This document shows positions 1 to 64,000 of a DNA stretch of 64,000 bases, piece after piece. The position numbers were made by a program, and so were the translations under genes. Under the pieces are notes generated by a model that was given only the letters and a program-made list of their open reading frames with translations, searched no databases and was not told the DNA's origin. Within the stretch, counting starts at the first letter, position 1, and the number at the start of each line of letters is the position of its first letter. This DNA is from Planctomycetota bacterium. Lineage in GTDB: Bacteria > Planctomycetota > Phycisphaerae > UBA1845 > Fen-1342. The stretch is from positions 62,001 through 126,000 of the forward strand of contig JAHJAR010000277.1 of assembly GCA_018814045.1 (NCBI GenBank). The letters are read 5' to 3'.

Positions 1-71
1 CCAGGCCCGCCGGCTGTAGCGCGCGCCGGTCCGTGCCGCCCCCCACGCCATGACTTGCCGCGGCGCTTACA

Positions 72-2156
72 ATGCAGGGGATGCCGGAGACCCAGGAGCC
101 AACGGAAACCGCTGAGCGCCGCTCCCGCCTGCGAATGTGGAGCGTGGCATGTTTGGCGGTACTGGCCGCGGGCGCGCTTTGTGTGCCCGTGCTGTTTCTG
201 GACCTCCCGGATCCCGCGGCACCCCCGCGTCACACCACTTTTCCCGGGTTATCTCCGCTGATGGAGAGCGCTGCGGCCACGGTTGCGGCCGAACCGGGGC
301 CGACCAGCCCAAGCGGCGAGCTGCCAGGACCGCAGCCCGCACCAGCCGGGGGTGATCCGGCCGGGCCGTTGCCGATCGTTGATCGGCGGCGCGTGCAGGG
401 CGACTTCGCCCAGCCGGCCCAGCCGGGGGCAGGTGCGGCGACAGCCGGCGCAACGCCGCGCAGCCCGCCGCGTTTGGACCGCTCGGCGGAGGTACGTCGG
501 CGGCGTGTATCGGAGTTAGGTGGAACGCCGCGCACGGAGGACGCGGTCGAGGCCGGTCTGGCGTGGCTGGCCGCCCACCAGTCCGGCGACGGGACGTGGC
601 GCCGGGTCGAATACATGGAGCGGTGTCCGCCCGACGATCTGTGTCCCGGGCAGGCTGTGAGCCGCACGGAAGATTGGCTTGTCGCGGGCACAACCGCTTT
701 GAGTCTGCTGGCCTTTCTCGGTGCCGGGTACACCGATCGCGAGGGGCCGCATCAGGGAGTCGTCGGCGGCGGGGTACGGGCGTTGCTGGACCGGCAGCGG
801 CCCGACGGCGGGTTTTGTGCTACAGAGAGCATGGCGGGCTACAACAACACGCTGGCGACACTGGCGCTGGCCGAACACTATGCGCTGACGCGCAACCAAG
901 AGCTCGTCGAACCGCTGACGCGGGCCGTCAATCAGCTAGTGCAGACACAGCAGCAGTTAGGGGGGTGGGACTATGTGCCGCGCTCGGACAGTGGGCGCAA
1001 CGACACCTCGATCACCGCCTGGGCCATGCAGGCTCTACAGGCTGCTGCCGCGGCCGGAATCGAGGTGCCCGGAGCGACTTTTGTAAAGGCGGCCGTGCAC
1101 TTCACGCGGGCGGCCGAACCGGACGGACGCGTGTGGTACGCCGACTTTGGCACGGGCTATGGCGTGGACCCGCAGACGCTGCGTCCGATGTACCGTTACG
1201 GGCCGGCGATGACGGCGGCGGGGATGACCTGCGAGCAGTTGTTGGGCTGGCGGACGGACAGCCCGCTACGCCTGAAGCAGCAGGCGCTGCTGTTCAGTCA
1301 GCTCCCGTCGGCCGCCTTGCTCCAGGGGCGCGACCGCCTTCAGTTGCACAGTTACTACTACTGGTACTACGGGACGGTGGCGATGTTTCAATGCGGCGGC
1401 GAGGCCTGGCAGCGCTGGAACGCACACCTGCGCGACGCGATCCTGCCGCTGCAAAACCGCGACAAGCGTGCCGATGGTCAGAAGTCGCACGCCTATGGAA
1501 GCTGGCAGCCGTTCGGGCCCAACTGGGGGCGCTGGGGACGCATGGGAGGACGCGTCTACACTACTGCGCTGTGCGTTCTGACACTCGAGATCTACTACCG
1601 GCATACTCCCGCGTACCTGGACGACTACCTGGTGCTGTCGGCGGCGGACTGGCAAGCCTATCTGCGCCCGGCCGGGCAGCGCGAGCGGCGCTGGGTCCTC
1701 GACTATCTGCGTGAAGCGCGGTTGGAAGTGGCCGAGCCGGTGTTGGTGGGATTGTTGGAGGGACGCGACCGGCAGGCCGCCCTGGCGGCAGCGGTGATTC
1801 TGGCGGAGTCTGGCTCGCCGCTCGGTCGCCCACTATTGGATGAAGTGGTTACGGCGCTGCCGCCGTGGGAGCGGAAACCCGTCGAGCGGGCTCTGGCGCG
1901 CGCGCGGGAGATCGAGAGCTGGGTGCCGGCGGCGGGACGCGTGCGGGAGTACGACGCCCGGAGCCGTCTGGCAACCCTGGACCTGCCGCGTGCTTACGTT
2001 GGGATGGCGCTGGCAGTACGTCGCGGGGGTGAGGAAATCGCCCGCATGCGCGTGATTCAGCGTTTCACCGGGCGGGACGTGGTGGTCGCCGAGCTACGCG
2101 ACCAAGAGACGGTGGCTTCGCCGCGTGCGGGCGATGAAGTGGTTTCCGGCCCGTGA
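72..2156 (+). CDS. Membrane-anchored prenyltransferase/squalene-oxidase repeat protein
   Basis: A 694-residue protein with a single hydrophobic segment at about residues 22-43, then a Pro/Ala/Gly-rich linker to about residue 150. The following region has alpha-alpha toroid repeats of the prenyltransferase/squalene oxidase type: 'GLAWLAAHQSGDGTW', 'RQRPDGGF' and 'QQLGGWDYV' are QW-like motifs. The last ~130 residues look like a helical stretch followed by a small beta domain ('DLPRAYVGMALAVRRGGEE'). Such proteins are frequent in planctomycetes and mostly of unknown function; no cyclase DxDD motif was noticed, so real terpene cyclase activity is doubtful. The start is uncertain: ATG at 72 has no clear ribosome site and ATG at 81 directly abuts AGGGG. 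Confidence 0.75.
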   Translation: MQGMPETQEPTETAERRSRLRMWSVACLAVLAAGALCVPVLFLDLPDPAAPPRHTTFPGLSPLMESAAATVAAEPGPTSPSGELPGPQPAPAGGDPAGPLPIVDRRRVQGDFAQPAQPGAGAATAGATPRSPPRLDRSAEVRRRRVSELGGTPRTEDAVEAGLAWLAAHQSGDGTWRRVEYMERCPPDDLCPGQAVSRTEDWLVAGTTALSLLAFLGAGYTDREGPHQGVVGGGVRALLDRQRPDGGFCATESMAGYNNTLATLALAEHYALTRNQELVEPLTRAVNQLVQTQQQLGGWDYVPRSDSGRNDTSITAWAMQALQAAAAAGIEVPGATFVKAAVHFTRAAEPDGRVWYADFGTGYGVDPQTLRPMYRYGPAMTAAGMTCEQLLGWRTDSPLRLKQQALLFSQLPSAALLQGRDRLQLHSYYYWYYGTVAMFQCGGEAWQRWNAHLRDAILPLQNRDKRADGQKSHAYGSWQPFGPNWGRWGRMGGRVYTTALCVLTLEIYYRHTPAYLDDYLVLSAADWQAYLRPAGQRERRWVLDYLREARLEVAEPVLVGLLEGRDRQAALAAAVILAESGSPLGRPLLDEVVTALPPWERKPVERALARAREIESWVPAAGRVREYDARSRLATLDLPRAYVGMALAVRRGGEEIARMRVIQRFTGRDVVVAELRDQETVASPRAGDEVVSGP

Positions 2157-2198
2157 TGCCGGCTGCACATGCGCTGGTTTGCTGTCGTGTGGCGGGTG

Positions 2199-3176
2199 CT
2201 ATTTGCCAGCGTCTTGAGTTGGGGCACTTGAGGGGCGCGCCTCGTCGGCATTCGAGCGGGGCGTGAGGGGCGGGAGACGGAAGGTGACGCGTTCATCGGG
2301 TGCGTGAACCTCCTCGATCTTGGTCACGCCGAGTTCTTCCAGACGTCGCAAGACGGCCTGAACGACATCTTCGGGGGCGCTGGCGCCGGAGGTGACACCG
2401 AGGCACTGCACGTTGGCCAGCCAATCCGCGCGGATGTCATCGGGTCCGTCGATCAGGAACGAGCGCACGCCGCGGGCGCGGGCGACCTCCGTCAGGCGGC
2501 AGGAGTTGGATGAGTTCTGCGAGCCGACCACGAGCAGCAGAGCGATGCGGTCGCTGATGCTCTTGACGGCGTCCTGCCGATTCTGGGTGGCGTAGCAGAT
2601 GTCGTCGCTAAGCGGCAGTTCGAGGTGGGGAAACCGCTTCCGCAGAGCTGCGACTATATCCTGTGTGTCGTCGCCGCTGAGAGTGGTCTGCGTGAGTATG
2701 ACGCCCTTCTCGTCGGATGCCAGTTTGAGCCGCTGCACATCGTCGAAGTCGCGGACCAGAACAGTAATCGCGGGGGCCTGGCCCATGGTACCCACGACCT
2801 CGTCGTGGCCGGCGTGACCAATGAGGATAATCCGGTAGCCACGTTGCGCGTAGCGGTGCACTTCGGTGTGCACCTTTGTCACCAGGGGACACGTCGCGTC
2901 GATCAGCCGCAGGCGGCGGCGCTCAGTCTCGGCGGCAACCTCCGGCGGTGAACCGTGGGCCGATAGAATCGTGATCGCCTCAGGGGGCACCTCGTTCAGC
3001 TCGTCAACGAAGATGGCCCCGCGTGCGCGCAGCCGCCGCACTACGTGCGAGTTGTGCACGATCTCCTTGCGAACGTAGACGGGAGCGCCGTATTCAGCGA
3101 GGGCCAGTTCGACGACGCGGATCGCGCGCTCGACTCCTGCACAGAACCCCCTTGGCTTGGCGACAATGACACGCAT
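2199..3176 (-). CDS. ispH: 4-hydroxy-3-methylbut-2-enyl diphosphate reductase
   Basis: IspH (LytB) catalyses the last step of the MEP isoprenoid pathway, reducing HMBPP to IPP and DMAPP with a 4Fe-4S cluster. All three cluster cysteines are present: C12 in 'GFCAGV', C96 in 'DATCPLV' and C194 in 'DDICYATQNRQ'. H41 and H74 ('SAHG') and the acid in 'DEVVGTMGQ' (E126) match the substrate-binding residues. At 325 residues it has the usual length, with a short Ser/Pro-rich C-terminal extension. It converges with the upstream repeat protein. A good -10 box lies about 60 bases upstream of the start. Confidence 0.96.
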   Translation of the reverse strand: MRVIVAKPRGFCAGVERAIRVVELALAEYGAPVYVRKEIVHNSHVVRRLRARGAIFVDELNEVPPEAITILSAHGSPPEVAAETERRRLRLIDATCPLVTKVHTEVHRYAQRGYRIILIGHAGHDEVVGTMGQAPAITVLVRDFDDVQRLKLASDEKGVILTQTTLSGDDTQDIVAALRKRFPHLELPLSDDICYATQNRQDAVKSISDRIALLLVVGSQNSSNSCRLTEVARARGVRSFLIDGPDDIRADWLANVQCLGVTSGASAPEDVVQAVLRRLEELGVTKIEEVHAPDERVTFRLPPLTPRSNADEARPSSAPTQDAGK

Positions 3177-3238
3177 GCCCAGCTCCTGCGGCCCGGTGCC
3201 GGCCGCAATGCTTGGTTGGCTTCGCCCGTGCAGGCTGA

Positions 3239-3244
3239 ATTATA
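3239..3244 (-). promoter_or_regulatory. Candidate -10 box for ispH
   Basis: On the minus strand this reads TATAAT, 62 bases upstream of the ispH ATG, giving a short leader of about 55 bases. No convincing -35 hexamer was found 16-18 bases upstream, so this rests on the -10 match and its position only. Confidence 0.35.
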
Positions 3245-3368
3245 GTGTCTGCCAGCGTCGTCGCCCATGCGCGGCCGGTCAGTAACGAGATGGCGACGAT
3301 TGGCCGGACGCGCGCCACGCCGCGTTTTCGGACGAGCGCTGCGCGGTGAACCCGGGACCAGATCAACC

Positions 3369-3396
3369 CGCGGCCGCGGGGGATTGCGGCCGCGTG
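3369..3396 (-). terminator. GC-rich inverted repeat downstream of the phosphatase gene
   Basis: Two GCGGCCGC palindromes separated by a short C-rich spacer lie immediately downstream of the phosphatase stop codon on the minus strand. They can form a strong hairpin that could end the kinase-phosphatase transcript before ispH. There is no U-run, so rho-independent termination is not certain. Confidence 0.35.
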
Positions 3397-3403
3397 TGGC
3401 AGG

Positions 3404-4285
3404 CTACTCCACGCTGACGAATTTGCGGATGTTGCGTTCCAACTCGGCGACGGTGAAGCGGCCGTTGAGGTCGAGCGGTAGAAACACGCCGTGGGCGTGG
3501 TCGCTGGCCAGGATGATCATGCGGCCCACGACTTCGTAGCCGGTCTCCTGGGGCGTGTGTCCGACCAGGAAGAGCTGGGCATCGAAGCGTTTGGCGTAGA
3601 TTTCGACGACCTCGGGATGGTGGTAGCGGCCCCAGACGAGGGCGTAGGCAGATCCGCCTGGCATCAGGTCTTCGGCCGTTGGTTTGCGCAGAAAGACCGA
3701 ATCGTCGAACGAATGCATCATCACGCGGTCGGGCAGGCTGTGGCTGATGAAGATGCCGTTGCTGGTGCGGGCGGCGAGGGGCAGGGCCATGATGTATTCG
3801 TTCAAGGCGGCGAGGACGTTGTCGGTGTCCTTGCCGTAACGGGCGTGCACGCCGCGCTCGAAGTCGTGCAGCACTGAGCGGCCGCCTTTGGTGATCTCAT
3901 GGCCGCACATCTGGGACAGCTCGTGGTTGGATTGCAGGAAGAACACACTGTCGGGGAAGTCGCACTTCCAGCGTGCGGCACGCACGAGGAGATCGATCGA
4001 GAAATCCGGGGCACCCGGATACTGGGGCTCCTCGTGAATCAGCTCGTGCAGCACGACGCGGCGGGCGGGGCTGCGCTCGAGTGCGCAGAAGCGTTGCAGC
4101 TTGTCGAAGTTGCGTGTGTTGCCGTGCATGTCGCCGGTTACGACCAACTGCCCGGCGGCGCCGAAGCTGAGCAGAGAACCTTGGCGGTCGGGATCATCGC
4201 GGATCAGCTCGGCGGCCTCCTGCAAAGCCTGGCAGGCTGCTCGCGCATCGGGGGTTTCGTTCACGCCGTCCTCTACCGTTCTCAC
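3404..4285 (-). CDS. Calcineurin-like metallophosphoesterase
   Basis: A 293-residue protein of the calcineurin-like phosphoesterase superfamily. Visible motifs are 'VVTGDMHGN' (GDxHG), 'QSNHE' (NHE), 'IFISHS' and 'FLVGHTP' near the C terminus, in the order expected for a PPP-like fold. The second metal motif, normally GDxVDRG, is replaced by 'VVLHELIHEEP', so one metal ligand must come from a different side chain or be absent. It lies 41 bases downstream of a Ser/Thr kinase gene on the same strand, which suggests a kinase/phosphatase pair acting on the same substrates. The family is firm; the substrate is not known. Confidence 0.8.
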   Translation of the reverse strand: MRTVEDGVNETPDARAACQALQEAAELIRDDPDRQGSLLSFGAAGQLVVTGDMHGNTRNFDKLQRFCALERSPARRVVLHELIHEEPQYPGAPDFSIDLLVRAARWKCDFPDSVFFLQSNHELSQMCGHEITKGGRSVLHDFERGVHARYGKDTDNVLAALNEYIMALPLAARTSNGIFISHSLPDRVMMHSFDDSVFLRKPTAEDLMPGGSAYALVWGRYHHPEVVEIYAKRFDAQLFLVGHTPQETGYEVVGRMIILASDHAHGVFLPLDLNGRFTVAELERNIRKFVSVE

Positions 4286-4326
4286 CCTGACGAGTACCTC
4301 ACTTTATTCGAAGCGGTATCCCGGCG

Positions 4327-5214
4327 TCAAAATCCGCGCGCCCCCGGACTATCCCGCGGGGGGACGGCGTTGCCGGGCTCCTTTTCCTGTAGGTGGCGAA
4401 CCAGCTCGAGGCGCGAGATGACCTGCGCCATGTCCCAGGGCCGATCGTTGGGCAGTGTTTCACAGCACTCCATGATCAGACGTGAGAGCGGGATGGGGAT
4501 GGCCGGGTCGAGCAGGTGTGGTGGGTCGCTGCCGCGCCGGGATTCGAGCTCGATCTTCTTGGCGGCCGCCGGCGCGGTCGGCATCATGGTCTTGAACTCC
4601 TTGCCGGTAAGCACACAGTACATCGAGGCCCCGAGGCTGAAGATGTCGGTGCGCTGGTCGATCGGCTCACGTTTGACCTGTTCGGGAGCCATGAAGGCCG
4701 GTGTGCCCTGGACGCGTTCCTTCCGGTGGCCGAGGGGGCAACTTTGGCCGAAATCGATGATTTTCAGGCCCCCCTCTCTGGCGAGCAGCACGTTGCGGGG
4801 CTTCATGTCGGCGTGGACGTACCCGTGCTTGTGTACGGCCTGCAAGCCCTCTGCGACGTGAATGAAGATCTCTATGGATTCGCTGAGCATCCGTGGCACC
4901 TGATGCTCGAGCGCCTCGCCATCGACATATTCCATCACCAGGAACAACTGCCGCGTCTTGAGCCACTTGCGAATGCGGACGAGGTCATAGCAACGCCGCA
5001 GGTAAGGGTGATCGAGGGCGTGGGAGACCTCGTATTCGTTCTCGGCCTGCACCAGGAAGCGATCGTCATCGGGGCCCTCGCGCACCACGTGCTTGATGAC
5101 GACTCGCTTGCGCGAGCTGCGCTCGATGGCGAGGCTGATCGTGGAGCCCGCGCCGCGCCCGATTCGGTTCAGCAACTCGTATCCCGATAGCAGCGGAAGA
5201 GAGCGGGGAGGCAT
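4327..5214 (-). CDS. Serine/threonine protein kinase (Hanks type)
   Basis: A 295-residue soluble kinase when started at the ATG at 5214; upstream in-frame starts reach 5337 but add a basic stretch without domain similarity. Kinase landmarks are the Gly loop 'IGRGAGSTISLA' (residues 18-29), K41 in 'VVIKHV', the catalytic loop 'VHADMKPRNVLL' with D136, 'DFG' at 154-156, and 'FMAPEQ'. The HRD arginine is alanine, so it is a non-RD kinase, usually not dependent on activation-loop phosphorylation. There is no transmembrane segment or extracellular sensor, unlike many PknB proteins. The phosphatase gene follows directly. Confidence 0.88.
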   Translation of the reverse strand: MPPRSLPLLSGYELLNRIGRGAGSTISLAIERSSRKRVVIKHVVREGPDDDRFLVQAENEYEVSHALDHPYLRRCYDLVRIRKWLKTRQLFLVMEYVDGEALEHQVPRMLSESIEIFIHVAEGLQAVHKHGYVHADMKPRNVLLAREGGLKIIDFGQSCPLGHRKERVQGTPAFMAPEQVKREPIDQRTDIFSLGASMYCVLTGKEFKTMMPTAPAAAKKIELESRRGSDPPHLLDPAIPIPLSRLIMECCETLPNDRPWDMAQVISRLELVRHLQEKEPGNAVPPRDSPGARGF

Positions 5215-5361
5215 TGCTCTGCTGTCGATGACTAAAAAAACGCCCCGGCGCAGTTCCGAGACGGTGGCCTTGTGACTGATCCTGAGCGTTTCGGCGAGTG
5301 CCCAACAACCGCGCCCACGCGTCGGCACGCGAAACACCCGTATACGCCAGTGCTCACAATT

Positions 5362-5865
5362 CTACGGGATGATCCGCTTGCGAGCCAGCAGTTCGCACAA
5401 GTCGTGCGCTTCCGGCGGGAGCTCGGGGCGGCGCCGTGCATCTGATTCGGGGAGCAGGCGGACCCGGTTCAGATCCAGCCCGCGTAGTTGCTTCATGCTG
5501 CCCAGCACGGCCAACAGCGTGTTGGCCTGCGCTTCGGACAGGTGCTGGCTGGTCGAACCGGCGACCGCCAGTCGAATACTGGAGCCGCGCGGTTTCCAAT
5601 CCCAATCCCCGTCGTCGTAGACGATGCAGTCGTACATTTCGGCGGGGAGCGGAGCAGTGGGCGGCACGTAGTCGATCGCGACCTCGTGCACGCGTGTTCC
5701 CCGCTCGGCCATCAGGAGCGTCGTGGGCGACCACCCGCGCGTCGTGGGCTCCAGCCATAGCAAAAGTGCCGCCCCGACCGTCATTGAGACGGTTAGAGCG
5801 ATGACGACCTTTGCGTTGCGCGTATCGGCAGCCATGACCAGTCCTTTGGCTGCTTGCTTGGGCAT
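5362..5865 (-). CDS. Single-pass membrane protein, possibly a degenerate amidase/PGRP fold
   Basis: About 167 residues when started at the ATG at 5865, which has GGGGAGCAGGG just upstream. One transmembrane helix near the N terminus ('VVIALTVSMTVGAALLLWL') is followed by an extracytoplasmic domain. The order of elements 'YDCIVYDDG...', 'IRLAVAG', 'LSEAQANTLLAVL' and a C-terminal 'RVRLLPES' resembles the core of peptidoglycan-recognition/amidase_2 domains. The usual zinc-binding His residues are not seen, so any such domain would be non-catalytic. This relationship is a weak pattern match; otherwise hypothetical. Confidence 0.55.
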   Translation of the reverse strand: MPKQAAKGLVMAADTRNAKVVIALTVSMTVGAALLLWLEPTTRGWSPTTLLMAERGTRVHEVAIDYVPPTAPLPAEMYDCIVYDDGDWDWKPRGSSIRLAVAGSTSQHLSEAQANTLLAVLGSMKQLRGLDLNRVRLLPESDARRRPELPPEAHDLCELLARKRIIP

Positions 5866-5968
5866 CCCTGCTCCCCAGTAATTACCGGACCGACGGCGAG
5901 ATTGCAAGTCCTGATCCACGTTTTCGGCGCGCACCCCAGCGTGTGGTGGGCTGGGGCGACCTCCTCAT

Positions 5969-5974
5969 TATACT
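5969..5974 (+). promoter_or_regulatory. Possible -10 box of a leaderless transcript
   Basis: TATACT ends 6 bases before the ATG of the TPR gene at 5981, so a transcript starting about 7 bases downstream of it would begin at the start codon. No Shine-Dalgarno sequence is visible. No good -35 was seen. Confidence 0.25.
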
Positions 5975-5980
5975 ATCGGC

Positions 5981-7135
5981 ATGATCGCGCCGTGTGTGCA
6001 CCATCTTCTGCTGTTGCTGTCGATCGCGGCTTGCCTGGCGCCAGCGCCCGCGGACGTCGTCAAACTCGTTGACCGGCCGGCCTTCCGCCGCGTTGCGATC
6101 ACGAACATGAAGGGGGCGCGGCTGATTTTCCGAGGCGTGAGCGGACAGTACCTCCGCGAGCCGCTCGCCGAGGTCGAGTGGATCGAGATCGATCGAGTTG
6201 AGCCGCTGGGCCGGGCCGAGCACGCGGCCGCGGCGCAGCAATGGGAGCAGGCGGTCGCCGCCTACGAGCAGGCGTTGGAGCAGGCTGGTCCAACGTGGCT
6301 GCGCGAGCTGATCAGCGTGCGTTTGGTGCGGGCGAGTGACCAGGCGGGGCGGTTCACCGACGCCGTCGGGCTGTACGTCGAATTGCTGAGCACGCAGCCC
6401 GAACTAGCCGGAAGCCACGTACCCCGCAACCCGGGGCCACCGGGCTCGCGCGTCAACGGCGCGGCCCGGGAGCGTCTGGCTGAGGCCATCGGGCTGGCGG
6501 GAAATCCGCAGGTCCGGGCAGCTTGTCGGGCGCTATTGCTGGAGATGCAGCTCTACGACGAGGTGTTTGCCGAGTTGCCGGAGGTACGTCGGCAGGCGGA
6601 AGGCGGCCAGAGGCTGATATCGCGGCTGAATGAGACGTCGCCGGCTTCACGGCCGGCCGGCGGTGCGGGGCTGGCGAACGCCGGAGTCGCTGACGGCCGG
6701 CCAGGCAGAAACCCGGACCTCCGCGCGCGGGGGGGTTCAGATTCGGCGCTGCTGTTGCCGCTCGAGTCGATCGTCCTGGTGGCCGCCCGGAAGGCACTCG
6801 CCCAGGGTGACGCGGGGCGCGCGGGGCGGCTGGCCGAGCACGCCTGGCCGTACGTTACGGCGCGCGAGCGTGACGAGTGGCGGATAGTGCTCGGGCGTTG
6901 CCGGATTGAGCAGGGTCGCCCGGCCGAAGCGGCGGCCGACCTGGTGAACCTGGCGGAGTCAACCCGGAACCGGGCACAGGCGGCGGAGGCGCTATACTAT
7001 GTCGGCTTGGCGCACGAACGACTGGGTCGAACCGACGTGGCGACTGCGCTCTATCGCGAGTTGGCGGCCGGCGCAGATGTGCCCGAGCTGTGGAAGGCCC
7101 AGGCCCGGGCGAGCCTGCGGCGTATCGGAGAATGA
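5981..7135 (+). CDS. Secreted TPR-repeat protein
   Basis: A 384-residue protein with a signal peptide at residues 1-25 ('HHLLLLLSIAACLAPAPA'), a short beta-rich N-terminal part ('VKLVDRPAFRRVAITNMKG'), then tetratricopeptide-like helical pairs from about residue 85 ('AAQQWEQAVAAYEQALEQA') to the end ('GLAHERLGRTDVATALYREL'). TPR proteins scaffold protein complexes, here probably outside the cytoplasmic membrane. Residues about 215-255 are a Pro/Gly/Arg-rich, highly GC-rich insert that does not fit the repeats. The stop is 3 bases before the miaB start, so the two genes are probably cotranscribed. Confidence 0.75.
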   Translation: MIAPCVHHLLLLLSIAACLAPAPADVVKLVDRPAFRRVAITNMKGARLIFRGVSGQYLREPLAEVEWIEIDRVEPLGRAEHAAAAQQWEQAVAAYEQALEQAGPTWLRELISVRLVRASDQAGRFTDAVGLYVELLSTQPELAGSHVPRNPGPPGSRVNGAARERLAEAIGLAGNPQVRAACRALLLEMQLYDEVFAELPEVRRQAEGGQRLISRLNETSPASRPAGGAGLANAGVADGRPGRNPDLRARGGSDSALLLPLESIVLVAARKALAQGDAGRAGRLAEHAWPYVTARERDEWRIVLGRCRIEQGRPAEAAADLVNLAESTRNRAQAAEALYYVGLAHERLGRTDVATALYRELAAGADVPELWKAQARASLRRIGE

Positions 7136-7138
7136 CGC

Positions 7139-8674
7139 GTGCAGGGTGCCACCTACTATCTGGAGACGTTCGGGTGTCAGATGAACGTCCTCGACAGCCA
7201 GTTGGTCGCAGGGCAGTTTCGGCGGTTGGGGCTGCGGGCGGTGCGGGCGGCGCGGGACGCCGACGTCATTCTGTTCAACACGTGCAGCGTCCGTCAGCAC
7301 GCGGAGGACAAAGTCCTTTCGCGTTTGGGTGAGTTGCGGCGGCACAAGCGGAAGCACCCGGAGACGATAGTCGGCGTCATTGGCTGCATGGCGGAGCGCA
7401 TGGGCGCGAGCCTACAGGCGAAGATGCCGCACGTCGATTTGCTCTGTGGCCCGGGGGAGTTGAACGAACTGCCCGCGTTGCTCGCGGAAGCGTGGCAGCG
7501 CCACGAACGCGTGGCAGCCCTGGCCGGGAGCCAGTCGCGGCGGACCAAGGTGCTCCAGCGGGCGCTCGACTACGACAGCCTCGAAGCCCTGGACCTTTCG
7601 CGACAGGCCGGTCCGGACGAGAGCGTGCTTCAGGCCTACATCCGCGTGCAGCGCGGCTGTGACAAGTTTTGCACCTATTGCGTGGTCCCGTTCACGCGCG
7701 GTCCGGAACGCAGCCGACCGCCCAGCCACATTGTCGCCGAGGCCCGGCAACTGGCCGACAACGGTTGCCGCGAAGTCACGCTTCTGGGTCAGACGGTCAA
7801 CTCGTACGTGCATCAGGAGGAGGGGCGGCCGGTCACGTTCGCGCGGCTGCTGGAGCGTGTGCACGACGTCGATGGCCTGGACCGCATCCGCTTTGTAACC
7901 AGCTTTCCCGCGGACTGGGATGAGGACATCTTCCGCGTCCTGCGCGACTATCCCAAGGTGTGCCCGTACCTGCACATTCCGGCGCAGAGCGGCTCGGACC
8001 GGATCCTGAAGGGCATGCGGCGTGGCTATACGGCGGGTGAGTATCTCGACCTGGTGGACAAGGCGCGCGCGTCCGTGCCGGACATCGCGCTGGCGGGGGA
8101 TTTCATCGTGGGGTTCTGTGGTGAGACGGAGGAGGACTTCGCGGCGTCGGTCGAGCTAGTGCGGCGCGTGGCCTACAAGAGCCTGTTCGTGTTCAAGTAC
8201 TCCCCGCGGCCGGGCACCAAGGCCGATCGCCACCGGGCGGATGATGTTCCTGACGAGGTCAAGGCCCGCCGAAATAGCGAGCTGCTGGCCGTGCAGAGCG
8301 AGATTAGCCTGAAGCACAGACAGAGGTTGGCCGGGCAGGTGGTCGAGGTCCTGGTCGAGGGCTACAGCAAGGCGGCGCGCAAGCAGGCGGAGTCGCACAC
8401 GGGGGCGGATGCGGCGCCGTGCATCCAGGAGTGTGAGCAGGCGCGCGGGCAGGAAGCAGGGGCGGATAAGTCGCGGCAACTGGTGGGCCGCACGCCGGGC
8501 GATCTGATCACGGTCTTCGATGGGGATGAGTCGCACATCGGCGCACTGGTGAATGTACGGATCGAGGAGGCGTCAGCGCTGACACTGTTCGGGCGGATAG
8601 AAGCGATAGTCTCCGCGGCGCGTGGGCGGCGCGACGATCGGGGCATGTCGCTACCGGTGTTGGAGACTGATTGA
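7139..8674 (+). CDS. miaB: tRNA-2-methylthio-N6-dimethylallyladenosine synthase
   Basis: MiaB is a radical-SAM methylthiotransferase that adds a methylthio group to i6A37 of tRNAs. The N-terminal UPF0004 domain has its three cluster cysteines ('TFGCQMN', 'FNTCSVR', 'VIGCMAER'). The radical SAM motif CxxxCxxC is 'RGCDKFCTYCVVPFTRG'. A C-terminal TRAM domain follows ('LVGRTPGDLITVFDGD', 'VRIEEASALTLFGRI'), split by an insert of about 25 residues rich in Ala/Gln/Glu after 'VEGYSKAARKQ'. The start is GTG at 7139. At 511 residues it is slightly longer than typical MiaB because of the TRAM insert. Confidence 0.95.
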   Translation: MQGATYYLETFGCQMNVLDSQLVAGQFRRLGLRAVRAARDADVILFNTCSVRQHAEDKVLSRLGELRRHKRKHPETIVGVIGCMAERMGASLQAKMPHVDLLCGPGELNELPALLAEAWQRHERVAALAGSQSRRTKVLQRALDYDSLEALDLSRQAGPDESVLQAYIRVQRGCDKFCTYCVVPFTRGPERSRPPSHIVAEARQLADNGCREVTLLGQTVNSYVHQEEGRPVTFARLLERVHDVDGLDRIRFVTSFPADWDEDIFRVLRDYPKVCPYLHIPAQSGSDRILKGMRRGYTAGEYLDLVDKARASVPDIALAGDFIVGFCGETEEDFAASVELVRRVAYKSLFVFKYSPRPGTKADRHRADDVPDEVKARRNSELLAVQSEISLKHRQRLAGQVVEVLVEGYSKAARKQAESHTGADAAPCIQECEQARGQEAGADKSRQLVGRTPGDLITVFDGDESHIGALVNVRIEEASALTLFGRIEAIVSAARGRRDDRGMSLPVLETD

Positions 8675-8676
8675 CG

Positions 8677-9267
8677 ATGCCTGCGGCGGGCGGGAGACTG
8701 CGTCGTACGCCGGGGTCACCGCTCACGCGCTGTCCGGCCTGCGGCTACAGCCTGGAAGGACTGCCGCCGGCGCACCGCTGTCCGGAGTGCGGGCTGGAGT
8801 ACGATGAGCACTCGCGCGTCTGGCGGCCGCGCAAGTCTTGGAGGGCATACGTTGCTTTTGTCGGCGGCCCTGGCGTGGTGGTGGTCATGCTGTGGAATGC
8901 GGTTGTGCCAATTGTGTTAGTGCGCGTGTCTCTCCAGGAGGCGCTGCTGCGTGTGGGATTGATCTTAGCGGCAACTGCGGTGGCTGTCGTATGGCTGCAG
9001 GTCGCCTACAAACGCGGGCGTTTAGCCGCCTTTGTGCCAGTGGGTGTCTATATCCGTGTTCGTACGCGCGTGGAGCGGATTCCGTGGGCCAAGGTGGAAA
9101 AGGCCCGCCTCAACGGGCGGGATGCAGAGATACTCTGGCGTGGCCGGCTCATGCCGCTGCTGCTGTTCGGGTTCTTCGAGGACAAGCAGGAGGCGGAGGC
9201 GTTTTGTGAGGCGGTGATGGAAGCGCGCAAGCACTACTCCAAGCCGGCAGATGGAGAGGCTGCTTGA
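8677..9267 (+). CDS. Zinc-ribbon membrane protein
   Basis: A 196-residue protein with an N-terminal CPxCG...CPxCG zinc ribbon ('CPACGYSLEGL' and 'RCPECGLEY'), then two hydrophobic segments at about residues 60-85 and 90-110, and a cytosolic C-terminal domain with PH-like beta character ('IPWAKVEKARLNGRDAEILW'). This arrangement is common in planctomycetes and uncharacterised. The ATG at 8677 is 2 bases after the miaB stop, so translation is likely coupled. Confidence 0.7.
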   Translation: MPAAGGRLRRTPGSPLTRCPACGYSLEGLPPAHRCPECGLEYDEHSRVWRPRKSWRAYVAFVGGPGVVVVMLWNAVVPIVLVRVSLQEALLRVGLILAATAVAVVWLQVAYKRGRLAAFVPVGVYIRVRTRVERIPWAKVEKARLNGRDAEILWRGRLMPLLLFGFFEDKQEAEAFCEAVMEARKHYSKPADGEAA

Positions 9268-9340
9268 GGTGAAGCCGATGCCGGAGGTGGTTCCGCTACT
9301 TCCTGTGTGAGTGCAGCAGCGCCCGTAGTGCGACCGCGCT

Positions 9341-9436
9341 GACGTGCTGGTTGCCGGCCGTACGGTATTGGCAAACGATGGCAGCGTGGATGGGTTGGAC
9401 CTCGACGCGTTCGTCGCGCTGCTGATCGGCGGTCAG
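9341..9436 (+). pseudogene. Decayed C-terminal dockerin-like module
   Basis: Conceptual translation gives 'NDGSVDGLDLDAFVALLIGG', which aligns with the intact tail of the next gene ('ADGVVNGFDIDPFIALLIGE'). The position of the expected stop after the terminal Gln is CGA rather than a stop codon, and no gene body precedes it. This looks like the 3' remnant of a lost dockerin-tailed secreted protein. The rest of the 9268-9616 gap shows no other feature. Confidence 0.6.
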
Positions 9437-9616
9437 CGAGAAAACTGGCCGGCGACACCCGATCCCTTGGCCTCGCATGTGCGAGAGGTCTCTTCTCACA
9501 CCCGATTCCCGCGGGCCGTAGCGGACGAACAGCGGCTTGGGTCCCCGTCCCGAATATACTGGAATGCTGGCAGCACGTCCCTTTCGCAGGAACTGGCTGG
9601 CAGGAGGGCAGGGGCC

Positions 9617-10669
9617 ATGCAAATCAGATTCTGGACAGCAATCCTGATGGCGATCTTCTGGATGGCGGCCGCCGCGCCAGGGCAAACCACCTGGTACGTC
9701 GACGACGACGCCCCGAACGACCCGGCTCCGGGCGATCCGACGATCAGCGACCCGGACGAAAACGGCTCGGCAGACCATCCGTTTGATGCGATTCAGGAAG
9801 GCATCGACGCCGCCGTGGCTGACGACGAAGTCGTCGTGCTCGACGGCTTGTACAAGGGCACCGGCAACCGCGACCTCGACTTCGGCGGCAAAGCGATCAC
9901 GGTACGTAGCGATTCGGCTGACCCAACTACATGCATCATTGACTGTGAAGGCGTCGTTCGGGGCTTCTACTTCCATAGCGGAGAAGAGCCGGACTCGATC
10001 GTCGAAGGGTTGACTGTCACGGATGGGGCTTACGGCGCCATCTGGTGCTATGCTAGCAGCAGCCCGACGATCAGCAACTGCACACTCGCCGATAATACCG
10101 CGCATTTCGGCGCCGCTTTGGCCTGTAATTCCGATCTCCCGCTCTTCAGCGATGTGACGATGTTGCACTGCATCCTGTGGAACGGTGGCGACGAAATCTG
10201 GAACAACGACGGAGCGACGCTGACTCTGACCTACTGTGATGTCCAGGGTGGCTGGACCGGTGCGGGCAACATCGACGCCGATCCGCTGTTTCTCGATCTG
10301 GCCAACGATGACTACCACCTCGCAGCCGATTCCCCCTGCATCGACGCCGGCGATCCGGCGTTTGTGCCGGCACCCGGCGAGACAGACATGGACGGCGAGA
10401 TGCGCGTGTGGGATCGTGACGACGTGCCCGGCGCACGCGTCGATATGGGCGCTGACGAGTTCGGCTCGTTCCAGTATGGCGATCTGGACTGCGACGCTGT
10501 CGTCAACGGCTTCGACATCGACGCGTTTGTGCTCGCGCTTAAAGGCCCGGCGTACTACGATCCGGTCTATCCCGACTGCGACCTGGTGCTGGCGGACATC
10601 AACGCCGATGGCGTGGTCAACGGCTTTGACATCGACCCGTTCATCGCACTGCTGATCGGCGAGCAGTAG
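9617..10669 (+). CDS. Secreted right-handed beta-helix protein with dockerin-like C terminus
   Basis: A 350-residue protein started at the ATG at 9617, preceded by a GGAGGGCAGGGG purine run. A signal peptide ends near 'AAAAPGQTTWYVDDDA'. The body has parallel beta-helix features seen in pectate-lyase-like/choice-of-anchor Q proteins: 'GGKAITVRSDSADPT', 'SSPTISNCTLADNTA', and 'DSPCIDAGDP' with 'VDMGADEFG' at the end of the helix. Two dockerin-like calcium loops follow ('GDLDCDAVVNGFDIDAFV', 'DINADGVVNGFDIDPFI'). It is a probable surface protein; no catalytic residues were recognised. A decayed tail of a similar gene lies just upstream. Confidence 0.82.
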   Translation: MQIRFWTAILMAIFWMAAAAPGQTTWYVDDDAPNDPAPGDPTISDPDENGSADHPFDAIQEGIDAAVADDEVVVLDGLYKGTGNRDLDFGGKAITVRSDSADPTTCIIDCEGVVRGFYFHSGEEPDSIVEGLTVTDGAYGAIWCYASSSPTISNCTLADNTAHFGAALACNSDLPLFSDVTMLHCILWNGGDEIWNNDGATLTLTYCDVQGGWTGAGNIDADPLFLDLANDDYHLAADSPCIDAGDPAFVPAPGETDMDGEMRVWDRDDVPGARVDMGADEFGSFQYGDLDCDAVVNGFDIDAFVLALKGPAYYDPVYPDCDLVLADINADGVVNGFDIDPFIALLIGEQ

Positions 10670-10744
10670 CGGCTCGATCCCATCTGGGACTGGACGGCGC
10701 GGCCAGTACTGTGAGTAGAAGCACGGCGGCACAGGGGCCGTTGG

Positions 10745-11350
10745 CTACGCTTCCTTCCGCCCGCGCAGGGCCTCTTCGAGCATCGAGCGGTTGGCGTACT
10801 CGATCTGGGCGCCCGGGGCGAGTCCGCGGGCTAGGCGTGTTACTCTGACGCCGGTGTCGGCCAGCAGGCTGGTGATGTGCAGGGCGGTGGCGTCGCCCTC
10901 GATGGTGGGGTTTGTCGCCAGGATTACCTCGCGCACGCCGCCGGCCTTGACGCGTGCCACCAGGGCGTTGATCGTGAGGTCGTCGGGCTCGACGCCTTCG
11001 AGCGGGGCGATGTGGCCCATGAGCACGTGGTAGACGCCGGTCATCAGCCCGGTCGCCTCGAGGCTGAGCAGGTCCTTCGGCTGCTCGACGACGGCGATGA
11101 TGCCCTGATCGCGGCGGGCGTCGGCACAGATGTGGCACAATTCGCCCTCGGCGAGGTTGTGGCAGCGTGAACAGGGGCGGATCTCGTCCTTGGTAGCTCT
11201 GATCGCGTCCGCCAGCGCGAGGGCCTCGTCGCGCTCAGCCTTGAGCAGGTGAAACGCAACGCGCTCTGCGGAGCGCGGCCCAATGCCGGGGAGCTTCTTC
11301 AGCTCGTCGACCAGGCGTTGCAGGGGGCCGGTGAGGGGAACATCAGTCAT
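10745..11350 (-). CDS. recR: Recombination protein RecR
   Basis: RecR works with RecF/RecO to load RecA at gaps. The 201-residue protein starts at the ATG at 11350. It has an N-terminal helix-hairpin-helix ('LKKLPGIGPRSAERVAFHLL'), a C4 zinc finger ('PCSRCHNLAEGELCHICAD'), a Toprim domain beginning 'IIAVVEQPKDLLSLEATG', and the conserved 'GDATALHI' and 'TRLARGLAPGAQIEYA' segments. In most bacteria recR directly follows dnaX-ybaB; here it keeps the order and strand but is separated from ybaB by about 1.4 kb of repeats and gene remnants. Confidence 0.96.
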   Translation of the reverse strand: MTDVPLTGPLQRLVDELKKLPGIGPRSAERVAFHLLKAERDEALALADAIRATKDEIRPCSRCHNLAEGELCHICADARRDQGIIAVVEQPKDLLSLEATGLMTGVYHVLMGHIAPLEGVEPDDLTINALVARVKAGGVREVILATNPTIEGDATALHITSLLADTGVRVTRLARGLAPGAQIEYANRSMLEEALRGRKEA

Positions 11351-12079
11351 GCCGCTGGCTCGCGTTATTCGGGCGTCGTGCGGGCGTGTCCATTTGCGAC
11401 CACGCGGAGTGCGGGCGTCTGGCCCGCTACGTTCTGGCAGAATTCTTCGCGCCAGCGGCCGGCTCGTCAAGCGCCACCGGCAAGCACGGACCCGAAACTG
11501 TGCTGCCCATTGTGATGATCGGCATTCTGGTCCGAGGATGTCCTAGACTCCCCGCCGCACAACGAAGCCCGTTGTTGTTGAGGTTGTCCGGCGTGCTCCT
11601 ATTGCGATTCGCTGAACGCGCGATGTTGTCATGGTTGTTCCCGAGGTCATCTTCTTAGCCCCGCAGGGGCGCAGGTGCCTCGCCGCGGGCGCGAGCCCGT
11701 GGTATACGAGGCCCACCAAGCACCTGAGCCCCGGAGGGGCGGCGGTCGGTAGCCGGGGGCGCGGCCCCCGGTCAACGGGCCACAACACGAACGAGCCCCG
11801 GCGGGGCGCTGGTAAGCGTAGGTACCCCGCCCCTGAACTGGGGTGGAGCGTCGGCTGCCGGCGATTGTAGATTGAATCGGCGACCAGCAACGTAGGATGC
11901 GGCTTGCCGCACCGACCTCAAGGGACGGGCAGGCGAATGAGAATGGTGCGTCAAGACGCACCCCACACGACTGGATTCGGGCCGCAAGATCGGTGCGCAC
12001 GCAGCGCTTGCGTGTAATCCAGACAGGTAGGGCAGGTCGAGTCTTCGATCCCTGCGACCTCATCGAATGGCCGAGCGGA
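11351..12079. other. Non-coding stretch with palindromic repeats
   Basis: No convincing gene in this 729-base stretch. From 11657 onward it contains a three-copy GC-rich hairpin repeat (listed separately), then a TGCGGC/GCCGCA hairpin at 11898-11911 and a perfect GGTGCGTC-AA-GACGCACC palindrome at 11945-11962. I see nothing in 11351-11656. Confidence 0.6.
11657..11808. repeat. Three copies of a 15-bp GC palindrome spaced about 70 bp
   Basis: AGCCCCGSMGGGGCG occurs at 11657-11671, 11727-11741 and 11794-11808. Each copy can form a small hairpin (GCCCC/GGGGC). Intervening DNA is also rich in inverted GC blocks, e.g. CCGGGGGCGCGGCCCCCGG near 11755. Not a CRISPR: the spacers are long and the repeat is too short. 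Similar GC palindromes are common intergenic repeats in planctomycetes. Confidence 0.6.
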
Positions 12080-12160
12080 TCACCCCCCCTCGAGCATGTC
12101 CATCATGCCTTGCAGGTCCAGCCCGCCGGTGGCAGCCTCCATCGCGTTCTGGGTTGCTCC
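12080..12160 (-). pseudogene. 3' remnant of a ybaB-like gene
   Basis: On the minus strand this encodes 'ATQNAMEAATGGLDLQGMMD' followed by a few residues and a TGA stop. It aligns with the end of the intact neighbour ybaB ('AQKEMEAATGGLDMHGMMDM'), with mostly conservative or silent changes. The upstream part of the gene is missing: a CCCCACCC/GGGTGGGG repeat (12156-12187) begins exactly where homology ends. It is therefore a fragment of a diverged paralogue rather than a recent copy. Confidence 0.65.
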
Positions 12161-12187
12161 CCCACCCCTGAAAGGGATGGGGCACCC
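12156..12187. repeat. CCCCACCC...GGATGGGGCACCC palindromic repeat, copy 1
   Basis: An imperfect inverted repeat (CTCCCCCACCCCTG / AAAGGGATGGGGCACCC) that abuts the truncated ybaB-like fragment. Related copies lie at 20764-20792 and 53311-53351, all outside genes. Confidence 0.55.
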
Positions 12188-12394
12188 AGCAAAGCAAGCT
12201 TCGCGCGCTGCCGGCGAGTGATGTCCCACAAAGATGGGTGACGTTGGACCTAGATGCACCCGGCGCGCGAGGACACTAAAGGTGTTGTGACCCACCTGTC
12301 GCCCTTACCGGGCCATGTCCGCTCTCGCACCTCAGCAGGTAGGCTTGGCGCGCCCGGCCAGGCCACTTGACGGTTGCCGGCAGCACGTCTGCAA

Positions 12395-12739
12395 TCAGCA
12401 CCTCGCGCCGAACTCGTTAATGTCCAGAGTGAAGGTCGCCTTATCCGTGACAACCAGGCGATTCTCAGGAGACATCGTATAGATCGCCTGTTCCACTTGG
12501 GCCTCTTTCGGCAAGACATTAATGATGTTACCAGCGTCCACCAGCGAGAGAACCCGTGTCCGCACCTCGGGTCTACGCATTCACTGGTTGCTGGCCGTGT
12601 CGAAGACGAACACGTGCCCCGATGCCTGTACGGCAGATTCCGCAGACTCCACTACTTCGCCGATGAAATGACGGCGCAAATCCGCTTCGAAGTTCCGCCG
12701 TGTCATCGCGTGAATCTTGCCACCTGGCTTCACGACCAT
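12395..12739 (-). pseudogene. Small gene interrupted by an in-frame TGA
   Basis: Reading from the ATG at 12739 (with GGGAGAGGTAGG upstream) gives 52 residues ending '...GHVFVFDTASNQ', then TGA at 12583-12581, and the same frame continues from ATG at 12580 for 61 residues ('RRPEVRTRVLSLVDAGNIIN' ... 'ATFTLDINEFGARC'). The two halves read as one smooth ~114-residue protein with regular alternation of charged and hydrophobic residues, so this is most simply a gene with one nonsense mutation. I do not recognise the family. The possibility of two short separate proteins, or of readthrough, remains open. Confidence 0.5.
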
Positions 12740-12776
12740 GCGAGCCTACCTCTCCCAACGTGTTTGCAGATATACG

Positions 12777-13115
12777 CTACTTGCCGAGCATGTCCATCAT
12801 GCCGTGCATGTCCAACCCGCCGGTGGCGGCTTCCATTTCCTTTTGCGCGCCTTCGCGGCTGAGCCGGATGCCTTCGCGGACAGCGGCGCAGATGAGGTCT
12901 TCGAGCATTTCAACGTCGCCGGCTTCGACCAGGGCCGGCTCGATCTTGATTTCCACCAGCTCACCGCGGCCGTCAACCGTGGCACGGACCTGGCTGCCGC
13001 CCGCCTCACCGCTGTAGCGGGCCGCCTTGAGCCGCTCCTGCATCTGCTGCATGTTCTGTTTGATCTGACCGGCGTTCTTGAGCAAATGGGCCAGTTGTCC
13101 GAATTGACCAAGCAT
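12777..13115 (-). CDS. ybaB: YbaB/EbfC nucleoid-associated protein
   Basis: A 112-residue dimeric DNA-binding protein of the YbaB/EbfC family: 'NMQQMQERLKAARYSGEAGG' then 'VRATVDGRGELVEIKIEPAL' and a C-terminal helix 'MEAATGGLDMHGMMDMLGK'. The start is 3 bases after the dnaX stop, so translation is likely coupled. dnaX-ybaB-recR is a widely conserved arrangement; in it YbaB is thought to act near the replication/recombination machinery. Confidence 0.93.
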   Translation of the reverse strand: MLGQFGQLAHLLKNAGQIKQNMQQMQERLKAARYSGEAGGSQVRATVDGRGELVEIKIEPALVEAGDVEMLEDLICAAVREGIRLSREGAQKEMEAATGGLDMHGMMDMLGK

Positions 13116-13118
13116 GTC

Positions 13119-14648
13119 TTACTCCGTGGCGTTGGCCGCCGGCGCGGCGGGCCGGCGTTGGATGTCGACAATCACCCCGTCGAACAACTCCATCGTACGC
13201 TGCACTACGGGATCCTTCATGATCTGGGCCCGCTCCTGCGACGTAACCGCAGCCGCCGGCAGCGAGCGAACCGGAGATTCCTGCCGAGCCTCTGGTGGAC
13301 TGTATTCCGCGGGGATCTCCGTATCGTCGTCCTCATAGTCCGCGACGGACTCCGCCACGGGGGTCGGATGGGAGGTTGGCACAGGCGGCGGCGTGACCGC
13401 GCGCGGCACCGGGTGCGGCTCCCGCGTATCCGGCGGGCTGCTACGCGTGTCGCTGGCCGGAGGCGGCCTCAACGGGGCGACCGGCTTTTTTTTTTCACCC
13501 ACGCCCGTGGTCGCGGCTGGCATGCGCGCCAGCAGGTCCTCGATCGCGGTCCATTCGCGCATGTGTGCCAGGCGGATCATGAGCGCGTCGGTCAGCGCCC
13601 GGCCGGCTCCGCTGAAGCGCACGTTGCGGCGCAGCTCTTCGAGCATGGCGATCATCTGCACGTACTGCGAGAGCTCGAATTCGTCGCTGAGGCTGACATA
13701 CTCGTCGCGCGCCCCGGCCGGCACGTCGACCATGGGCGCCTCGGGTCCGCAGGCCCGCAGCAGCATCAGGGCCCGCGCGACCTCGATCATGTCGTTGCAG
13801 AAAACCTCCAGCCCGCGGCCGGCGGCCAGAATGTCCTCGACCCCCGTCAGGACGGCCGCAACGCCCCCCTGCGCAGCGTTTTTCAGCAGCGCGAAGACCT
13901 GCTCGTCCTGGGCCGGCGGGAGAATCTCGTCCAGCACCTTGACGGTGAGCTTCTTGGGCGAGACCGACAGCAGTTGATCGAGGATGCTGAGCGCGTCACG
14001 CATCGAGCCGTTGGCCAGACGCGCGATGCGCCGAACGACCGCCGGTTCGGTCTCGGCGCCCTCTTCCTGCGCGATCGCCGCGAGTCGTTCGCCAATCGCC
14101 TCGGCGCCGATGTGGCGGAAGTTGAACCGCTGGCACCGGCTCTGGATCGTCGCCGGGACCTTCTGAAGCTCGGTTGTGGCCAGAACGAACTTGACGTGCG
14201 CGGGCGGCTCTTCCAGCGTCTTGAGCAGGGCGTTGAACGCTCCGGTCGAGAGCATGTGCACTTCGTCGATAATGTAGATCTTGAAGCGCGCCCGCGCCGG
14301 GCGGTACGCCGTGTTGCTGCGCAGCTCGCGGATGTTGTCGACGCCGGTGTTGCTGGCGGCGTCGATCTCGACCACGTCGATGTCCTGTCCCTCGGCGATG
14401 GCGACGCAGGCGTCGCACTTGCAGCAGGGTTTGACGGTGGGGGCCTTGGCCTTGAGGCAGTTGAGCGCCTTGGCCAGGATGCGGGCCATGCTGGTCTTGC
14501 CCACGCCGCGCGTACCCGTGAACAGGTAGCCGTGATGGATGCGTTTGGCCTTGATGGCGTTGACCAGCGTGGTGGCGATCGGCGCCTGGCCGATGACCTC
14601 GTCGAAGGTCTGGCTGCGGTATTTGCGGGCTAGAACGGTGTAGGCCAT
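13119..14648 (-). CDS. dnaX: DNA polymerase III subunit gamma/tau
   Basis: DnaX is the clamp-loader ATPase of the replicative polymerase. The 509-residue full frame (tau) has Walker A 'GTRGVGKT' at 45-52, a zinc module with C64, C75, C78 and C81, Walker B 'IIDEVHML' at 127-133 and the 'SRC' sensor at 170-172. After domain III the sequence becomes Pro-rich and ends with a conserved helix ('DPVVQRTMELFDGVIVDIQ'). At residues 385-388 the gene carries a run of ten A followed by G, a strong slippery sequence that predicts a 402-residue gamma product. The SRP RNA gene lies just upstream on the same strand. Confidence 0.97.
   Translation of the reverse strand: MAYTVLARKYRSQTFDEVIGQAPIATTLVNAIKAKRIHHGYLFTGTRGVGKTSMARILAKALNCLKAKAPTVKPCCKCDACVAIAEGQDIDVVEIDAASNTGVDNIRELRSNTAYRPARARFKIYIIDEVHMLSTGAFNALLKTLEEPPAHVKFVLATTELQKVPATIQSRCQRFNFRHIGAEAIGERLAAIAQEEGAETEPAVVRRIARLANGSMRDALSILDQLLSVSPKKLTVKVLDEILPPAQDEQVFALLKNAAQGGVAAVLTGVEDILAAGRGLEVFCNDMIEVARALMLLRACGPEAPMVDVPAGARDEYVSLSDEFELSQYVQMIAMLEELRRNVRFSGAGRALTDALMIRLAHMREWTAIEDLLARMPAATTGVGEKKKPVAPLRPPPASDTRSSPPDTREPHPVPRAVTPPPVPTSHPTPVAESVADYEDDDTEIPAEYSPPEARQESPVRSLPAAAVTSQERAQIMKDPVVQRTMELFDGVIVDIQRRPAAPAANATE
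13486..13495 (-). promoter_or_regulatory. A10-G slippery run in dnaX (recoding site)
   Basis: On the minus strand the message reads GAA AAA AAA AAG in frame. A -1 shift, or one extra A from transcriptional slippage, gives Lys-Ala-Gly-Arg and ends at a TAG at 13443-13441, 14 residues after the lysines. Losing one A ends after 7 codons at a TGA. Homopolymer A runs produce gamma in Thermus (slippage) and an A-rich heptamer does so in E. coli (frameshift). Such a run in an otherwise GC-rich gene is unlikely by chance. Confidence 0.7.
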
Positions 14649-14819
14649 GGGTCTCGCTTCACTCGACGCGTGGGAAGGTTAGAAAGGGCTCCTCGACAAG
14701 GCAACCTCAGCCGTTGGCTTTCAGTTCATCGGCGCCGCCAAAGGCCGCGACCGGGAATGTCGCCACGTTCCCACGTTCACACCTTCTCACGTTCTTCCGT
14801 TCCCACGCCGCCAAAAGTG

Positions 14820-14943
14820 TGCCTGAGGCTCCGGCCAGGTTGACGGTGCACGTGGGCCGAGCCGGTTGGGCTGCTGCCTTCCGACCCTGACCCGATGTCC
14901 GACCGGCGCACTGCACCGGCCCGGCCATCAACGCCTCAGGGCA
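14820..14943 (-). ncRNA. ffs: Signal recognition particle RNA, small bacterial (4.5S-like) type
   Basis: On the minus strand the central segment reads GGGTCAGGGTCGGAAGGCAG followed by CAGCCC, matching the conserved SRP RNA domain IV: the GGAA tetraloop flanked by the asymmetric and symmetric internal loops that bind Ffh. The flanks pair over a long distance: TGCCCTGAGGC at the 5' side (14943-14933) with GCCTCAGGCA at the 3' side (14829-14820), and GGCCGG with CCGGCC inside. Exact ends are estimates. It lies about 170 bases upstream of dnaX on the same strand, a location seen in other bacteria. Confidence 0.88.
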
Positions 14944-15470
14944 CGGCGGTATGCTAACCGCGATGGGGCGCCGTATCCAGCCGATCACCCCCCGCCGCCG
15001 GGCGGCAGCGGATGCGTGAGGCGGGTCCCCATCCCCTGTCGAGACCCACGCAGGATGCGTCCCAGACGCACCTTCTTACTCGTCCGGTATCGGCCACTCG
15101 CAGCCGCGCAGGAGACCAGAATGCGCCACAAGCCCCATATCATTGCTGGTATCCCACAGCGGGTGGCCCACCTCCTTTGGAGGTGGGGGCGCGATTCGGT
15201 CCGGCGTGGCCATCGGTGTCGAATCGCGCCCCCACGTCTGAAGACGTGAGCCACCCGCCCATGCTGTTCGCCCTAGATGCGACCTGTGCCGGCGTCGCGG
15301 CACCGATCGCGCAGCGATCGCCGAGCTTCGCTCGGAGCGTTATCTCAAGGGACCAAAGCGATGGCCGCTACGTCAGCGATACGGGCGATGTCCGCGTTGA
15401 CAACTCTCACGGCAACGGCGACGCTGATAACCTCGCCGCCCGCTTGTGGGCCCAGTCGCGGAGGATGATC
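14944..15470. other. Intergenic region with palindromes upstream of the fucosidase gene
   Basis: Apart from a GATGCGTC/GACGCACC palindrome at 15053-15072 and the cruciform repeat at 15161-15256, no feature was recognised. Open frames across it are low-complexity and lack coding character. Promoters for the divergent ffs and fucosidase genes should lie here, but no convincing box was found. Confidence 0.5.
15161..15256. repeat. Imperfect 38-bp inverted repeat with internal hairpins
   Basis: The left arm 15161-15198 begins GGGTGGCCCACCTCC and ends GGGGGCGCGATTCG; the right arm 15220-15256 is its inverted near-copy. Each arm contains its own perfect hairpin: CCCACCTCC-ttt-GGAGGTGGG on the left, CACGTCT-ga-AGACGTG on the right. 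The internal stems differ in sequence but both still pair, which suggests selection for the fold rather than the sequence. Confidence 0.65.
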
Positions 15471-17213
15471 ATGTGTGCCAGCCTGCTCGCGTCTTTGAGC
15501 CTTGTATGTGCGACGGTCGCCAACGCGGCGCCGCAAGCCGAATTGAACGACGCCCGCCTGGAGTGGTGGCGGGCGGCGCGTTTCGGGATGTTCATTCACT
15601 GGGGGCCGGTCAGCCTGCGCGGCACCGAGATCGGCTGGTCGCGCGGGGCGCAGGTTCCGACCGACGAGTATGACCGGCTGTACGAGCGCTTCGATCCTAA
15701 ACGCTTCGATGCGGACGAGTGGGCCAAGACCGCCCAGGCGGCCGGCATGCGCTACATCGTGCTCACCGCCAAGCACCATGACGGGTTCTGTCTGTGGGAT
15801 ACCCGTTTCACCGACTACGACATCATGGCGTCGCTCTGCAAACGCGACATCGTCGCCGAATTGTCAGCCGCGTGCCGCCGACACGGCTTGAAGTTCTGCG
15901 TGTACTACTCGATCTGCGACTGGCACCACCCGGACTACCCGACCGATAGTCCGGGCGGCCGCGGCAAGAAAGCCGAGCCGAACATGCCGCGCTACGTCGA
16001 GTACCTGCGGAACCAGCTCAAGGAGCTGCTGACGCGGTACGGGCCACTCGGGCTGGTGTGGTTCGATGGCCAGTGGGAGCAGCCCTGGACCGCCGCCTAC
16101 GGGACCGACCTCTACCGCTATTTGCGGGAGCTGCAACCCGACCTGATCATCAACAACCGCGTCAGCAAGGGATCTGACGGGCAGTCCGGGACAAGCCGGC
16201 AGGACGCGCGCAATCCCGGCGACTACGACACGCCCGAGCAGCGCATCGGGGCCTTCAACCGCGAGCGCCCCTGGGAAACCTGCCTGACCCTCTGCCAGCA
16301 GTGGGCCTGGAAGCCCGAAGATCAGATGAAGTCGCTGCCGCAGTGTCTGCAAACGCTAGTACGCGTGGTCGGCGGCGACGGCAACCTGCTCCTGAACGTC
16401 GGCCCCATGCCGGATGGCCGCATCGAGCCGCGCCAGGTGCAACGTCTGGCAGAGATGGGCGTTTGGCTGAGCAAGTACGGCGAGAGCGTGTACGGCACGC
16501 GCGGCGGACCGCTCATGCCCAACCCCCACGCGGTCAGCACGCATAAGGGCACGCGCATCTACCTGCATGTCTTCCGCTGGCCGGATGAGCCGCTGGTGCT
16601 ACCGCCGATCTCGCGCTCAGTTGTCAAGTCTGCCGTGATGACGGGCGGTAGCGTGCAGGTTGAGCAAACGTCGGAGGGAATTCTGGTCAACGTGCCGAAG
16701 GCCGATCGGCAGGAGATTGACACGATCGTTGTGCTCGAGCTGGATGGCCCGGCGGCGACGATCGCCCCGTGTGAATGGTGTGTCCCTTCCAGCTCTCTGG
16801 CGTACAACGCCGCGGCTCGGGCCTCGAACGTGTTTCGGAACATGCCGGATTACGCTGCGGAGAAGGCCGTCGATGACGACGATCAAACGCGCTGGGCCAC
16901 CGATGCCGGCACCAGGCAGGCCTGGCTCGAAGTGGATCTCGGTGAGGCGCGGCGGTTCAGCCAGGTCTTGATTCGCGAGGCGGACGAGTTCGGCCAGCGT
17001 GTGCAGCGCTTCCAACTGGAGATTTGGGAGGCGGAGGCGTGGAAGGTCGTGCTGCGCGGCGACACGCTCGGCGGCGAGTACAAGGGCGACTTTCCGCCGG
17101 TGACGGCCCGCCGTGTGCGGCTGAATATCCTCGAAGCGACGGAAGGCCCGACGATCTGGGAGTTTCAGCTCTTTGAGCGCTCGCCGCAAGGCACAGGCGG
17201 ACAGGAGCGCTGA
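15471..17213 (+). CDS. Secreted alpha-L-fucosidase (GH29) with C-terminal F5/8-type domain
   Basis: A 580-residue enzyme predicted to cleave terminal alpha-L-fucose. The start at 15471 is set by GGAGG six bases upstream; an ATG at 15465 touches that site. A signal peptide ends near 'CATVANAAPQA'. GH29 landmarks are 'WWRAARFGMFIHWGPVSLRG', 'LTAKHHDGFCLWDT', 'FCVYYSICDWHHPDY' and the catalytic nucleophile D199 in 'LVWFDGQW'. 'GNLLLNVGPMPDGRI' closes the barrel. The last ~140 residues ('AVDDDDQTRWATDAG', 'WLEVDLGEARRFSQVLIRE') form a discoidin-like sugar-binding module. The next gene starts 2 bases downstream. Confidence 0.93.
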   Translation: MCASLLASLSLVCATVANAAPQAELNDARLEWWRAARFGMFIHWGPVSLRGTEIGWSRGAQVPTDEYDRLYERFDPKRFDADEWAKTAQAAGMRYIVLTAKHHDGFCLWDTRFTDYDIMASLCKRDIVAELSAACRRHGLKFCVYYSICDWHHPDYPTDSPGGRGKKAEPNMPRYVEYLRNQLKELLTRYGPLGLVWFDGQWEQPWTAAYGTDLYRYLRELQPDLIINNRVSKGSDGQSGTSRQDARNPGDYDTPEQRIGAFNRERPWETCLTLCQQWAWKPEDQMKSLPQCLQTLVRVVGGDGNLLLNVGPMPDGRIEPRQVQRLAEMGVWLSKYGESVYGTRGGPLMPNPHAVSTHKGTRIYLHVFRWPDEPLVLPPISRSVVKSAVMTGGSVQVEQTSEGILVNVPKADRQEIDTIVVLELDGPAATIAPCEWCVPSSSLAYNAAARASNVFRNMPDYAAEKAVDDDDQTRWATDAGTRQAWLEVDLGEARRFSQVLIREADEFGQRVQRFQLEIWEAEAWKVVLRGDTLGGEYKGDFPPVTARRVRLNILEATEGPTIWEFQLFERSPQGTGGQER

Positions 17214-17215
17214 TC

Positions 17216-20200
17216 ATGCCGCGTGGAAAGCGAGGGCGGCTGGCGCGGCCAGCGTTGCGGCTGTTGGTGCTGTTTGTGGGGGCCGCGCCGATTGTTGGGA
17301 CTGCGTCTGCCGCGAGTTCGGTGCGCTACCAGGCAGCGCGCGTGGTGGACGATGCGCCGCCTGGCCAGGCAGCGCTGCCGGCGCCGCCAAGCGGAACTGG
17401 GCCGGTTATGGTCGGTGAGGTGTTGGCCCTGCCGTTGCGGCGCGTGCGCCAGCGACCGAACGTCGTGCTTTTTCTTGTGGATGATCTGGGCTGGCAGGAC
17501 ACTTCCGTACCGTTTCTCGCCGAGCGCACGCCGCTGAACAAACGCTACCGCACGCCCAGCCTTGAGCGGTTGGCGGCCCGCGGCGTGTGGTTCACGAATG
17601 CGTATGCCGCGGCCCCGGTGTGCACGCCGACGCGGACCAGCATCATGACCGGCCAGAGTCCGGGGCGAACGCACATTACCTACTGGACGTTGCACAAGGA
17701 CACCGACACTTCCAAGCGCCACCCGCTGCTGGCCCCGCCGGTGTGGAACATGAACGGCTTGCAGGCCGACGACGTGACTTTGCCGCGGCTACTCCAGGCG
17801 GCCGGCTATAGGACGATCCACGTGGGCAAGGCGCACTTCGGCGCGCACGATACGAGCGGGGCTGATCCGCGGAACCTGGGTTTCGACGTGAGCATAGCCG
17901 GCCATGGATCCGGCGCACCGGCGAGCTATTACGGCATACACAACTTCTCGGGCGCGGGCCGGAAGGGGAAGTCCGACGGGAAGGAAACCGTGTGGGATGT
18001 TCCCGGCCTGGAGCAGTACCACGGGCAGGACATTTACTTGACCGAAGCGCTCGCGATCGAGGCTGACAAGGCCGTCCGAGCGGCGGTCGCCACGGGTAAG
18101 CCGTTCTTCCTGAACATGGCGCCCTACGCCGTCCATGCTCCGATCATGGCCAACGAGCGCTATTTGGATCACTACCAGGACCTGGATGCGACCGAAGCGG
18201 CGTACGCCACGATGATCGAGACCGTGGATGCCGCCCTGGGTTCGCTCGTGCAGACACTCGACGAACTGGGCGTAGCCGACAACACGGTGGTCATCTTCTC
18301 ATCAGACAATGGTGGGCTGTCAGCCCACGCGCGCGGCAAGGCTCCGGACGGGCACACCCAACACACCCACAACGCTCCGCTGCGCAGCGGCAAGGGCTCG
18401 GCCTACGAAGGTGGCACGCGCGTACCGACTGTCATTGCCTGGCCGGGCGTGAGCAGGGGAGGCAGTGTTTGCCACACGCCGATTGTCAGCCACGACTTCT
18501 TCGCGACCATTCTGAGCGTTGCGGGAGTGGGTATCCCGGACGAGTATGCCCCACAGGTGGACGGGCGCGATTTGACGCCGCTCGTGCTGGGCAAACCGGG
18601 ATTCGACGCGGCGCGCAGTCTGTGCTGGAACCAACCGCATCAGTGGGGCGCGCCCGGCCCGGGGATCGAGCCCTTTACGTCGATTCGCACCGGTGACTGG
18701 AAGCTGGTCTACTTCCACGCCGGTCGCCGTTTCGAGCTGTACAACCTGGTGGAGGACATCGGGGAAATGAGCGATATGGCTGAGCAGAGACCCGAGAAGG
18801 TGCGCGAGTTGTCGGAGGGGCTCGACGCCTGGATCGAAAGCAGCCAAGCCCAGCTCTCCGCGGACAAACGGGCTGACAAGGTAATCGAATTGCCAGGGGC
18901 GGCCTTCGCTGACCAGACCGGCGGCGAGCGCGAACTGCTGCTGCGCGCCACGGCTTGCACACCTCATCCGCGGCAGGTCGCCTGGCAGCGGCTGGAGTTT
19001 TCGGCGTTCGCCCATTTCGGCGTGAACACGTTCACCGATCGTGAATGGGGCGACGGTCAGGAAGATCCCGCCATCTTCAGTCCGACCGAATTCGACGCCG
19101 ATCAGTGGGTACAAGCCTTCAAGGCCGCCGGCATCAAGCAACTCGTGCTGACCGCCAAACACCACGATGGGTTCTGCCTCTGGCCCAGTGCGTACACGGA
19201 GCACTCGGTCAGGAGCAGCCCCTGGCGCGGCGGCAGCGGCGATGTGGTGGGCGAGGTGGCGGCGGCCTGTCGCCGGTACGGCCTCAAGCTAGGGGTCTAT
19301 CTCTCGCCCGCTGACTTGTACCAGATCGAAGCGGAGGGCGGTTACTACGGCAACGGGAGCGCGGCGGTCGAGACTGTCGTGCCAACGCCGGTATCCGGGC
19401 GCCCGCAACCCGAGCGGACGTTCACGTACGTGGTGGACGACTATAATCGGTATTTCCTGAACCAGCTCTACGAGCTGCTGACGAGCTATGGTCCGCTGCA
19501 CGAAGTGTGGTTCGACGGGGCGAACCCCAAACCGGGTACGGGACAGACGTACAACTATCAAGCCTGGTACGACCTCATCCGCCAGCTCGCCCCGGATGCG
19601 GTGATCGCGATCAAGGGTCCAGATGTACGCTGGGTGGGCAATGAGGCGGGGCACGGCCGCACTAGCGAATGGAGCGTCATCCCGCTGGGCAGCCCGCCGG
19701 AAACCGCCACGTGGCCGGATATGACCGCGGCCGACCTGGGCAGCCGCGCGATGCTCCGCGGTGCGCCGCACTTTCACTGGCATCCGGCGGAGACCGACGT
19801 CTCGATCCGCCCGGGCTGGTTTTACCGTGCATCAGAGGATGACCGGGTGAAGTCGCTCGATCACCTGCTGGAGATCTACTACGCGTCGGTCGGGAACAAC
19901 TCCCTGCTGCTGCTGAATGTCCCGCCGGATCGGCGCGGGCTCGTGCACGAGAATGACGTGGCCCGTCTGCACGAGTTTGGCCAGGTGCTGCGCGAGACGT
20001 TCGCCGAGAATCTGGCCGACGGGGCCACAGCGGTTGCTTCAGCGCAGGTCGCGGGACACGCATCGGCGTTGGCCCTGGACACTGACCCGGACACATTCTG
20101 GACCACACCCGACTGGACCGAGGCAGCGGAGCTGGAGATCACGCTGGCCGGTGTGCGGCGTTTCAACCGTGCCGCCCTTCAGGAGCATCTTCAGTCCGGA

Positions 20201-20410
20201 CAGCGGATCGAGGCCCACGCGCTCGACGCCTGGATCGATGGGCAATGGCGCGAGCTGACGCGGGCGACGACCATAGGCTACAAGCGCCTGCTGCGTTTCG
20301 ACGCGGTGGAGACGGACCGCGTGCGCGTGCGGATTCTCGCGGCGCGCGTACGCCCCACGCTGTCAGGTTTTGGCCTGTACTACGAACCGCCGCGCGGAGG
20401 GAGGGAGTAG
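17216..20410 (+). CDS. Sulfatase-alpha-L-fucosidase (GH29) fusion
   Basis: A 1064-residue exported bifunctional protein. Residues 1-33 form a signal peptide. Residues about 80-560 are a type I sulfatase: 'RPNVVLFLVDDLGWQD', the formylglycine motif C136-TPTR, 'TIFSSDNGG'-like 'VVIFSSDNGGLSAH' and 'TGDWKLVYFH'. Residues about 590-900 are a GH29 domain: 'FSAFAHFGVNTFTDREWG', 'LTAKHHDGFCLWPS' and nucleophile D767 in 'EVWFDGANP'. A short discoidin-like tail follows. Joining desulfation and defucosylation in one chain fits sulfated fucans or fucosylated glycans. The sulfatase needs an FGE or anSME maturase encoded elsewhere. It is probably cotranscribed with the preceding GH29 gene. Confidence 0.93.
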   Translation: MPRGKRGRLARPALRLLVLFVGAAPIVGTASAASSVRYQAARVVDDAPPGQAALPAPPSGTGPVMVGEVLALPLRRVRQRPNVVLFLVDDLGWQDTSVPFLAERTPLNKRYRTPSLERLAARGVWFTNAYAAAPVCTPTRTSIMTGQSPGRTHITYWTLHKDTDTSKRHPLLAPPVWNMNGLQADDVTLPRLLQAAGYRTIHVGKAHFGAHDTSGADPRNLGFDVSIAGHGSGAPASYYGIHNFSGAGRKGKSDGKETVWDVPGLEQYHGQDIYLTEALAIEADKAVRAAVATGKPFFLNMAPYAVHAPIMANERYLDHYQDLDATEAAYATMIETVDAALGSLVQTLDELGVADNTVVIFSSDNGGLSAHARGKAPDGHTQHTHNAPLRSGKGSAYEGGTRVPTVIAWPGVSRGGSVCHTPIVSHDFFATILSVAGVGIPDEYAPQVDGRDLTPLVLGKPGFDAARSLCWNQPHQWGAPGPGIEPFTSIRTGDWKLVYFHAGRRFELYNLVEDIGEMSDMAEQRPEKVRELSEGLDAWIESSQAQLSADKRADKVIELPGAAFADQTGGERELLLRATACTPHPRQVAWQRLEFSAFAHFGVNTFTDREWGDGQEDPAIFSPTEFDADQWVQAFKAAGIKQLVLTAKHHDGFCLWPSAYTEHSVRSSPWRGGSGDVVGEVAAACRRYGLKLGVYLSPADLYQIEAEGGYYGNGSAAVETVVPTPVSGRPQPERTFTYVVDDYNRYFLNQLYELLTSYGPLHEVWFDGANPKPGTGQTYNYQAWYDLIRQLAPDAVIAIKGPDVRWVGNEAGHGRTSEWSVIPLGSPPETATWPDMTAADLGSRAMLRGAPHFHWHPAETDVSIRPGWFYRASEDDRVKSLDHLLEIYYASVGNNSLLLLNVPPDRRGLVHENDVARLHEFGQVLRETFAENLADGATAVASAQVAGHASALALDTDPDTFWTTPDWTEAAELEITLAGVRRFNRAALQEHLQSGQRIEAHALDAWIDGQWRELTRATTIGYKRLLRFDAVETDRVRVRILAARVRPTLSGFGLYYEPPRGGRE

Positions 20411-20438
20411 TCCGGCCAACGCGAGACGCTCGGATGGT

Positions 20439-20457
20439 CACGGCTGACACAGCCGTG
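20439..20457. repeat. CACGGCTG-aca-CAGCCGTG palindrome
   Basis: Perfect 8-bp stem with a 3-base loop between the fusion gene and the small ORF. A sister copy with compensating changes (CACGGCCG-tgt-CGGCCGTG) is at 20906-20924 and a half copy lies at 20801-20815. Confidence 0.6.
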
Positions 20458-20480
20458 CCACACCGCCGTAGAATGCAGAC

Positions 20481-20648
20481 ATGAAGTGGTTCGCGCTGTT
20501 CCTCACGTTCGCACTCGGGGCGCTAACAGTACCCCAGATCATGCCGCCCGATGCCGATCTGCCGCCCTGCCACATGATGGTGCTGATCATCATCTCCGGT
20601 GCGTGGACGCTGTACCTGTTCCACCGAGATAGCCGAAAAGGCATGTGA
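20481..20648 (+). CDS. Small two-helix membrane protein
   Basis: A 55-residue frame starting ATG AAG TGG. It has two hydrophobic stretches, 'FALFLTFALGALTVP' and 'MMVLIIISGAWTLYLF', joined by a Pro/Asp loop 'PPDADLPPC' and ending in basic residues 'HRDSRKGM'. The composition and the positive C-terminal end are typical of a real small membrane protein. There is no strong ribosome site and no recognised family, so it may be spurious. Confidence 0.4.
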   Translation: MKWFALFLTFALGALTVPQIMPPDADLPPCHMMVLIIISGAWTLYLFHRDSRKGM

Positions 20649-20952
20649 CCCGCGTCTCGATCATGACGCGCAGGTGCCCCGTCCCGTCTCGTTCGCCTCC
20701 CAGACGGCGAACGGGCCGGGGCACTTACTGGCCTGACGAAGACCATTTGGTGCTCGGGTCGATTCCCCCCCCCTGGAAAGGGTGGGGCACCAAGGTGGAC
20801 CACGGCTGACACAGGAGCTATTGTCAAAAGTCGTTGATGACGTATTATCAGGCGGCGGCTTTCTCGGGGTTTTCTCTATCGACAAAACGTATGCCGGTCG
20901 GGTGGCACGGCCGTGTCGGCCGTGAGATTGCGGGGACTGATCCGAAAGCGGT
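20649..20952. repeat. Intergenic region packed with palindromic repeats
   Basis: Contains a CCCCCCCCCTGGAAAGGGTGGGGCACC element (20764-20792), a half copy of the CACGGCTG palindrome (20801-20815) and a full CACGGCCG-tgt-CGGCCGTG copy (20906-20924). It lies between convergent genes, where hairpins could also help end both transcripts. No gene seen. Confidence 0.55.
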
Positions 20953-23637
20953 TCAGAACTCCACGCGCAGTACGTCCTGCGGTTCACTGCTGGCTGACAG
21001 TCCGCGGATGGTCTTCCAGCGCGTGGTGCCGGGTTCGCCTACTTCAATCGTGTAGCTACCCAGGCGAAACACCGGCGGACGCAAACGCGGGCCGGTGATG
21101 CGCAGCGCGTAGATGACCTCTCTGTTGGTTTCGTCGATCACACGCACGACTGGCTCGACCATCCCCGTGATTTCCAGCTCGGGCAAATACCCGGCCGGCT
21201 TGCGGCCATAGTTATCCAACTGGCTGATCGTGATCGGCCAGCCGCGATACTGTTTCGCATCCGGCGCGGCGGGATCGACCCAGCGCGGCCAACACTCCAC
21301 CACGATCTCGCGGGCGGCGCGGCGGAATCTGACAATGCCATAGCCCGGGGCGCAATCGTATAGCCGGGCCCGCCCGCGGTTTGTCTTGCGCGGGTTGGAG
21401 ACCGCGTGGACATGGATGTAGTTGCCAAAACCGTCCCGGTATTGGCCGGTGTAGCGCGGTGCGCCGCTGGCCTGGTTGCGTCCCGGTTCGACCGGCATCC
21501 AGCGGCGCGGCCAAGTGTTCGCGATCGACGGCACACAAAAGGCGAAGCCGGCATCGTCCCACTCGTCCACGCCATAGTGCACGAAGCTGCCGAGGTGCTG
21601 ATCGCCCGCGATATGCAGGGCAAACCCACGGCGCATCTCGCGCAGCGCGCGATTGCGGCCGGACTGTGGCCAGCCGTTGCTGTCGCCGTCTGCGACGGGC
21701 CGATCGTCGGGCGGATAGTCGCCGGGTGCGAGGGCTCCCAGACTTGGAACGACGGCGTCGCTGCGCGCCTCAGCCGGCAAGGTGGCGACGTTGGCGAAGA
21801 CCGTCTGCGACAGTACGACCTTCATCCAGAGCCCGTTGCCGAAGTCCGCGGCCCATTCGTGCAGAAACTTGAGCTGGCGCTCGCCCAACAGGACCGCGCC
21901 GGGTACATCGGCCTGTGTGGCCGGGTCGAACTCCTGATTCTGGAACCAGCCGTTGACGACCTGCCCCACCGGAACCGCCACGGTGGGCGACGACTTGAAC
22001 TTGCGGTCTTCGATGATGGCAAAGCTCAGGCCGGCGTAGTCGAGGCGCGTGAAGTACACACCGATGCCCTGCTCGATCGGGGCAGGATCGACCGGGTCGG
22101 GCAGGTGACTGGTCTGCGTCCGCTCCACCATGTTGACGAACGCGGCCGGCATGGTGTAGCCGCCGTCGTCCTGCCCTTTTGCGGCGCGGCCGCCAGCCCC
22201 CCAGAGATTCCCGTGATAGACGTCGTGGTCATCGGGGATCATGACACACGGTCGATCGCGGGTCAGCGCGCGGAACGTCCAGCACCAACGGTACCACTTG
22301 TCGAGGTAATCGAGCTGCGCGTCGCGCAGCGGCTCGCGCTGCGCCCGGGTCAGGTCGCTTTCGTAGACCTGGTCGCCCGAGAAGAAGAGCAGGTCGGGAT
22401 TGTGGTGGGTGACCGCCGCGACCAGTTCGTTGTGCGGGAACCAGATATGCTCGTGGTTCCATTGCAGATCACCCGTGAAGTGCTTGTTGCCGGTGAAGGC
22501 TGCGACAACGAACTCGGCGCCGTCGCGCGGCTCACTGCGGATCGTGCCGGTCCAGTAGCACGCGCGTAGTTGTTGTGGGCCGCAGCGCAGAGCGTAGACC
22601 ACGCGAAACGGCTGATCACGACTCGCGTCCCAGCCGTCGACCCGAAACGGAATCGTATAGCTGTCGGCCGCGAGTTGTCCGCGCGCCACCGTTCGCCAAT
22701 CCGCCGCCGCACCCGCCGCGACCTGCAGTTCGGCCGCTTGTGGATCGTCCGGGCTCAGCGGCGGCATCTGGGCGGTGAGCTTGAGGGTGCCCTGACTGAG
22801 TGTGTAGTGCGTGCACAGAATGGGGCCGAAGGCGCGCTCCGGACGCGACTGCAACTTGCTACCGGAGATGTGCCAGTTGCGAAACCAGTGGCCGAACTGT
22901 CCCCCAGTCGGGCCGCCATGCGATACGAGGCCGACGCCGCCGTCGACCAGGCGCGGCGCGACGTTCTCGAGCACGGCCTGGCTGAGGAGTCGCTCGCGCG
23001 TGGGATCAAGGGCCGCGAGCGTGAGTCGGTACGCGTCACCGGCCGGCTCGGCCTCCAGTCGCAGTTCGATCTCGTTCGGCGCTGCGGCAGCGCCGTCCCC
23101 ACCGCGGCGCGACGAGGCCGGAAGCTCGGCCAACTCCCCTTCGTTGAGCTTGCCGGAGATGCTCCACAGGTTGCCGCCCTTGGCGCTGGTCTCGTTGTCC
23201 CGGAACGCGACGCGGCCCGCCTCATCCACCACAGCCAGCAACCCGCCGTCCGGGGCTGGGCGGTGGTGCACGAGTGCTGTCAGGCGATAGTCGATGTGAC
23301 TGCCGCCGGCGCCGAGCAGAAAGCCGGTCCAAGCCTCTGTGTTCTGCCCCCGCTCGGTTTCGATCGCGCCGGTGCGGACGCGCATGGCCAGCGTGCCGGC
23401 GTCACTACTGACCTCCGCGGTAAGCAGATGCACGACGCGTAGCGGTTCGGCGGGGGCGGCGGCGAGGCACTCCAGCCGGCCTGCGCGAATGCGCCAGTCC
23501 TGGAGCCGGTTGGCATAGTACTCCGGCCCGATCCAGGTGCGCTCGATGTCGGGTCGCCATTCCGTGACAAACTCATCGCCGGCCGCGGGCAGCGCGGCGA
23601 CGAGGAGCACAACAGCCGATAGCAGTTGGCGCGGCAC
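20953..23637 (-). CDS. Secreted PhoD-like metallophosphatase
   Basis: An 894-residue exported protein (signal peptide 'LLSAVVLLVAALPAAGDEF'). The N-terminal ~280 residues are a beta-rich, concanavalin/laminin-like region. The central domain belongs to the PhoD-like calcineurin family: 'DLLFFSGDQVYESD' (GDQ), 'CVMIPDDHDVYHGN' (DDHD), 'LSQTVFANVATLP' and 'LHIAGDQHLGSFVHYG'. PhoD enzymes hydrolyse phosphodiesters or phosphomonoesters outside the cell with Ca/Fe. It follows a sulfatase gene with a 48-base gap, suggesting one operon and a role in trimming a charged polymer, but the substrate is unknown. Confidence 0.88.
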   Translation of the reverse strand: MPRQLLSAVVLLVAALPAAGDEFVTEWRPDIERTWIGPEYYANRLQDWRIRAGRLECLAAAPAEPLRVVHLLTAEVSSDAGTLAMRVRTGAIETERGQNTEAWTGFLLGAGGSHIDYRLTALVHHRPAPDGGLLAVVDEAGRVAFRDNETSAKGGNLWSISGKLNEGELAELPASSRRGGDGAAAAPNEIELRLEAEPAGDAYRLTLAALDPTRERLLSQAVLENVAPRLVDGGVGLVSHGGPTGGQFGHWFRNWHISGSKLQSRPERAFGPILCTHYTLSQGTLKLTAQMPPLSPDDPQAAELQVAAGAAADWRTVARGQLAADSYTIPFRVDGWDASRDQPFRVVYALRCGPQQLRACYWTGTIRSEPRDGAEFVVAAFTGNKHFTGDLQWNHEHIWFPHNELVAAVTHHNPDLLFFSGDQVYESDLTRAQREPLRDAQLDYLDKWYRWCWTFRALTRDRPCVMIPDDHDVYHGNLWGAGGRAAKGQDDGGYTMPAAFVNMVERTQTSHLPDPVDPAPIEQGIGVYFTRLDYAGLSFAIIEDRKFKSSPTVAVPVGQVVNGWFQNQEFDPATQADVPGAVLLGERQLKFLHEWAADFGNGLWMKVVLSQTVFANVATLPAEARSDAVVPSLGALAPGDYPPDDRPVADGDSNGWPQSGRNRALREMRRGFALHIAGDQHLGSFVHYGVDEWDDAGFAFCVPSIANTWPRRWMPVEPGRNQASGAPRYTGQYRDGFGNYIHVHAVSNPRKTNRGRARLYDCAPGYGIVRFRRAAREIVVECWPRWVDPAAPDAKQYRGWPITISQLDNYGRKPAGYLPELEITGMVEPVVRVIDETNREVIYALRITGPRLRPPVFRLGSYTIEVGEPGTTRWKTIRGLSASSEPQDVLRVEF

Positions 23638-23685
23638 GTGTAACCTCCCTCAAAACACGGTTTCCCAACACAACGCGAGTTGGGC

Positions 23686-25572
23686 TCATTGTCCGAGCAC
23701 CGAGAGTTCGGCAACGCAGGCGAAGGGCCTGCCGCCAACCGCCGAAAGCGAACGCAGCGCAACGTAGCGCCCGGCGGTGGGTGTGAACAGAACTTCCTGC
23801 TCGTAGGCGGCCGGCGCAAACTCGCCCTTCGCGAGCGGTGGTCCCCAGCGCTCCGGGTCGTCGCTCATGCGGAACTCGTATGCCAGAATCATCCCGTTCA
23901 CGCCGCCGTCTGTCCGCGGTTGATAGCGGAAGCCGACGATGCGGCGGCGGCGGCCGAGATCGATCACGATTTCGTGCGGGTGGCCTGGGCTGGCCCCCTG
24001 CCACTGCGTGTGCCAGTGTGTCGCGGGGTCGCCGTCGAACGCGAGCGCGCCGACCTTGCCGTTAAATGCCGATTCGCTGTCCGCACGCACCAGTCGCCAG
24101 TCGTCTTTCGGGATCACCGGCAGGTCGGATAGCGGTGGGGGCGGCGGCGGTAGCGGGAAGTGCTCAGACTCGGTGCGGGCCGTGCGCATGATCTCGGTGA
24201 CACGTTTGACGATCTCGGGATGCTGGGCGGCGACATCGCGGGTTTCGCCCACGTCCACCTCGAGATCATAGAGCTCGAGCGGCGCATCTCGCCGGGTGCC
24301 GATGCCGCGCCGGATGCCCTTCCAGCGGCCCATCCGCACAGCCTGGTTGCCGCCGCGCGCCCGGTACTCCCAGTACAGGTAGTCGTGCCGCTGTTGCCCG
24401 GGCCGGCCTAACAATGTTGGGAGGAAACTGGTGCCGTCGATGTTCTCGGGCGCGGCGACGCCCGCGATTTCCGCCAACGTTGGCAGAATGTCCCACGAAG
24501 CGGACACGTGTGCCGTCGTGGTTCCGGGCCTGACGCGGCCTCTCCAGCGTGCGATCAGGGGCACGCGGATGCCACCCTCGAACAAATCACACTTGCGCCC
24601 CCGCAGCAGCCCGGTGCTGGCGAAGAAGTTCGAGTCGGCTCCACCGACGTCGAACGTCGGGCCGTTGTCGCTGCTGAACATGATCAGCGTGTTGTCGTCG
24701 AGGCCGAGTTCCCTCAGCAGATCCAGAATTCGCCCAATGTCGCGGTCCATGCGCGTAACCATCGCCGCGTAGGCCGCGCGGGGCGTTGGATGCGGCAGAT
24801 AGCCGCGCTGGCCGTCGTAGGGCGGGTCGGGCCACTGACCGCGATATTCCACCAGGGCGTCATCCGGGACCTGTAGTGCCAGGTGTGGGACGATGGTGGG
24901 GTAGTACAGGAAGAACGGACCTGTGTCGTGGGCGCGAATGAACTGGAGCGCCTCCTCCACCAACAGGTCGGGAGCGTACTGCCGTCCAGTTAGGTTGCCG
25001 GGCTCGTGACCGGGAAGGACGACCTTCTCACCGTTACGCCACAGATGCGTGGGATAGTAGTTATGCGCCACACGTTGGCAGAGGTAGCCGAACCAGTGAT
25101 CGAAGCCCTGGAGATTGGGTTCCCCACTCGTGCCCGGGCCCCCCAACCCCCACTTGCCGATCGCCGCCGTGGCGTAGCCAGCGCGTTGCAGCATACGGGC
25201 CACGGTCAGCGTGTCGGGGGGGATGGCCTGCTGCCCCTCGGTGGGCAGCTCGCCGTTGTCGCGGATGCACGCGTGCCCCGTGTGCCGGCCGGTCAGGAGG
25301 CAACAGCGTGAGGGCGCGCAAACCGTGCTGCCGGAGTAGTGTTGGGTGAACCGCAGTCCCTCGGCGGCGAGACGGTCGAGGTTGGGCGTACGGATCTTCT
25401 GCTGGCCATAGCAGCCGGTTTCTGCGTAGCCGAGATCGTCTGCGAGAAGGAGAATGATATTGGGCTTACGGGGCCCGCGGTTGTCGGGATGGACGAGTTG
25501 CGGCAGCACCAGCGCGGCAGCGGCCGCCCCGCCCCCCTTCATGAACTCGCGTCGTCCCAGACTTCTGGCCAT
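23686..25572 (-). CDS. Tat-exported arylsulfatase with C-terminal F5/8-type domain
   Basis: A 628-residue sulfatase started at the ATG at 25572, with GGGAGG eight bases upstream. The N terminus carries a twin-arginine signal ('GRREFMKGGGAAAAALVLP'). 'KPNIILLLADDLGYAETGCYG' opens the fold (first metal aspartates), and the formylglycine motif is C85-APSR. 'IMFSSDNGPTFDVGGAD' and 'VRMGRWKGIRR' are the other sulfatase markers. The last ~140 residues ('ESAFNGKVGALAFDGDPATH', 'HEIVIDLGRRRRIVGFRY') are a discoidin-like module. It is the upstream gene of a sulfatase-phosphatase pair opposite the fucosidase genes. Confidence 0.93.
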   Translation of the reverse strand: MARSLGRREFMKGGGAAAAALVLPQLVHPDNRGPRKPNIILLLADDLGYAETGCYGQQKIRTPNLDRLAAEGLRFTQHYSGSTVCAPSRCCLLTGRHTGHACIRDNGELPTEGQQAIPPDTLTVARMLQRAGYATAAIGKWGLGGPGTSGEPNLQGFDHWFGYLCQRVAHNYYPTHLWRNGEKVVLPGHEPGNLTGRQYAPDLLVEEALQFIRAHDTGPFFLYYPTIVPHLALQVPDDALVEYRGQWPDPPYDGQRGYLPHPTPRAAYAAMVTRMDRDIGRILDLLRELGLDDNTLIMFSSDNGPTFDVGGADSNFFASTGLLRGRKCDLFEGGIRVPLIARWRGRVRPGTTTAHVSASWDILPTLAEIAGVAAPENIDGTSFLPTLLGRPGQQRHDYLYWEYRARGGNQAVRMGRWKGIRRGIGTRRDAPLELYDLEVDVGETRDVAAQHPEIVKRVTEIMRTARTESEHFPLPPPPPPLSDLPVIPKDDWRLVRADSESAFNGKVGALAFDGDPATHWHTQWQGASPGHPHEIVIDLGRRRRIVGFRYQPRTDGGVNGMILAYEFRMSDDPERWGPPLAKGEFAPAAYEQEVLFTPTAGRYVALRSLSAVGGRPFACVAELSVLGQ

Positions 25573-25830
25573 CCGCTTGCCTCCCGGGCATGCAGCCATC
25601 ACGGTCCGCCGCGGAGCGCTGTGCCGAGTGCGCGTCTCGCGCCCGCCCCCGCTGACGGAGCGCGGTCATTCTATGACACTGACGCGAAACTCCAAAACGG
25701 CGTGGTGCTTCCGTCCCAGCGCGCAGCGGGCCGTCAGCCCGATGCGGGACCGGCCGGTTGGAGAGCAGCGGAGAAATGCGGCGTTAGCTCAGGGTGCCGC
25801 CACGGCGGGGAGTCTGCTTGCAGATGCGGC

Positions 25831-26571
25831 TCAACCTTCGAGCAAGGCCACAAACGGGTCGATGTCGAAACCGTTGACCAGACCATCCTGGTTGATGTCA
25901 GCCAGCCAGGGATCACAGGCGGGGTACGGATCGCCGTCGTGGTCTGCGATGTAACCGTCCCAGTCCATGAGCGCCTGCACGAAGTGGTCGATGTCGAAAC
26001 CGTCGACCTGGCGGTCGCAGTTGAGATCGCCCTGCTCGTACCAGAATGGCTCGGCGGTCACGGTGCCCGCGACGCGCACGGCCTCGATCTGCACGGTCAC
26101 GTAACCGAACGGCTCGATGTAAACCTCCATCTCGCCCAGGTACACATCTGTGACCGAAACGTAGCCGTGCCCGGCCGCATCCAGACCGATCAGCACGTGG
26201 GCCGCGACCGAGGCCGGATCAGGGGGCTCCGGATAGACAAAGTCGTCATCGGCCAGCACGATCGGCGGTGGACCGTCGATGGTGTCCGAGCCGCTGCGCT
26301 GCTCCGGCGGAATCTGGTCCGTGACGTCCACGTCCAGTTCGATCCACAGGTAGCGCACGGTCACTTCCACCAGCGTGATTTCGTAGCTCAACGTGTACCA
26401 GTCCGCCGAGTTGTCGACAGCCGTCGGCGAGACATGGTGTACATCCTGGCCGGACGTCTGAAGGTCAAACGGCCAGGTGACCGGATTGTCGGCGCGTGCC
26501 AGGGCGGGAAACGCCGCGATACCGAGAGCCACAACGGTTGCTGCGCAGACAGCGCAGCTTCTGGAGGTCAT
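25831..26571 (-). CDS. Secreted protein with dockerin-like C terminus
   Basis: A 246-residue exported protein started at the ATG at 26571 (AGGAAG upstream; signal peptide 'VVALGIAAFPALARA'). The middle is a beta-rich domain without recognised family, including 'WYTLSYEITLVEVTVRYLWI' and 'YVTVQIEAVRVAGTV'. The end holds two calcium-loop repeats ('GDLNCDRQVDGFDIDHFV', 'DINQDGLVNGFDIDPFV'). It lies 45 bases downstream of a subtilisin-like protease gene on the same strand, so the two are probably made together. Confidence 0.72.
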   Translation of the reverse strand: MTSRSCAVCAATVVALGIAAFPALARADNPVTWPFDLQTSGQDVHHVSPTAVDNSADWYTLSYEITLVEVTVRYLWIELDVDVTDQIPPEQRSGSDTIDGPPPIVLADDDFVYPEPPDPASVAAHVLIGLDAAGHGYVSVTDVYLGEMEVYIEPFGYVTVQIEAVRVAGTVTAEPFWYEQGDLNCDRQVDGFDIDHFVQALMDWDGYIADHDGDPYPACDPWLADINQDGLVNGFDIDPFVALLEG

Positions 26572-26616
26572 CTCACTCTTCCTATTCTCGCGCACCATTC
26601 GCCCGCATCGCGCCAC

Positions 26617-28155
26617 CTACTGGTTCAACAGGACAATGAACGAGTCGATGTCGAAGCCATTCACGGCCCCATCGCTGTTGGTGTCGCCGCGTTCGAAATC
26701 GCACCCAGGATAGGCCAGGAGGTAACCCTCCTGCCCGTTCAGCGCCAAGATGAACGGATCGATGTCGAAGCCATCCACCACACCGTCGCAGTTGAGGTCA
26801 CCGCGCGGATCAGCGGCCAGCAGCGCGAATTCGGCGTTTATCCTTCCCCAGCCGAACTGCTCGTCCCAACCTGGATCCCCCTTGTCCTCGGCGCTGTCCT
26901 TGAGCATCTGCTCGATCTGGTCGATGCTCAGCGCGAAGTTGTAAGACATCATCAGCGCGGCCAGCCCGCTCACGTGCGGCGTGGCCATGGACGTCCCAGA
27001 ATTCGTGTAGTAGCCGCTGTTCTTCCAAAGCGAATACACATCCTTACCGGGGGCGGATACGTCGGTCTCGGGCCCGTAGTTGGAACTGGTGTACCACGTA
27101 TCATTGTGGGTGGTCGCCGCGACGCCCATGCAGTGCGCGAACTTCGCCGGGTATGCTACGATGTTGCCGTAGTTGTTACCGGTGGCGGCGATCAACAGGA
27201 CGTTTTCGCCATAGGCGTAATTGACCGCCTCCTCAAGCGTGGTTGTGCCGGTGTAGAACTGGAGGCTCAGGGAACCGATGTCGGCCCCGTTGTCGACCGC
27301 CCAGATGATCGCCTCGGCACAGTCACTCTCGGTAGCAGACCCGGTCGGCGAGGTGCAGCGCATCGCCAGAATCGTGACTTCCCAGTTGATACCCGTCACG
27401 CCGATGCCGTTGTTACCATAAGCGGCGGCGATTCCGGTGCAGTGGGTGCCGTGGCCGTGTGGGTCGTCCGTGTCGAAGTTATCGTCGTACGTGTTGCGAC
27501 CGGCGATGACCTTTCCATTCAGATCGGGGTGGTCGGCCTGCACGCCCGTATCGATAATCGCCAGCGTCAGGTCGGCTGATCCGGTGTAGATGTCCCAAGC
27601 CTCGGGACCATCGACGTCAGCATCAACCGTGCCGCTGGTCTGCCCGGTGTTGTGCATGTTCCAGAGCGAGCCGAAGGCCGGGTCGTTCGGGATGGTCAGC
27701 GCGATTCCGCCCACGCCGTCCAATTCTGCGAGCTCGATTCCGGGCACGCCCGTGAAACCATCGGCCATCGCCGCAGTATCGGTTCCCGTCGGAACATGAA
27801 GTCGATATGTGCGGGACAGGCCCAGTTGGTCGGCCAGCATCTGGTTACGTGCGCGTACGGCCAGAAACGGCTCGACGTGCAGCACGCCCCAGCTATCGCA
27901 CAGCGCGTCGATGGGGCCGTTGTCGATCGTGGTCTGACCGCTCGCTCCCTCCAGCGGCATGATCCCCGGCGCGAGCCGCACGAGAATATGCGTCGTGGCG
28001 TAACTGCCACCGGCGTCGGGGGCGCGATAAACCACGTCCGAGGTTGACACGACACCACCGCCCGTGCCACCCGCGAACGCAAACTCACCACCAGTCAGCC
28101 CGGCAATGGCCAGGGCCACCAAGCAGCAACTGGCGCAACCTGCATTCCGTGCCAT
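26617..28155 (-). CDS. Secreted subtilisin-like serine protease with dockerin-like C terminus
   Basis: A 512-residue S8 family protease; the ATG at 28155 has GGAGGGA seven bases upstream. Signal peptide, then a propeptide-like segment to about residue 155. The catalytic triad is D202 ('AIIDTGVQADHPDL'), H235 ('HGHGTHCTGIAA') and S389 ('GTSMATPHVSGLAALM'), with the oxyanion region 'IAATGNNYGN'. Two dockerin-like repeats end the protein ('GDLNCDGVVDGFDIDPFI', 'DTNSDGAVNGFDIDSFIV'). It is likely exported and retained at the cell surface. Confidence 0.93.
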   Translation of the reverse strand: MARNAGCASCCLVALAIAGLTGGEFAFAGGTGGGVVSTSDVVYRAPDAGGSYATTHILVRLAPGIMPLEGASGQTTIDNGPIDALCDSWGVLHVEPFLAVRARNQMLADQLGLSRTYRLHVPTGTDTAAMADGFTGVPGIELAELDGVGGIALTIPNDPAFGSLWNMHNTGQTSGTVDADVDGPEAWDIYTGSADLTLAIIDTGVQADHPDLNGKVIAGRNTYDDNFDTDDPHGHGTHCTGIAAAYGNNGIGVTGINWEVTILAMRCTSPTGSATESDCAEAIIWAVDNGADIGSLSLQFYTGTTTLEEAVNYAYGENVLLIAATGNNYGNIVAYPAKFAHCMGVAATTHNDTWYTSSNYGPETDVSAPGKDVYSLWKNSGYYTNSGTSMATPHVSGLAALMMSYNFALSIDQIEQMLKDSAEDKGDPGWDEQFGWGRINAEFALLAADPRGDLNCDGVVDGFDIDPFILALNGQEGYLLAYPGCDFERGDTNSDGAVNGFDIDSFIVLLNQ

Positions 28156-28411
28156 TGCAACTCCCTCCGGGTTGAGTTCGGGACCGCGCACTGCCAGTAC
28201 CACGCGATCGCGATTCGGCCGTGACAAACAGGCACACTCCGGCGCCTGGCAAACACCATATGATAGCACGCTAACCCGTTGAACCCAAGAATGTTCACGC
28301 GTCAGCGCCGCGTCCGAGGAGCACTGGCGCGTGAGCGGAGTAAGTAGCTCATTCTTATAGGACGTTTGGCCGGAAACGCGCACGGCTTGCCCCGCGCGCG
28401 TTCCGAGAACG

Positions 28412-30355
28412 TCAACGACGCGACTGTAGCAGCTCCACGGTTCGCTGCGGGTTCATCAGCAGGATCGAGGTCGTCCCGGCCTGCTCGCGGTCGGCACCTT
28501 CCTTGATCAGCGCGATAACCTCCGGCGGCCCCAGGCTTGGGTTGATCACGAGCAGCTTGGCAGCCAGATTGGCAACGTTGGGCGAGGACATTGACGTTCC
28601 GGACATCTTCATATGGGCCCCGCCGGGAACGTAGCTCTCGACCTCGAAGCCGTTGGCGTAGACCTGAACCGTGCGGCCGAAGCTTGTGAACGAGGTGGGT
28701 TCGCCGGCCTGGTCGACCGCCCCGACGGTCATGAGGTTGGGCAGGTCGAAGGAGGATGGGATGTACTCGTCGAATTCGACGTCGTTATCGGCATTGCCCG
28801 CGGCGCAGATGAACAGGATGTTGGGGGCGTTCTTGATCGCCTCGTAGAGCCCCTCCTTCTGCAACTTGAAGACCTGGCGCGCGATCTCACGCCGCTGCTC
28901 GGCGTTTTCGCCGATGCCGTTGCGTTCGAGCGAGGATTCGGCGTCGGCCTGGGCTTCACCCCAGCTCATGTTCACAACGCGGACGCCGTGCTGCTTGAAG
29001 TATTCGACCGTATCGCGGCATTTCTGGGCGTCGCGCTGGCCCCATTCGATCGTGCGTGGCACGGGCGTCATGCGGTGGTCGTAACTCAAACGAGCGATGA
29101 GCAGGCGGGCAAACGAATTGCCGGCGAGCATGATGCCGGCGACGTGTGTGCCGTGCGCGTAGTTGCCGGCCAATCCGAGGTCCTCGATGAAGCCCTTGAC
29201 CTCATCGGGTCCCAGCCCTGACAGGTGCCGCTTCAGAGCGCTCGCCTCGGGGCTGTCCACGGCGGACTGCAGATCCATAAAGCCCTTCATGTGATTCATG
29301 ACTTGCGGCATGCGCTCGGCCGCATCCCCGAGCGGACAAAGCGGTTCCGTGGTGCGTTGCGCGTCGATGTCAAAGGCCACGCCGTACACATCATCCACGT
29401 ATCCGTTGCCGTCGTCGTCCGCGCCGTTGAGTTGCTCTTCGGTGTTCACATAGAGGTGGTCCTTGAAGACATCCGGATCGGTGCCGGAATCCCAGGCGGC
29501 GACGATGACCGGAGTGTAGTCCGCGTCCGCGGGCAGTTGCACGGACCGCGCCGCCCAGATATCGGGCTTGACGGTCTTGTTCGCGTCGATCAACTCCTGA
29601 TAGACTGCGAGGGTCTCAGCCTTGAGTGGTAACCGCTCGTTCAGCGTAATGTGAATGCCCACGAGACTGGCGGCCTGATCAGCATTCAACTCGCCGGTCT
29701 GGGCCACTACTGGATCAAACTGGGCCTGGATCATGCCTGTTAGCAGTGTTTCGCTGAAGATCTCGAGGCGGCCCTTGCTGCTCTCAATCACATCCTGAAC
29801 AACGTCCCAGGGAAGCCCGGCCACCAACTGGGCGAGTTGTCGGCGATAGGCCTGCTTGTAAGCGTCAAAATCGGTCTTCGGGTCAGTCTCTTGGCGGGCG
29901 GAGATCATGGCCTTCGTCGTGAGGCCGGTCGTGATCTTCTTGGCCTCCTTATCCTCAAGTGCCTTGATCTGCTCGAGGTGGGCGAGCGCATCGTCGTAGC
30001 GCCCCTCCAACAGGTCGCTCGTCAGCAGCTTGCCGTACATGCCCTGCAACGTCGTGGCATCATCAATCTCGTATGTTTCGAGGTCGGCCACGACATCAGC
30101 GCGGATGCGCCGGGCCAGCTCAACCACCTTGGCGCGCGATTTGACGATTTCTGACGGCTGGTCAGTCGTCGCGTAGGTGTGTTGCGGCAGATCATCGAGT
30201 TTCTCAATCTTGATCTTCGCGCGCGGCTGATCGGTCGTCTGCTCATGTGTCGGCTTGATCGGCTCATTGGCCGTACCGGTCTGGCAGCCGGCCACCAGTG
30301 CCAGCATGCAAACGGCCAGCGTCAGCCCCCATACAACGCGGAATGAACGGCGCAT
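28412..30355 (-). CDS. Subtilisin-like protease lipoprotein
   Basis: A 647-residue protein started at the ATG at 30355, with AGGAGAG upstream. The signal ends in a lipobox 'ALVAGC' (lipidated C24). A helical region of about 230 residues precedes the S8 domain. The triad is visible in 'VIVAAWDSGTDPD', 'AHGTHVAGIMLAG' and 'MSGTSMSSPNVANLAA'; 'FICAAGNADND' holds the oxyanion Asn. A calcium loop 'GADDDGNGYVDDVYGVAFD' lies near the catalytic Asp. Unlike the neighbouring protease it has no dockerin-like tail and is membrane-anchored through lipid. Confidence 0.92.
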   Translation of the reverse strand: MRRSFRVVWGLTLAVCMLALVAGCQTGTANEPIKPTHEQTTDQPRAKIKIEKLDDLPQHTYATTDQPSEIVKSRAKVVELARRIRADVVADLETYEIDDATTLQGMYGKLLTSDLLEGRYDDALAHLEQIKALEDKEAKKITTGLTTKAMISARQETDPKTDFDAYKQAYRRQLAQLVAGLPWDVVQDVIESSKGRLEIFSETLLTGMIQAQFDPVVAQTGELNADQAASLVGIHITLNERLPLKAETLAVYQELIDANKTVKPDIWAARSVQLPADADYTPVIVAAWDSGTDPDVFKDHLYVNTEEQLNGADDDGNGYVDDVYGVAFDIDAQRTTEPLCPLGDAAERMPQVMNHMKGFMDLQSAVDSPEASALKRHLSGLGPDEVKGFIEDLGLAGNYAHGTHVAGIMLAGNSFARLLIARLSYDHRMTPVPRTIEWGQRDAQKCRDTVEYFKQHGVRVVNMSWGEAQADAESSLERNGIGENAEQRREIARQVFKLQKEGLYEAIKNAPNILFICAAGNADNDVEFDEYIPSSFDLPNLMTVGAVDQAGEPTSFTSFGRTVQVYANGFEVESYVPGGAHMKMSGTSMSSPNVANLAAKLLVINPSLGPPEVIALIKEGADREQAGTTSILLMNPQRTVELLQSRR

Positions 30356-30565
30356 CTGATCTCTCCTTGCAGGTGGAAGCGTTCTGCATCTGTGCATCTG
30401 TGGCAGCGCGACACGCCGCCGGCTGTCGGGGCGGCGCATCTCGTACGAGCCTGGCCACGCCGGCCCGCGGCGCCGCGCACTGCGGGAATCGTAGCAGTCC
30501 GTGGCTGATCGTGCCAACCCGACGCCAACACTCTGGGCAGCGCCGGGTCGCGGCCAACGCGGTCG

Positions 30566-32080
30566 CTACGTTTTGCCCGGTCGCCAAACGGGGTCGTGCG
30601 TGTCCTTGCGGGCCGGTTCGAACCAACGGGTCATGATCATCCGTTGCTGTGTGTAGAAGGCCACGCCTTCGGCTGCCTGGATGTGCAGATCACCGAAGAA
30701 CGAGTTCTTCCAACCAGTGAACGGGAACCACGCCAGCGGCGCGGGGACACCAACGTTGACGCCAATCATGCCGGCGCTGAAGTTGTGCTTGAAGCGGCGT
30801 GCGGCGGGGCCGGAAGTCGTGAAGATCACCGCGCCATTGGCGTACTGGCACTTGTCGCCGAGAGCCATGGCCTCGTCCAGCGTGGCCACGCGCACGACAG
30901 GCAGCACGGGGCCGAAGATTTCCTCGCGGGCCACACTCATCTCGGGCTGTACGCGGTCAACGATCGTAGGGCCGACGAAAAACCCGCCGGGGGCGTCAGC
31001 TACCTCGAGTTGGCGTCCGTCCAGGACCAAGTCGGCACCCTCGCGTTCGGCCGCAGCGATGTAGCCGCGCACGCGCTCGAGATGCGCTTGCGTGATCAGC
31101 GGTCCCATATCGACGGTTGCATCTGGCAGATCGGTGCGGCCGACACGCATCGCGCCGGCGGCTTTACACAAGCGGGCTACGACCTCGTCGGCAATGTCTC
31201 CGACCGGTACTGCCAGGCTACCGGCCATACACCGCTCGCCGGCACAGCCGAAGGCGGAGTGCCGCATACCGCTGATGGTGGGGTCGAGCTCAGCGTCGGG
31301 CATGATGACCATGTGGTTCTTTGCCCCGCCGGCCGCCTGCACGCGCTTTCCATGGGCTGTGCCGGTCTGGTAGACGTGGCGCGCGACGGCCGTCGAACCG
31401 ACGAACGAAAGCGCCTTGATCCCCGGGTGCGTCAGCAGGGCATCCACACAGGCCTTGTCGCCGTGGACGATGGAGAAGACGCCCTCCGGCAAACCCGCCT
31501 CCAGCAGCAGTTCGGCGATTCCCAGTGCGGACAGCGGGACGCGCTCGGACGGTTTGAGAATGAAGCAGTTGCCGCACGTGATCGCCACCGGGTACATCCA
31601 GAGGGGCACCATGGCGGGGAAGTTGAAGGGGGTGATGCCGGCTACAACGCCCAACGGATGGCGAATCGTCTCGGCATCGACGTCGGGCGCGATATTCCGC
31701 AGTGCGTCGCCCATCAAGAGTGCGGGGATGCCGGCGGAGAACTCGACCATCTCGATCCCGCGCTGCACCGAGGCTTTGGATTCCAGAAACGTCTTGCCAT
31801 GTTCACGGGTCACCAGCCGGGCCAGTTCGTCCGTGTGCTGTTGCAGCAGGTCGTGAAACCGGAACATGATCCGGGCCCGGTCGGGCGGCGGCGTGTCACG
31901 CCAGGCGGGGAAGGCCTTCAACGCCGCCTGAACGGCCCGATCCACATCCTCGTTGCCGCACATGGGCACGTGCGCGATGGTCTCGCCGGTGGATGGGTTC
32001 CGGACCGGGTCGAAACGGTCGGTGTGTGCTTCGGTCCATTGTCCGCCGATCAGACACCGGCAAGTATTCGCGTCGGCCAT
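30566..32080 (-). CDS. mmsA: Methylmalonate-semialdehyde dehydrogenase (CoA-acylating)
   Basis: A 504-residue aldehyde dehydrogenase; start ATG at 32080 with AAGGAG nine bases upstream. Family marks are 'VVAGITPFNFPAMVPLWMYP', 'ALSFVGST', 'GGAKNHMVIMPDAELD' and the catalytic C284 in 'GERCMAG'. MMSDH oxidises methylmalonate semialdehyde to propionyl-CoA (and malonate semialdehyde to acetyl-CoA) using NAD and CoA, in valine, inositol or pyrimidine breakdown. The divergent neighbours, an amidase and an aminotransferase, point to the pyrimidine (thymine) route. Confidence 0.93.
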   Translation of the reverse strand: MADANTCRCLIGGQWTEAHTDRFDPVRNPSTGETIAHVPMCGNEDVDRAVQAALKAFPAWRDTPPPDRARIMFRFHDLLQQHTDELARLVTREHGKTFLESKASVQRGIEMVEFSAGIPALLMGDALRNIAPDVDAETIRHPLGVVAGITPFNFPAMVPLWMYPVAITCGNCFILKPSERVPLSALGIAELLLEAGLPEGVFSIVHGDKACVDALLTHPGIKALSFVGSTAVARHVYQTGTAHGKRVQAAGGAKNHMVIMPDAELDPTISGMRHSAFGCAGERCMAGSLAVPVGDIADEVVARLCKAAGAMRVGRTDLPDATVDMGPLITQAHLERVRGYIAAAEREGADLVLDGRQLEVADAPGGFFVGPTIVDRVQPEMSVAREEIFGPVLPVVRVATLDEAMALGDKCQYANGAVIFTTSGPAARRFKHNFSAGMIGVNVGVPAPLAWFPFTGWKNSFFGDLHIQAAEGVAFYTQQRMIMTRWFEPARKDTHDPVWRPGKT

Positions 32081-32452
32081 GAACGTGATCTCCTTGTACA
32101 ACCCAGAAGCCTCAAACCCGGGCCGAGTATAGCGTGCGCGCGGGCCGGGGGAAGGGCGGCGCAGCGCCGGCCTGGGCGCGGTGCGCTGCGGAGATGCGAG
32201 CCCGCGATACTCTTGGCGGGTTCGAGCGGTCTGAACCGAGCCGCGACCGTCAGGGAGCGGTTGGCGCCACACCGCGTCGTGGTTTCCACCCGGCACTGAG
32301 CGGTCCGGTCGAGGCGTCGGACCCAAACCGCCAAATCTGTCACACACGCCGGAGATGTGGCCACCATCCTTGAAAACTGTGCGTCCCCCGCTAGAGTCGT
32401 GTGCTCCGGAAGCGCTGACACGACTGCACACGCTACCTGCAAGGAGCCGGCC
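32081..32452. other. Divergent intergenic region between mmsA and the amidase gene
   Basis: Holds one copy of the CCGCGACCGTMAGGGAGCGG repeat (listed separately) and presumably both promoters. No clear -35/-10 pair was found. A partial inverted repeat AGTCGTGT...ACACGACT lies at about 32396-32425, just upstream of the amidase ribosome site, and could be an operator. Confidence 0.4.
32238..32261. repeat. CCGCGACCGTCAGGGAGCGG repeat, intergenic copy
   Basis: GAGCCGCGACCGTCAGGGAG followed by CGGT matches the copy inside the aminotransferase gene (34506-34529) at 23 of 24 positions. A more diverged copy (20 of 24) lies at 47827-47850. The element is an imperfect palindrome (CCGC...GCGG). Confidence 0.75.
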
Positions 32453-33322
32453 ATGCCCCGCATTGTCCGAGGCGGACTGATTCAGGCGACGCTCAGCGAA
32501 CCCGCCACGTCGCCGGTGGAACAGATCAAGCGCTCGATGATCGACAAGCATGTCGAGCTGATCGCGCAGGCCGCCGACCAGGGCGTGCAGGTGCTGTGCT
32601 TGCAGGAGTTGTTCTACGGGCCGTATTTCTGCGCCGAGCAGAACGCCAAATGGTACGCGTTGACCGAGCAGGTCCCCGAGGGGCCGACGACGCAGCTCAT
32701 GTGCGAGTTGGCCCGCAAACACAAGCTGGTCCTGGTCGTGCCGGTCTACGAGGAAGACCTGCCGGGCGTCTATTACAACACGGCCGCCGTCATCGACGCC
32801 GACGGCTCGTACCTGGGCAAGTACCGCAAGACCCACCTCCCGCACTGCGAGCCCGGCTTCTGGGAGAAGTTCTACTTCCGTCCCGGCAACCTGGGCTACC
32901 CCGTGTTTGACACGAGGTTTGGCAAAGTGGCCGTTTACATCTGCTACGACCGGCACTTCCCCGAAGGTGCCCGCTGCTTGGGGCTGAACGGGGCCGAGAT
33001 CGTCTTCAACCCGTCGGCGACCGTAGCCGGGCTCTCGGAGTATCTCTGGAAGCTCGAGCAGCCGGCCCACGCCGTCGCGAACCAGTACTACATCGGCGCC
33101 ATCAACCGCCCTGGCAGCGAGGCCCCCTGGAACATCGGCGAGTTCTACGGCACGTCGTATTTCTGCGACCCGCGCGGACAGATCATGGTCGAGGGCAAAC
33201 GCATCGAGGACGACATCGTCGTTGCCGACCTGGACCTGGACATGATCCGCGACGTGCGCAACGTCTGGCAGTTCTTCCGCGATCGCCGGCCGGATGCGTA
33301 TGAAGAAATCGTGATGGAGTAG
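32453..33322 (+). CDS. Carbon-nitrogen hydrolase, beta-ureidopropionase-like
   Basis: A 289-residue nitrilase-superfamily amidohydrolase, start ATG at 32453 with AAGGAG six bases upstream. The Glu-Lys-Cys triad is E52 ('LCLQELFYGPYFC'), K126 ('YLGKYRKTHLPH') and C164 ('VYICYDRHFPEGAR'). Sequence features such as 'EPGFWEKFYFRPGN' and 'FNPSATVAGLSEYLW' fit N-carbamoyl-beta-alanine amidohydrolase or N-carbamoylputrescine amidase. The adjacent class III aminotransferase and mmsA favour ureidopropionase, producing 3-aminoisobutyrate or beta-alanine, ammonia and CO2. Substrate choice is inferred from context. Confidence 0.88.
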   Translation: MPRIVRGGLIQATLSEPATSPVEQIKRSMIDKHVELIAQAADQGVQVLCLQELFYGPYFCAEQNAKWYALTEQVPEGPTTQLMCELARKHKLVLVVPVYEEDLPGVYYNTAAVIDADGSYLGKYRKTHLPHCEPGFWEKFYFRPGNLGYPVFDTRFGKVAVYICYDRHFPEGARCLGLNGAEIVFNPSATVAGLSEYLWKLEQPAHAVANQYYIGAINRPGSEAPWNIGEFYGTSYFCDPRGQIMVEGKRIEDDIVVADLDLDMIRDVRNVWQFFRDRRPDAYEEIVME

Positions 33323-33375
33323 CGCGCGGAGTTGCGCGGCATACCGCGCCCGCCGCTTTGCCCGAGGAGACGTTG

Positions 33376-34818
33376 ATGTCCGCCACCAAGCCGAAGAAAC
33401 GCGTCCCGCTACCCGCCAGCGATCACAAACCGGCCCCATACGCCGGGCCGAGCCGCGACGAAGTGCTGGCCCTGCGGCGCGAGTACCTCAACCCCGGCAT
33501 CGTGACGTACTACCAGGAGCCGATCTGCATCATCGAAGGACACATGCAGTACCTCTGGGATGAGACCGGCAAGCAGTACCTCGACGCCATCGCCGGAATC
33601 GTCACCGTCTCGGTCGGGCACTGCCACCCGAAGATCACCGAGCGTGTGCGCGAGCAGGTCGGCAAGCTCGTTCACACGACGACGATCTACCTGCATCCCA
33701 CCATCGCGCAGTACGCCTGCGAAATGGCCCGCCGCATGCCCGACGGTTCAGACCTGAAAGTGTCCTACTTCACCAGCTCCGGCAGCGAGGCCAACGACCT
33801 GGCCATCCTCATGGCCCGCCTGCACACCGGCCGGCACGAAGTGCTGACACTCCGCAACTGCTACCATGGCGGCATCCACAGCACCATCTCGTTGACCGCC
33901 GTTGGCACGTGGCGCTACCCGGTGCCGGCGGTCGGCGGAATCAAGCACGTGCCGCCGGGCTACTGCTACCGCTGCCCGTTCGGGCTGAGCTACCCGGCGT
34001 GCGACATGAAGTGTGCGCACAGCGTCGAAGACGTGATCCGCTACGAGACCAGCGGTGAGATAGCGTGCTTCATCGCCGAGCCGATCCAGGGCGTCGGCGG
34101 CACCGTCTGCCCGCCACCGGAATACTTCGGCATAGTCTACGACATCGTCCGCAAGCACGGCGGGCTATGCATCGCTGACGAGGTTCAGACCGGCTTCGGG
34201 CGTACCGGTGCGCACTACTGGGGTTTCGAGAACTGGGGGGTGGTCCCCGACCTGGTAACGATGGCCAAGGGCATCGGCAACGGCGCCCCGCTGGGTGCCT
34301 GCACAACGAGACCCGAAATCGCCAAGCACATGGCCAAGCGGCTGCACTTCAACACTTTCGGCGGCAACCCTGTCTCCGCCCTTCAGGGCTTGGCGACGCT
34401 TGAGATCATAGACGAGGAAGACATCCAGCAACGCGCCGCCGACGTGGGCGGCTATCTCAAGACCAAGCTGCTCGAACTCCAAGAGAAGTACGGCGGCAGT
34501 AATCCGAGCCGCGACCGTAAGGGAGCGGTGCAAGGTCAGAACCCCGACCGTAAGGGAGGGGCCCTGATCGGCGAGGTCCGCGGCCTGGGCCTGATGCTCG
34601 GCATCGAGCTGGTCAAAGACCGCCAAACCAAAGAACCCGCGTCAGCCGAAACCGCCGCCATCGTCGAAAAAGCCAAAGACCGCGGCCTGCTGCTCGGCAA
34701 AGGCGGCCTCTACGGCAACGTCATCCGCATCAAGCCGCCGATGTGCATCACCAAGGCGGATTGCGATTTCCTGGTTGATTGTCTGGATGAGTGCATCGAG
34801 GCGACAGCGAGCGCATAG
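33376..34818 (+). CDS. Class III aminotransferase, AGXT2/3-aminoisobutyrate type
   Basis: A 480-residue PLP enzyme, start ATG at 33376 with GAGGAGA seven bases upstream. '[20 protein letters not shown]' binds the cofactor phosphate, '[15 protein letters not shown]' holds the ring-binding Asp, and K298 in '[13 protein letters not shown]' is the Schiff-base lysine. It resembles alanine-glyoxylate/(R)-3-aminoisobutyrate-pyruvate aminotransferases, giving the semialdehyde used by MmsA. Residues about 376-396 ('[20 protein letters not shown]') are an insertion relative to the family, lying between the 'LQEKYGG' helix and '[13 protein letters not shown]'. It is encoded by two tandem copies of the CCGCGACCGTAAGGGAGCGG repeat. 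Confidence 0.9.
34506..34561 (+). repeat. Palindromic repeat inserted in frame in the aminotransferase gene
   Basis: Two tandem copies: GAGCCGCGACCGTAAGGGAG-CGGT at 34506-34529 and the variant CCCCGACCGTAAGGGAGGGG at 34542-34561. The first differs by one base from the intergenic copy at 32238-32261, 2.2 kb away. The reading frame through both is open and encodes 'SRDRKGAV' and 'PDRKGGA'. Confidence 0.8.
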
Positions 34819-34826
34819 GGCCGACC

Positions 34827-35348
34827 ATGAGTGAGCCACCCCGGCCGCCGTTCTTCTACGCGTTGCAGCCCAAGACGTGGACGTGGGATCGCTTCTACAA
34901 GATCTTCGTGACCGAGCGCGCGGTTTGTGGGGCCTGGATCGCGGGGCAGTTCTACGACCGGGAATCGGAAGAATCGGCCGGAATGATGTTCACGGCCAGC
35001 CTGGGGCCACTGGGGTTCCTGCTCGGACCACTGATAAACCGGTGGGTCAAGCGGGCGACAAGCCAGCGGCACGAGCATGAGGGGCGTTACGAAACGATCG
35101 ACCCGGACGGGCCCGATTTCCTCACCGCCGACAAGCGGAACTTCCGCCTGCCGCGCCTGGACATCGCGAGCGTGGCGATCAAGCCCGGCGGGACGCTGAC
35201 CAGGATGCACGCCATGCGGAAAGGCGCCCGGCTGGAGATCACGGAAGTCCGTGGTACGAAGCGGCGGTTCATTCTCGTGGGCGACGAGTGCGGCATACGC
35301 GCACGCGAGGCGCTCGGCGGCCTCGTTTCCGATCTTGGCAGCGCATAG
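34827..35348 (+). CDS. Hypothetical protein, possible PH-like domain
   Basis: A 173-residue protein 8 bases after the aminotransferase stop. N-terminal aromatic-rich start 'PPFFYALQPKTWTWDRFYKI', one hydrophobic stretch 'TASLGPLGFLLGPLI', then a beta-rich C-terminal half ('RLPRLDIASVAIKPGGTLTR', 'RLEITEVRGTKRRFILVG') that resembles membrane-associated PH-like folds. No family assigned. It may only be cotranscribed by position, as nothing ties it to the pyrimidine pathway. Confidence 0.6.
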   Translation: MSEPPRPPFFYALQPKTWTWDRFYKIFVTERAVCGAWIAGQFYDRESEESAGMMFTASLGPLGFLLGPLINRWVKRATSQRHEHEGRYETIDPDGPDFLTADKRNFRLPRLDIASVAIKPGGTLTRMHAMRKGARLEITEVRGTKRRFILVGDECGIRAREALGGLVSDLGSA

Positions 35349-35393
35349 TGCCGGGCCTGTCCCAGGCCTTCGTTGGCAGCCCGGTTTAGCAGG

Positions 35394-35487
35394 GTAGATG
35401 GGGATGAAAGCCCGTTGCTCCTTCAAAAGCCAAGTTTCCAGGCTGGTGTTGTACCAGCCAGAGCAACGGGCTTTCATCCCCATCTAC
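35394..35487. repeat. Perfect 27-bp inverted repeat (hairpin or MITE-like element)
   Basis: GTAGATGGGGATGAAAGCCC plus GTTGCTC (35394-35420) is repeated exactly inverted at 35461-35487. The 40-base loop contains a second perfect hairpin GGCTGGT-gttgt-ACCAGCC. It lies between convergent genes and its right end overlaps the stop codon of the UROD-family gene. It can serve both transcripts as a terminator-like structure; the long perfect arms also resemble a miniature inverted-repeat element. No target duplication was identified. Confidence 0.8.
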
Positions 35488-36566
35488 GACCCGTTGAACT
35501 CGGCCAGCGCCTCGATCATCGCCAGGTAGCTGTCCGGGGGAATGTAGTCGGGGATGCTGTTGCCGGAGCCGGCCGCGTAGCCGCCGTGGTCGGCGGTGTG
35601 TGCGAGGATTCCGAGCGTCCGGGCGCGGATCGCACTTTCCTCGCCGACCGCGAGTAGGTGCACGTCCACTCCGCCGAGCACGCCGATACGCTCGTTCCAC
35701 TGATCGTAAAACTGCTCGACGGGCTGGATCGCGTCTTCGAAGCTGTGCTTGGCATCGATTGCGGTCTGCTCGACGATCGTCGACATGACGGATCGCGTGT
35801 CGCCGCACGTGTGCAAAAGAAACGGCCGGCCATGCTGGTGGGCCAGATCCGCAAAGCGGCGGTACCAGGGGAAAACGTTGGCTTCGAGCACCTTAGGCGA
35901 GACCAGCAAGCCGTGCTTGTGCCCGAGATCGTCGCCGAGCCAGATGGCACAGACCGCGTCCATCTGGCAATAGACCTCGAACACCGCTCGAATCGTCTCG
36001 CCGACGCGCTGGAGCACGGCGCCGACGAGCGCCGGGTCGCGGCGCGTAGCCAGCATGAAGCGCTGCATGCCGATCAGATCCATGGCGAATTCGAGCACGC
36101 CGCCGGTGAAGCCGACCAGGGCCATTCCGTCGGGCAGCGCCGCTGCGGCGGTTTCTATCGGACCGAAGTCGATGTCGCCAGCCGTTGGCCAGGCGAAGCG
36201 TTCGAAGTCGTCCATTGTGCCGATTGGCCCGCCGTGCTCGTCGGCCCATTCCCGCGCGGCGTGAGCCTGTGCAGGACCATCCTCCGCGTGCAATCTCTGC
36301 ACCGTGAAGGGGGCCACCGCCGAACTGCGGACCACGTCATAGCCCAGGCGATGATGCAGACGCACGTTCTGCCGCACGGCGGCGTCCCGGCTGGCCCGCT
36401 GATCCACACCCGTCGGTACCGGCTCGTCGAGTAGTGCGGAGACGACCTTTGGATGTACGGCCAGTTCGAGCATGGGAATCCGATCCGGTCGTTCACGCCG
36501 CAGTACCTGTAGAAGACGCCGGCAATCCGGCTGTGGTTGCGGCAAGCGCTCGACTCGTGCGTGCAT
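35484..36566 (-). CDS. Uroporphyrinogen-decarboxylase-family protein
   Basis: A 360-residue TIM-barrel protein of the UROD/MtaA/CmuA group. N-terminal 'RRERPDRIPMLELAVHPKVV' and central 'VGFTGGVLEFAMDLIGMQRF' are typical. The HxCG motif of zinc-dependent methyltransferases of this group is present ('FLLHTCGDTRSVM'), but the second cysteine expected near the C terminus ('...spgC..p') is replaced in 'AAGSGNSIPDYIPPD'. True HemE signature residues were not seen, so a role in corrinoid-linked methyl transfer or another decarboxylation is more likely than heme synthesis. Standalone gene. Confidence 0.8.
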   Translation of the reverse strand: MHARVERLPQPQPDCRRLLQVLRRERPDRIPMLELAVHPKVVSALLDEPVPTGVDQRASRDAAVRQNVRLHHRLGYDVVRSSAVAPFTVQRLHAEDGPAQAHAAREWADEHGGPIGTMDDFERFAWPTAGDIDFGPIETAAAALPDGMALVGFTGGVLEFAMDLIGMQRFMLATRRDPALVGAVLQRVGETIRAVFEVYCQMDAVCAIWLGDDLGHKHGLLVSPKVLEANVFPWYRRFADLAHQHGRPFLLHTCGDTRSVMSTIVEQTAIDAKHSFEDAIQPVEQFYDQWNERIGVLGGVDVHLLAVGEESAIRARTLGILAHTADHGGYAAGSGNSIPDYIPPDSYLAMIEALAEFNGS

Positions 36567-36721
36567 CGCGCTGATCCTGCTGAAAGAGCCAAATCACGCC
36601 CTTCGATCTGTCGCGTATACTACCACGGATGTGGTCCGGGCAGCCTCGTCAGGCCGTTGGCGATGGTCGCCGGCAAACGCGACGAGGCGGTTGAGCCAGG
36701 GATGCACAGGAGTTGTGCTTG

Positions 36722-39205
36722 ATGAAGAACCATGAACTGATCGCAATCGACGGCGGCGGCGGCTGCACGCGGCGTCACGCGATCAAGATCTTTGCGGCTT
36801 GTGCGGGCGGTGCGGTGCTGGGCCGCTGCGTTCCGCGCGCCTGGGCCGATCTGCCCTGGAGCGAAGAGCCGCCGGCAGCGTTGCTTTCCGGCGATTCAAA
36901 ACCGCTCGCGCTTGGCCGGGAGTCTTCGTACAAGTCGGCGGCGCGGCAGGCGTATCCGGCGTTGGCGCGGGAGCCCAGTGGTAAGCGGTTGTGGACAACC
37001 TGGTCACAGTTGCACGGCGACCGCGAGGCGATCCTGCTACGCTGCTTCGATATCCGCGATGAGAAGTGGAATGACGTGCAGTCCGTGTCAACTCCGGACG
37101 CCGACGCGGCAACGGCCGCCTATGAAGCGGAGTTGGCGTTTGTTGGCGGTCGCGTCGTGGTGGTGTGGTCGCAGTGGAACGGTGACGGCTGGACGCTGCA
37201 TGTCCGGTCGTTCGATCCGCAGACCGGCCAATTCGGTGATGCTCAGACGCTGGCCGGCACGCCGGGGGCGGGCGAGGTGCACTGTCACGCGGCGCTGGCG
37301 GCCGGGCACGAGCGGGCCCTGGTCGTCTGGCAGGGCAAGGCCGGCGGGAGCGAGCGCTACGCCGTGTTCGGCCGGCTGTTGGATGTCCGCGGCGCGCCGC
37401 TTGGGGATGTGTTCGGGATGGGCGTTGACGAAGAGCGCGACTGTTGCCGGCCGGCGGTTGCGGCGCGCCCGGATGGCAGCGGTTTCGCGGTCGCGTACGA
37501 GCGCCACGATCAGCCCGGGACGCAGAACATCTACGTCGCACAGCTCAATGCGGATGGTGTGCCGATTGGACAGCCACAGGCGCTGACGCAGCACGCGGCG
37601 AGCGACGTGGCGCCGGCGTTGGCGTTCGCTCCAGATGGCGGGTGGCTGTGGGTGGCGTGGCACTCAAACCGGCAGGGTACGCAGGCCTGGGACGTAACGC
37701 CCTGGTATCGCCTCGCCGCCTTGCGCACCGGTGACAATACATGGCACGAGCCGGCAACCCGCGCAGCGCCGGCGGAGGGGAGTGAGCGCGGAACCGTGCA
37801 AGGCTTCGAGCTCGTCCGGCTGGCCGTTTCGCCGAACGGTGTCGTATGCGTTCTGGGCCGCGCGTCGCACAATTTTTACGTGCAGTACTACGGGCGTGAT
37901 GGCCGGTCTCCGCTATACCGTCTGCCGCAGGACGGTTGGGGTGGCCGGGGACGGCTGTTGCGGGGAGAGTTTGACAGCACGGGCGGGCTGTGGGTGGCGC
38001 GGCGCGATCTGGGCACGAACGTGCTCGGTCGCATCGGCGGGTTTGAAACACTGACCGGGCCGCCACCGGTGCAGCCGCGCAATGTCGCCAAACGCGCTGA
38101 GACAGTTGCTGTTGCGGGGCAGACGCCGCGATACGCCTGGCCCGAGTCCGCGATACCCACCGCGGGTTTGAAGCTCTATTTCGGCGATATCCACGGGCAT
38201 TCCTGGCAGAGCGACGGCATGGGCGACCCGGAAGCGTCGCACCTGCGGGCGCGCGACGTGTTCCAGGACGATTTTCACGCATTGACGGACCACGACTACT
38301 TCGTCGGCAAACGGCTGAACGACGCCCAGTGGCAGGAGCAGAAGGACGTCGCCGAGCACTACCACGAGGCGGGCAAATTCGTGCCGCTGTTTGGGCAGGA
38401 ATGGACGACGCCGCGTGTGAAGCAACCGCACGGCTGGGGGCATTTCAACATCTACAGCGCCGATCCGACGATCCCGCTGCTGGACCACAAAGACCCGCGC
38501 TGGCGCGACCTGCCGGAGTTGTATGCGGCCCTGCGTCCCTACGAGGCGATTGCGATTCCGCACCATATCGGCTGGACGGGCGTGCCGTGGGAGACGCTGG
38601 ACCCGGGACTGACGCCGGTAGTCGAGATCTGCTCGGTACACGGGGCCTTCGAGTACGAGGGCAACGAACCGATTCGGCATCGAGGGGGGATGAGCGGGTG
38701 CTTCTACCGCGACGGGCTGGCCGCGGGTCTACGCGTGGGCGTGGCCGGCGGCTCGGATCAGCATGGTCTGACGTGGCACCATGGCATCTGCTGGAAGCGC
38801 AATGCGTTTCGGGCAGGACTGACGGGGGTCTGGGCACCCGAATTAACCCGCGCGGCGATTCTGGACGCATTTCGTGCCCGGCGGACGTTTGCAACGACCG
38901 GCGTGAAGCTGCAACTCTGCTTCGCCGTCAACGACGCGTTGATGGGCGCTTGCATCGAGAGCGCCGCGCTGCCAACGTTGCGTGTTGACGTGGCCGTGCC
39001 GCCGGAGGAAGGGCGGCTGGCGTGGCTCGAGATCATCCGTGATGGCCGGTGTGTTCACCAGTACGGCGGTGAGGCGCAGCGCAGCCGGTATACCTTCGTC
39101 GATGCGACCAGTCCGGCGGGCGTCACCCACAGCTACTATCTGCGTGTGCGACTAGCGGGCGGCGACATGGCGTGGTCGAGCCCGGTGTGGGTCCGGCGGG
39201 TCTGA
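36722..39205 (+). CDS. Secreted DUF3604/PHP-like metallohydrolase with N-terminal propeller-like domain
   Basis: An 827-residue protein started at the ATG at 36722; AGGAG lies 9 bases upstream. The N terminus resembles a Tat signal ('CTRRHAIKIFAACAGGAVLG'). Residues about 70-460 contain repeated beta blades of BNR/WD-like type ('SDVAPALAFAPDGGWLWVAW'). The C-terminal half has PHP-type metal motifs: 'LYFGDIHGHSWQSDG', 'DFHALTDHDYFVG', 'AIAIPHHIGWTG' and 'GVAGGSDQHGLTWH'. Proteins of this kind are abundant in planctomycetes beside sulfatases; their reaction is unknown, and phosphoesterase or lyase activity is a guess. Confidence 0.8.
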   Translation: MKNHELIAIDGGGGCTRRHAIKIFAACAGGAVLGRCVPRAWADLPWSEEPPAALLSGDSKPLALGRESSYKSAARQAYPALAREPSGKRLWTTWSQLHGDREAILLRCFDIRDEKWNDVQSVSTPDADAATAAYEAELAFVGGRVVVVWSQWNGDGWTLHVRSFDPQTGQFGDAQTLAGTPGAGEVHCHAALAAGHERALVVWQGKAGGSERYAVFGRLLDVRGAPLGDVFGMGVDEERDCCRPAVAARPDGSGFAVAYERHDQPGTQNIYVAQLNADGVPIGQPQALTQHAASDVAPALAFAPDGGWLWVAWHSNRQGTQAWDVTPWYRLAALRTGDNTWHEPATRAAPAEGSERGTVQGFELVRLAVSPNGVVCVLGRASHNFYVQYYGRDGRSPLYRLPQDGWGGRGRLLRGEFDSTGGLWVARRDLGTNVLGRIGGFETLTGPPPVQPRNVAKRAETVAVAGQTPRYAWPESAIPTAGLKLYFGDIHGHSWQSDGMGDPEASHLRARDVFQDDFHALTDHDYFVGKRLNDAQWQEQKDVAEHYHEAGKFVPLFGQEWTTPRVKQPHGWGHFNIYSADPTIPLLDHKDPRWRDLPELYAALRPYEAIAIPHHIGWTGVPWETLDPGLTPVVEICSVHGAFEYEGNEPIRHRGGMSGCFYRDGLAAGLRVGVAGGSDQHGLTWHHGICWKRNAFRAGLTGVWAPELTRAAILDAFRARRTFATTGVKLQLCFAVNDALMGACIESAALPTLRVDVAVPPEEGRLAWLEIIRDGRCVHQYGGEAQRSRYTFVDATSPAGVTHSYYLRVRLAGGDMAWSSPVWVRRV

Positions 39206-39231
39206 CGACGAGAAGACGCGTCACACTCGTG

Positions 39232-39256
39232 AAGCGCGGGCCGGTGGCCCGCGCTT
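39232..39256. terminator. Hairpin between convergent genes
   Basis: AAGCGCGGGCC-ggt-GGCCCGCGCTT, a perfect 11-bp stem 26 bases after the metallohydrolase stop. On the minus strand the same hairpin can serve the convergent glycosidase gene. No U tract follows. Confidence 0.5.
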
Positions 39257-39379
39257 GCCGCGGCCATTGGCCGTTGCCCGGCTCCTGACGTGGCTGCTCC
39301 GCCGGGGTGCTGCAACGACGCTTGAGAGTTTGCTGACGCGGGGGCACCGTACCCGGACGCGACACTCGGCGCGGCTGTC

Positions 39380-41725
39380 CTATATCCCGAAGGCCTCTTG
39401 GAAGACGGAGAAGTCGGCCAGGTCCACGTCATTGTCGAGGTCGAAGTCGAACAGGTCACCACCGGCTGGGGGCGGCCCGTTGTCGGGGCCGGTCAGGCTG
39501 GGGACGAAGATGCTGAAATCATCGAAGTCCACATCGGCGTCAACGTCGTAATCGCCCGGCAGCCAGGTTCCGAGGGCAAAGTTGGCCTCCGTGTAGCCGG
39601 CACGCTCGATCAGCACCGCCGGGCGCAGCGCGTCGGAGTAACCCGGGAAGCTTGCACTTACCGGGGCCTGCGAGCCTTCGGCTGCGACCGACAACTGCGT
39701 TATCAGGAAGCAACCATTGCCGTCCGTCTGCACGAGCGGGAAGCCGTTGACCTTGACCGTGGCGTCGTCGATGGGTGCGCCGGTCGCGCCATCGGTTACA
39801 CGTCCGTAGATATTCCCCTCTGTGGTGGTGGCCGGATTGCGCCAACTCATCGGGGGCGTCGGGACCGGCTCGGGGAATACGGTTGCGGCGGTGTACGTGT
39901 ACCAACTCCAGTCTGCGCCACCATCGCATGTGGCAGCATAGGAGTACGTGCAGATGCCGTCGGCGTCGGCGTTCTGGGCATACTGGATCTCGTAGGCACT
40001 GTCGGCGAAGTCATTCAGATAGATGCCCGGGCCAACGACCATGTGGCGATCGTAGCGCCACAGCATCTCCTGGTTGACCCAGTTGCGGTACCAACTGGGA
40101 TACGTGTCATAATCGTAGTAGGTCATCGGGATGGCGGTGTCGAGATAGCCCTCTTCCATCCACTCGCGCCAGTTCTGGAAGCGCGCCCAGGCGCTCGTGT
40201 TTTCGAAGTTCGAGGGGGCGTCGCCCCACGTGATCAACGCGGCGCTGAACCGCAGCGGCTGGCGAGGGTTGCTCGTGTTGCTGGCCACTTCGGTTTGCGT
40301 CCGCCGTACGACCTCGGTTACGCCGCGTCGGCGAAAATCGCTCCACGGCTCATAGTCGGTCGCCGGCGTGCCGGAGTAGCCCGTGATGGTCTGAAAGCGC
40401 TCGAGGCCAGAGTTGGCGTACCACGTGTAGGCCGGGTAGCCGGCGGCGGGATTGGTGTAGCGAATGTAGTCCCAGTGGATGCCGTCGATCTCGTAGTTCT
40501 CGACCAGCTCCCGCACGATCGACATCAGGTATTCCTGTGCGTCCGGCGAGCCGGCGTCCAGCGTGTACTTGCCGTCAACCGTACCCGGACCGCCGCCCAT
40601 GTCGCCCTGCAAGACCATCAGCCACTCGGGATGGGCGGTCAGGGTGGCGTTGCCGCTCGGTGGCCAACTGGTGGAGACGCGGAACGCTACTAACCAGGGG
40701 TGGACCTCGAGGCCGACCGCATGCGCCTCGGCTACGAGGTACTCGAGCGGATCAAACTGGCCGACGATGTCGCTGGCCTTGGGGACGATGGCCGAGTCCC
40801 AGTAGGCACCGTGCCCGCTGCCGCCGGTGTCCTGGTAGGCCAGGACTTCCGGCACGATCGCGTTGTAGTTGCCGGCCAGGGCGCGGATGATCATGTCGTC
40901 GATGTCCGCCTGGCTCTTGAAGCCGAGGTGGAAAGCGTCGGCCCAGAAGCCGCGGAACTCGGGCTCGACGTACGATTCCTCGACAAACACCGCGGTGACG
41001 ATCTTGCTCTGGTCCATCAAGACCGTCGTAGTTGCGGCGTTGGGGTCGTAGGGTTCCGCGCCGCCAGAGACCTCCCAATGGTGGAATTCGTAGCCGCCGT
41101 AGGCCTGAGCGGAGATGTCAACGATCTCGTTCAGATAGTACGTATAGGGGCCGCCTGGGACGGGTTGGGTGGTACCCCAGCCAATCGGGCTGGCCGCCAT
41201 CGTCAGCTCCGCCGTCGTGGTTTCGAGCGTGAAGCGTACGGCGTCGGCGATGACGACGGACGGGTTGGCGCTGTTGTGCAGGGTTACGTAACCGCTGGTG
41301 CCGGCGTTGAACGCGTATGCGCCGAGTGCGTACCAAGTCTCTCCATTGATCTGCTGGTTCACGGTCAGGGGCGTGGAGCCACCCGTGTGGTAGATCGTGA
41401 AGGGGGCATTGTCGGCGCGGTTGCCGCCCGGCACATACCAGGTGGCGACGTTGTAGACGCCGGTCTGGGGCAGGTTGGGGCGCCACTCGACCGCCGCCGG
41501 GTCGGCCCCGTACGCCGTGGTTGCGGCCCAGTTGTAGTCGATACCGTGAGGCTGGCCATAGGCTCCCGAGGTCCACTCGCCGTACAAGATGGTGAACTCG
41601 GGATCGCTGTTGTCGACGGTGACCGTCTGGGCGAGGCTGATGCCGGCGAGGGGGCTGAGGAGCCAGGCCAGGATGAGCCAGGCCAACAGGGGCGCAGTGC
41701 GGTCGAATGGTCTCACAGTGAACAT
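39380..41725 (-). CDS. Secreted family-10-like glycoside hydrolase (GHL10), multidomain
   Basis: A 781-residue exported protein. After a signal peptide ('LLSPLAGISLAQ') comes a golvesin/xanthan-lyase-like beta domain ('GVYNVATWYVPGGNRADNAP'), an InlB-type repeat ('YHFHHWEVSGGA'-like 'GYEFHHWEVSGGAEPYDPN'), and a GHL10 TIM-barrel with 'FRGFWADAFHLGFKSQADID', 'LEVHPWLVAFRVST', 'EIDGIHWDYIRYTNP' and 'IPMTYYDYDTYPSW'. A carboxypeptidase-regulatory-like module and an EF-hand/dockerin-like tail ('DYDVDADVDFDDFSIFV', 'DLDNDVDLADFSVFQ') end it. The annotated ATG touches AGGAG; GTG at 41716 with nine-base spacing may be the true start. Confidence 0.88.
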   Translation of the reverse strand: MFTVRPFDRTAPLLAWLILAWLLSPLAGISLAQTVTVDNSDPEFTILYGEWTSGAYGQPHGIDYNWAATTAYGADPAAVEWRPNLPQTGVYNVATWYVPGGNRADNAPFTIYHTGGSTPLTVNQQINGETWYALGAYAFNAGTSGYVTLHNSANPSVVIADAVRFTLETTTAELTMAASPIGWGTTQPVPGGPYTYYLNEIVDISAQAYGGYEFHHWEVSGGAEPYDPNAATTTVLMDQSKIVTAVFVEESYVEPEFRGFWADAFHLGFKSQADIDDMIIRALAGNYNAIVPEVLAYQDTGGSGHGAYWDSAIVPKASDIVGQFDPLEYLVAEAHAVGLEVHPWLVAFRVSTSWPPSGNATLTAHPEWLMVLQGDMGGGPGTVDGKYTLDAGSPDAQEYLMSIVRELVENYEIDGIHWDYIRYTNPAAGYPAYTWYANSGLERFQTITGYSGTPATDYEPWSDFRRRGVTEVVRRTQTEVASNTSNPRQPLRFSAALITWGDAPSNFENTSAWARFQNWREWMEEGYLDTAIPMTYYDYDTYPSWYRNWVNQEMLWRYDRHMVVGPGIYLNDFADSAYEIQYAQNADADGICTYSYAATCDGGADWSWYTYTAATVFPEPVPTPPMSWRNPATTTEGNIYGRVTDGATGAPIDDATVKVNGFPLVQTDGNGCFLITQLSVAAEGSQAPVSASFPGYSDALRPAVLIERAGYTEANFALGTWLPGDYDVDADVDFDDFSIFVPSLTGPDNGPPPAGGDLFDFDLDNDVDLADFSVFQEAFGI

Positions 41726-41968
41726 CTCCTATCCCCACGGGTCAGCACGGGGTGCGCGGCCGCAGCGAAGCTACGCACCGATACCTGCGCGAAATGCGTC
41801 AGTGCGCAGAACGTCGCAGGAACTCCATACTAGCAAATCTGCTCGCTCAGCACAGCCGGAATCGCCGGCCGGTTCCCGAATCGGGTGAGCGGCGTGCTCA
41901 AGGTTGGGGGCGGCGGTGTTTGCGATAGCGGGTGTCGCTTGGTTGGGCGGAATCAAGCAGTTTTTCTT

Positions 41969-41997
41969 GTTGCCGCGTATGCTGGCTGCTATACTGC
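41969..41997 (+). promoter_or_regulatory. Sigma-70-like promoter
   Basis: TTGTTG at 41969-41974 and TATACT at 41992-41997 with a 17-base spacer. It is the best -35/-10 pair I saw in the window. It would drive the PEP-CTERM gene through a long leader starting near 42004. Confidence 0.6.
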
Positions 41998-42014
41998 GTA
42001 ATTGAGAGGACCGG

Positions 42015-42134
42015 ATGAGGAAGAGGAGTGTCTGGGGGGGCACTCACCAGGATATTGAAAGACGCTGCTTGAGGAAGGAGGCTGACGAGCGGATAGGCCG
42101 CCTGATTCGCGGAAAGAAGCGCGCAAAGCGGTAA
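42015..42134 (+). CDS. Possible 39-residue basic leader peptide
   Basis: A short frame beginning 'MRKRSVWGGTHQDIERRCLR' and ending 'RGKKRAKR', preceded by GAGAGGA four bases before the ATG and located about 10 bases after the predicted transcription start. Very basic, no hydrophobic stretch. It could be a leader peptide, a small nucleic-acid-binding protein or chance. Confidence 0.25.
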   Translation: MRKRSVWGGTHQDIERRCLRKEADERIGRLIRGKKRAKR

Positions 42135-42266
42135 AGTCCGCGGTGTTCGTCCTGCGAGCCAGCACACGCCTGAACCCCGGCAATGCACCGCCAGCCAGGT
42201 GTGGAGAGCCGCAGACATTCTTGGATTGCGATGGTTTGTTCCCTCTATGGAGAAGGAGGTAGGAAC

Positions 42267-42986
42267 GTGAGAAAGCTTGTGGTTCTCGGTATCGCGCTGT
42301 CGTTTGTAACGGCGGCATCGGCGGACTTTTTTGACGATTTTGATTCGTACGCCGACCAGGCGGCTTTTGATGCCGTCTACACGCAGATCTATCCAACAGT
42401 ACCGTTGCTGCTGGACCAGACGATGGGCTATAGCGACGGCCAATCGGTCAACCCGCTCGGGCCCAACAACAACTATGAGCGTCGCGCGTATATGAACCTC
42501 GGCGCCGAGTATGACGGCACCGACGCTCAGCCGCTGGTCTTCGAGTTCATGTTCAAGCTCGATGACGCCATCGACTGGTGGTCGCGCGAGTACTTCGAGA
42601 TTCGCGGCTACACCGGTGTCGGCTATGCGGATGGCGACCTGCAAGAGTTGATCGCGCTGGGCGTCACGAGTTCGGGTGTGGATACGACCATGTACAACGC
42701 CCGGGTCATGAACGGTGCCGGTTGGGTCAACCTGACCACCAAGACGACCGATTGGGTCAAGCTGAGCGCCTACATCAAGACCGCGACGGTCGAGCTGTTT
42801 GTGGATGACAATCTGTTCCAAACGAGCGCGCGTCCGGCCGGCGTTACGTTCGACTGCGTGGTGCTCGGCTCAGGGCTCAGCACGCGCGTCAACACCCACT
42901 TTGACGACCTGAACGTCGAGATCGTTCCCGAGCCGGCTTCGCTGATGCTGCTGGCTTTGGGCGCGCTGGCGCTGCGCCGTCGCTAG
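42267..42986 (+). CDS. PEP-CTERM exported protein
   Basis: A 239-residue protein with GTG start at 42267, positioned by AAGGAGGTAGGA upstream. It has a signal peptide ('KLVVLGIALSFVTAASA'), a beta-sandwich (LamG-like) body beginning 'DFFDDFDSYADQAAFDAVY' and including 'LSAYIKTATVELFVDDNLF', and ends with a PEP-CTERM sorting signal 'VPEPASLMLLALGALALRRR'. Such proteins are processed by an exosortase, not encoded in this window, and go to the cell surface or matrix. The body is the same domain type found twice in the following giant protein. Confidence 0.9.
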   Translation: MRKLVVLGIALSFVTAASADFFDDFDSYADQAAFDAVYTQIYPTVPLLLDQTMGYSDGQSVNPLGPNNNYERRAYMNLGAEYDGTDAQPLVFEFMFKLDDAIDWWSREYFEIRGYTGVGYADGDLQELIALGVTSSGVDTTMYNARVMNGAGWVNLTTKTTDWVKLSAYIKTATVELFVDDNLFQTSARPAGVTFDCVVLGSGLSTRVNTHFDDLNVEIVPEPASLMLLALGALALRRR

Positions 42987-43083
42987 GGGACGGTGTTACA
43001 ACGGGCGGAACACGACCGCCCGACATAAAGAGAAGGCGTCCATGACTCGGAGCACAAGGCGGCTTCTCGGACGGCTATAACGT

Positions 43084-43128
43084 ACGCCCCGCTTCGCCCG
43101 CACCGGGGCGGAGCGGGGCGTTTTCGTT
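43084..43128 (+). terminator. Rho-independent terminator of the PEP-CTERM gene
   Basis: ACGCCCCGCTTCGCCC and GGGGCGGAGCGGGGCGT form a strong stem of about 15 bp with one mismatch, followed by TTTTCGTT. About 100 bases after the stop codon. Confidence 0.75.
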
Positions 43129-43257
43129 CCACAACCACGATCCTGGGCCGTCGTCCGACAGCGGCGCGGCCAGGTGGGAGGTGCACTCACGGGGCGGTGG
43201 ATGGGCCGCGGCGCCGGTACACCCGCCCGAGTGTCAGAGAGTTTGGAGGTTCCATAG

Positions 43258-46200
43258 ATGTCGCACGTTGCACGAATTACGCTGCTCGGCGTCGCCTTGC
43301 TCCTGATCGGACCGGCGGCGGCCTGGGCTCAGTACCCGTCGGAGCTGGTCGGCTTCAACGGCCCGCCGTTCGACGATCCGGCCACGTCTCAGGAGATGTT
43401 CAGGATACCCGAGTGGTCGGGTAGCACGACGATCTACATCCTGCACAATACGCCGGGCAGTTACGATCAGAACTCGGCCTCGCGCGCTTCCGGGTTCGAG
43501 ACCGAGGGCGAAGCGGCCATGAACGTCATCCTCCGGTGGGTGACGCCGTCCGATCCCGATGCCTGGATACGCCTGACCACCTTCGATGGTCCCGAGCGTC
43601 CCAACCCCTCGTTGCATACGGAGGGCATGGTTCGCTTCAAAATCACCAACAAGAGCGAGTTGTTCAATGGTGATATCGGTCTGTGCCTCGGCATTCGTGA
43701 GACCGACGTAGCCGTGCCGCAGTTGGCTGATGGCGGCACTGATGGCGCGATCGAGTGGGTCGGTGTGGACCCGAAATCGAATGGCATCACCGCCGGTCCC
43801 GACATGATTGTGGATACGCTGGCCACTGGGGACGACGTGCAGGAGTACCTCGTGGGGACCGACATCGGTCCCAGCGGGCTGGACCTGCCTCCCGGCACAG
43901 CCATTATCTCCCCGGGCCCCAATGGCGACATTGACACGACGCCGACGCCCGATGACGAACTGCGTTACGGTTACTTCATCGCGGCAGATGGTACCCCGAC
44001 GCCCATCCCCGCCATTGTCGTGCAGGCCAGTCCCGACGCCATTGCCATCGAGTGGGATCTCACTACTGGCAACGTGACAATGGGCGGCACGCCGTACACT
44101 GGCGCGATCGTGGGCTTCACCGGCGACGGTGACCTGAGCACGCCGAACAGCCGCGGAACACTCGAACATCTGGCGATCACGAACCTGTCGGGCGACCCGG
44201 CCACGCTCATCGATCTGCACATTGATGAGTTGCAGTTCGAGGCGCCCGAAGCGGATCCGATCCCGCGCCCGACCGTTGCTGCGCCGATCTATCCCGGCGA
44301 CCCGACGGTCACGGTGACGGATGTGTCGGTGGATGCCGAGCTGGTAACCTTGAAGGTCGATAACGGCGTTGATCCGAACCAGACGCAGGACCCAGCCGGC
44401 GCCGCGGAAGTCACCTTCACGTTGCCACACAATGCGGTCGCGGGTGACGCCTACCGGGCGTCGCAGACGATCGGTGGCGCGGAGAGCATCGATTCGGAGG
44501 AGGTGCGCGTGGCGCTGCCAGCGCCGGTCATCGGTCTGTTGCCGGCGGCGGGTGATATGACGGTGCGAATCACACAGATCGACCCCGTTGCCGACTCGGT
44601 CACGCTCTACGTCGACGGCGATCCGCAGAACACCGTCAATCCCGGCGGTGCCTTCACGGTCGATGTCAGCACGCTCGCCGCGCTGGTCATGGGCCAGGAG
44701 GTCACGGCGGTCCAGGGCCTGAACGGAACCGACAGCGATCCTTCGGACGTTGTGCTGGTGACGACGGACCAGATCACGCCGGTCTTCTGCGATCACTTTG
44801 ACTACAACAACCAGGGCGAGTTCGACCTGGTCTGGATCGCCACCTCGGGCGATACGCAGTTGGAGTTGTCCGACTATTGGAACGCAACCCCCGGTGGCGG
44901 CAACGCCGCTTACAGCAGCGAAGTCGGCGAGAACCGTAGCGAGTTGATCACGCCCTTTGCGAACACGGTCGGTACCGACACGGTACCGATCATCTGGACG
45001 CTGAATTTCTATGACGACGCGTCGACGTATTCGTTCTTCCGCCAGTATGCGGAATTGCGGAGCGACCTCGGCGCCATCCTGGCGTTGGGCAAATACAACG
45101 CCACGCCGACCGGCGCGGGGACGCACTACAGCGCGCGCGTCATGGGCGGCGGTCCGAACTGGATCGCCCTGGACGATCCCGGCGCGCCAGGAATCTCCGC
45201 CGGCTGGCACACGCTGACGGCGGCGATCAAGACGGCCACGATCGATTTCTACGTGGACGGCATTCTGGCCAAGCACAACGTGTCCCGGACGGCGGGCGGC
45301 AACTTCAACACCGGGCTGCTCGGCTCCGGCCTGACGAGCACCGGCGGTGGCGCGTGGTACGACGACTACTGCGTGGAAGTTGGCGCGCTCAGCTTCCCAA
45401 CCATCGCACCGCAGCCACCGGCCCCGCCGACGGTCATGTCCCCGATTCTGCCGGGCGATTCGTCGGTGTGGGTGACAGATATCGATCCCACGGCGAGTAT
45501 GGTAACGCTGTACCGTAACGGCGCCCCCGACCCTCAGAATCCGGGTGGTGCGACAACGTTCGAGTTCACCATCGACCCGGTGGCGAGTGATGGAGAGACG
45601 TTTAAGGCCACGCAGACCGTGGGCGGCCTCACCAGTCACGATTCTGCCACGGTTACCGTCGGTTTCCCCGCCCCGGTGTTCTACAAGGCTCCGGCTGAGG
45701 GCGACACCGAGATCCGGGTCATGGATTTGTATCCGACCGCCGAGTTCGTCACGGTGACCCTCAACGGCACGACCGACTTTACCGAGCCGGTACCGCCGGG
45801 ATCGTCCTACGTGGACGTGCCGGTAACGGGGCTCGTGGCGGGCGACACTGTGATCGCTTACCAGAGCATCGGCGCCAACGACAGCTCGCCGGCGGACTAC
45901 GAGACCGTCACGAACAACGTCGCCAGCGCGGTGTTCGATTGCGAGGACTTCGAGTTGTACGGCTCGCAAGGCGACATGGAACTCGTCTGGACGCAGGGCG
46001 GCAGCACGCCGGTGGCGTTGTCGACCGAACGCAACGCGACCTGCCCGAGTGGTCTCCAGTCGGCCAAGACGCCGGCTGGAATGTCGTGGATGTACCGGGC
46101 GATCCCGCAGACCACGCCGACCGAGACGGATCCGGTGGTGCTCAACGTGAACATCTACGATCCGATCGGCGTGGATCCAGCCGGAACGGTCGTGCAGTGG

Positions 46201-47715
46201 GTCGAACTGAGCCACTTCGGTGGTCCGGGCACGTGGTTCCTACTGCACGTCGGAATGTTGGGTTGGGCCAACACCGACAACGTGCACTATGACCTGCGCG
46301 TCAACGGTTCCAGCGGCCCTGACTGGGTTGATCTGGATGAGTACGACGCGCCAGACCGGTCGATCGGCTGGCACAACTTCACGGTCGTGCACAAAGGCAC
46401 GCGCATCGACGTCTACGTGGACGGGTTGCTGGCGAAGAAGAACGTCACCATCACCGCCGCGAGCATCTACGCCCGAGCCGATGTCGGCAGCGGCAACTAC
46501 GCGAGCGGCGCGGATGTCTGGTTCGACGACTTCTGTGTCGAGACCGGACCGGTGGCCTTCGGCTGCATCGCGCCGCAACCGCCGAACAAGCCCGCCGTGC
46601 AGAGCCCGATCGAGGCGGGCGACCAGGTTGTCACCATCACCGGCGTGGACCAGGACGTGACCAACGTCAGTGTCTACGACGAAGGCCCGAACCTGATCGG
46701 CAGCTACTCGGGGCCGATCGATCCGGGTGGAGACGTCGAGGTCACGCTTTTGCGGGCCTTGGTGCACCTCGAGCGCATCACCGGCGAGGTGACCAACGTC
46801 ATCGGCAGCGAGTCCTCGGATCCGCTCGAGGTTGGCAAAGGCAACGGCGACGTTCTGATTTGCATCGGTATTCGCGAGACCGGCGATCTCGGTGATTTGG
46901 GTACCGAGGGTACGACCGAGGGCGACATCGAGTGGATCGGCGCGGCGAGCGCGGTCAACGGGGCACCACAAGGCTTTGCCATCAGCCCCTCGGCTTCGTG
47001 GCAGACCCTGACGTTCGATCCGGCTGGCGATGTCACGGGCTTTACCGGCGACGGTACGATCGATGGCACCCGCGGCACGCTGGAGCACCTGGCGGTCGCA
47101 GTCAACGCCGCGTCGGCCGACCGCAGCACCGGCCCGTATCGTCTGTACGTCGATAACGTCGTCAACGTCGAGGCCGGCGCTGGCGGCACCGACTTCGTCC
47201 TGACCGATTTCGAGGGCTACCCGCTGGACGGCGAAGTGCTGTTCCAGGAGCCGGGCAACTCGGGCAGCACGGACGTGCACCTGGTCTACCCGCCTGACGG
47301 CAGCAGTACGACTGATGCGTACGGCAACCCCGGGCAATCGCAGTTCCTGACGTGGTTCTGGGTCGATACCACCGACCAGCGGTGGGCGCGCATCACGACC
47401 GCGGCCGTGGCGAATCTGCCCAGCCCGATCATCGACCTGACGAAACCGATTCGGATGGATGTTCTGCTCGTGGCTGCGGACCCGTGCGCCGACTTCCTGT
47501 GCGGCGACTGCAACTGCGACGATGCCGTCAACGGCTTCGACATCGATTACTTCATCGAGGCGCTGAACATGACACCCGGGCAGTGGGATAACGCCTATCC
47601 CGACTGCGACCGGACCTGCGTTGCCGATGCCAACGGCGACCAGGCGGTCAATGGCTTCGACATCGACGGTTTCATCCAGGTGCTGAACACTGGTACCTGC
47701 CCGCGCGACGAGTAG
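43258..47715 (+). CDS. Giant modular surface protein with LamG-like modules and dockerin-like tail
   Basis: A 1485-residue exported protein; ATG at 43258 follows GGAGG by nine bases and a signal peptide ends at 'GPAAAWAQYPSEL'. The N-terminal ~335 residues form one beta domain whose pattern ('GLCLGIRETDVAVPQL', 'GFTGDGDLSTPNSRGTLEHL') recurs near the C terminus ('LICIGIRETGDLGDLG', 'GFTGDGTIDGTRGTLEHL'). Between them two LamG-like modules ('HTLTAAIKTATIDFYVDGIL', 'HNFTVVHKGTRIDVYVDGLL') alternate with Ig-like linkers. Two dockerin-like repeats end it ('DDAVNGFDIDYFIEALN', 'DQAVNGFDIDGFIQVLN'). A structural or adhesive role is inferred; no catalytic motif was seen. Confidence 0.85.
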   Translation: MSHVARITLLGVALLLIGPAAAWAQYPSELVGFNGPPFDDPATSQEMFRIPEWSGSTTIYILHNTPGSYDQNSASRASGFETEGEAAMNVILRWVTPSDPDAWIRLTTFDGPERPNPSLHTEGMVRFKITNKSELFNGDIGLCLGIRETDVAVPQLADGGTDGAIEWVGVDPKSNGITAGPDMIVDTLATGDDVQEYLVGTDIGPSGLDLPPGTAIISPGPNGDIDTTPTPDDELRYGYFIAADGTPTPIPAIVVQASPDAIAIEWDLTTGNVTMGGTPYTGAIVGFTGDGDLSTPNSRGTLEHLAITNLSGDPATLIDLHIDELQFEAPEADPIPRPTVAAPIYPGDPTVTVTDVSVDAELVTLKVDNGVDPNQTQDPAGAAEVTFTLPHNAVAGDAYRASQTIGGAESIDSEEVRVALPAPVIGLLPAAGDMTVRITQIDPVADSVTLYVDGDPQNTVNPGGAFTVDVSTLAALVMGQEVTAVQGLNGTDSDPSDVVLVTTDQITPVFCDHFDYNNQGEFDLVWIATSGDTQLELSDYWNATPGGGNAAYSSEVGENRSELITPFANTVGTDTVPIIWTLNFYDDASTYSFFRQYAELRSDLGAILALGKYNATPTGAGTHYSARVMGGGPNWIALDDPGAPGISAGWHTLTAAIKTATIDFYVDGILAKHNVSRTAGGNFNTGLLGSGLTSTGGGAWYDDYCVEVGALSFPTIAPQPPAPPTVMSPILPGDSSVWVTDIDPTASMVTLYRNGAPDPQNPGGATTFEFTIDPVASDGETFKATQTVGGLTSHDSATVTVGFPAPVFYKAPAEGDTEIRVMDLYPTAEFVTVTLNGTTDFTEPVPPGSSYVDVPVTGLVAGDTVIAYQSIGANDSSPADYETVTNNVASAVFDCEDFELYGSQGDMELVWTQGGSTPVALSTERNATCPSGLQSAKTPAGMSWMYRAIPQTTPTETDPVVLNVNIYDPIGVDPAGTVVQWVELSHFGGPGTWFLLHVGMLGWANTDNVHYDLRVNGSSGPDWVDLDEYDAPDRSIGWHNFTVVHKGTRIDVYVDGLLAKKNVTITAASIYARADVGSGNYASGADVWFDDFCVETGPVAFGCIAPQPPNKPAVQSPIEAGDQVVTITGVDQDVTNVSVYDEGPNLIGSYSGPIDPGGDVEVTLLRALVHLERITGEVTNVIGSESSDPLEVGKGNGDVLICIGIRETGDLGDLGTEGTTEGDIEWIGAASAVNGAPQGFAISPSASWQTLTFDPAGDVTGFTGDGTIDGTRGTLEHLAVAVNAASADRSTGPYRLYVDNVVNVEAGAGGTDFVLTDFEGYPLDGEVLFQEPGNSGSTDVHLVYPPDGSSTTDAYGNPGQSQFLTWFWVDTTDQRWARITTAAVANLPSPIIDLTKPIRMDVLLVAADPCADFLCGDCNCDDAVNGFDIDYFIEALNMTPGQWDNAYPDCDRTCVADANGDQAVNGFDIDGFIQVLNTGTCPRDE

Positions 47716-47746
47716 CGTCCGCGGAGTTTCGAGTAGGCTCTAACCA

Positions 47747-47781
47747 CGGCAGGCCGGTGGGTGCTTCCCACCGGCCTGCCG
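47747..47781 (+). terminator. Strong hairpin downstream of the giant surface protein
   Basis: A perfect 15-bp stem (arm CGGCAGGCCGGTGGG, loop tgctt) 31 bases after the stop codon. There is no U tract; instead the next bases are GTATAAT, so the hairpin may also sit just upstream of a promoter for the next gene. Confidence 0.6.
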
Positions 47782-47826
47782 GCGTATAATCCGAGCTCCG
47801 CGCGTCAACGAGCGGGCTTTCGGTCA

Positions 47827-47850
47827 GAACCGCGAGCGTCAGCGAGCGGG
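47827..47850. repeat. Diverged copy of the CCGCGACCGTMAGGGAGCGG repeat
   Basis: GAACCGCGAGCGTCAGCGAG followed by CGGG, 20 of 24 bases identical to the copy at 32238-32261, and a partial second unit (GTCAACGAGCGGGC) 25 bases upstream. It lies in the leader of the FAD oxidoreductase gene. Confidence 0.55.
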
Positions 47851-47908
47851 CCCCACGTTCGAGCCCCGAGCGCGGCCACCCGACGCGTCGCGCACGAGGA
47901 GGATAAAC

Positions 47909-49462
47909 GTGGATAGCAGATGGCTCTGTGGCGCCGTGTGCCTGCTGAGCGTCAGTGGCTGCGGAACGCCGGGCGGCCGGTACGAGATCGTGGTGTACGG
48001 CGGGACGTCGGGTGGTGTCGTCGCCGCCGTGAAGGCTGCGCGCCTGGGCAAATCAGTAGTGCTGATCGAGCCGGGCCGGCACCTGGGCGGGCTGAGCACC
48101 GGCGGGCTCGGGGCGACCGATATCGGCAACAAGCAGGCGATCGGCGGCATGGCCCGCGAGTTCTATCGCCGGGTGGGTGGTGTCTACGGCCAGGAGGAGG
48201 CCTGGACGTTCGAGCCGCACGTGGCCGAGCAGGTGTTTGGTGAGCTGGTTCGAGAGGCGGGTGTGCCGGTCATCTTCGGCGAGAGACTCGAGCTCGAGCG
48301 CGGTTTGAAGAAACGCGGCACGCGCATCGTCGCCATCGTCATGGAGTCGGGCCGCATCATACGGGGCGACGTGTTCATCGACGCGACCTACGAGGGCGAC
48401 CTGATGGCCGCGGCCGGCGTCGCTTATCACGTCGGCCGGGAGAGCAACGAAACGTATGGCGAGACGCTCAACGGAGTGCAGACGATCAACGCCGTCCACC
48501 ATCAGTTCATCAGGCCCGTTGATCCCTACGTCGTCGCGGGCGACCCTGACAGCGGCCTGCTGCCGGGGGTGCAGGCCGGCGGACCGGGTGTCGAAGGCGC
48601 CGGCGATCGGCGCGTACAGGCCTACTGCTTCAGAATGTGCACGACGGATGTGCCGGAAAACCGGCGGTCCTGGCCCAAACCGGATGACTACGACCCGCTG
48701 CGCTACGAGCTGCTGCTGCGCAACTTCGACGCCGGCGATCGCCGTGTGCCGTGGCACCCGGTGATGATGCCGAACCGCAAGACGGATACGAACAATAACT
48801 ACGCGATCTCGACCGACTACATCGGCATGAACTACGACTATCCCGAGGGCGCCTATGCCACGCGGGAGCGCCTGATTCTGGCGCACGAGTCCTACCAGAA
48901 AGGGCTGATGTGGACGCTGGCGAACCACCCGCGCGTGCCGGAGACGGTCCGCCAGCATTTCCAGCGCTGGGGCCTGGCGCGCGATGAGTTCGTCGACAAC
49001 GACAACTGGCCGCACCAGATCTACGTGCGCGAAGCGCGGCGGATGATCTCGGCGTACGTGATGACGCAGCACGATTGCCAGAGACGCCGCGTGGCCGAAG
49101 ACCCGGTTGGTTTGGCGGCGTACACGATGGACTCGCACAACGTGCAGCGCTACGTGGACGAGTCGGGGAACGCGCGGAACGAGGGGGACGTTCAGGTCGG
49201 CGGTTTCCCGCCCTACCCGATCTCGTACCGCGCGATCGTGCCACGCGCGCGCGAATGCACTAACCTGCTTGTGCCGGTATGTTTGTCGGCGTCGCACATC
49301 GCTTTCGGCTCGATCCGCATGGAGCCGGTGTTCATGGTGCTGGGCGAGTCAGCCGCGACCGCCGCCGCCCAGGCCCTGGATACGGGTGTCGCTGTGCAGG
49401 CTGTTGACTATCAGCGGCTGGCCCGGCGCTTGCGGGCCGATGGGCAGATCCTGGAGTGGTGA
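47909..49462 (+). CDS. Exported FAD-dependent oxidoreductase (lipoprotein)
   Basis: A 517-residue protein with GTG start at 47909 and AGGAGG about six bases upstream. The short signal ends with a lipobox-like 'LLSVSGC'. A Rossmann FAD-binding motif follows directly ('IVVYGGTSGGVVAAVKAARL', 'VVLIEPGRHLGGLSTGGLG'), and 'DATYEGDLMAAAGVAYHVGR' and 'VPVCLSASHIAFGSIRMEP' are typical of the FAD_oxidored family found in planctomycete polysaccharide loci. The substrate is unknown; an extracytoplasmic flavoenzyme acting on a sugar or glycan is plausible. Confidence 0.85.
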   Translation: MDSRWLCGAVCLLSVSGCGTPGGRYEIVVYGGTSGGVVAAVKAARLGKSVVLIEPGRHLGGLSTGGLGATDIGNKQAIGGMAREFYRRVGGVYGQEEAWTFEPHVAEQVFGELVREAGVPVIFGERLELERGLKKRGTRIVAIVMESGRIIRGDVFIDATYEGDLMAAAGVAYHVGRESNETYGETLNGVQTINAVHHQFIRPVDPYVVAGDPDSGLLPGVQAGGPGVEGAGDRRVQAYCFRMCTTDVPENRRSWPKPDDYDPLRYELLLRNFDAGDRRVPWHPVMMPNRKTDTNNNYAISTDYIGMNYDYPEGAYATRERLILAHESYQKGLMWTLANHPRVPETVRQHFQRWGLARDEFVDNDNWPHQIYVREARRMISAYVMTQHDCQRRRVAEDPVGLAAYTMDSHNVQRYVDESGNARNEGDVQVGGFPPYPISYRAIVPRARECTNLLVPVCLSASHIAFGSIRMEPVFMVLGESAATAAAQALDTGVAVQAVDYQRLARRLRADGQILEW

Positions 49463-49523
49463 GCGCGCGGCGCCGCCTGTCGTCGTGCGGGCGAACGCGG
49501 GCGACACTGACTCTCCGCCGGCC

Positions 49524-51032
49524 TTAGGTGTAGATGCGGCCCATGAGCCGGGCGAAGGGGATCGTCTCGCGAATGTGCTTCAGTCCGCATACCCAGGCGA
49601 CCGTACGTTCCACGCCTAGTCCGAAGCCGCCGTGGGGAACGGAGCCGTAACGGCGCAGGTCGAGGTACCAGTCGTAGTTGGTCGGATCGAGCCCATCCGC
49701 GCGAATGCGCTCGAGTAGCGCGTCGTAATCGTCCTCGCGCTGCGAGCCGCCGATGATCTCGCCATAGCCTTCGGGGGCCAGCAGGTCGAAGGCGTTGGCC
49801 AGGCGCGGGTCGTCGGCATTGCGCTTCATATAAAAGGCCTTCACCTCGCGTGGGTAGTGTGTGACGAAGACCGGCCGTTCGTGCAGGCGGGCGATGATGG
49901 TCTCGTCGGACCCGCCCAAATCGCTGCCCCAGGTGAAGTTCGCCGCCAGCTCCATGTGTTGTGGCAGGTTGCGGACCTGTTCCTCGCAGTCGGCGAGCCC
50001 CTCGCGGGCGGCGGCAATCTCCTGGGCCAGCTTCTCCACCTTCCACTTCTTGGCTCCCGGCGCGCTGCGCTGGGCCTCCTTCTCGTCGATTTCGGTGCGC
50101 AAGGCGCTTGCCCGGTCCTGGGCCGTGGCCAGGTCTTTCTCCAGCAGGTTGCGAGCCCGGTCGCTGTGCAGCAGCTCCGCTGCCTCGCTGTACGTGAGGC
50201 GCTCAAAGGGCTTCTGCACCTTCTCCAGCGCACTGACGTCGCGGCCGAGTGTCTTCAGTTCCGAGCGCCGGTCGCGCAGTACGCGCTGCGTGATCTCGTA
50301 CACGAAGTCCTCGGCCACTGCCATGACGTCGTTCAGGTCCGCGTAGGCGATTTCCGGCTCGACCATCCAGAACTCCGTGAGATGTCGTCTGGTCTTGCTC
50401 TTCTCGGCCCGGAACGTCGGCCCGAAGCAGTAGACTTTGCGGTGCGCCATGCAGGCGGTTTCGACGTGCAACTGCCCGGTCTGCGTCAGGTAAGCCGTAT
50501 CGCCGAAGTAGTCGACCGGAAAGAGCGTCTGCGTCTCCTCGCCGGCGCCGGAGACGAAGATGGGCGTGTCGATGAGGATGTAGCCGCGCTCGTTGTAGTA
50601 GCTGCGGATGGCGTCGACGAGCGTCGAGCGGATGCGCATGATGGCCCACTGGCGCTGCGAGCGCAGCCAGAGGTGCCGGTGCTTCATCAGGAACTCGGGA
50701 CCGTGCATCTTGGGCGTGATGGGATAGCCTTCACAGGCGTGCACTACGCGGACGGCGGAGGCGCTCAGCTCAAAGCCGCCGGTGGCACGTTCATCGGCCC
50801 GCACCGTACCGTCCACCTCCAGGGCGCTCTCCTGGCCCAGTCGTTTGGTGGTTTCAAACACGTCGCGGTTGTTCTCGGTCTTCTCCAGCACGCACTGGCA
50901 CAAGCCGGTCCCGTCGCGCACCAGGAGGAAAAGCAGCTTGCCACTGGAACGGCTGTTGTACAGCCAGCCGCTTAGTGTTACCGTCTGGCCGACATGATCC
51001 CGCAATTCTGCTATCGTGGTTGCCTGGGGCAT
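49524..51032 (-). CDS. asnS: Asparaginyl-tRNA synthetase with coiled-coil insertion
   Basis: A 502-residue class IIb synthetase that charges tRNA-Asn. An N-terminal OB fold (residues 15-100, 'TVTLSGWLYNSRSSGKLLFL') binds the anticodon. Motif 2 is 'FRAEKSKTRRHLTEFWM' and motif 3 'GGFGLGVERTVAWVCGL'. Residues about 289-362 (49947-50168) are an Ala/Glu/Lys/Arg-rich helical insertion not present in typical AsnRS of about 465 residues; it sits between 'RLTYSEAAELL' and 'FTWGSDLGGSDET' and has heptad-like spacing of Leu and Ala. The remainder fits the family well. Confidence 0.95.
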   Translation of the reverse strand: MPQATTIAELRDHVGQTVTLSGWLYNSRSSGKLLFLLVRDGTGLCQCVLEKTENNRDVFETTKRLGQESALEVDGTVRADERATGGFELSASAVRVVHACEGYPITPKMHGPEFLMKHRHLWLRSQRQWAIMRIRSTLVDAIRSYYNERGYILIDTPIFVSGAGEETQTLFPVDYFGDTAYLTQTGQLHVETACMAHRKVYCFGPTFRAEKSKTRRHLTEFWMVEPEIAYADLNDVMAVAEDFVYEITQRVLRDRRSELKTLGRDVSALEKVQKPFERLTYSEAAELLHSDRARNLLEKDLATAQDRASALRTEIDEKEAQRSAPGAKKWKVEKLAQEIAAAREGLADCEEQVRNLPQHMELAANFTWGSDLGGSDETIIARLHERPVFVTHYPREVKAFYMKRNADDPRLANAFDLLAPEGYGEIIGGSQREDDYDALLERIRADGLDPTNYDWYLDLRRYGSVPHGGFGLGVERTVAWVCGLKHIRETIPFARLMGRIYT

Positions 51033-51137
51033 TGGTTACGTTCCTTTCCGCGCTACCGCCAAAGCGGCGTCAGTTTACGCCGGTCCTGGTTCGGCGTAAA
51101 ACCGCCCGCTGCGGCGGCGCCACTGGTGTGGGCGGCC

Positions 51138-51989
51138 ATGTTCGGATTGCTGCTGGCCTGCTGTGGTTGTGCGGGAGTGCGGGCGGCGCCGCGGATCGAC
51201 CTCGTGCTGGGCGGGGCACAAATCCCCCTGGAGCTGGTTGAGTCCTGGCTGAACGAGGCCCGGGCCTACCGCTTCGTCGTGGAACAAGCCAAACCGGTGT
51301 TCCTATCCCAGCACGGTTTCGAGAACCTGGCCAAACACGCGTGTGACATCGCCTGCACCGACCGACCGCTGGCAGAAAACGAGTTGGCGCAGTTCGGCGA
51401 CCAGCCGCCGCGCGGTTACCGCGTCGCCTTTTTCGGTTTCGCGCTCTACGTTCATCCATCAAACCCGCTCGACAGCATTTTTGCCAAGCACATCCGCTAC
51501 CTGTTCCGCCGCGAGATCACGGATTGGAAGCAACTGGTGGCTGAACCGGTTGCCGGACTGGAGGGGCCGATTCGTCTGTATGGCCCGCGCAAGGCTTCCC
51601 GGGGCGGAATGATCCTCATGCGCCAGTCCAAGATCTGGTTCGTCGATCCGTCGTGGGAGCCGCTGGAGACCGACCAGGAGATCATCGACGCGGTGGCGGC
51701 CGACCCGCTCGCGCTCGGCTTCGCCAGCATCGGCCATGACGGGCCGGCCCGCTATCTCGGCCTGCGGATGAAGCGGACGGCCGCGCCGGCGTTCCCCTCG
51801 CTGGAGGAGATCGAATCGCAGCGCTACGGGCTGGCCAAGGTGATCTACGTATACTTACCCACAGAGCGCACACCCGAGACCGATGCCGTGCTCGAATACC
51901 TGTTCAGCGCTCGTGGCCGGTCGGAGATCGAAGCGACCGACGCGTGGCCGATCCCTTGGGGGCGCGCCGCGCTCGCGACAGAGCGATGA
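51138..51989 (+). CDS. PstS-like periplasmic binding protein
   Basis: About 283 residues when started at the ATG at 51138; a GTG at 51129 is the other choice. A signal peptide 'LLLACCGCAGVRAAP' may carry a lipobox. 'DIACTDRPLAENELAQFG', 'FALYVHPSNPLDSI', 'YLFRREITDWKQL' and 'RLYGPRKASRGGMILMR' follow the PBP-like_2/PstS pattern of phosphate-binding ABC proteins. No pst permease or ATPase is nearby. Its stop overlaps the start of the enolase-superfamily gene by 4 bases, an unusual pairing for a phosphate-binding protein. Confidence 0.78.
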   Translation: MFGLLLACCGCAGVRAAPRIDLVLGGAQIPLELVESWLNEARAYRFVVEQAKPVFLSQHGFENLAKHACDIACTDRPLAENELAQFGDQPPRGYRVAFFGFALYVHPSNPLDSIFAKHIRYLFRREITDWKQLVAEPVAGLEGPIRLYGPRKASRGGMILMRQSKIWFVDPSWEPLETDQEIIDAVAADPLALGFASIGHDGPARYLGLRMKRTAAPAFPSLEEIESQRYGLAKVIYVYLPTERTPETDAVLEYLFSARGRSEIEATDAWPIPWGRAALATER

Positions 51990-53185
51990 CCCAACCCTTA
52001 CGCCTCCGGCAAATGCAGGTCTTTCCGTTGGCGATCCCGCTGCGCTTGCGGTTCGAGCACGCGGCGGCGGCGCGCGAAACGGCCGATCCGGTCGTGGTGC
52101 GGCTCTCGGCCGGCGCTCCGCACGCCCACCACGTGGGTTACGGCGAGACGCTGGCCCGCCCGTACGTGACCGGGGAATCGGCCGCGTCGGTTCTGGAAGA
52201 CGTCGAAGCCGTATTCGGGCCGTTGCTCGAGCGCTTTTCGCCGCAGACGTTCGCCGACGCACTGGAGTTCATAGAAGATCTGCCAAGTGAGGATGGCGGA
52301 CGCGTGATCACCGCGGCCCGGGCTAGTGTGGAACTGGCTCTGCTCGACCTGGTGGGACGGGTGTTCCGGCGCCGCGTGAGCGATATCACGGGCTGGATGG
52401 GACTGGCGGGTTTCGGGCCGCCGGGTTGTCTGGGGCAGGCGCGCTACTCCGGGATGGTCGTAGGGCGGACGAATCCCAGGCTCAGCGCGCTACTGCGCGT
52501 GCAACGCATGTACGGTCTGCGCGATTTCAAGATCAAGGTGGCCGTCGAGGGCTGGGAGGAGCGGCTGCAATGGGCACAGCGCGTGTTGCGGCGCCCGCTC
52601 GCGCAACAGCGCGTGACGTTGCGGGCGGACGCCAACGGGGCGTGGTCGCTCGCCGATGCGCACGCGGCCCTGCCCCTGCTCGAGCAGGCCGGCGTTTGTG
52701 CGCTCGAACAGCCGCTTTCCGATGCGGCCGACGGAGACTTGTCCTGGCTCGCCGAACAGACCTCCTGCGACCTGATCGCCGATGAGTCGCTACTGACGTT
52801 GGACGACGCCCAGCGCTTGATCGAGACGAATGCCGCGCGGGTGTTCAACGTGCGGATTGCGAAGAACGGTGGTCTCATGCCTGCCCTGCGCATCGCCGCC
52901 CTGGCCCTTGCGGCACAACGTGACGTGCAACTGGGTTGCCTGGTGGGGGAGACGAGCATCCTGAGCGCGGCGGGTGTCGGCTTCCTGGAGGCCTGCCCGA
53001 AGGTGCGGTTTGTGGAAGGGGCGTTTGGGTCCTTCCTGCTGCGCGACGACGTTGGGCGGCGTCAAGTGCGATTCGGTCGTGGCGGCCGCGTGGCGCCCCG
53101 CCCGGGTTTTGGCCTGGGCATCGAAGTCAACGAGGCGGCGTTGCGTCGCCTGACGCCCGCGCGGCCCCGGGTGATACACTTCTGA
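51986..53185 (+). CDS. Enolase-superfamily enzyme (muconate-lactonizing/dipeptide-epimerase subgroup)
   Basis: A 399-residue enzyme. The ATG at 51986 overlaps the previous stop (ATGA), implying translational coupling. The barrel holds the KxK acid/base motif ('FKIKVA'), metal ligands D in 'LRADANGAWS', E in 'CALEQPLSD' and D in 'LIADESLLT', and the opposite lysine in 'FNVRIAKNGGLMPAL'. This set is that of the MLE subgroup, which includes dipeptide epimerases and o-succinylbenzoate synthase. The C-terminal 'GCLVGETSILSAAG' segment does not decide between them. Its substrate is unknown. Confidence 0.85.
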   Translation: MTQPLRLRQMQVFPLAIPLRLRFEHAAAARETADPVVVRLSAGAPHAHHVGYGETLARPYVTGESAASVLEDVEAVFGPLLERFSPQTFADALEFIEDLPSEDGGRVITAARASVELALLDLVGRVFRRRVSDITGWMGLAGFGPPGCLGQARYSGMVVGRTNPRLSALLRVQRMYGLRDFKIKVAVEGWEERLQWAQRVLRRPLAQQRVTLRADANGAWSLADAHAALPLLEQAGVCALEQPLSDAADGDLSWLAEQTSCDLIADESLLTLDDAQRLIETNAARVFNVRIAKNGGLMPALRIAALALAAQRDVQLGCLVGETSILSAAGVGFLEACPKVRFVEGAFGSFLLRDDVGRRQVRFGRGGRVAPRPGFGLGIEVNEAALRRLTPARPRVIHF

Positions 53186-53310
53186 TGCGGTGAGGCGTCG
53201 CCCAGCACGTCCGATGACGCCGGGCACTCAGCGGAGCGACGCGGTTTCAAGGCTCGACCTTTGACACGGGGCTTTTCCGATTGTGGTATGATCGCTGGTG
53301 GCTCGGGCCA

Positions 53311-53351
53311 GTCCCCCACCCCGTCGCTGCGCGAACAGGATGGGGCACCCA
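53311..53351. repeat. CCCCCACCCC...GGATGGGGCACCC palindromic repeat, copy 3
   Basis: Arms GTCCCCCACCCC and GGATGGGGCACCC around a GC-rich centre, between the convergent enolase-family and ilvC genes. A TTGACA at 53261 and TATGAT at 53287 lie just upstream but with a 20-base spacer, longer than usual for a promoter. Confidence 0.5.
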
Positions 53352-53442
53352 CGCTCTGGATGGCTACCAGTCGGACCTCTTTTGTTCTAGAGATCCGAAC
53401 GCCAGACGTACAGATCCTGGATTGTCCCCGGATAAGGGCCAG

Positions 53443-54438
53443 TCAAGTTCCCCACATCAGCTTGCGGAGTCGCGCGCCGATGAGTTCTAGCTTGTGCTGA
53501 CGATCGCGGTCGGTTAGTCCCGTGAACTGCGGGCGTCCGCGCTCGTTCTCTGCTGCCCACTCGCGGGCGAATTGGCCAGAGCGGATTTCCTCGAGCAGTT
53601 GCCGCATGGCCTGCCGCGCTTCCGGGCCGATGACGCGCGGGCCACGGGTCAGGTCGCCGAAGCGGGCCGTGTTCGAGATGCGCTCGCGCATCGCGGTCAG
53701 GCCGCTCTCGTAGATCAGGTCGGCGATGAGCTTGACCTCGTGACAGCACTCGAAGTAGGCCAACTCGGGCGGATAGCCGGCCTCCACGAGCGTCTCGAAA
53801 CCGGCCTTGATGAGCGCGGTCAGCCCGCCGCAGAGGACCGCCTGCTCGCCGAACAGGTCGGTCTCGGTTTCGTCCTGGAAAGTGGTTTCGATGATGCCAG
53901 CCCGAGCGGCGCCGATGCCGGCGGCCCAGGCCAGGGCGGTCTCGCGGGCGTGGCCGCTGGTGTCCTGTGCGACGGCGATCAACGCCGCCACGCCTCGGGC
54001 GGCCACGTATTCGCTGCGTACGGCGCGGCCTTGCGCCTTGGGCGCCACCAGAATGACGTCGGTGTCCGCCGGCGGCACAATCTGCCGGTAGTGGATGTTG
54101 TAGCCGTGCAGAAAGCCCAGGGTCTGGCCGGCGCGCAGGACGGGCCGGATCTCTTCCTGATAAAGTGCGGGAGCCGCCTCATCCGGCAGGGCGAAGATCA
54201 GCACGTCGGCGCGCTGAGCTGCGTCGCGTAGCGTCGTGGGTTGGAAGTTGGCTTCCAAGGCAGCGTCGTAGCGCGGACTGCCGGGCCGTTGCGCGACGAG
54301 CAAGCGGCAGCCGGAGTCGCGCAGATTCATGGCCTGCGCATGACCTTGGGTGCCGAAGCCGAGCACGGCGATCGTTTTTTCCTTCAGCGCGTCGACACGG
54401 GCGGAGGCGGTCGGAATGATCGTGGCGGGATTGGGCAT
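53443..54438 (-). CDS. ilvC: Ketol-acid reductoisomerase
   Basis: A 331-residue class I KARI, the NAD(P)H-dependent second step of valine, leucine and isoleucine synthesis. The Rossmann motif is 'AVLGFGTQGHAQAMNLRDSG'. Active-site Mg ligands lie in 'DLFGEQAVLCGG' (Asp, Glu) and 'AYFECCHEVKLIADLIYESG' (Glu residues), and 'RISNTARFGDLTRGPRV' holds the conserved Ser. The residues after the Gly-rich loop ('VAQRPGSPRYD') should set cofactor choice; the arginine in this loop fits NADPH. rnc lies 39 bases upstream on the same strand. No other ilv gene is in the window. Confidence 0.95.
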   Translation of the reverse strand: MPNPATIIPTASARVDALKEKTIAVLGFGTQGHAQAMNLRDSGCRLLVAQRPGSPRYDAALEANFQPTTLRDAAQRADVLIFALPDEAAPALYQEEIRPVLRAGQTLGFLHGYNIHYRQIVPPADTDVILVAPKAQGRAVRSEYVAARGVAALIAVAQDTSGHARETALAWAAGIGAARAGIIETTFQDETETDLFGEQAVLCGGLTALIKAGFETLVEAGYPPELAYFECCHEVKLIADLIYESGLTAMRERISNTARFGDLTRGPRVIGPEARQAMRQLLEEIRSGQFAREWAAENERGRPQFTGLTDRDRQHKLELIGARLRKLMWGT

Positions 54439-54477
54439 GGCGCAGCTCTCACAAGCAACCGTAGGGCTGCGCGTAGC

Positions 54478-55203
54478 CTAGCGGTCGAGGTACACTTCGT
54501 CACCCGAGTGTGCGTCCACGAGGCCAAGCGAGATGAGGGCCAGACGGGCCGCCTTCTGCTCGGCCTCCTTCTTGCTGGGGCCCCAGGCGCTCGGGAACTG
54601 GCGATTGCCGACAGCGACGGCCACCTCGAAGCACTTGGCGTGATCCGGCCCCTTTTCGTCCAGGAACTCGTAGTAGGGAACGGTGTTCAGGTGCCGCTGA
54701 GCGTGCTGCTGGAGTTGTGATTTGAAGTTGAACTGGTGTTCGGATGCGGACGCAGATTCGATCTCCGCGGCCATATGCCTGAGGATGAACTCGCGCACGG
54801 CCTCCAAACCGCCGTCGAGGAAGATCGCCGCGATGATCGACTCAAGCACGGCCGCCGCGAGCGAGGGCGGCAGATGTTCGCCGGCATCCATGCCCTGCCC
54901 CAAAACGAGCGCTTCGGTGAGCCGGAGCTCGTTGGCCACCGACGCGCAGGTTCGCCGCGAGACAACCGCCGATTTGATCTTTGTAAGCTGTCCCTCCAGC
55001 GCCTCGGGCAGCCGCTCGTAGAGGCTATGGCAGACGACCAGGCCCAGGACGGCGTCGCCCAGGAATTCCAGCCGTTCGTTGCTGTCGGCACGCCGATCGG
55101 CGGAAGAGGCATGAGTCATGGCCTCCCGGAGCAGTCCGATGTTTCGAAAGCGGTACCCGATGCGTTCCTGGCACGCGTCAAGCGGGCAGGTATTATCGGT
55201 CAT
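54478..55203 (-). CDS. rnc: Ribonuclease III
   Basis: A 241-residue double-strand-specific endoribonuclease for rRNA and mRNA processing. The RNase III signature is 'NERLEFLGDAVLGLVV' (catalytic Glu and Asp), with the second metal-site residues in 'LESIIAAIFLDGG'. A C-terminal dsRNA-binding domain runs from about residue 160 ('NFKSQLQQHAQRHLNTVPYY') to the end ('GPSKKEAEQKAARLALISLG'). An 11-bp hairpin in the leader 28 bases upstream of the start could be an RNase III target for autoregulation, as is known for rnc in E. coli. Confidence 0.95.
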   Translation of the reverse strand: MTDNTCPLDACQERIGYRFRNIGLLREAMTHASSADRRADSNERLEFLGDAVLGLVVCHSLYERLPEALEGQLTKIKSAVVSRRTCASVANELRLTEALVLGQGMDAGEHLPPSLAAAVLESIIAAIFLDGGLEAVREFILRHMAAEIESASASEHQFNFKSQLQQHAQRHLNTVPYYEFLDEKGPDHAKCFEVAVAVGNRQFPSAWGPSKKEAEQKAARLALISLGLVDAHSGDEVYLDR

Positions 55204-55230
55204 AAGAGCCGTCCCGCGCGGGGCCGGTGG

Positions 55231-55260
55231 CGCAACGCGCCCTGCGAGGGGCGCGTTGCG
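55231..55260 (-). promoter_or_regulatory. Hairpin in the rnc leader
   Basis: CGCAACGCGCC (55231-55241) and GGCGCGTTGCG (55250-55260) pair perfectly over 11 bp with an 8-base loop, 27 bases upstream of the rnc start. A second weaker stem with CATCGG/CCGATG ends lies at 55291-55323. Confidence 0.5.
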
Positions 55261-55474
55261 TCAGCGGCCGGCTACACGCCGTGTGACAACCATCGGCGCC
55301 GGCCCGCGCCGGCTTCACCGATGCCAACAGTATACTCGATCGCCACTTTTTCGCGACGGGCTTTATGGTCTGCCGCGGTCCGTGGCCGCAAAGTCCGAGA
55401 CCTTGGGCAAGGCCACTTGGCAACCGGGCCCGGTGCTGATAAACTCATGGGCTATTCGCATTCGGAGCAGCACG

Positions 55475-55693
55475 ATGTCGATCGACCGTTCATTGCGTCT
55501 AACGAGTTCGCTCGTCCGCCATCGGAATGTCCTCACCCGGGCGGAACGCGTTGCGCAGCTCAAAGAGCGGCAGGCGTGGAGTGACGACCAGAGCGCCCTC
55601 GGATTGCCGAAGGTGTCCCACCGCAAGGTCAAGGCCGCCAAGAAGAAGTCCAAGGCTGCGGCTGCTGCGGAGGAGGGGGCGACAAAGGAGTAG
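55475..55693 (+). CDS. Small basic protein of PVC-superphylum type
   Basis: A 72-residue Lys/Arg-rich protein beginning 'MSIDRSLRLTSSLVRHRNVL' then 'TRAERVAQLKERQAW', with a 'LGLPKVSHRKVKAAKKK' segment and an Ala/Glu tail. The start and 'LVRHRNVLTRAERV' block match a short conserved family seen in planctomycetes, verrucomicrobia and chlamydiae, thought to be ribosome- or nucleic-acid-associated. Start ATG at 55475 with CGGAGC eight bases upstream. Family recognised from pattern memory; exact function is not established. Confidence 0.75.
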   Translation: MSIDRSLRLTSSLVRHRNVLTRAERVAQLKERQAWSDDQSALGLPKVSHRKVKAAKKKSKAAAAAEEGATKE

Positions 55694-55707
55694 CCTCGCC
55701 CCACCGG

Positions 55708-57435
55708 CTAGCGCTGGCGTACGTGCATTGCCGCGGCCAGGTCCGCCAGGTGCTCGGGTAGCCGACGCTTTTCCGCACACCGCAGATCGTGGGCTGCCTT
55801 GGTGTGGTCCGGCGCGGCCAGTAGGCATTCGCGCAGCAACTCCCGGGCTCGCGCCCAATCGTTTCTTACCAGGGCTATTTCCGCCAGATGAAATGTCGCG
55901 CGCCGAACGTGTATCGAATCGGCGCGATGAGTCGTCAGCAAACCGGCCAGCAGGCGCGCGCCTGACTCCACTTGGCCGCTGCGTTTGAGGGCCACACCGA
56001 TCTGCCAGGCCGCTTCCGGGTCAGCCGTGACAGCGAGCGACTGGGCTCGAATCTCGGCGGCGGCGGCCAGTGCCGCGACGAACAACCCGGTTTGGTGCGG
56101 GTCGGGCTCGCATCCGGGAGATGCCATCCTGATGCCGGGCTGGCTTGCCACGGCCTGGGCCAAGTCTTCCGCATGGCCGTCCACGTATGCTTCGATGTCG
56201 AATGCCTGGAGAGCGTGTCGGCGTGCGGCACGGGCGCGGGCGCGCCAATCGTCCCAGCGGGTAGTCGCCGCGCGCAGGGTTCTTGCGAGGATCTCGGGCT
56301 CTGAGGGCGGGATGAGCGGCCCCCAGCGCCCGTCAGCCAGAATGTCGCGCTGACCGCCGGTGTTGGTGGCAATCACCGGGATCCCCGCCGCCATGGCTTC
56401 CATGAGCACGCGCGGGAGGCCCTCCGGCAGCCGCGAGGCGTGGACGCAGAGATGTGCCCCGGCGTAGCAGTCGATCACGCGTTCCGGCGGCAGCGTTCCG
56501 GTGAGTTCGACGCGCAGGCGCTCCGAGTTGGCCGCCGACGCAATCTCTTTCATTTCAGCGAGATACGTATCGCTGCCACCTCCCACGATGCGCAGGACGA
56601 TGGGCCAGGGGCAGCGCTCGTCCGCCGCCAGACGCACCGCCGCCCGGATCACGTCCGATTGGCCGCGTGAGGCAGTCAGTTGCCCCACGCTGAGGATCAC
56701 GAACGGCGGGGGAGGTGGAGCGGGACACGCGTCGCGGAAGGCGGCCAAATCGATCCCGGCCATCCGCACGTGGGAATCTCGATGATCGAATCCCGCACGG
56801 CGGTAGTAATCGCGCAAAGCCCGCGAGACGAAACAGACGCGGCTGTGGCGCAAGTGCGGGCGCGTCCGGCCCAGGCAGCAGATACTCCGGAGCGTGGTCG
56901 GCACATCGACGACGAGGTCACGCGCCACCTGCGTTAGCTGGCAGAGCGGGTCACGGGCGTAGCCGTCGGCCAGCCAGACATCCTCCAGCGTCAGGTGCAC
57001 CGGCACGCCGCTGTCCAGCAGCGCCTCTACCAGCGATTGTGAGGCGAATTCCATTCCCCAGACATCGACGACGTCCGGTTGGACTCGGGCGAGCGTCTCG
57101 GTCAACGTTCTGCGGTCCTCAGTCTCGCAGCGCAGCAAGCCGGCCACGTCTTCCGGGGGGTACGGCGGGCCATAGGTCAGGTGCAGCGCGCGCGTCACGT
57201 TCGCCGCGGGTTCGGCGACACCCGGGGTCCGGTAGCGCCCGGTGAGCACGTCCACCTGATGGCCACGGCGACGGAGGCCGTCGGCGACCGCCTGGCAGCG
57301 CAACTCGTACCCGCCGAGGTGGTGCGGTGGGAAGAGGTTGGATAGAATCAGGATTCGGATCGGCCTGCTCCATACGGGCCTGAGTCTGCATCGGGTACGG
57401 CGGCGGACAGCGGCTGGTGCCGCGCCGCTCGCCAC
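55708..57435 (-). CDS. Glycosyltransferase family 4 with C-terminal TPR-like helices
   Basis: A 575-residue protein. The N-terminal GT-B half begins 'IRILILSNLFPPHHLGGYEL', the typical family 4 acceptor-side loop; the donor-binding half has 'FVILSVGQLTASRG' and the Glu-containing motif 'EGLPRVLMEAMAAGIPVIAT'. From about residue 430 the sequence turns into helical hairpins ('WQIGVALKRSGQVESGARLL', 'RARELLRECLLAAPDHTKAA') of TPR type. The start at GTG 57435 gives about 25 extra Arg-rich residues before the fold; no better start codon is in frame. Cytoplasmic transferase for an unknown glycan; standalone. Confidence 0.85.
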   Translation of the reverse strand: MASGAAPAAVRRRTRCRLRPVWSRPIRILILSNLFPPHHLGGYELRCQAVADGLRRRGHQVDVLTGRYRTPGVAEPAANVTRALHLTYGPPYPPEDVAGLLRCETEDRRTLTETLARVQPDVVDVWGMEFASQSLVEALLDSGVPVHLTLEDVWLADGYARDPLCQLTQVARDLVVDVPTTLRSICCLGRTRPHLRHSRVCFVSRALRDYYRRAGFDHRDSHVRMAGIDLAAFRDACPAPPPPPFVILSVGQLTASRGQSDVIRAAVRLAADERCPWPIVLRIVGGGSDTYLAEMKEIASAANSERLRVELTGTLPPERVIDCYAGAHLCVHASRLPEGLPRVLMEAMAAGIPVIATNTGGQRDILADGRWGPLIPPSEPEILARTLRAATTRWDDWRARARAARRHALQAFDIEAYVDGHAEDLAQAVASQPGIRMASPGCEPDPHQTGLFVAALAAAAEIRAQSLAVTADPEAAWQIGVALKRSGQVESGARLLAGLLTTHRADSIHVRRATFHLAEIALVRNDWARARELLRECLLAAPDHTKAAHDLRCAEKRRLPEHLADLAAAMHVRQR

Positions 57436-57656
57436 GGTCGTCCTTATCGGCGAGTTCGCGCAGGAAAAATCGGCGAACCCGTCGCGGCGCGGTACGTACG
57501 GCGTATTGGTTCAGCATAACTCGGCCCCGGTCCGGCACGGTCGGCGGAGTAATTGTTAACGCTTACATTCCAAAAGGTTAGGGTTTGTGTCGCCCGCCCG
57601 TTTGGGGGCGGGGGCGCATTACTTGTTCTGTTGCTTATCCTTCGCGACGGTGATAC

Positions 57657-59648
57657 ATGGTCCATGATCACATGTCGGTCCAGTCTGAGACCGGCAGAGC
57701 GACCACCAAACTCATTGCGACGATGCTGGGGGGCGTGCTGGTACTGGTCTCGTTTCTGGCACAGTGGTTTTTTGCCGACACGACTTCGATCGAGGGGCAA
57801 TCGCCGGGCAATTTCTACGCCGATGCTCTGGCCTGCGTAGGCGCGCTGCTCCTGGCCATCCCGCTCTGGTGGCACGCCGCCAAGTGCCTGCTGTCCGGGC
57901 ATATGCACATGGATGAACTGGTAGCGCTGGCGATCATGGCGGCCATGGCGATGCGCGAATACCAGACCGCCGGCGTCGTCGCTTTCTTCCTGCTGATCAG
58001 CAACCTGATCGAGACGCGGACGGCCTTGGGAGCGCGGGCTTCGATCGAGAGCCTGGTCCATCTGGCTCCGACCAAAGCCCGGCGCATTCTGTCTGGTGGA
58101 ACCGAGGAGGAAGTCGAGGCCCATAAGTTGGTCCCCGGCGACCTGGTCCAGGTTCGTCCGGGCGACAACATCCCCGCCGATGGCCGGATCGTTGAGGGCA
58201 GCTCTACGATCAACGAAGCCAACATCACCGGCGAGTCGCTCCCGGCCGAGAAGACCGTGGGCCAGGACGTCTTTGGCGGTACCAACAATGTGACCGGTGC
58301 CCTGCGGATCGAAGTAACCAAGGTCGGGCGCGACACGACGTTGGGACGCGTTCAGGATCTGATTCTGGAAGCCGAACGCACCAAGATTCCGCTGATGCGG
58401 CTGATCGACCAGTATGCGTCCTGGTACACGCCGGTGACGCTGATGTTGGCCGGCGTCGTCTGGTTTTTCACGCGCGATATGACCAAGACAATCTCGCTGC
58501 TGGTCATCGCGTGTCCGTGTGCGCTGATTCTGGCAACGCCGACGGCGATCGTGGCGGCGCTCTCCGCCGCGGCCCGCCTGGGGGTGTACATCAAGGATGT
58601 CAGCAACCTGGAGTGGGCCCGCAGACTCACCGCGGTCGTCTTCGACAAGACCGGCACGCTCACGACGGGCGAGTTGGCGGTGACACGCCTGGCCCCGGCC
58701 CCGGACGTCGATGCGGTGGAGCTGCTGCGTGCCGCGATGTCCGTCGAGCGACTGAGCACGCACCCGGTCGCCCGGGCAATCGTCGCGGTGGCTAACCAGG
58801 CGCGCGTGAGCGTCGATGCGGCGACTGGGTTCGAGGAAGTGGCGGGCAAAGGCGTCACCGGGATGTTGAACGATCAGACGGTGCTGGTGGGGCGGCGGAG
58901 CTGGGTCGAGGAGCGCGGGGCCGACCTGAGCACGCTCGCGGGCGAGACCTACCGTGAGCCGGACGGCATGAGCACGCTCTACGTGGTCAAGAACGACCGC
59001 TGTCTGGGCTGGATCGGGTTGGAGGACCGCACGCGGCCGGAGGCGCGGCAGGCCATGGACGAGCTGCGCAGTCTCGGCGTGCGGCAATTGATCATGGTGA
59101 CTGGTGACCGTTGGTCCGTGGCGCAGCGCGTGGCCGAAGAGATGGGCTGCTCGGACGTACAGGCCGAGGTACTGCCGCAGGACAAGCTGGCGCTGGTCAG
59201 CGCGCTGAAAGCCAAGAACCACACGGTGGCTGTGGTGGGAGACGGCGTGAACGACGCCCCGGCGTTGGCGGCCGGACACCTGGGGATAGCCATGGGGGCG
59301 GCCGGCAGCGACGTGGCGATGAACAGCGCCAGCGTGGCGCTGATGAGCAACGATCTGCGGCGTCTGCCCTTCCTGGTCAGCCTTTCGCGGGCCACAACCA
59401 AGGTAATCTGGCAAAACCTGATCTTCGGCATCTCGTTCATCATTATCGTAGAGATCGCGATCGTCTTCGGAAATGTCCACCCCATGCTGGCGGCCTTACT
59501 GCACCTGCTGTCGTCGGCCATTGTCGTGTTCAATAGCGCGCGCATGGTTCGTTTTGGCGAGCATATCGAGTCGCACAGGCCGCAGCCGCGTGATGCAAAG
59601 GCATCGCCGCTGCCCGGGCGCGTGGCGCTCCAACCGGTGGTGGGGTGA
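57657..59648 (+). CDS. P1B-type heavy-metal-transporting ATPase
   Basis: A 663-residue P-type ATPase with metal-binding 'IACPCALILATP' (CPC at 286-288) in the membrane, actuator 'TGES' at 191-194, phosphorylation site D330 in 'FDKTGTLTTGE', the P1B-specific 'STHPVARAI' and hinge 'GDGVNDAPAL'. CPC enzymes export Zn/Cd/Pb or Cu(I). No N-terminal HMA domain; only a short His/Met-containing head ('MVHDHM') and a 'SGHMHMDEL' loop. The final segments 'FNSARMVRF' carry no further metal motif. The start has no strong ribosome site; ATG at 57672 is possible. Confidence 0.93.
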   Translation: MVHDHMSVQSETGRATTKLIATMLGGVLVLVSFLAQWFFADTTSIEGQSPGNFYADALACVGALLLAIPLWWHAAKCLLSGHMHMDELVALAIMAAMAMREYQTAGVVAFFLLISNLIETRTALGARASIESLVHLAPTKARRILSGGTEEEVEAHKLVPGDLVQVRPGDNIPADGRIVEGSSTINEANITGESLPAEKTVGQDVFGGTNNVTGALRIEVTKVGRDTTLGRVQDLILEAERTKIPLMRLIDQYASWYTPVTLMLAGVVWFFTRDMTKTISLLVIACPCALILATPTAIVAALSAAARLGVYIKDVSNLEWARRLTAVVFDKTGTLTTGELAVTRLAPAPDVDAVELLRAAMSVERLSTHPVARAIVAVANQARVSVDAATGFEEVAGKGVTGMLNDQTVLVGRRSWVEERGADLSTLAGETYREPDGMSTLYVVKNDRCLGWIGLEDRTRPEARQAMDELRSLGVRQLIMVTGDRWSVAQRVAEEMGCSDVQAEVLPQDKLALVSALKAKNHTVAVVGDGVNDAPALAAGHLGIAMGAAGSDVAMNSASVALMSNDLRRLPFLVSLSRATTKVIWQNLIFGISFIIIVEIAIVFGNVHPMLAALLHLLSSAIVVFNSARMVRFGEHIESHRPQPRDAKASPLPGRVALQPVVG

Positions 59649-59782
59649 AATCAGGCAAAATGCAAGCCGGTACAAGGGCCAGAAACAGCGAGTGGCGGGT
59701 GGCAGGCACACGAGTAGGCGTGGCGTTTTCCCCAACTCCGAAGAGGTGGGCAACCCGTCGGCGGGTGCTTGGCGGAGCGGCG

Positions 59783-60772
59783 CTAGCCGACTTCGCGCGT
59801 CTGGAACAGCACCACTGCCAGACTCAGCACAGCCAGGGCATAGAGGCCGGCGTAGCCCGCCAGCCGCGCAACGTGCAGCCCGGGGATGATCAGGTCCTGG
59901 GTGAGCGCGTCGCCACCCCAGAAGAACTGAAAGTTCGGCAGGACAGCGTAGAGCACCTGATACAGCAGGGCATCTTCGGCATGCCGCCCCACGTAGTAGT
60001 CCGACAACAAACCGATCAGAAAGACTCCGGCGCACAGAAGCAGGGTCACGACCTGGCTGAAACGCGTGGCCAGAGCCACGGCAAACGCGGTCAGGATCAG
60101 AACGGCGAGGAAGACCATCACGACGGCGTAGATGAGCTGCAGGTCGCCGAAATCCGTGAAGGCGTTCTTGAGGGTCGGAAACTGGAGGGTCCATTCCGGG
60201 CTGATGCACAGGACCAGCCCCAGCGCGACTGTCCCCAGGGGCACCACCCAGGCGGTCAGGCTGGTCGAAAAATGCCAGCCGTAAACATAATTGCCGAAGG
60301 TTGCCGCGATCAGGCTGATCAGTATCGCCAGCGTCGAGAAGAGCAATACGGGCTGGTCGTATTTGTCGGAGGCCATCTCCATCACGCCGTGGCGGATGGT
60401 CATGAAAAGAACCATGCACAGGAAGTAGTAGCCCACCAGAATGGCCGCGCAGACGCCGAAGTACTTGCCCACGATGAAGAGCGGGCGGCTGACCGGCTTG
60501 GAGACGACGGTCAAGACAGTGTAGCTTTCGATCTCGCGGGTGATCACGCTGGTGGCGCTGAAGACGCAGGTCAGCAAGCCGTAGAGCAGCAGCGTGGAAA
60601 GCCCGATATCGAGCATGATTTTGTTGTCACTGCGGCTGTCCAGCGAAAAAGCTGCCAGGCTGGGGTTGAGCGCCAGCAGACCGGCCCCGACCCACAGCAG
60701 CACGCCGTAGATCGGCTGGCGGACGGTCTCGATGAACGTGTTCGCGACGATGGCGGCAAATTTGCTGGGCAT
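59783..60772 (-). CDS. ABC-2-type transporter permease
   Basis: A 329-residue integral membrane protein with about seven hydrophobic segments and the ABC-2 signature order: N-terminal 'IVANTFIETVRQPIYGVLLW', 'SATSVITREIESYTVLTVVS' with 'KPVSRPLFIVGKYFG' in the first cytosolic loop. It resembles NosY/GldF-like permeases. The expected ATPase partner is not in the window; upstream it is divergent from the SPFH genes. Substrate unknown. Confidence 0.85.
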   Translation of the reverse strand: MPSKFAAIVANTFIETVRQPIYGVLLWVGAGLLALNPSLAAFSLDSRSDNKIMLDIGLSTLLLYGLLTCVFSATSVITREIESYTVLTVVSKPVSRPLFIVGKYFGVCAAILVGYYFLCMVLFMTIRHGVMEMASDKYDQPVLLFSTLAILISLIAATFGNYVYGWHFSTSLTAWVVPLGTVALGLVLCISPEWTLQFPTLKNAFTDFGDLQLIYAVVMVFLAVLILTAFAVALATRFSQVVTLLLCAGVFLIGLLSDYYVGRHAEDALLYQVLYAVLPNFQFFWGGDALTQDLIIPGLHVARLAGYAGLYALAVLSLAVVLFQTREVG

Positions 60773-60948
60773 ACGAGGATATCCGTATCTCGTTTTGGCC
60801 GGAGCCGGTCAACGGCACGAGCGGCCGGGGCGTCGGCGACCGCGCGCTATTATGCGTGCGCCTCGCTCCAGCCACAAGAACGAGTACGGCTCGAATGGAT
60901 TCCGGTTCGCTTCGGGTCGCCGCACCCGGGCGTAGATCGAGGTGAGGT

Positions 60949-63384
60949 GTGACTGAGACATCGCACGCGCGTTCCCGACGCGCCAGCCTGTTCGGGTTGA
61001 TTCTGCAATTCCTGGCGTTCGCCGGCGTGTTGGGCCTGTCCTTCAGCGTTCACTCGACCGCGGTGCTGCACCTGTCGTGGTACCTGCTCGGCGGCGTGCC
61101 GATCTGGTTCATCGCGCTACTGGTGTTTCGACAGCGCGAGCTGGCGGAGCTGGAGGCGATGGACCTGGAGGAGCTGAGGCGCGAGAAGCAGGCCAGCGGC
61201 GGGGGCGCGGCCATCTTCGACAAGGAAGGCGGAGGCGGGCTGGGCTACATGGTGGCCGAGAACCGCCTGCGCTGGATGCAGCGCTGGCTCGTGCCCGGCT
61301 TCGGCCTGCTGACCGCGGCCTACCTGATCGGGATGGGATTCTGGCGTTGGCGCATGCTGGTGCGCGGCGTGGACGAAGTGGGCTGGCCGCAGTTGATCAA
61401 CGTCCCGATGGCGCTGATCACACTGGCGATCGTGATGCTGCTCCTGTTCCTCTTCTCGCGTTTTGCCTCGGGGATGGGGCGGGTGCCGGAATGGCAACTG
61501 CTGCGGGCATGTGGATCGTACATGCTGGGTACGGCGGTGGCGGCCCTGGTTCTGATCGTCAGCCTGGGAGTGCAGCTCTACGCGAGCGTCGCGACGTGGG
61601 AGCACGCGTTGTCCTACGTGATCCCGGGGCTGATGATGCTGCTGGGCGTCGAGGCAGTGCTGAACTACGTGCTGGACATCTATCGCCCGCGCACGCCGGA
61701 TGCCGAGCCGCGCGCCTGCTTCGACAGCCGGCTGCTGGGGCTGATCGCCGAGCCGGGGGGAATCGCGCACACGATCGCCGAGGCGCTGAACTACCAGTTC
61801 GGCTTCCAGGTTTCGCAAACCTGGTTCTACCAACTGTTGCAGCGTTCGCTCATTCCGCTGGCGGCGGTGGGGCTGTGCACGTTGTGGCTGCTGACCTGCA
61901 TAGTCGTGGTACAGCCATATGAAACGTGCATCATCGAGCGTCTGGGCAAGCAGTTAAACGCGGATACGCCGATGGGCTCGGGGCTGCATTGGAAGCTGCC
62001 GTGGCCGATTTCGCGGGCGCGCATGTACAACACCGGCCAGTTGCACCAGATCATCGTGGGTTTGCAGACCGATGCGGCACCCAAGCGGCCGGAGGGTGAG
62101 ACGGAAGTCTGGTTGTGGACCGACCCACGGCACCGCGGGTACGAGCACTTTGACTTCCTGATCGCCCCCACGCCCGATACCGAAAGTGAACGGGAAGTCG
62201 TGGCGGCGGAGGATGAGGACGAGTCCGGCCGGGCCGCGCCGATGCACATCTTCCGAATGCACGCGGCGATTCAGTACCGGATTCTGCCGAAGAAGCTGGC
62301 GGCGTTCACGAACCGCTTCAGCGACGCGCACCGGGCCTTGCGCGATATTGCCTGGGAAGAACAAGTACGCTTCAACGCGGCGACTTACGCCGACCGGCTG
62401 CTGGGCGAGCAGCGCGAGGCCGTGGGGCGGATCTTGCAGGAGCGGATCAGCAAGCGCGTGCGCGAGCAGGATTTGGGTCTGGAGGTTGTGTATGTGGGTT
62501 TGCAGAACCTGCACCCCGAACGCACGGTTTCGGAGGCTTTTCGGCGCGTAGTGACGGCCGAGCAGGAGAAAGTGGCCGCGATCCGCAAGGCGCGCGTGAC
62601 CGAGAACGAGATTCTCTCGCGTGTCGCCGGTCAGAAGCGGAAGGCGCGTCGGCTGGCCAATGCGCTGGAGAAGGCCCGCGACTACGAGACCACGCTCAAC
62701 CAGGCGGAGAACGTACTGCGGCGGGGGCAGTCGCAGCTCGACGAGCAGATGCGGACCAGCCTGCTGGAGTTCCGGCCGCAATTCCTGGCCAAGGTCGAGA
62801 CGGACTGGAAGCGCGACGAGGCGTATGACATGTACATGCTGGACAAGGACGAGTTTGACCTCGGCATGGGGGGCAGCGTGCGGCAGGTGACGGCGATGGA
62901 GGAGCGCTATCGAGAGGCCGAAGCACAGGCGGAAACCGCCACGCAGGCTCTGGAAGCGGCACTTCAACCGCTGCGCGAGCAGGAACTGCGGCAACTCGAT
63001 CCGGTCCGCGCGCAAGCCCTGATCGAGCGGGTCGAGGCGCAGACCGGCCTGGAGTACTGGAATCGTCGGCTCGAAGAGCTGTTCGTCGGTCTGGAGGGTG
63101 AGGCCGCGGTGGTGCTGGCGCAGGCCCAGGCCCGTCGTTGGGAAACCGAGATGAAGGCGGACGGCGAGGTGGCCCGGCTGCGGAACGAGCGTGACGCCTA
63201 CAAGGTGGCCCCGGCGATCTACAAGGCCCGGCGGTACTTGCAGGTGCTGGTGGACGGGATCAAGGATTCCCGCAAGTACTTCCTGGCCTTTGACCCGGGC
63301 GAGCGGGCCGTGCACATTCGGCTGGAAACGCAGGAGCAGGCGCGCCCGGACGACGAGGCCATGCCGACCCGAATGGAACCCTAG
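60949..63384 (+). CDS. HflK-like SPFH/band-7 protein with polytopic N terminus
   Basis: An 811-residue membrane protein with GTG start at 60949. The first ~310 residues hold about seven hydrophobic segments, far more than the single anchor of E. coli HflK (~420 residues). A band-7 domain follows ('IVVVQPYETCIIERLGKQLN', 'GSGLHWKLPWPISRARMYNT', 'FRMHAAIQYRILPKKLAAF'), then a long Glu/Arg/Ala coiled coil to about residue 720 and a C-terminal 'VLVDGIKDSRKYFLAFD'. HflK/HflC form cages around FtsH in E. coli. An HflC-like gene starts 55 bases downstream. Confidence 0.85.
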   Translation: MTETSHARSRRASLFGLILQFLAFAGVLGLSFSVHSTAVLHLSWYLLGGVPIWFIALLVFRQRELAELEAMDLEELRREKQASGGGAAIFDKEGGGGLGYMVAENRLRWMQRWLVPGFGLLTAAYLIGMGFWRWRMLVRGVDEVGWPQLINVPMALITLAIVMLLLFLFSRFASGMGRVPEWQLLRACGSYMLGTAVAALVLIVSLGVQLYASVATWEHALSYVIPGLMMLLGVEAVLNYVLDIYRPRTPDAEPRACFDSRLLGLIAEPGGIAHTIAEALNYQFGFQVSQTWFYQLLQRSLIPLAAVGLCTLWLLTCIVVVQPYETCIIERLGKQLNADTPMGSGLHWKLPWPISRARMYNTGQLHQIIVGLQTDAAPKRPEGETEVWLWTDPRHRGYEHFDFLIAPTPDTESEREVVAAEDEDESGRAAPMHIFRMHAAIQYRILPKKLAAFTNRFSDAHRALRDIAWEEQVRFNAATYADRLLGEQREAVGRILQERISKRVREQDLGLEVVYVGLQNLHPERTVSEAFRRVVTAEQEKVAAIRKARVTENEILSRVAGQKRKARRLANALEKARDYETTLNQAENVLRRGQSQLDEQMRTSLLEFRPQFLAKVETDWKRDEAYDMYMLDKDEFDLGMGGSVRQVTAMEERYREAEAQAETATQALEAALQPLREQELRQLDPVRAQALIERVEAQTGLEYWNRRLEELFVGLEGEAAVVLAQAQARRWETEMKADGEVARLRNERDAYKVAPAIYKARRYLQVLVDGIKDSRKYFLAFDPGERAVHIRLETQEQARPDDEAMPTRMEP

Positions 63385-63438
63385 CCGCGGCGGACACGCA
63401 GCGGATTGGCTGAACGCGGACTGCAAGAAGGGACTGTC

Positions 63439-64000
63439 ATGAAGAGGATTCCGGCTCTGACGCTGGTCACCGCGAGCGCCCTGGTGCTGATACTGGCGGC
63501 GTACGCGGTGACGTTTGTGGTGCGTTTCAACGAAGTGGCGGTGAAGGTGCGGCTTGGCAAAGCCGACCGATCGAGCGTGATCACCGATGCGGGCCTGAAA
63601 TGGCGCTGGCCGTGGCCGATTGAGAGCATCGTCAAGTACGACAAACGGCTGCAGGTGCTCGACACGCCCGAGAGCGAGGTCAAGACCGCGGATAACAAGA
63701 ACGTGATCGTGGGCGTGTACGCGTTCTGGAAGATCGCCGCGCCGCTCGAGTTCTTCATCTCGGTGCAGACCCAGCGGGGTGCCGAAGAAAAACTACGGGC
63801 GCGGATCAACGAAGCCCGCGCGGTGGTCGTCGGCCAGCACGAGATGGCATCCTTCGTCAGCCTCGACCCGGACCTGGTCGACAACGCTTACAACAAGATG
63901 GAAGAGCAGATGCTCGCGCTGGCCAAGCCGGGCGTCGAGCGCGATTTCGGCATCGCGCTCACGCGCGTCTGCCTGCGGCGCATCTCGCTGCCCGAGCAAA
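63439..64000 (+). CDS. HflC-like SPFH/band-7 protein (partial)
   Basis: The frame runs from the ATG at 63439 off the window end, 187 residues visible. One N-terminal transmembrane helix ('TASALVLILAAYAVTFVV') leads into an SPFH domain: 'FNEVAVKVRLGKADRSSV', 'GLKWRWPWPIESIVKYDKRL' and 'KTADNKNVIVGVYAFWKI'. It is the natural partner of the preceding HflK-like protein. The 3' end is outside the window. Confidence 0.88.
   Translation, partial: MKRIPALTLVTASALVLILAAYAVTFVVRFNEVAVKVRLGKADRSSVITDAGLKWRWPWPIESIVKYDKRLQVLDTPESEVKTADNKNVIVGVYAFWKIAAPLEFFISVQTQRGAEEKLRARINEARAVVVGQHEMASFVSLDPDLVDNAYNKMEEQMLALAKPGVERDFGIALTRVCLRRISLPEQ

Follow-up and report, generated by a model that had tools for sequence, protein, structure and literature searches.

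Our analysis of the window, the 64,000-nucleotide stretch of DNA under study, points to a three-gene system that may act as an envelope-coupled phosphorylation switch. It would comprise a one-helix membrane protein with a decayed amidase/PGRP-fold ectodomain, a separate cytosolic non-RD serine/threonine kinase and a calcineurin-like phosphatase with an altered second metal motif, and would work much like a PASTA kinase whose parts are split among several proteins. We assign this reading a probability of about 0.5; it builds on the observed gene order, conservation and co-occurrence and on the residues that have been kept or lost. The recurrence of the three genes across the class suggests an uncharacterised signalling route from the cell surface to the interior. 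The relevant features are as follows.

3404..4285, minus strand: calcineurin-like (PPP-related) phosphatase, 293 residues, with motif II of the form [HQ]ExxH; Pfam Metallophos, E 1.1e-5; PP1 nearest by profile
4034..4045, minus strand: altered motif II of the phosphatase, residues E81-L-I-H84, aligning with PP1 LGDYVDRG; E81 and H84 in 88 of 88 homologues
4327..5214, minus strand: predicted cytosolic Hanks-type Ser/Thr kinase, non-RD, 295 residues; Pfam Pkinase, E 1.2e-40; catalytic residues present, no membrane segment
4807..4815, minus strand: HAD replacing HRD in the kinase, residues 134-136; never Arg among 84 family members
5241..5263, minus strand: terminator-like hairpin with a T7 tail, separating the kinase from the membrane-protein gene; 2 sites against 2.5 expected by chance
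5362..5835, minus strand: one-helix membrane protein with a putative decayed amidase/PGRP-fold ectodomain, 157 residues; helix mean hydropathy 2.32
5746..5820, minus strand: conserved membrane segment R-N..V...L...SMTxGAxLLxLEP; six of the eight best-conserved columns at residues 6-25

The genome from which the window derives is fragmented, measures 5.5 Mb and is 95% complete. Two samples were used for comparison, a close set of 61 related genomes, searched for the phosphatase and the kinase, and a broad set of 392 genomes of the phylum, which includes the window's own genome, 40 other members of its class and 351 genomes from outside the class. Kinase matches were accepted at E ≤ 1e-40 among the 61 relatives and at E ≤ 1e-38 in the 392-genome set, the latter cut-off having been chosen after the gap to the following match (1.4e-36) was seen. 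For the 61 relatives, the presence tables of the two genes were joined by eye. A search of viral contigs found no relative.

A phosphatase family with an altered second metal motif

By sequence, the window phosphatase can be placed in the calcineurin-like phosphoesterase superfamily (PF00149; 26.4 bits against a curated cut-off of 21.5, E 1.1e-5), which is matched by 28 of 28 family members at E values of up to 0.1. It carries the motifs GDMHG and SNHE as well as H182 and GH243, in agreement with the GDxHG, NHE and GH motifs listed in the initial annotation of this region. The same annotation had placed HELIHEEP where GDxVDRG is expected, and profile alignment bears this out, with the family sequence LhEliHee standing opposite LGDYVDRG of PP1. 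Across 88 aligned homologues, D52, H54, E81, H84, N120, H121 and H182 are invariant, H243 is present in 87 and E122 is replaced by Asp in 12. Motif II reads [HQ]ExxH in all 88 sequences, the first His being exchanged for Gln in 30 of them. As E81 and H84 never vary in this set, the change appears to be a fixed trait of the family that reflects neither chance nor degeneration. We rejected the idea of a degenerate, non-functional phosphatase, given that every metal-site position is retained in the 88 homologues, and likewise that of a zincin-type HEXXH motif in HELIH, of which only the Glu and the final His are invariant and which aligns with motif II of PP1. An AlphaFold model, made from the window protein and two related proteins only, had a mean pLDDT of 39 and was not used.

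In PP1, the GDxVDRG motif supplies the bridging Asp, the second Asp and a phosphate-binding Arg. The family described here shares with the PPP phosphatases (PP1, PP2A, calcineurin and bacterial PPPs) the D-x-H and N-H-[ED] motifs and two further, C-terminal metal His residues, but its motif II has Glu in place of the bridging Asp and His in place of the second one, and the phosphate-binding Arg is lost. Because GDxVDRG is replaced in all homologues, we class the enzyme as PPP-related rather than as a PPP, even though it has the GDxHG and GNHE motifs of that group. A Glu at the metal position of motif II is also found in the YmdB-type calcineurin-like phosphodiesterases, whose Fe site consists of Asp8, Glu39, Asn40, Asn67, His150, His175 and His177, according to an excerpt of the published account (PMC10406935). 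However, the Glu is followed by Asn in YmdB and by x-x-His here, and family scans of the phosphatase gave no match to a YmdB family.

When a profile built from 28 homologues was compared with solved structures, PP1 and other protein phosphatases of the PPP group came out nearest (best 1.6e-8). This argues against the unlikely alternative that the protein is an ApaH-like hydrolase of Ap4A or an alarmone, tied to the kinase through stress physiology. Such an activity would fit the diadenosine tetraphosphatase 2qjc, which is found among the PDB matches at 5.6e-5, and the NCBIfam ApaH matches seen in 4 of 28 family members; yet the latter are weak (best 3e-4), and the window protein itself does not match the ApaH equivalog. 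Moreover, the phosphatase elsewhere in the phylum adjoins genes for FHA-domain proteins, including an FHA kinase (L109, L114 and L181; the FHA domain of L114 was read by eye), and these neighbours favour phosphoproteins over nucleotides as its substrates.

The likelier start of the phosphatase gene is the GTG at 4264, seven codons downstream of the listed ORF start, because AGAGGA stands upstream of it. The distance to the kinase gene would then be 62 bases instead of the 41 bases between the listed ORFs, which the initial annotation had correctly given for two genes on one strand, here the minus strand.

A cytosolic kinase without the RD arginine

The kinase retains the Lys, Glu, HxD Asp, Asn, DxG Asp and APE motif of Hanks-type kinases and can, on these residues, be counted among them. 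In an alignment of 28 sequences, K41, D136, N141, D154 and A176-P-E178 are invariant and E60 is present in at least 90%. Its nearest solved relatives are bacterial PknB kinases (4eqm, 2.2e-43; PknB 3f61, 5.6e-39), and against the PknB equivalog NF033483 it scores 145.6 bits, compared with a curated threshold of 450, over the kinase domain only and without a helix, which sets it apart from the PASTA kinases. The absence of a membrane anchor and the replacement of HRD by HAD had both been pointed out before; both observations hold. The protein has no hydrophobic segment, its best 19-residue Kyte-Doolittle mean being 0.98, and the Arg of the HRD motif, which most kinases carry and which defines RD kinases, is missing throughout the family (84 of 84 members). 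Pattern matching identified the middle residue of HxD as Ala in 55 of these proteins, Thr in 12, Cys in 10, Gly in 3 and Ser in 2, and the remaining two were read by eye as HAD. Eight of the nine other kinases encoded in the same loci have HRD; the ninth lacks a readable motif.

A FastTree phylogeny was built from the 84 kinases of the family plus 8 RD kinases. The linked and unlinked kinases of the class fall together in a clade of 30 tips (support 0.87), and the eight kinase paralogues of the order group separately (support 0.99); support for the deep root of the family is weak (0.34). Activation-loop phosphorylation is thought to be unnecessary for non-RD kinases, as stated in an excerpt of one published source (PMC8463890). 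Hence, the autophosphorylated kinase is not an obvious substrate of the phosphatase, and control through a partner protein is plausible. In one related genome (G028:C256:9459-11459), a tandem pair of kinase copies lies upstream of the phosphatase.

Co-occurrence and gene order

Among the 61 relatives, the phosphatase is found in 56 genomes, as a single copy in each (G007 gave a weak partial match and G025 a fragment at a contig end), and the kinase likewise in 56. Both genes are present in 55 genomes, neither in 4 and only one in 2 (G007 and G017; Fisher p 5e-5). Of the 55 genomes with both, 48 have the kinase directly upstream of the phosphatase and in the same orientation, the seven exceptions being G006, G015, G025 (contig end), G043, G046, G049 and G058, the last four of which have a diverged kinase paralogue only. 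The initial annotation had proposed a kinase-phosphatase module of planctomycetes and named a failure of the two families to co-occur in other genomes as the finding that would overturn it. They do co-occur, and the proposal is supported by this distribution.

The broad set yielded the phosphatase in 81 of 392 genomes, namely the window's own, 39 of the 40 other class members and 41 of the 351 genomes outside the class. The kinase was detected in 39 of 40 and 7 of 351 genomes, respectively, with a partial match at 4e-35 in G311. All seven kinase-bearing genomes outside the class also have the phosphatase, compared with a background of 41 in 351 (hypergeometric 1.8e-7, with genomes treated as independent of kinship). 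The pair reading is limited by the wider range of the phosphatase family (41 versus 7 of the 351 genomes): 34 of the 41 phosphatase genomes outside the class contain no family kinase, so that the phosphatase evidently has a life of its own. Within the class, the two genes are adjacent in 19 and unlinked in 20 of the 39 genomes with both (including the partial kinase of G311), the unlinked cases belonging to families f11, f12, f15 and f16. This frequent separation and the wider range of the phosphatase count against a common switch. Outside the class, kinase and phosphatase are adjacent in three of the seven genomes (family f46: G091, G135 and G153). The fetched loci include 88 that hold the phosphatase, and wherever a locus holds both genes, the kinase precedes the phosphatase on one strand (52 of 52).

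These data also bear on the possibility that there is no functional link at all and that three old housekeeping genes have stayed in synteny through slow rearrangement. In its favour, several families retain all three genes although these do not lie together; but linkage recurs across families and, with f46, outside the class while the surrounding genes change, which makes this explanation very improbable. The downstream IspH gene was considered as a further part of the module and rejected, its cluster occurring in only seven loci, all from the window's family.

A membrane protein encoded upstream of the kinase

The pair reading is further limited by a third, membrane-anchored component (5362-5835), which the initial annotation had missed. 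Clustering of neighbouring genes picked out one type of gene that precedes the kinase. Its product in 19 loci of the class (cluster c2) consists of a membrane helix and, after it, an Amidase_2 domain, detected by Pfam at 1e-10 to 1e-15 in all five amidase-type genes scanned. The 157-residue window protein has no Pfam match; it and its family carry a helix of the same style. When all ORFs of the fetched loci were searched with a profile of the 19 amidase-type genes, another 27 matched, each of them situated directly upstream of a family kinase and the window's own at E 4e-4. Without the helix, the profile found mostly intermediate forms. In hhalign comparisons, the window group and the amidase type matched at 96.3% over the full length and at 76.2% for the ectodomain only, and the ectodomain homology is weak once the helix is left out (76% and 46%). 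Because much of the profile signal resides in the helix, homology between the window protein and its amidase-type relatives is well supported over the whole length, and the relation of its ectodomain alone to the amidase/PGRP fold is only suggestive.

The amidase-type profile matched solved structures of amidases, T7 lysozyme and animal PGRPs, among them PGRP-LF (2.7e-5) and PGRP-LC (9e-4). Of the three zinc ligands, the first His is kept in 19 of 20 amidase-type proteins and the second in 10; the third position is occupied by Ser in 12 and by Asp in 3. Just two proteins have all three ligands and 18 lack at least one, so that, as a group, these relatives do not appear to be catalytic Amidase_2 enzymes. 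In PGRP-LB, an engineered Cys-to-Ser exchange at the third-ligand position removes the zinc, according to an excerpt of the published study (PMC8124813). Together with the ligand losses, this suggests that the amidase-type domain is mostly a pseudo-enzyme. In the window group, 8 alignment columns are conserved in at least 90% of the 25 sequences, and 6 of them fall at residues 6-25. Selection thus seems to have kept the helix and tail in the window's family while the ectodomain eroded, a decay so advanced that peptidoglycan binding is doubtful there. Of 43 membrane proteins, 36 have more Lys and Arg on the N-terminal than on the C-terminal flank of the helix and 7 have equal numbers, and the tail is therefore predicted to lie in the cytosol with the kinase.

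A whole-genome search found a relative of the membrane protein in 59 of the 61 related genomes. In the class sample, full-length matches (E ≤ 7e-64) occur in 29 genomes, all of them class members by manual count; ordinary amidases begin near E 1e-50 and are mostly domain-only matches. The gene lies upstream of the kinase in just 47 of 84 kinase loci, all 47 being seeds of the final profile, and is unlinked in several families, which counts against the proposed switch; in families f7 and f8, it is mostly found away from the kinase.

A clearly less probable reading than the switch, though one to be taken seriously, is that kinase and phosphatase form a plain cytosolic pair and that the membrane gene is a frequent neighbour with a separate role in the cell wall. 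Within the order, no other linkage is as tight as that of kinase and phosphatase (48 of 55), families f13, f14 and f8 keep the pair together without such a membrane gene upstream, and the hairpin at 5241-5263 precedes the kinase in the window and counts against a single transcript, with the number of such sites at chance level. However, a plain pair does not readily explain why every one of the 27 non-seed profile matches lies upstream of a family kinase, nor why the membrane gene follows the kinase rather than the phosphatase where the two separate (15 of 18 loci with the phosphatase elsewhere; L151-L166, L176 and L178).

A putative switch and its relation to known systems

In the three-component switch that we favour, the type-II membrane protein would serve as a receptor or anchor. 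Its tail, short and positively charged, would lie in the cytosol, and its conserved helix would lead to a periplasmic domain of the amidase/PGRP fold whose zinc site is mostly lost. The separate non-RD Ser/Thr kinase would be the output enzyme, recruited or switched via the helix and tail of the membrane protein rather than by autophosphorylation of its activation loop. The PPP-like phosphatase, in whose motif II Glu and His probably take the places of the bridging and the second Asp, respectively, would dephosphorylate the targets of the kinase and thereby reset the switch. Physical interaction, ligand binding, a shared substrate and the direction of signalling are what we infer for this arrangement.

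Kinase-phosphatase switches tied to the cell wall are already known in the form of the PASTA kinases (PknB/PrkC), whose partner phosphatases (Stp/PrpC) are PP2C enzymes. Common to both systems are a Ser/Thr kinase linked to a periplasmic, wall-related domain, by hypothesis in the present case, and a partner phosphatase. In contrast to the PASTA systems, the ectodomain here belongs to a separate amidase-fold protein, the kinase is non-RD and lacks a membrane helix, and the phosphatase is calcineurin-like. PASTA domains bind wall fragments, as reported in excerpts of two sources (PMC5786024, PMC4478028).

The animal receptors PGRP-LC and PGRP-LF are membrane proteins with a non-catalytic PGRP domain and thus resemble the amidase-type proteins in combining an amidase fold that lacks zinc ligands with a single membrane helix. 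They differ in that the proteins described here are bacterial and linked to a kinase gene, with the window member too decayed for Pfam. It is tempting to speculate about a split pattern-recognition receptor kinase, in which a zinc-less, PGRP-like pseudo-amidase reports wall fragments through its helix to the separate non-RD kinase and the ExxH phosphatase resets the system; we regard this more specific version as rather doubtful. Similarly tentative is its corollary that the receptor of the window's family retains the signalling helix but no longer has a wall-binding site that can be recognised. Plants and animals likewise combine pattern-recognition receptors with non-RD kinases, and such a system would have arrived at a similar pairing by convergence.

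Phycisphaera have been reported to possess no or very few Ser/Thr kinases, in a survey of planctomycetal kinases whose excerpted text mentions neither non-RD nor HRD motifs (PMC11032199). Despite this reported scarcity, the present kinase was found in nearly all of the sampled class members, and it is accompanied by a phosphatase and a membrane partner of its own. Should the link prove genuine, the three genes would form a phospho-switch that connects surface and cytosol and belongs to the core equipment of a bacterial class; its building blocks would be a pseudo-enzyme ectodomain and a metallophosphatase active site that is as yet uncharted. Within the titles and opening parts of abstracts in the open-licence section of PubMed Central, we found no description of a trio of pseudo-amidase, non-RD kinase and ExxH phosphatase. 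The system is small enough to be rebuilt in vitro.

Other gene neighbourhoods in the phylum

Several loci show further arrangements of the two enzyme families. In L109 (4908-6848), a gene of the FHA-GAF-sigma54 activator type directly follows the phosphatase, and a similar gene occupies the same position in L114 (7284-9284); in both genomes, the family kinase is unlinked or was not found. L181, from outside the class, contains a gene for an FHA domain joined to an RD kinase (4191-7000, minus strand), which the frame of the ExxH phosphatase overlaps by 19 bases. An ECF-sigma-like gene (cluster c19, named by eye) lies divergently beside the phosphatase in L102, L105, L112 and L113, where the kinase has moved away. 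The phosphatases of one branch (L128, L129, L131, L135, L137 and L138) read ADLHG instead of GDLHG, and five of these six adjoin a conserved divergent neighbour (c20), of which the one scanned had no Pfam match. Finally, family f8 (L143, L144 and L145) has a canonical calcineurin-like phosphoesterase (DxH, GNHD, GHTHGG) directly upstream of a diverged HAD kinase paralogue, an arrangement that represents a second pairing of a kinase with a metallophosphatase.

Follow-up and report, generated by a model that had tools for sequence, protein, structure and literature searches.

The gene of interest is dnaX, which lies on the minus strand of the 64-kb stretch of DNA analysed here (hereafter, the window) together with ybaB and recR; the positions of these genes, and of the features discussed below, are given in Table 1. 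A second copy of the ybaB 3' end is found between ybaB and recR, 694 bases off, as part of a 61-nt direct repeat (window positions 12091-12151 and 12785-12845, 85% identical). In the window, tau is a single open frame of 509 amino acids, without the 0-frame stop directly past the run of A's that defines the two-ORF form of the gene.

The run was located exactly as described in the original prediction: ten A's within dnaX, read GAA AAA AAA AAG. It stands 12 residues past domain III, according to Pfam, where the proline/alanine-rich linker of DnaX begins. A slippage site of the Thermus type would have its run, of A9 or longer, past domain III and ahead of the tau C-terminus, and this is where the A10 is found. 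Such a run is rare in DNA of this composition. In the window, whose GC content is 65%, 0.02 matches to the A9 pattern are expected, and none of 100 shuffles reaches the two overlapping matches that are observed. Across the 5.53-Mb genome, a pattern search finds A9/T9 or more at 8 places, and A10 only in dnaX.

Table 1. Features of the dnaX locus, in window coordinates.
Feature	Position	Strand	Evidence
dnaX, DNA polymerase III gamma/tau, 509-aa tau	13119..14648	-	TIGR02397 dnaX_nterm E 1.5e-126; Pfam delta2/AAA, lid, domain III
Clamp-loader domain III, residues 242-373, within gamma	13530..13925	-	PF12169 E 5.9e-9
A10 run, GAA AAA AAA AAG, dnaX codons 385-388	13486..13495	-	sequence; kept in 25/25 family genes
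TGA stop, +1 frame (A9 or A12 mRNA), 392/393-aa predicted gamma	13469..13471	-	computed translation
TAG stop, -1 frame (A11 mRNA or -1 ribosomal shift), 402-aa predicted gamma	13441..13443	-	computed translation
Conserved tau C-terminal motif DPVVQRTMELFDG, residues 479-491, absent from gamma	13176..13214	-	alignment, 21 family tails
ybaB/ebfC, start codon 3 bases past tau stop codon	12777..13115	-	TIGR00103 E 1.6e-20
recR, gene 3 of usual dnaX-ybaB-recR cluster	10745..11470	-	TIGR00615 E 6.8e-69

The consequences of a change in the number of A's can be computed directly. An mRNA with A10 encodes the 509-residue protein (55.2 kDa), whereas A11, or equivalently a -1 shift of the ribosome, yields 402 residues (43.6 kDa) and A9 yields 392 residues (42.7 kDa); A12 gives 393 residues, and A13 restores a long product of 510. 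The stops in the two non-zero frames lie 14 and 4 codons from the run, and near stops in both frames are what is expected of a Thermus-type site. These translations bear out the earlier claim that an extra A, or a -1 shift, leads to a stop 14 codons on and to a protein of 402 residues. The claim that loss of one A also causes an early stop stands as well, at the TGA that ends the 392-residue product, although the distance of 7 codons given for it holds if one counts from the GAA codon. Both misreadings end just past domain III, as had been proposed: Pfam places the end of that domain at residue 373. What the short products would lack includes a C-terminal motif, DPvV...leLFdG, which stands out from the variable linker in an alignment of 21 family tails. 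To judge from other bacteria, the tau tail probably carries the contacts with the polymerase and the helicase.

The genus is represented by one genome, and so we turn to the family, which comprises 27 genomes, 25 of them with a dnaX gene that reaches the position of the run. The original prediction had named lack of conservation in close relatives as grounds for refutation, and the run is present in all 25 genes, as A10 in 24 and as A9 in one. In the family alignment, identity is 96-100% across the run and mostly 40-60% in the flanking columns, a contrast that is expected of a Thermus-type site. The bases next to the run vary while its length stays constant; for example, one gene (L005) has CAA for GAA, and another (L024) has AAC for AAG. 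Beyond the family, A9-10 occurs in 68 of the 98 usable dnaX genes of the order. Further afield, where genes were sampled non-randomly from the matches listed, mostly the best-scoring ones, so that percentages are rough, A9-10 occurs in 59/80 genes from other orders of the class, in 8/19 from other classes, and in 135/197 across the phylum. All 135 of these long runs have a length of 9 or 10, and none has 11 or more. Named Planctomycetota records with similar runs include Gemmata, Schlesneria, Aporhodopirellula and Phycisphaerae MAGs. In one relative (L028, genome G019), the dnaX linker at codons 410-424 contains two stretches of C's, 25 and 14 long, near a contig end; these are perhaps an artefact of assembly.

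The stops are conserved along with the run. In the family, the first stop is met after a median of 10 codons in the -1 frame and of 4 codons in the +1 frame. For whichever stop is farther, the median is 10 codons, against 54.6 at control positions within these genes, and not one of 5000 draws gives a value as low. In the order, the farther stop lies at a median of 7 codons in genes with the run and 86.5 codons in genes without it. Of the order's 63 run-bearing genes, 52 have both stops within 20 codons and 11 have no near stop in one of the frames; of its 28 runless genes, none has both stops that close. At the level of sequence comparison, this pattern shows that selection acts on the run and also on the stops in both wrong frames.

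On the tree of these dnaX genes, at least 11 changes between presence and absence of the run are needed. Six of the comparisons are supported and independent; in these, the stops either follow the run or do not differ, and never show the opposite pattern (sign test, median p 0.06). Judging by the sequences, the run and its two stops seem to form a single unit, retained or lost jointly. Approximately 30% of the order is without the run, and therefore gamma is not universally needed; in the runless dnaX genes of the order we found no K tract and no obvious substitute site.

Several explanations other than slippage by RNA polymerase must be weighed against these patterns. The genome is a draft MAG in 365 contigs with 7% contamination, which invites the suspicion of a homopolymer or assembly error, or of chance. 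However, the run is shared by many separately assembled genomes, including one that consists of a single contig (G007), and with 0.02 A9 expected in the window an origin by chance or error can be rejected. As a general explanation, homopolymer error is excluded by the occurrence of exactly A10 at the same place in 24 family genomes. A second possibility is that the run is kept for the sake of the protein, as a lysine-rich patch past domain III, given that two or three lysines are encoded in every phase. Elsewhere in the family's dnaX genes, however, lysine is encoded by AAG 264 times and by AAA 83 times, a preference for AAG of three to one; the runless relatives have no K tract of any kind; and the paired stops in the other frames would be left unexplained. 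Codon choice and stops together largely refute this reading, which we regard as most improbable. Equally remote is the idea that replication slippage toggles tau on and off at the level of the DNA, as a form of phase variation. Past the run, tau is out of frame in 20 of the 135 A9-10 genes, as phase variation would allow. But the out-of-frame genes also have lengths of 9-10, never 11 or more, where phase variation predicts a spread of lengths, and tau is expected to be essential.

The more serious alternative is a -1 ribosomal frameshift of the E. coli type, in which uniform transcripts would be shifted on the in-phase A_AAA_AAG to produce the 402-residue gamma. Such a shift depends on A_AAA_AAG and on a stop in the -1 frame, and as a rule on stimulatory elements too. 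The window and 23 of the 25 family genes have the heptamer in phase, and the -1 stop is near; since the in-phase heptamer is present, ribosomal shifting would be possible if the window's genome were the only evidence. Any A9-10 run contains some in-phase A_AAA_AAN; for this reason the occurrence of the run in varied phases supports slippage less than it might seem to, and we do not treat codon phase alone as proof. The stops in the +1 frame, at a median of 4 codons, are however superfluous for a -1 shift, and A7 would be enough for the ribosome while A9-10 is what has been kept. Nor did we find the stimulators. Downstream of the run, folding is no stronger than in shuffled sequences (z of +0.08 in the window, mean z of +0.25 in the family), in a search that covered stem-loops. 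A Shine-Dalgarno-like element about 10 nt upstream occurs in 3 of 24 family genes, and the window's dnaX is not among them. The genome contains genes for both tRNA-Lys(UUU) and tRNA-Lys(CUU), a state that has been linked to transcriptional slippage in Thermus (Atkins et al., PMC5009743) and that counts against the ribosomal reading. Finally, the phylum contains a set of sites that do fit the ribosomal pattern, and these differ from ours. Among 15 genes with A7-8, 13 are in phase 2, and stops in the +1 or third frame are mostly not close. The 135 A9-10 sites, in contrast, are found in every codon phase; most of them have just one frame left open, and tau follows in the 0, the -1 or (in two genes) the +1 frame. 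The two groups differ with p 0.0004 and p 0.0014, relatedness being ignored. From these sequence patterns, it looks as though the A7-8 sites are ribosomal and the A9-10 sites are sites of polymerase slippage. The original prediction had drawn a parallel with both Thermus and E. coli and had left the mechanism open. The parallel is retained, but the Thermus type is favoured over the E. coli type because of the near stops in both frames, the lack of detected stimulators, the 9-10 run in any phase and the two lysine tRNAs. We consider a purely ribosomal mechanism unlikely, though clearly less so than the other alternatives.

We therefore return to RNA polymerase. The A10 is likely to be a site of programmed transcriptional slippage, of the kind known from Thermus, that yields both tau and gamma, and the window's dnaX very probably makes two proteins, the long and the short subunits of the clamp loader, through stuttering of the polymerase. 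We infer that the polymerase would realign on the ten template T's and so produce dnaX mRNAs with varying numbers of A's. Those with A10 or A13 would encode tau, of 509 or 510 residues; those with A9, A11 or A12 would meet a stop 4 or 14 codons past the run and encode a gamma of 392-402 residues. A Thermus-type site would be expected to give gamma and tau at about 1:1. The predicted gamma would keep the ATPase and the clamp-loader domains I-III, while its truncation would remove both the linker and the motif conserved at the C-terminus of tau. The ribosome may also slip on the in-phase A_AAA_AAG and so contribute some gamma.

It is useful to compare this proposal with the systems already described. 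In Thermus thermophilus, transcriptional slippage in dnaX occurs at an A9 (Larsen et al. 2000, via PMC1088944 and PMC5009743), and in many genomes the threshold for slippage is a run of nine (PMC1088944). The Thermus gene resembles the window's in having tau in the 0 frame, an A9-type run late in the coding sequence, close stops in both other frames and two lysine tRNAs. It differs in the length of its run, A9 rather than A10, and in the position, at seven eighths of the gene as opposed to codon 385 of 509, or three quarters; moreover, slippage and the two proteins have been measured in Thermus, whereas the window's case is known from its sequence. With E. coli dnaX the window shares the in-phase A_AAA_AAG and, by prediction, a truncated gamma that ends just past the site. 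Unlike in E. coli, no Shine-Dalgarno-like element or hairpin was found in the window, the +1 frame is closed too, and the A10 exceeds what the heptamer requires. A further group consists of two-ORF dnaX genes in which a poly-A run precedes tau and a shift is needed to reach it: 17 genes from 12 genera, of which nine genes have 10 A's (Antonov et al. 2013, PMC3711429). There, too, an A10 stands at the same kind of place and slippage by RNA polymerase has been proposed, but the window's tau is read in the 0 frame. In our search of the literature for dnaX slippage together with Planctomycetes, we found only PMC3711429, in which the phylum is mentioned in the genome table. As read from its sequence, the window's dnaX is an extension of a known kind of slippage, for which we found no Planctomycetota report in the literature searched, and the comparative support for it is strong.

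The two-ORF form itself occurs among the relatives (genomes G026, G056, G081 and G086, family f22, and others). In L200 (G026), L191, L165, L132 and L303-L308 (f22) there is an A10 after which the 0 frame soon ends, with tau in the -1 frame. Past the run, the +1 frame carries tau in L236 and perhaps also in L248. In single cases such out-of-frame arrangements may reflect indels in the assembly. A different arrangement is found in L258, L262-L264, L266, L297 and L312 (families f10 and f24), and in L037, L039, L040 and L045: these have an A7 (in one case A8) in the phase A_AAA_AAA, a 0 frame that closes no more than a few codons (in many cases one) past the run, and a -1 frame that is long and open. 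From their sequences, ribosomal -1 shifting probably makes tau in these relatives, which is the reverse of the situation in E. coli. Five further genes (L275, L299, L300, L301 and L314) have no A run; their 0 frame ends at approximately 375-380 codons, just past GGGAAAAGC(C/A)TGA. It is possible, given this sequence, that such sites are a G_GGA_AAA at which the ribosome shifts to tau. L260 has GGGAAAA near the end of the frame, with the 0-frame stop several codons further on.

Across the phylum, we think it somewhat probable that slippage by RNA polymerase is the common route to the two clamp-loader subunits, and that at this same spot slippage has repeatedly been lost, has had its tau frame flipped or, in certain families, has given way to ribosomal -1 sites (A_AAA_AAA or G_GGA_AAA). 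If so, the phylum would offer a naturally occurring series of cases where one layer of recoding stands in for the other. The dnaX run extends a textbook but thinly sampled case, that of Thermus, to a phylum whose members are mostly uncultured. Since run-bearing and runless species occur side by side, the purpose of gamma, and the reason why some bacteria manage without it, could be tested by comparison.

Elsewhere in the same genome, at G000:C182:23200-25300 (L211), on the minus strand, an A9 stands between an open frame of 196 codons and another frame. The upstream piece has no match in Pfam, and the second frame has a weak match to the DDE_3 transposase (E 1.6e-4, below the Pfam cut-off). 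As a weak lead, the sequence makes it possible that this locus is a transposase that uses slippage.
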